A DNA stretch of 12,688 nt from Dehalococcoidia bacterium (GTDB taxonomy: Bacteria > Chloroflexota > Dehalococcoidia > Dehalococcoidales > JAUWZL01): positions 1 through 12,688 of the forward strand of contig JAUWZL010000012.1 in the NCBI GenBank assembly GCA_030615305.1, given 5' to 3'. Of the stretch, positions 1-12,688 are shown piece by piece. Each line of letters begins with the position of its first letter. Positions within the stretch are counted from its first letter, which is position 1. Made by a program: the position numbers and the translations under genes. The notes under the pieces were generated by a model. The model ran no database searches and was not told the DNA's origin. It worked only from the letters and a program-made list of their open reading frames with translations.

Positions 1-1
1 C

Positions 2-562
2 CTATTCTATGATTTTAATTGTGCAGGGTACTGTACTATAGTCTTTACCGTTAATTTCCACACCGATTTCAAAGGTGTATTCCCCCGGTTCAACGTCCTG
101 AGAAACTTCTATTAAAAGAACTGGGACAACCATTCCGGGACTACCTCCATGCCATCGCATCCTCTCTGCAACTTCTATTCCGGTAGGGATATCACCAGCA
201 TAAAGGTTCAGGCTTTGGATATCTCTGCCGGGTGTTCTTATGTAGAGAATGTTATTTCTAGTTTGCCCGGCTTTTGTTTCTATGTAATTCCTGTAGGTGA
301 GATTAAGAGCATCGTCATTATCACCCAGAACCACTTCACTGCTCTCAATTGGAGGCCAGGGATTTTCCACCCCCTCCTGGTGGACATTAGCCCTGTATGC
401 CGGGCCACCGGGGGGCGTCACAATATCGTCTGGGGCTTCTTCCCCGGTCACCGGAGGCACAGATGTTGTTGGTATAGGAGTAGTATGTGTATTCCCGTTG
501 ATCTGGCAAGCAGATGCCAGTAATAGAACAGCCAGAACTGGTATAAAGACTAGTTTTTTCAC
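2..562 (-). CDS. Small secreted lipoprotein of unknown function
   Basis: A complete 186-residue protein starting at GTG and ending with TAG two bases from the window edge. The N-terminus is a classic lipoprotein signal: MKK, then a hydrophobic stretch of about 13 residues, then LLASAC with the lipidation cysteine at residue 19. Alanine at -3 makes the lipobox slightly imperfect. Residues 22-55 are rich in Thr and Pro and look like a flexible surface linker. The rest (about 60-186) has alternating hydrophobic residues and an ending of the type EPGEYTFEIGVEINGKDY, which suggests a beta-sandwich (Ig-like) fold; this is inference from pattern only. The protein should be anchored on the outer face of the membrane. 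It lies 49 bases downstream of ispG with its own strong ribosome binding site, and no clear promoter or terminator separates them, so it may be the last gene of the dxr-rseP-ispG run. I do not recognise the family and assign no function. Confidence 0.8.
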   Translation of the reverse strand: MKKLVFIPVLAVLLLASACQINGNTHTTPIPTTSVPPVTGEEAPDDIVTPPGGPAYRANVHQEGVENPWPPIESSEVVLGDNDDALNLTYRNYIETKAGQTRNNILYIRTPGRDIQSLNLYAGDIPTGIEVAERMRWHGGSPGMVVPVLLIEVSQDVEPGEYTFEIGVEINGKDYSTVPCTIKIIE

Positions 563-568
563 TTTATT

Positions 569-575
569 CCTCCCC
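569..575 (-). promoter_or_regulatory. Shine-Dalgarno site for the lipoprotein GTG start
   Basis: The minus strand reads GGGGAGG six bases before the GTG at 562-560. This strong site fixes the GTG as the start, and the signal peptide begins exactly there with MKK. Confidence 0.75.
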
Positions 576-611
576 TAAAATACAAAAGTATTGTGAACTT
601 GAGATAGTTAA

Positions 612-1667
612 TCATCGCGCGATCATTTTCTCCACCTCCCTCATCAGCACCTTAATAAAATCCTTTTCTTCCACCACGCCAATCTTTTTGCCCTTCTTAA
701 ACAGCACAGCTTTGCCCTTGCCGCAGGCGATGCCGATATCGGCGTCTTTGGCTTCGCCGGGGCCATTGACCACGCAGCCCATAACGGCTACCTTTATCGG
801 CTTGTCAATTTGCATCAGTTTCTCTTCTACCGCCTGGGCCAGCTCTATAATATCAACCTCAGCCCGGCCGCAGGAGGGGCAGCTGACCAGTATCGGGCCG
901 TGGCTGCGTAAGTCCAGGCTTTTCAGGATTTCATAGGCGGCGATTACCTCTTCTCTGGGGTGGGCAGATAGTGATACCCGGATGGTATCACCAATGCCCA
1001 TATAAAGCAGGGGGCTTATGCCGGCAACGCTGCGGATAATACCGCTTCTTGGGGGGCCGGCTTCGGTAATGCCGATGTGCAACGGGTAGGGCATCTTTTG
1101 GGCGATATCCCGGTAGGCTTCTATGGTAGTCGGCACATCAAAAGCCTTGAGGGACACCTTAATCAGGTCAAAATTAAGGCTTTCCAGAAGTTTTATCTGC
1201 TCCATTGCCACCGCTACCATCTGCTGGGCGGTGGTCATTTTGGGGTTGGCTCGCTTGGGCAGGCTGCCGGCATTTACCCCGATGCGAATGGGGACATTTC
1301 TTTCTCTGGCGACACGAACAATGGCGGTCACCTTATCCGGCTGGCTGATATTGCCTGGGTTTAACCGCAGCCCGTCAACGCCGGCAGAAAGCGCCATTAA
1401 GGCCAGGCGATAGTCAAAGTGGATATCAGCAATCAATGGTAGGGAAATCCCCCTTTATATAGCTGACAGAGCCTGGGAAGCTTTGGTATCAGGCACGGCG
1501 ACTCGCACCAGTTCACAACCATAACCTTCCAGCTCCTTAATCTGGGCGATAGTTGACATAACATCACTTGTGTCGGTCTTGGTCATGGACTGCACCACGA
1601 TGGGGGCGCCACCGCCAACGGTTACCTTGCCGATTTTTATTGCTTTAGAGACCCTACGCTGGTTCAT
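612..1667 (-). pseudogene. ispG: 4-hydroxy-3-methylbut-2-enyl diphosphate synthase IspG (GcpE), interrupted by an in-frame TAA
   Basis: IspG is the iron-sulfur enzyme that reduces MEcPP to HMBPP, the penultimate step of the MEP isoprenoid pathway. The ATG at 1667 overlaps the rseP stop by four bases (ATGA). Codons 1-70 match the IspG N-terminus (VQSMTKTDTSD, then CELVRVAVPD). Codon 71 is TAA (1457-1455). After it the same frame continues RGISLPLIADIHFDYR and runs intact to the TGA at 612, with GVDGLRLNPGNI, the cluster motif CPSCGRAE and the third ligand region MGCVVNGPGEA. Read through, the product would be about 351 residues, the usual size of the short two-domain bacterial form. In homologues the stop position is normally Lys within the helix between barrel strands 2 and 3, so a single change such as AAA to TAA explains it. 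Because both halves share one frame, an indel error cannot. It may be a real nonsense mutation, a strain variant, a base-call error or, less likely, a split gene. The identity of the gene is near certain; its functional state is open. Confidence 0.9.
1449..1454 (-). promoter_or_regulatory. Possible reinitiation site after the ispG stop
   Basis: Directly after the TAA the minus strand reads AGGGGG, a fair Shine-Dalgarno sequence, followed 12 bases later by an in-frame TTG at 1436-1434 that would begin a 274-residue C-terminal piece. The spacing is longer than ideal, and AGGG can pair with the CCCT just downstream in a tiny stem. The match may be accidental, since these bases also encode the expected Arg-Gly residues. 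Confidence 0.2.
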
Positions 1668-2722
1668 GGTATTATGCTTTCTCCACTTGCTATACGTATA
1701 ATATCCTGGAGGGTGATTGCCAGCATTAGTACCATAAATAAAATAAAGCCAATCAGGTGCACCAGGCCTTCCCTCTTTGGTGAGATGCGCTTACCCCGGC
1801 GGACCCACTCTAGAAGGACGAAGGCAATTCTGCCACCATCAAGGGCTGGTAATGGAAAAAGATTGAGAATACCCAGTATCAGGCTAATGAAGGCGGCAAA
1901 CTCCAGCAACGGAACTATGCCGTAACTGGCTATTTCTCCAGTGGCCTGGGCAATGCCCACTGGCCCTATAAATTCTGCTGGTACCGCGCCCATGATAACA
2001 CCGACCATTCCGTTCTTGTATAAAATACAGGTCTCAATAAGTCCAATAAACCCCCTGGGGATTGCTTCCCAGAAGGGGTAGGATTGACGGGTAACGGTCG
2101 TATTTATAGTTTTGATTGCCACCCCGATTGACCCCTCTCCTTCCGGGGGCTTCCACCTGGGGGTCAGTTGAAAGCTCTCGGTAGTGGCATCGCTGTGCTG
2201 GACGAGTATAGTAATCTCATTGCCCAGGTTGAGCTGGATATAGCGCTGCAGGTCAAAATTGCTGTTGACCGGTTTTTCATTCAGGCTAAGGATAATATCT
2301 TCCGGCATGATGCCGGCCGTGGCTGCCGGGGAATCTGGGGCAACTTCTTCCACCAATACATCCCCGGTTCTTATATTCTGGGGAATCATGAAAGTAATTG
2401 AGAATAAAAGGAGTGCCAGCAGGATATTCATCAGTGAACCGGCGCTAAGGACAAGCAATCTGGTGCCAATACCCTTGCCGGCCAGGCTGTTTGGTACTTC
2501 GGGGTCTTCCTCGCCGGCTAGTTTGTTAAAGCCGCCAAAGGGTATGGCATTTAGTGAATATATTGTTCCACCACGCTTTACTGACAATAGGCGCGGCGGG
2601 AAGCCAAGCCCAAATTCCTCCACCCTTACCCCTACCGCCTTGGCGGTAACAAAATGTCCCAATTCATGGGCAGTTATAATCACCGAGATAACGACTAAGC
2701 CTATCAGTATATTGATCAGCAT
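1664..2722 (-). CDS. rseP: RseP-family site-2 zinc metalloprotease
   Basis: A membrane-embedded metalloprotease of the site-2 protease family (M50B), which cuts transmembrane segments of regulatory proteins such as anti-sigma factors and clears remnant signal peptides. The 352-residue protein starts with a membrane helix carrying the zinc motif HELGH at 19-23. A second hydrophobic segment with the conserved SAGSLMN lies at about 90-113. One PDZ domain covers about 115-190, where E. coli RseP has two. FIGPVGIAQ is at 251-259, and the third zinc-ligand motif NLFPLPALDGG is at 287-297 with Asp295. A last membrane helix spans about 320-345. All catalytic residues are present. The ATG overlaps the dxr stop by seven bases, and the stop overlaps the ispG start by four, so translational coupling is likely. 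Neighbouring dxr and uppS is a common arrangement for this gene. The real substrates in this organism cannot be read from the sequence. Confidence 0.95.
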   Translation of the reverse strand: MLINILIGLVVISVIITAHELGHFVTAKAVGVRVEEFGLGFPPRLLSVKRGGTIYSLNAIPFGGFNKLAGEEDPEVPNSLAGKGIGTRLLVLSAGSLMNILLALLLFSITFMIPQNIRTGDVLVEEVAPDSPAATAGIMPEDIILSLNEKPVNSNFDLQRYIQLNLGNEITILVQHSDATTESFQLTPRWKPPEGEGSIGVAIKTINTTVTRQSYPFWEAIPRGFIGLIETCILYKNGMVGVIMGAVPAEFIGPVGIAQATGEIASYGIVPLLEFAAFISLILGILNLFPLPALDGGRIAFVLLEWVRRGKRISPKREGLVHLIGFILFMVLMLAITLQDIIRIASGESIIP

Positions 2723-3864
2723 GGGTTTTTATCTCCTGAAGCGAGCTTGAAAACCTTGTCCCTTGCCCAGTTATCGGCTGCCGTAATTTCTGCCAGAGAG
2801 GGTTGGGCATTAGGCTGATGCTGGCTTAGCACTTGCTCTATAAGGCTTGAAATCTGGGTGAATTTGATACCATGTGATAGAAAAAGCTCAATAGCTACCT
2901 CGTCAGCGGCGCAGAGTACCGCTGGGAAGGTTCCGCCTTTCTTGCCGGCTTCTATAGCCAGCCTGAGGCAGGGGAAAGTATCCCAATCAGGCTGTTCAAA
3001 GTCGAGGTGGCTGATAGTGTCCCAATTAAGCTGGGGCAGTTCTGGATTGGACAGGCGTTCCGGGTAGGTCAGGGCATATTGAATGGGCAGGCGCATGTCG
3101 GGGCAGCTTAGCTGGGCTAGAGCTGAGCCATCTATAAACTCAACTATGGAATGAACAATGCTCTGGGGGTGGATTAGAACCCTGATATTGTCATATGGCA
3201 TGCCAAACAACCAGTGGGCTTCAATGACCTCAAGCCCCTTGTTCATCAGCGTAGCCGAGTCGATGGTGACCTTTTTCCCCATTTGCCAGGAGGGATGTTT
3301 TAATGCCTGCTCGGCGGTTACCTTCTCTAGCTGTGCCGGCGTGTAGCCACGGAAGGCTCCCCCGGAGGCGGTCAGAATAAGCCGGGTGGCTGGCTTTACC
3401 TCCCCCTCAAGGCACTGCCAGATAGCGCTGTGCTCACTATCAATGGGCATAATGCGGGCACCGCTTAGTTTTGCCTCCCTTATAATAATGTGGCCGGCGG
3501 TAACCAGGGATTCCTTATTGGCCAGGGCGATATTTTTACCCGCCCTGGCTGCAGCCAGCGTTGGGCCTAGCCCTGAGCTTCCCGGTGTGGCGATAACAAC
3601 AGTATCAACCTGGGGATGGGTTGCCATTTCTTCCATAGACAGGAACTGGTAGTCTCCACTTATGGGGTTGGCTTCTCGGTTTTGGTAACAGACGAACTTT
3701 GGCTTAAACTCTTTAACCTGTCTTTCCAGCAGGGCAGTGTTACTGCCTGCTGCCAGCCCAACTATGTCAAATCTATCGGGCAGGGCATGGACTACTTCCA
3801 GCGTCTGCCGGCCTATGGAGCCGGTTGAGCCCAGCACCGCCAGCCGTTTTACTGCACCAGCCAT
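2716..3864 (-). CDS. dxr: 1-deoxy-D-xylulose 5-phosphate reductoisomerase
   Basis: Dxr converts DXP to MEP with NADPH, the first committed step of the MEP isoprenoid pathway in the cytosol. From the ATG at 3864 the product is 382 residues, a normal length. The NADPH loop GSTGSIG is at 12-18 and LANKESLVTAG at about 114-124. The metal-binding motif IDSEHSAIWQ has Asp142 and Glu144, followed by LTASGGAF. HPSWQMGKKVTIDSATLMNK leads into GLEVIEA, with the third ligand Glu212. HPQSIVHSIVEF and PDMRLPIQYALTYPER follow. Nothing is missing. A GTG five codons upstream (3879) is also in frame, but neither start has a Shine-Dalgarno sequence and the GTG choice would place a good -10 element inside the gene, so I prefer the ATG. 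The stop overlaps the rseP start. Together with ispG two genes downstream, it marks this as an isoprenoid locus. Confidence 0.96.
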   Translation of the reverse strand: MAGAVKRLAVLGSTGSIGRQTLEVVHALPDRFDIVGLAAGSNTALLERQVKEFKPKFVCYQNREANPISGDYQFLSMEEMATHPQVDTVVIATPGSSGLGPTLAAARAGKNIALANKESLVTAGHIIIREAKLSGARIMPIDSEHSAIWQCLEGEVKPATRLILTASGGAFRGYTPAQLEKVTAEQALKHPSWQMGKKVTIDSATLMNKGLEVIEAHWLFGMPYDNIRVLIHPQSIVHSIVEFIDGSALAQLSCPDMRLPIQYALTYPERLSNPELPQLNWDTISHLDFEQPDWDTFPCLRLAIEAGKKGGTFPAVLCAADEVAIELFLSHGIKFTQISSLIEQVLSQHQPNAQPSLAEITAADNWARDKVFKLASGDKNPC

Positions 3865-3871
3865 ATTACAT

Positions 3872-3880
3872 ATTATCACA
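3872..3880 (-). promoter_or_regulatory. Possible extended -10 promoter giving a leaderless dxr mRNA
   Basis: The minus strand reads TGTGATAAT, an extended -10 element, ending seven bases before the dxr ATG. Transcription would start at or one base before that ATG. No convincing -35 hexamer is seen 17 bases upstream (TAGCAA), and dxr has no Shine-Dalgarno sequence, which fits a leaderless message. This is inference from motif and spacing alone. Confidence 0.35.
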
Positions 3881-3894
3881 CAGACAAGCGTAAT

Positions 3895-4014
3895 TTGCTA
3901 GATTTGGAGGAAGTATTCAAGGGGGAACCACACCTTGAGGGGCTATTGGTCAAGTACACTGATGGGTATGACCGCTTTTTCCTGCTTGAGGTTTGTGCTG
4001 CCAGCGTCACTTAG
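3895..4014 (+). other. Coding-like peptide on the plus strand, possible gene remnant
   Basis: In the gap between dxr and the small membrane gene, the plus strand has a reading frame of 39 codons ending in TAG at 4012-4014. Its composition looks protein-like: LDLEEVFKGEPHLEGLL, then VKYTDGYDRFFLLEV. The frame is open back to 3829 but contains no ATG or GTG. Only TTG at 3895 or 3904 could start it, with no ribosome binding site or promoter. It resembles the C-terminal end of a lost gene more than a working one. Chance is a real alternative at this length. I do not recognise the family. Confidence 0.2.
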
Positions 4015-4030
4015 TCGCGCGCGGCTAAGT
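4009..4030. repeat. Inverted repeat over the stop codon of the small membrane gene
   Basis: Six-base arms ACTTAG and CTAAGT flank a ten-base GC-alternating centre. It includes the stop codon of the minus-strand small gene and the TAG ending the plus-strand open frame. It could fold as a hairpin in either transcript, but no run of T follows on either side, so a classic Rho-independent terminator is not supported. On the minus strand it encodes the final LAARD of the small protein. Confidence 0.4.
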
Positions 4031-4175
4031 AAATCCCGGCTGCGGCAAGAAGTACGCCAATCCCCAATATCACTACACCATAGTAGCCTAACCCGCCATC
4101 ACGAGCGGCAAGGTAAGACAAGATGAACGCTACTGCGCTAACAGTAAATGGGGCAATTATTCGCACCGCTTTCAT
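4011..4175 (-). CDS. Small two-helix membrane protein of unknown function
   Basis: A 54-residue protein I do not recognise. It starts at the ATG at 4175, chosen because GGAGGT lies just upstream; a longer in-frame start at 4214 would put the -10 element inside the gene. The sequence holds two membrane helices, residues about 5-24 and 32-50, joined by the short turn RDGGLGYYG. Both helices end in the same hexapeptide, YLAARD, at 21-26 and 49-54, the second being the C-terminus. The codons of the two copies differ at four of six positions, so this is not a recent DNA repeat. The gene sits between cdsA and dxr with its own promoter and could be transcribed independently of the upstream genes. 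Whether it serves envelope lipids like its neighbours is guesswork. Tiny membrane proteins of this kind are often missed in annotation. Confidence 0.65.
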   Translation of the reverse strand: MKAVRIIAPFTVSAVAFILSYLAARDGGLGYYGVVILGIGVLLAAAGIYLAARD

Positions 4176-4179
4176 CGGG

Positions 4180-4185
4180 ACCTCC
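4180..4185 (-). promoter_or_regulatory. Shine-Dalgarno site of the small membrane gene
   Basis: GGAGGT on the minus strand, four bases before the ATG at 4175-4173. The spacing is a little short but the match is strong, and it decides the start of the 54-residue protein. Confidence 0.6.
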
Positions 4186-4204
4186 ACAGTCTGGTATCGC
4201 CAAC

Positions 4205-4233
4205 ACTGTAGCATGTGCCAGAGGTCAAGTCAA
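4205..4233 (-). promoter_or_regulatory. Sigma-70-type promoter for the small membrane gene
   Basis: Minus strand: -35 TTGACT (4233-4228), a 17-base spacer, and -10 TACAGT (4210-4205) preceded by TGC, an extended -10. Transcription would start near 4198, leaving a leader of about 22 bases that contains the ribosome binding site. It begins eight bases after the cdsA stop, so it can feed the small gene and possibly dxr-rseP-ispG. Confidence 0.65.
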
Positions 4234-4241
4234 AATGCCAA

Positions 4242-5042
4242 TCAGCCAATGAATAATACTACATAGTAGTATACAACTACGCCGGCAAAGACAATGCTGT
4301 CCATGCGGTCAAGAAAGCCCCCGTGCCCGGGTAATATTTTACCCGAGTCCTTTACCCCCATATTGCGCTTGAACAAAGACTCAACCAGGTCACCGGCTTG
4401 CCCGAAGATACTGACTGCCAGTGCCAGGGGTATTGCTTGCCAGTAGTTGAGGGGTAGGTCAAGGAGCACAACCAGAAGCTGGCCTGTTATAATGGCAAAC
4501 AAGATGCCACCAATTGCCCCTTCCCAGGTCTTTCCTGGGCTGATGCTGGGGGCAAGCCGACGCCTTCCCCAGGCTCTGCCGACAAAGTAGGCCGCCGAGT
4601 CAGAAGCAAAGGTGATGAACAGGGCAAAGAATACCCAGTCACGGCCGAAGTCCATTCCCCTCAGGGCGACAAAATGACTTAGCAGCCAGCCAACATAGAG
4701 AATACCAGCTATTGTCCAGGCCCAGCTTATAAAAGCGCCTTCCTTCTGGCGGCGGGCTAAGAGCCAAATTAGGGGCAGCACTACTGCTGAGGTTAGGAGT
4801 AGCGGATTAATATAGGCCCAGTCACAATGAGGGCTTATGATAAAAAATAGTGTCCAGATTAGCCCGAAGCCGGTAAGTGGCAGCACATTTGAGGTTTTAA
4901 CTACTCTATAGAATTCAAAGGCGGCCAGCACTCCCCAGATAGCGACAACTATGGTAAGCCAAGGTAACGGCTTGTCAAACCAGACAGCAGCCACCAGCAG
5001 AGGCAGGATAACGAGTGCCGTGATAAGTCTCTTTTTGAGCAT
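4242..5042 (-). CDS. cdsA: Phosphatidate cytidylyltransferase (CDP-diglyceride synthase)
   Basis: CdsA is an integral membrane enzyme that joins CTP and phosphatidic acid to make CDP-diacylglycerol, the branch point for phospholipids. The 266-residue protein is mostly hydrophobic, with about seven or eight membrane segments. The family signature is intact near the C-terminus at about 222-248: SLFKRNMGVKDSGKILPG followed by HGGFLDRMD. Upstream, the conserved SDSAAYFVGR and SPGKTWEGAIGG lie at about 147-179, and GQAGDLVES at about 214-222. Length and motif order are normal. It starts three bases after the uppS stop, so the two are surely co-transcribed and probably coupled. The uppS-cdsA-dxr-rseP series is a widespread bacterial arrangement linking carrier lipid, phospholipid and isoprenoid synthesis. 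Confidence 0.96.
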   Translation of the reverse strand: MLKKRLITALVILPLLVAAVWFDKPLPWLTIVVAIWGVLAAFEFYRVVKTSNVLPLTGFGLIWTLFFIISPHCDWAYINPLLLTSAVVLPLIWLLARRQKEGAFISWAWTIAGILYVGWLLSHFVALRGMDFGRDWVFFALFITFASDSAAYFVGRAWGRRRLAPSISPGKTWEGAIGGILFAIITGQLLVVLLDLPLNYWQAIPLALAVSIFGQAGDLVESLFKRNMGVKDSGKILPGHGGFLDRMDSIVFAGVVVYYYVVLFIG

Positions 5043-5045
5043 TTA

Positions 5046-5744
5046 TTATAATCCGCCGAAGCGCCTTTGCCGCTGACTATAGGATACCAGTGCTTTCTCA
5101 AGCTCTTCAGTATTAAAGTCAGGCCACAGCACTTCGGTGAAGTAGTATTCACTGTAGGCCGATTGCCACAAAAGGAAATTACTGATACGCAGGTCGCCAC
5201 CGGTGCGAATAACCAGGTCAACATCAGGCAGACCGGTGGTATAGAGATAGCTATTAAATAGTTTGTCATCTATATCCCGGGGTGGGATACCCTCGGTTAT
5301 GATGCTGCGTACCGCGTCCAGGATTTCAAGGCGCGAACCGTAGTTAAAGGCAAAGCTTAGGGTCATTTGGGTATTGTTTTTGGTTAGCCCAACAGCCCTT
5401 TTTATCGCCAGTTTAAGGTGTGGCGGCAGCTCTTCAAGGCGACCGAGGTGGCGGATTCTAATCCCCCTTTTGTGAAACTCGGCAGTCTCTTTGCCTATTG
5501 ACTCCTTTAATATCTTGAGCAGACCCCTAACCTCATCTTCGGGTCGCTGCCAGTTTTCCGTGGAGAAACTATATAGTGTTACATACCCTATGTGGTATTC
5601 TCCCAGGCATTCAATTACCGAGCGGGCGCTTTCTATCCCCGCCCGGTGGCCTTCAAGCCTGGGCAGTCCATGCTGCTCTGCCCAGCGACCATTGCCGTCC
5701 ATAATGAAGGCTATATGGTTGGGTAGTGGACTGATTTTTTTCAT
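5046..5744 (-). CDS. uppS: Isoprenyl transferase (undecaprenyl diphosphate synthase)
   Basis: A cis-prenyltransferase that adds isopentenyl units in Z configuration to farnesyl diphosphate, making the long lipid carrier for cell-wall and glycan synthesis. The 232-residue protein has the full motif set: FIMDGNGRWA with catalytic Asp16, GHRAG at about 32-36, TLYSFSTENWQRP at about 56-68, FAFNYGSR at about 131-138, and DLVIRTGGDLRISNFLLWQS followed by the conserved AYSEYYF with Glu199. Product chain length cannot be read from the sequence, and other prenyl lengths are possible. It follows frr after a 142-base gap without a strong ribosome binding site, and cdsA starts three bases after its stop. 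Its substrate derives from the MEP pathway that includes dxr and ispG in the same cluster. Confidence 0.96.
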   Translation of the reverse strand: MKKISPLPNHIAFIMDGNGRWAEQHGLPRLEGHRAGIESARSVIECLGEYHIGYVTLYSFSTENWQRPEDEVRGLLKILKESIGKETAEFHKRGIRIRHLGRLEELPPHLKLAIKRAVGLTKNNTQMTLSFAFNYGSRLEILDAVRSIITEGIPPRDIDDKLFNSYLYTTGLPDVDLVIRTGGDLRISNFLLWQSAYSEYYFTEVLWPDFNTEELEKALVSYSQRQRRFGGL

Positions 5745-5763
5745 AGCTTATCTGGTAGCTACC

Positions 5764-5772
5764 ATTGTATCA
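5764..5772 (-). promoter_or_regulatory. Possible weak extended -10 promoter before uppS
   Basis: The minus strand has TGATACAAT, a TG-extended -10 element, ending 19 bases before the uppS ATG. The hexamer 17 bases further upstream (TAGCCT) is a poor -35. The motif suits an internal promoter for uppS-cdsA, but support is only by sequence likeness. Apart from this and the inverted repeat at 5871-5890, I see nothing in the 142-base gap. Confidence 0.3.
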
Positions 5773-5870
5773 CTCAGCATTGGGAAAGGCTATTAGTAGG
5801 AAGGAGTAAGGAGAGTTGCTCAAGGCATTTGGAGGCTATGTTGCTCTGCTGTTTCCGGGGAAGTTTTAAG

Positions 5871-5890
5871 CTAGCCTATAGCCGGGCTAG
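5871..5890 (-). repeat. Inverted repeat at the end of frr
   Basis: Perfect six-base arms CTAGCC and GGCTAG enclose an eight-base loop and include the frr stop codon. In the transcript a hairpin could form, but it is followed by CTTAAAACTT, not a U-run, so it is at most a weak terminator or mRNA 3'-end stabiliser. Confidence 0.3.
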
Positions 5891-6444
5891 ACCTCCATCA
5901 ATTCTGCCTCTTTGTTTTGTCCAGCTTGTTCGGCAATGTCAATAAAGCTGTCAGTTAGCGTTTGTATCTTGTTCACCGCGCGCTTATAGTCATCCTGTGA
6001 TATTTCCTTATTCTTTTCTAGTTGCTTTAGCTCATCAGCAGCTTCACGCCTTAGGTTTCGTATGGCTATTTTGCCTTCTTCAATTCTTCTTCTAACTAGC
6101 TTGGTTAACTCCTGGCGCCTCTCTTCAGTGAGCGGCGGTATGTTTAATCGGATAGTATTGCCATCAATGTTTGGAGTTAGCCCGAGGTTGGACTTAAAGA
6201 TAGCCTTTTCTATGCTCGGTCTACTGCTCGGGTCCCAGGGCTGAATAATGAGCAGGCTGGCCCCGGAGGCAGAAATGCCGGCGATATGTTTAAGTAGCGT
6301 GGGAACACCAGCATAATCCACCTTGACATGTTCTATCAAGGCAGGTGTCGCCCGCCCGGTGCGAATACTAGCCAATTCCCGCTTTAAGGCTTCAATAGAA
6401 GTCTCCATCTTTTTTTCGGTAGCAAGTAAAATATCCTCAATCAT
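5887..6444 (-). CDS. frr: Ribosome recycling factor
   Basis: RRF works with EF-G to split the ribosome after termination so that it can be reused. The product is 185 residues, the standard length. The N-terminal helix leads to LASIRTGRATPALIEHVKVDY (about 25-45), the conserved RRF entry. The small beta domain follows with GVPTLLKHIAGIS and IIQPWDPSS. The conserved NLGLTPNIDGNTIRLNIPPL and LTEERRQELTKLVRR precede the C-terminal helices of the three-helix bundle, containing RNLRREAADELK and the late EISQDDYKR. It starts five bases after the pyrH stop, so the pair is co-transcribed. It ends the rpsB-tsf-pyrH-frr translation unit, a conserved group across bacteria. No anomalies were seen. Confidence 0.97.
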   Translation of the reverse strand: MIEDILLATEKKMETSIEALKRELASIRTGRATPALIEHVKVDYAGVPTLLKHIAGISASGASLLIIQPWDPSSRPSIEKAIFKSNLGLTPNIDGNTIRLNIPPLTEERRQELTKLVRRRIEEGKIAIRNLRREAADELKQLEKNKEISQDDYKRAVNKIQTLTDSFIDIAEQAGQNKEAELMEV

Positions 6445-6449
6445 TTCTA

Positions 6450-7686
<1,237 letters not shown>

Positions 7687-7692
7687 ATCTTG

Positions 7693-7698
7693 CCTCCC
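7693..7698 (-). promoter_or_regulatory. Shine-Dalgarno site for the tsf TTG start
   Basis: GGGAGG on the minus strand, six bases before TTG at 7686-7684. No ATG or GTG lies near in frame, so this site supports TTG as the true start. Confidence 0.7.
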
Positions 7699-7701
7699 TA
7701 C

Positions 7702-8487
7702 TTAGCTATCTTCAGGGGTCTGAGCCATGGCCTCGGTGGCTTCGGTCGCCTCAGCTTCTTCTGGAGCCACTTCCGCCATCTCCTCTGTTGGCGTCACCAT
7801 TTCGCCGACCTTGCCTTCAATAATGGCATCAGCGATTTTGGCAGTCATCAGTTTTATAGCTCTAATAGCATCGTCATTGGCTGGAATAGGATGCTCTATG
7901 TCATCCGGATTGCAATTAGTATCAACGATAGCTACCACTGGTATGCCCACTCGTTGGGCTTCAGCAAGAGCGATATCTTCTTTTGAGGGGTCAATGATGA
8001 ATATGGCATCTGGCAGGCTGGTCATCTCTTTGAAGCCGCCCATCTGCTTATTAAGGCGCTCAATTTTCTCGCCTAGTTTCAGGGCTTCCTTTTTAGGCAG
8101 ACGATTAAAATCCCCTCTGGCTTGTTGGTCTTCCAGACGGACTAGGTAGTCTATGCGGGCTTGAATGGTGGTAAAGTTGGTCAACACGCCGCCTATCCAG
8201 CGTTGATTGATATAGTACATGCCACAGCGCTTGGCTTCTTCCTCTACAATGCTCTGAGCCTGTTTTTTGGTGCCCACAAAAAGAATCTTACCGCCCTCAG
8301 CCACCACCTGTTTAACAAACTCACAGGCTTCGTCCAGCATACTGGCTGTCTGTTCTAAATCAATGATATGGATGCCATTGCGCTTGGTGAAGATGTATTT
8401 TTTCATACGGGGGTGCCAGCGGCTGGTCTGGTGGCCAAAATGGGCTCCGGCTTCAAGAAGCTCTTTTATAGTAGCTGTATCTGACAA
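7702..8487 (-). CDS. rpsB: Small ribosomal subunit protein S2
   Basis: S2 binds 16S rRNA late in 30S assembly and helps recruit S1 where present. The 261-residue protein has the S2 N-terminal signature [20 protein letters not shown] at about 14-33, then [34 protein letters not shown], and the late signature of the type [19 protein letters not shown] leading to [15 protein letters not shown]. The last 30 or so residues form an acidic Ala/Glu/Thr tail, probably disordered, a common variable feature. The start is TTG at 8487, with AAGGGG upstream and no better start nearby. A good promoter lies 45 bases upstream, making rpsB the first gene of the translation cluster. In E. coli S2 represses its own rpsB-tsf mRNA. 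Here the leader is only about 37 bases, leaving little room for a large regulatory fold. Confidence 0.97.
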
Positions 8488-8493
8488 ATTGTT

Positions 8494-8499
8494 CCCCTT
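8494..8499 (-). promoter_or_regulatory. Shine-Dalgarno site for the rpsB TTG start
   Basis: AAGGGG on the minus strand, six bases before TTG at 8487-8485. It supports a non-ATG start for this highly expressed gene. Confidence 0.6.
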
Positions 8500-8531
8500 T
8501 CTAACTGCTGGTTGCCTGTTATTAGTTTAAA

Positions 8532-8560
8532 AGTATAGCATACCCTCTGGTGTGCGGCAA
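8532..8560 (-). promoter_or_regulatory. Sigma-70-type promoter of the rpsB operon
   Basis: Minus strand: -35 TTGCCG (8560-8555), an exact 17-base spacer, and -10 TATACT (8537-8532) preceded by TGC as an extended -10. Transcription would begin near 8525, 37 bases before the rpsB start. It sits in the 104-base gap after the LOG-family gene, where I see no terminator, so read-through from the pur genes may also occur. Confidence 0.75.
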
Positions 8561-8591
8561 ATAGCAAATGGGGTGGCGGCTTCTAGTTTAT

Positions 8592-9275
8592 TTATCGAGT
8601 TACTGCCTGCTTGCCAGCAAGCTCATGTTTTTGGTACCACCTGTGGACGGCCTCAGTTACCTCATCCGGGCTATCGCAGACCCGGAGAAGGTTAAGGTCT
8701 TCTGCAGAGATATAGCCCTCAGCTAGGCTAACATTGCGTAGCCAGTCTAAAAATCCTTTCCAGTAATTGCCATCGAATAAAATTACCGGGAAGGGTTTTA
8801 TCTTATAGGTTTGCATCAGGGTTAGCACCTCGGTTAGCTCATCAAGTGTGCCTAAGCCACCGGGCATAATGATAAAGGCGCTGGTATACTTTACCAGCAT
8901 GACCTTACGGACGAAGAAGTGGTTGAAGGTCAGTGACCGCGTTGTGTAGATGTTACCCACCTGTTCTTCAGGCAGCTTGATGTTCAGCCCGATAGATTTG
9001 GCACCGGCTTTATGGGCACCCTTATTGGCTGCCTCCATGATGCCAGGTCCACCACCGGTTATGATGGAGAAGCCCATCTCCCCGAGCCGATGGGCGATTT
9101 CTTCCGTTTTTTGGTATAGTTCATCCTCCGGTTTTAGTCGAGCCGAGCCGTATACGCTTACCGCTGGCTCTATATCGGAGAGCAAATCAAAACCTTCCAC
9201 CAGTTCGCCAATTATGCGAAACATGCGCCAGGAATCTTCCTTTTCCAGCTTATTTATCTCATATTCGTATTGCAT
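8592..9275 (-). CDS. LOG-family protein, probable nucleoside 5'-monophosphate phosphoribohydrolase
   Basis: A Rossmann-fold enzyme of the LOG (Lonely Guy) family, annotated as Rossmann fold nucleotide-binding or TIGR00730 protein. Members split N6-modified AMP, and often AMP itself, into base and ribose 5-phosphate. From the ATG at 9275 it has 227 residues. That start is chosen because GGAGGG lies just upstream; the ATG four codons earlier has no ribosome site. AVSVYGSAR starts the fold at about 38-46, GGGPGIMEAANKGA is at 74-87, the catalytic Arg-Lys of FNHFFVRKVML at about 117-127, and the hallmark PGGLGTLDE at 138-146. All active-site motifs are present. It lies downstream of purQ by 27 bases, suggesting a role in purine salvage or clearance of damaged nucleotides. 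The exact substrate is unknown, and cytokinin production should not be assumed. Confidence 0.88.
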   Translation of the reverse strand: MQYEYEINKLEKEDSWRMFRIIGELVEGFDLLSDIEPAVSVYGSARLKPEDELYQKTEEIAHRLGEMGFSIITGGGPGIMEAANKGAHKAGAKSIGLNIKLPEEQVGNIYTTRSLTFNHFFVRKVMLVKYTSAFIIMPGGLGTLDELTEVLTLMQTYKIKPFPVILFDGNYWKGFLDWLRNVSLAEGYISAEDLNLLRVCDSPDEVTEAVHRWYQKHELAGKQAVTR

Positions 9276-9279
9276 ATAG

Positions 9280-9285
9280 CCCTCC
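9280..9285 (-). promoter_or_regulatory. Shine-Dalgarno site of the LOG-family gene
   Basis: GGAGGG on the minus strand ends four bases before the ATG at 9275-9273. It overlaps the first codons of the alternative longer start at 9287, so it decides the start in favour of the shorter protein. Confidence 0.65.
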
Positions 9286-9302
9286 ATATGTAGAATTATG
9301 AG

Positions 9303-10073
9303 TTACAGGCCCTTAACCCATTCCACTGCGTTTTCAAAAATCTGGAAGCCGTCTCCTCGGTTACTAGCTCCCTGGCTTGACCATCTTGGGTGCTGGCTAC
9401 TGCGGATGTGGCGCTCTGGATGCGGCATCAGGGCAAAGATGTGCCCGGTACTATCGCAGATACCGGCAATGTTATTAACCGAGCCGTTGGGGTTATGGGG
9501 GTAACCAGCTTGCCGGTTACCCTGCTCATTGGTGTAATAGAGGGCTATATCTAGCCCGGTTAAAGCCTTGGTATCAGCAACAACCTTACCTTCACCGTGG
9601 GCAACAGGGAGATACAAACTCATAATTCCCCTGGTGAAAACACAACGGCTTTTGTTGTTGACACTAAGGTACACCCATCGGCACTCAAACCGGCCCGAGT
9701 CATTGGTGGTCAGGGTCAACCTTTGCTGGCTGGCTGACAGTGACCCAGGCAGAATGCCGGCCTTTACCAGAGCCTGAAAGCCATTACAGATGCCCAAAAT
9801 AAGCCGGCCGCTTTCAACGAAGCGCTCTATATCTGGGCCCAAATTGAACCTGATTTCATTAGCCAGTACCTTGCCCGCCCCCAGGTCATCACCATAGGTA
9901 AAGCCGCCGGGAATGACCATTATCTGGTAGTCTTCCAATCGCTGCTCACGGCGAATTAGCTGGCTGATGTGAACCAAGGATGTTACCGCCCCCGCCTGCT
10001 GGAAGGCAAAAGCGGTCTCTTGGTCACAATTGGTCCCCGGGGCTCGCAGTATAAGCGTTCTTACTTTGCTCAT
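9303..10073 (-). CDS. purQ: Phosphoribosylformylglycinamidine synthase, glutaminase subunit
   Basis: PurQ is a class I glutamine amidotransferase that frees ammonia from glutamine and passes it to PurL to make FGAM. The protein is 256 residues from the ATG at 10073; the GTG codon directly before it is an equally possible start. The entry is TLILRAPGTNCDQETA at about 6-21, where the conserved GTNCD binds at the interface with PurL. The oxyanion region is IPGGFTYGDDLGAGK at about 54-68. The nucleophile Cys96 lies in LILGICNGFQAL, and His218-Glu220 in ALMPHPERH complete the triad. It is somewhat longer than the roughly 227-residue Bacillus type, but motif order is intact. It begins six bases after the purL stop, so subunits of one complex are translated from one message. 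Confidence 0.96.
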   Translation of the reverse strand: MSKVRTLILRAPGTNCDQETAFAFQQAGAVTSLVHISQLIRREQRLEDYQIMVIPGGFTYGDDLGAGKVLANEIRFNLGPDIERFVESGRLILGICNGFQALVKAGILPGSLSASQQRLTLTTNDSGRFECRWVYLSVNNKSRCVFTRGIMSLYLPVAHGEGKVVADTKALTGLDIALYYTNEQGNRQAGYPHNPNGSVNNIAGICDSTGHIFALMPHPERHIRSSQHPRWSSQGASNRGDGFQIFENAVEWVKGL

Positions 10074-10079
10074 CACTCT

Positions 10080-12688
10080 CTACCAGCTTAATGGTTTTTG
10101 CCAGGCCTCTTTTAGTTGGGCAATAGGTATGGCTAAAACCTTATTGCCCTTTAGCCCGTATATCTCCAGAATTTGAGATGGAGTAGTCTCTCCGATACAA
10201 GCAAAGACAGCCTTGCCCATTGTTTTTTCAAACTCGTCCCTGTCCTCTGGGGCTACCTCAACCAGGAAGCGGCTGTTGGATTCGGAGAAGAGGATGAAAT
10301 CATCCCGGTCAATAGATTCGCCCAGTGGCACTTCTTTCAGTTTGGCGGTTGCTCCCAGCCCGCCGGCGAAAGCCATCTCGGCAATGGCGACACCAAGACC
10401 ACCCTCACTCAGGTCGTGACTAGCCCTGACCAGGCCCTTTCCCGCAGCCAGGCTCAACCTGTCCATAAGCTCTTTGGCTTGGTGTGGGTCTACCTTGGGC
10501 ACGCTATTACCGACAAAGCCAAGGCTTCTAAAGTATTCCGAGCCGCCTAATTCGTTGTTGGTGGTGCCAATAATATAAATCAGGTCACCGGCTGTCTTAA
10601 AGTCCATTGATACCGCTTTGTTGCTATCCTCCATGACGCTGATGGCCGAGATAAGCAGGGTATGAGGAATAGAGATGACCTTGCCTTCAAATTCAAACTC
10701 ATTATTAAGGCTGTCCTTGCCCGAGATAAAGGGTGTGCCATAGACAGTGGCCATGTCGTAGCACGCTTGGCATGCCCGCACCAGGGCGCCGAGACTTTCC
10801 GGCCGGCTGGTGTTGCCCCAGCTGAAGTTGTCCAGCAGAGCCACATGCTTTAAGTCACCGCCAACGGCAATAACCTGCCTCAAGGCCTCGTCAATAGCTG
10901 AGGCTGCCATCCAGTAGGGGTCTATATCGCCATATTTGGGGTTTATGCCATTGGCTACGATGACACCCCTCTCTGAATTCAGGATTGGCCTGATAATGGC
11001 GGCATCACTTGGACCATCATCTTCCCGGCCGACCAGGGGTTTGAGCACGCTGGCTCCCTGCACCTCATGGTCGTACTGGCGAATCACCCATTCCTTGCTG
11101 CATACGTTCCAGGAACCGAGGACTTGAAGCAAGGCTTGGGTTAAATCTGGTGATTTGAAATCAGGCTCAGCATACCTTGGTTGTTGCCAAGTTGCTTTAA
11201 GTTCAAGCTGTGGCCGGCCCCGGTGGAGAAACTCCATATCAAGGTCACAGACTAAGTTCTCCTGGTAAAAGAGCTTGAGTTTTTTGTCATCAGTAAATTC
11301 GCCGATGATGGTTGCCTCAGTAGCCTCATCCGCAAAGAGGGTTAAAAGCTCCTCGGCGCACTCAGGCGGTACGGCCAGCACCATCCGCTCCTGAGATTCA
11401 GATATCCATATCTCGGAATAAGACAGCCCGGCATATTTTAGTAGCACCCTGTCCAGGTAGACACAGACTCCGGTTTCATCAGCCATCTCGCCGACGGCTG
11501 ATGAAAGGCCACCGCCGCCGCAATCGGTTATCCTTGAGAACAACCGGCGGTCTCTGGCTTGAATCAGGGTGTCAATAAGTTTCTTCTCCACAATGGGGTG
11601 GCCAATCTGGACAGAGCTATAGGAAATCTCGGTTGAATCCTTGCTAAGCTGCTCTGAAGCGAAGGTAACACCGTGTATGCCGTCGCGCCCGGTTCTGCCA
11701 CCGACCAGTACCACCAGGTCACCGGGCTTATGCCGCCCTCTACGAGAGAGGCTTTCGGGCAGTAGTCCTACTGTGCCGCAGTAGACCAGTGGATTGGCTA
11801 CGTATCGCTTATCAAAAAGTATGGCACCATTGAGCGTTGGGATGCCCAGGCGGTTGCCATAGTCGGCTACCCCGGCCCGGACGCCCTTAAAGATACGGCG
11901 CGGGTGCAACACCCCCGGCGGCAACTCATCATAGGGTAAATCAGGCGGCCCAAAGCAAAAGACATCGGTATTAAGGATGGGTTTGGCGCTAAGTCCGGTG
12001 CCTAGTACATCACGAACCACGCCGCCGATGCCGGTTGAAGCCCCTCCGTAGGGCTCGATTGCTGATGGATGGTTGTGAGTCTCAACCTTAAAACAGAGAG
12101 CCCAATGACCATCAAAGTCAATCACTCCGGCGTTGTCTTCAAAGACGGAAAGACACCATGGTTTATCAAGCTCATCGGTTGCCTTCATAATGGTGCTCTT
12201 GAGCAGGTTATCTATCACGGTACCGTTAAAATCTATTTTGCCCTTGAAGGTTTTATGGACGCAGTGTTCCGACCAGGTTTGGGCCAGCGTTTCCAGCTCA
12301 GCATCAGTTGGATTGCGTTCCTGCCTGGCGAAATAACCAGTGATTGCCTTAGTTTCGTCCTTGGTAAAGCCAAACTGCTGGGCGAGTTTCTTGGTCTTAT
12401 CTGCTGAAAGCAAATCTATATGCTCCAGCTTGAAGCTATACTGGGGATTTTTCGGGAAAGCCACCGGCCCCTTTTGCACCACGTGCTGGATAATGGGGTT
12501 TACCAGTAACCGGCTAGAGATAATTTCTAGCTGATTTTTGTCCAGTTGCCCTCGTATGAGGTAACGCTTGGCCGTTTTAACCGCCCTGACGCTTTCTATA
12601 CCTAGGTCCAGCACCGCTTTCATAGCGGTGTCCTCAACCGGGTCGGTAACACCGGCATTGTAGGCTACTTCAACGGAGTAAAGACCGG
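10080..12688 (-). CDS. purL: FGAM synthase PurL with an N-terminal PurS-like domain, start beyond the right edge
   Basis: The ATP-dependent synthetase part of FGAM synthase, which turns FGAR into FGAM using ammonia from PurQ. The frame stays open past the ATG at 12623 to the window edge, giving 868 visible residues. The extra stretch reads VEVAYNAGVTDPVEDTAMKA followed by VLDLGIESVRAVKTAKRY, the PurS fold. The true start therefore lies outside the window and 12623 is not the start. This is a PurS-PurL fusion. After a linker come TWSEHC (visible residues about 137-142), KVETHNHPSAIEPYGGAST (about 200-218), GRDGIHGVTFASEQ, DCGGGGLSSAVGEMADETG, SESQERM, FISGKDSLNNEF and SHDLSEGGLGVAIAEMAF. These are the two AIRS-type halves with the ATP and FGAR sites. 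It lacks the fused glutaminase of the large E. coli type; that role is in purQ next door. No frameshift was seen. Confidence 0.95.
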   Translation of the reverse strand, partial: GLYSVEVAYNAGVTDPVEDTAMKAVLDLGIESVRAVKTAKRYLIRGQLDKNQLEIISSRLLVNPIIQHVVQKGPVAFPKNPQYSFKLEHIDLLSADKTKKLAQQFGFTKDETKAITGYFARQERNPTDAELETLAQTWSEHCVHKTFKGKIDFNGTVIDNLLKSTIMKATDELDKPWCLSVFEDNAGVIDFDGHWALCFKVETHNHPSAIEPYGGASTGIGGVVRDVLGTGLSAKPILNTDVFCFGPPDLPYDELPPGVLHPRRIFKGVRAGVADYGNRLGIPTLNGAILFDKRYVANPLVYCGTVGLLPESLSRRGRHKPGDLVVLVGGRTGRDGIHGVTFASEQLSKDSTEISYSSVQIGHPIVEKKLIDTLIQARDRRLFSRITDCGGGGLSSAVGEMADETGVCVYLDRVLLKYAGLSYSEIWISESQERMVLAVPPECAEELLTLFADEATEATIIGEFTDDKKLKLFYQENLVCDLDMEFLHRGRPQLELKATWQQPRYAEPDFKSPDLTQALLQVLGSWNVCSKEWVIRQYDHEVQGASVLKPLVGREDDGPSDAAIIRPILNSERGVIVANGINPKYGDIDPYWMAASAIDEALRQVIAVGGDLKHVALLDNFSWGNTSRPESLGALVRACQACYDMATVYGTPFISGKDSLNNEFEFEGKVISIPHTLLISAISVMEDSNKAVSMDFKTAGDLIYIIGTTNNELGGSEYFRSLGFVGNSVPKVDPHQAKELMDRLSLAAGKGLVRASHDLSEGGLGVAIAEMAFAGGLGATAKLKEVPLGESIDRDDFILFSESNSRFLVEVAPEDRDEFEKTMGKAVFACIGETTPSQILEIYGLKGNKVLAIPIAQLKEAWQKPLSW

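Follow-up and report, generated by a model that had tools for sequence, protein, structure and literature searches.

An in-frame stop codon in the ispG gene of a Dehalococcoidia-like contig most likely reflects an erroneous or rare base

IspG (GcpE), the flavodoxin-dependent HMBPP synthase, is represented by the profiles PF04551, NF001540, and TIGR00612 and has solved relatives (3noy, 4mwa, and 2y0f). From established knowledge of the MEP pathway, a truly dead ispG is expected to be lethal where this pathway is the sole route to isoprenoids. Consensus errors of a single base, as well as rare nonsense alleles, are also known from metagenome contigs. Here, we describe a member of the IspG family that has a stop codon within its reading frame. 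The window refers throughout to the whole stretch of DNA that was analysed, which is 12,688 nucleotides in length.

The ispG frame comprises 351 codons and a terminal stop. Its sole internal stop is the TAA at codon 71, around which the minus strand reads GCT ATA TAA AGG GGG ATT (1463-1446). An initial annotation had reported this TAA at residue 71, with the same IspG frame on both sides and no codon lost, and we recover each of these features in the DNA and its translation. The reading aligns with relatives across residues 1-348 without a missing codon, and both pieces match GcpE (Table 1); on these grounds, a chance open frame was rejected for this region. When translated with X at codon 71, the protein scored well above the curated whole-length cut-offs of NCBIfam NF001540 (464.3 versus 345 bits) and TIGR00612 (399.6 versus 280.25 bits). 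The conserved residues of the family are likewise present, including the C-terminal motifs SCPSCGR and GCVVNGPGEA. Their cysteines, which we take to be the cluster cysteines, are shared with the four nearest genome loci (L001-L004), and the motifs that follow the stop are intact, as first annotated. What the gene lacks is a single uninterrupted frame: as printed, it is an ispG gene broken at codon 71, and its enzyme product is putative.

Table 1. Coordinates of the ispG frame, its two pieces, and associated signals in the window
Feature	Coordinates	Strand	Remark
ispG (gcpE), (E)-4-hydroxy-3-methylbut-2-enyl-diphosphate synthase, whole frame	612..1667	-	Translated with X at codon 71
In-frame TAA, codon 71	1455..1457	-	AAA in the 4 nearest DNA relatives
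N-terminal piece, 70 aa	1455..1667	-	ATG start overlaps the rseP stop (ATGA); Pfam GcpE 2-64, E 2.2e-21
C-terminal piece (274 aa) as an ORF of its own, with TTG 1436 as a possible restart	612..1436	-	Pfam GcpE 72-343, E 1.6e-110
AGGGGG, Shine-Dalgarno-like, 12 nt between run and TTG 1436	1449..1454	-	The gene's own Arg-Gly codons

Among the best 120 of 7999 proteins scored, full-length relatives are mostly 348 aa long, as are the three nearest, which are 95%, 94%, and 92% identical. The C-terminus of the window's IspG (612-629) reads KMIAR and extends three residues beyond its closest relatives; all 11 relatives checked at this end stop at residue 348, five of them with ERF.

On its minus strand, the window carries purL, purQ, a LOG-type gene, rpsB, tsf, pyrH, frr, uppS, cdsA, a 67-aa ORF, dxr, rseP, ispG, and a lipoprotein-like ORF. 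Pfam or NCBIfam matches support rseP, dxr, cdsA, uppS, the LOG-type gene, and ispG; the names purL, purQ, rpsB, tsf, pyrH, and frr come from recognition of the translations. The nearest genome loci belong to Dehalococcoidia MAGs, at 83% protein identity for L001 and 80-81% for L002-L004. By these ispG locus and protein matches, the host can be assigned as an uncultured Dehalococcoidia-like bacterium. Gene order from frr through uppS, cdsA, dxr, and rseP to ispG is common to the window and L001, and the earlier placement of dxr two genes upstream of ispG holds. In comparisons with seven loci, rseP, dxr, cdsA, uppS, frr, and pyrH were free of stops in their matches to some of these loci, with pyrH and one dxr match cut off by locus ends; the seven other window genes were unmatched there, and most of them lie beyond what the loci hold. 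The ispG match in L001 contained one counted stop, located past residue 348, which is that gene's own end. With six comparable neighbour genes showing no other apparent error, the contig is not obviously poor, which weighs against a wrong base.

The 67-aa ORF between cdsA and dxr (4011-4214) resembles a small membrane protein and has no Pfam match and only one NCBIfam match, which is below the cut-off. The gap that it occupies differs among relatives: in L001 it spans ~630 bases and holds a 161-aa ORF on the opposite strand, and in L003 the match to cdsA abuts that to dxr. Directly after ispG lies the lipoprotein-like ORF of 186 aa (2-562), with no match in Pfam or NCBIfam; L001 carries a different lipoprotein-like ORF (160 aa) at the same place, which the window's ORF does not match at E 1e-5. 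Between positions 500 and 2000, the numbers of promoter-like matches (three; shuffle mean, 1.4) and terminator-like matches (two; shuffle mean, 1.7) were close to those of shuffled sequences, and every match lay on the opposite strand from ispG.

Apart from codon 71, ispG appears intact and constrained. All 162 alignment columns conserved at 97% or above (at least 97%) agree with the window's IspG, which has three rare residues, the same number as its nearest relative, P0002 (range of 1-12 over 15 proteins counted). Relative to L001-L004, dN/dS ranged from 0.068 to 0.123 before the stop (codons 1-70) and from 0.080 to 0.104 after it (codons 72-348), values that are rough owing to the high dS (0.88-1.64). 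An old pseudogene was rejected, as the gene has a single lesion and neither side of the stop shows decay or relaxed constraint. A very recent loss of ispG would look the same as the intact remainder observed here. We considered that the stop might be real and fixed, with ispG freshly inactivated in this lineage and its loss tolerated by means of a second ispG elsewhere, isoprenoids supplied by neighbours, or misreading of the stop at a low level. The base does stand in the consensus, and a recent loss would leave the remainder untouched; against this, the selection pattern lacks clear decay and no second assembly with the stop allele was found among the 80 related loci or in the fragment search described below, and we regard a fixed stop as unlikely. 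Changes private to the window numbered 16 synonymous and 20 nonsynonymous, compared with 39 and 30 for L001, in a count that favours conserved columns. This small lean toward nonsynonymous change may count against an error or a rare allele.

Across 80 related loci, taken as the best of the 543 relatives recovered, the aligned codon was always a sense codon and never a stop, with AAA in 33 and AAG in 25; the four nearest DNA relatives all have AAA. At the protein level, residue 71 was Lys in 102 of 120 relatives (the best 120 of 7999 scored), and otherwise Ile (13), Arg (3), Leu (1), or Thr (1). These counts agree with the initial proposal that Lys is usual at this position and that a single-base nonsense change at a Lys codon produced the stop, and they supply the comparison of close relatives that it had called for. 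The accompanying argument, that an indel error cannot explain the stop, is true of one indel; substitution errors remain, and they are the simplest cause.

Given that a list of full-length proteins cannot reveal a stop allele, the fragment search carries more weight. The 70-aa piece matched 96 proteins, among which the identical one was the window's own, and the protein cluster of this stop-ended fragment has a single member from one 12688-base contig, the window itself. With the 274-aa piece as query, the best 120 matches were all 312 to 391 aa long apart from the window's own. A search for ispG across 393 genomes of the class returned matches in 354, and all 150 match rows listed were free of internal stops. 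Viral contigs, which are uninformative on this point, had no exact match to a 32-base pattern spanning the stop. Literature searches on ispG nonsense changes, on premature stops and assembly errors, and on in-frame stops and sequencing errors returned nothing; one on IspG structure listed a malaria apicoplast review. The initial view of the stop as probable biology is not supported: neither the 80 loci nor the fragment search with its 96 matches yielded another, independent instance of the stop allele. Overall, the initial interpretation is partly supported.

A functional two-piece IspG was also considered, in which translation terminates at the TAA, restarts at TTG 1436 (18 nt past the stop) with help from the AGGGGG run at 1454-1449, and yields pieces that assemble into the barrel. 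The cut falls between the two GcpE profile segments, 2-64 and 72-343, and a Shine-Dalgarno-like run is present, although the run is normal coding sequence at that place, the nearest relatives having K/R-G codons there too, and its 12-nt distance to the TTG is long. The restart ORF begins inside the conserved PLIADIHF segment. None of the 80 related loci examined has a stop at this site, and among the 96 short matches just one besides the window's own finishes at column 70: P0196, which comes from a 594-base contig and has a divergent end. Mechanically, translation could restart at TTG 1436, but this is unsupported, and we consider a functional two-piece enzyme very unlikely. That the stop is real and IspG exists as polypeptides of 70 and 274 aa, which would make it a natural case of a split Fe-S barrel enzyme within the cell's only isoprenoid pathway, is highly improbable.

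Recoding or programmed read-through of the TAA would fit with a frame that runs on past the stop under constraint both before and after it. Nevertheless, TAA terminates 5 of the 13 other window genes, including uppS, which aligns over residues 1-232 of 232 with L001 and L003. The stop is conserved in 0 of 80 loci, RNA folding at this site does not surpass that of shuffled sequences (z of -0.55), and the window contains no tRNA and no Rfam match at the gathering score. Since TAA terminates other genes of the window and the stop is not conserved in the 80 loci, recoding is extremely improbable.

The expected consequence of losing IspG depends on which isoprenoid routes are available. Each of ten related genomes encodes one ispH, and none of the ten matched the Pfam models for HMG-CoA synthase or reductase; among 14 control genomes, these models found matches in 4 and 5. 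A single unbroken ispG was also present in all ten, an observation that is not independent given that these genomes were picked for having an ispG match; that choice does not bear on the presence of ispH or the absence of the mevalonate markers. MEP is very probably the only isoprenoid route here, and it follows that a dead ispG should not be tolerated, in line with the initial annotation's reasoning that loss of IspG should block the pathway. The single ispG and missing mevalonate markers of these relatives weigh against a fixed stop. In its favour, some genomes of the class have no ispG match (39 of 393), and in another search, in which two of three genomes matched, G007, of the same family as G001, gave none. 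Incomplete genomes would explain these missing matches. A literature search on the MEP pathway in Dehalococcoidia returned nothing.

Taken together, these results suggest that the codon-71 TAA in this ordinary ispG is probably either one erroneous consensus base or a nonsense allele that is rare or very recent. The simplest account is a single substitution in one consensus, followed by a rare or recent nonsense allele. Judged from the assembled sequence alone, a wrong or rare base is the most likely explanation, and the stop itself is most likely no genuine feature of the biology. The gene would then be an ordinary ispG in the cdsA-dxr-rseP-ispG cluster found in relatives, the TAA would not be fixed in the living population, being either a wrong consensus base or a minor or recent allele caught by the assembler, and the working protein would be normal full-length IspG. 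If the stop were real, the locus would offer a natural test of a split IspG, or of whether the MEP pathway can operate when IspG is not intact. In its present state, it mainly illustrates how one doubtful contig base can mimic the loss of an essential gene.

In comparison with described systems, the window gene resembles IspG/GcpE in its full-length match, in its agreement at 162 of 162 near-invariant positions, and in a neighbourhood like that of related Dehalococcoidia MAGs. It differs in having an in-frame stop at codon 71, which is absent from all relatives examined. In its single substitution, the lack of a second example in the searches above, and the intact remainder of the gene, the locus resembles the consensus errors and rare nonsense alleles of metagenomes.
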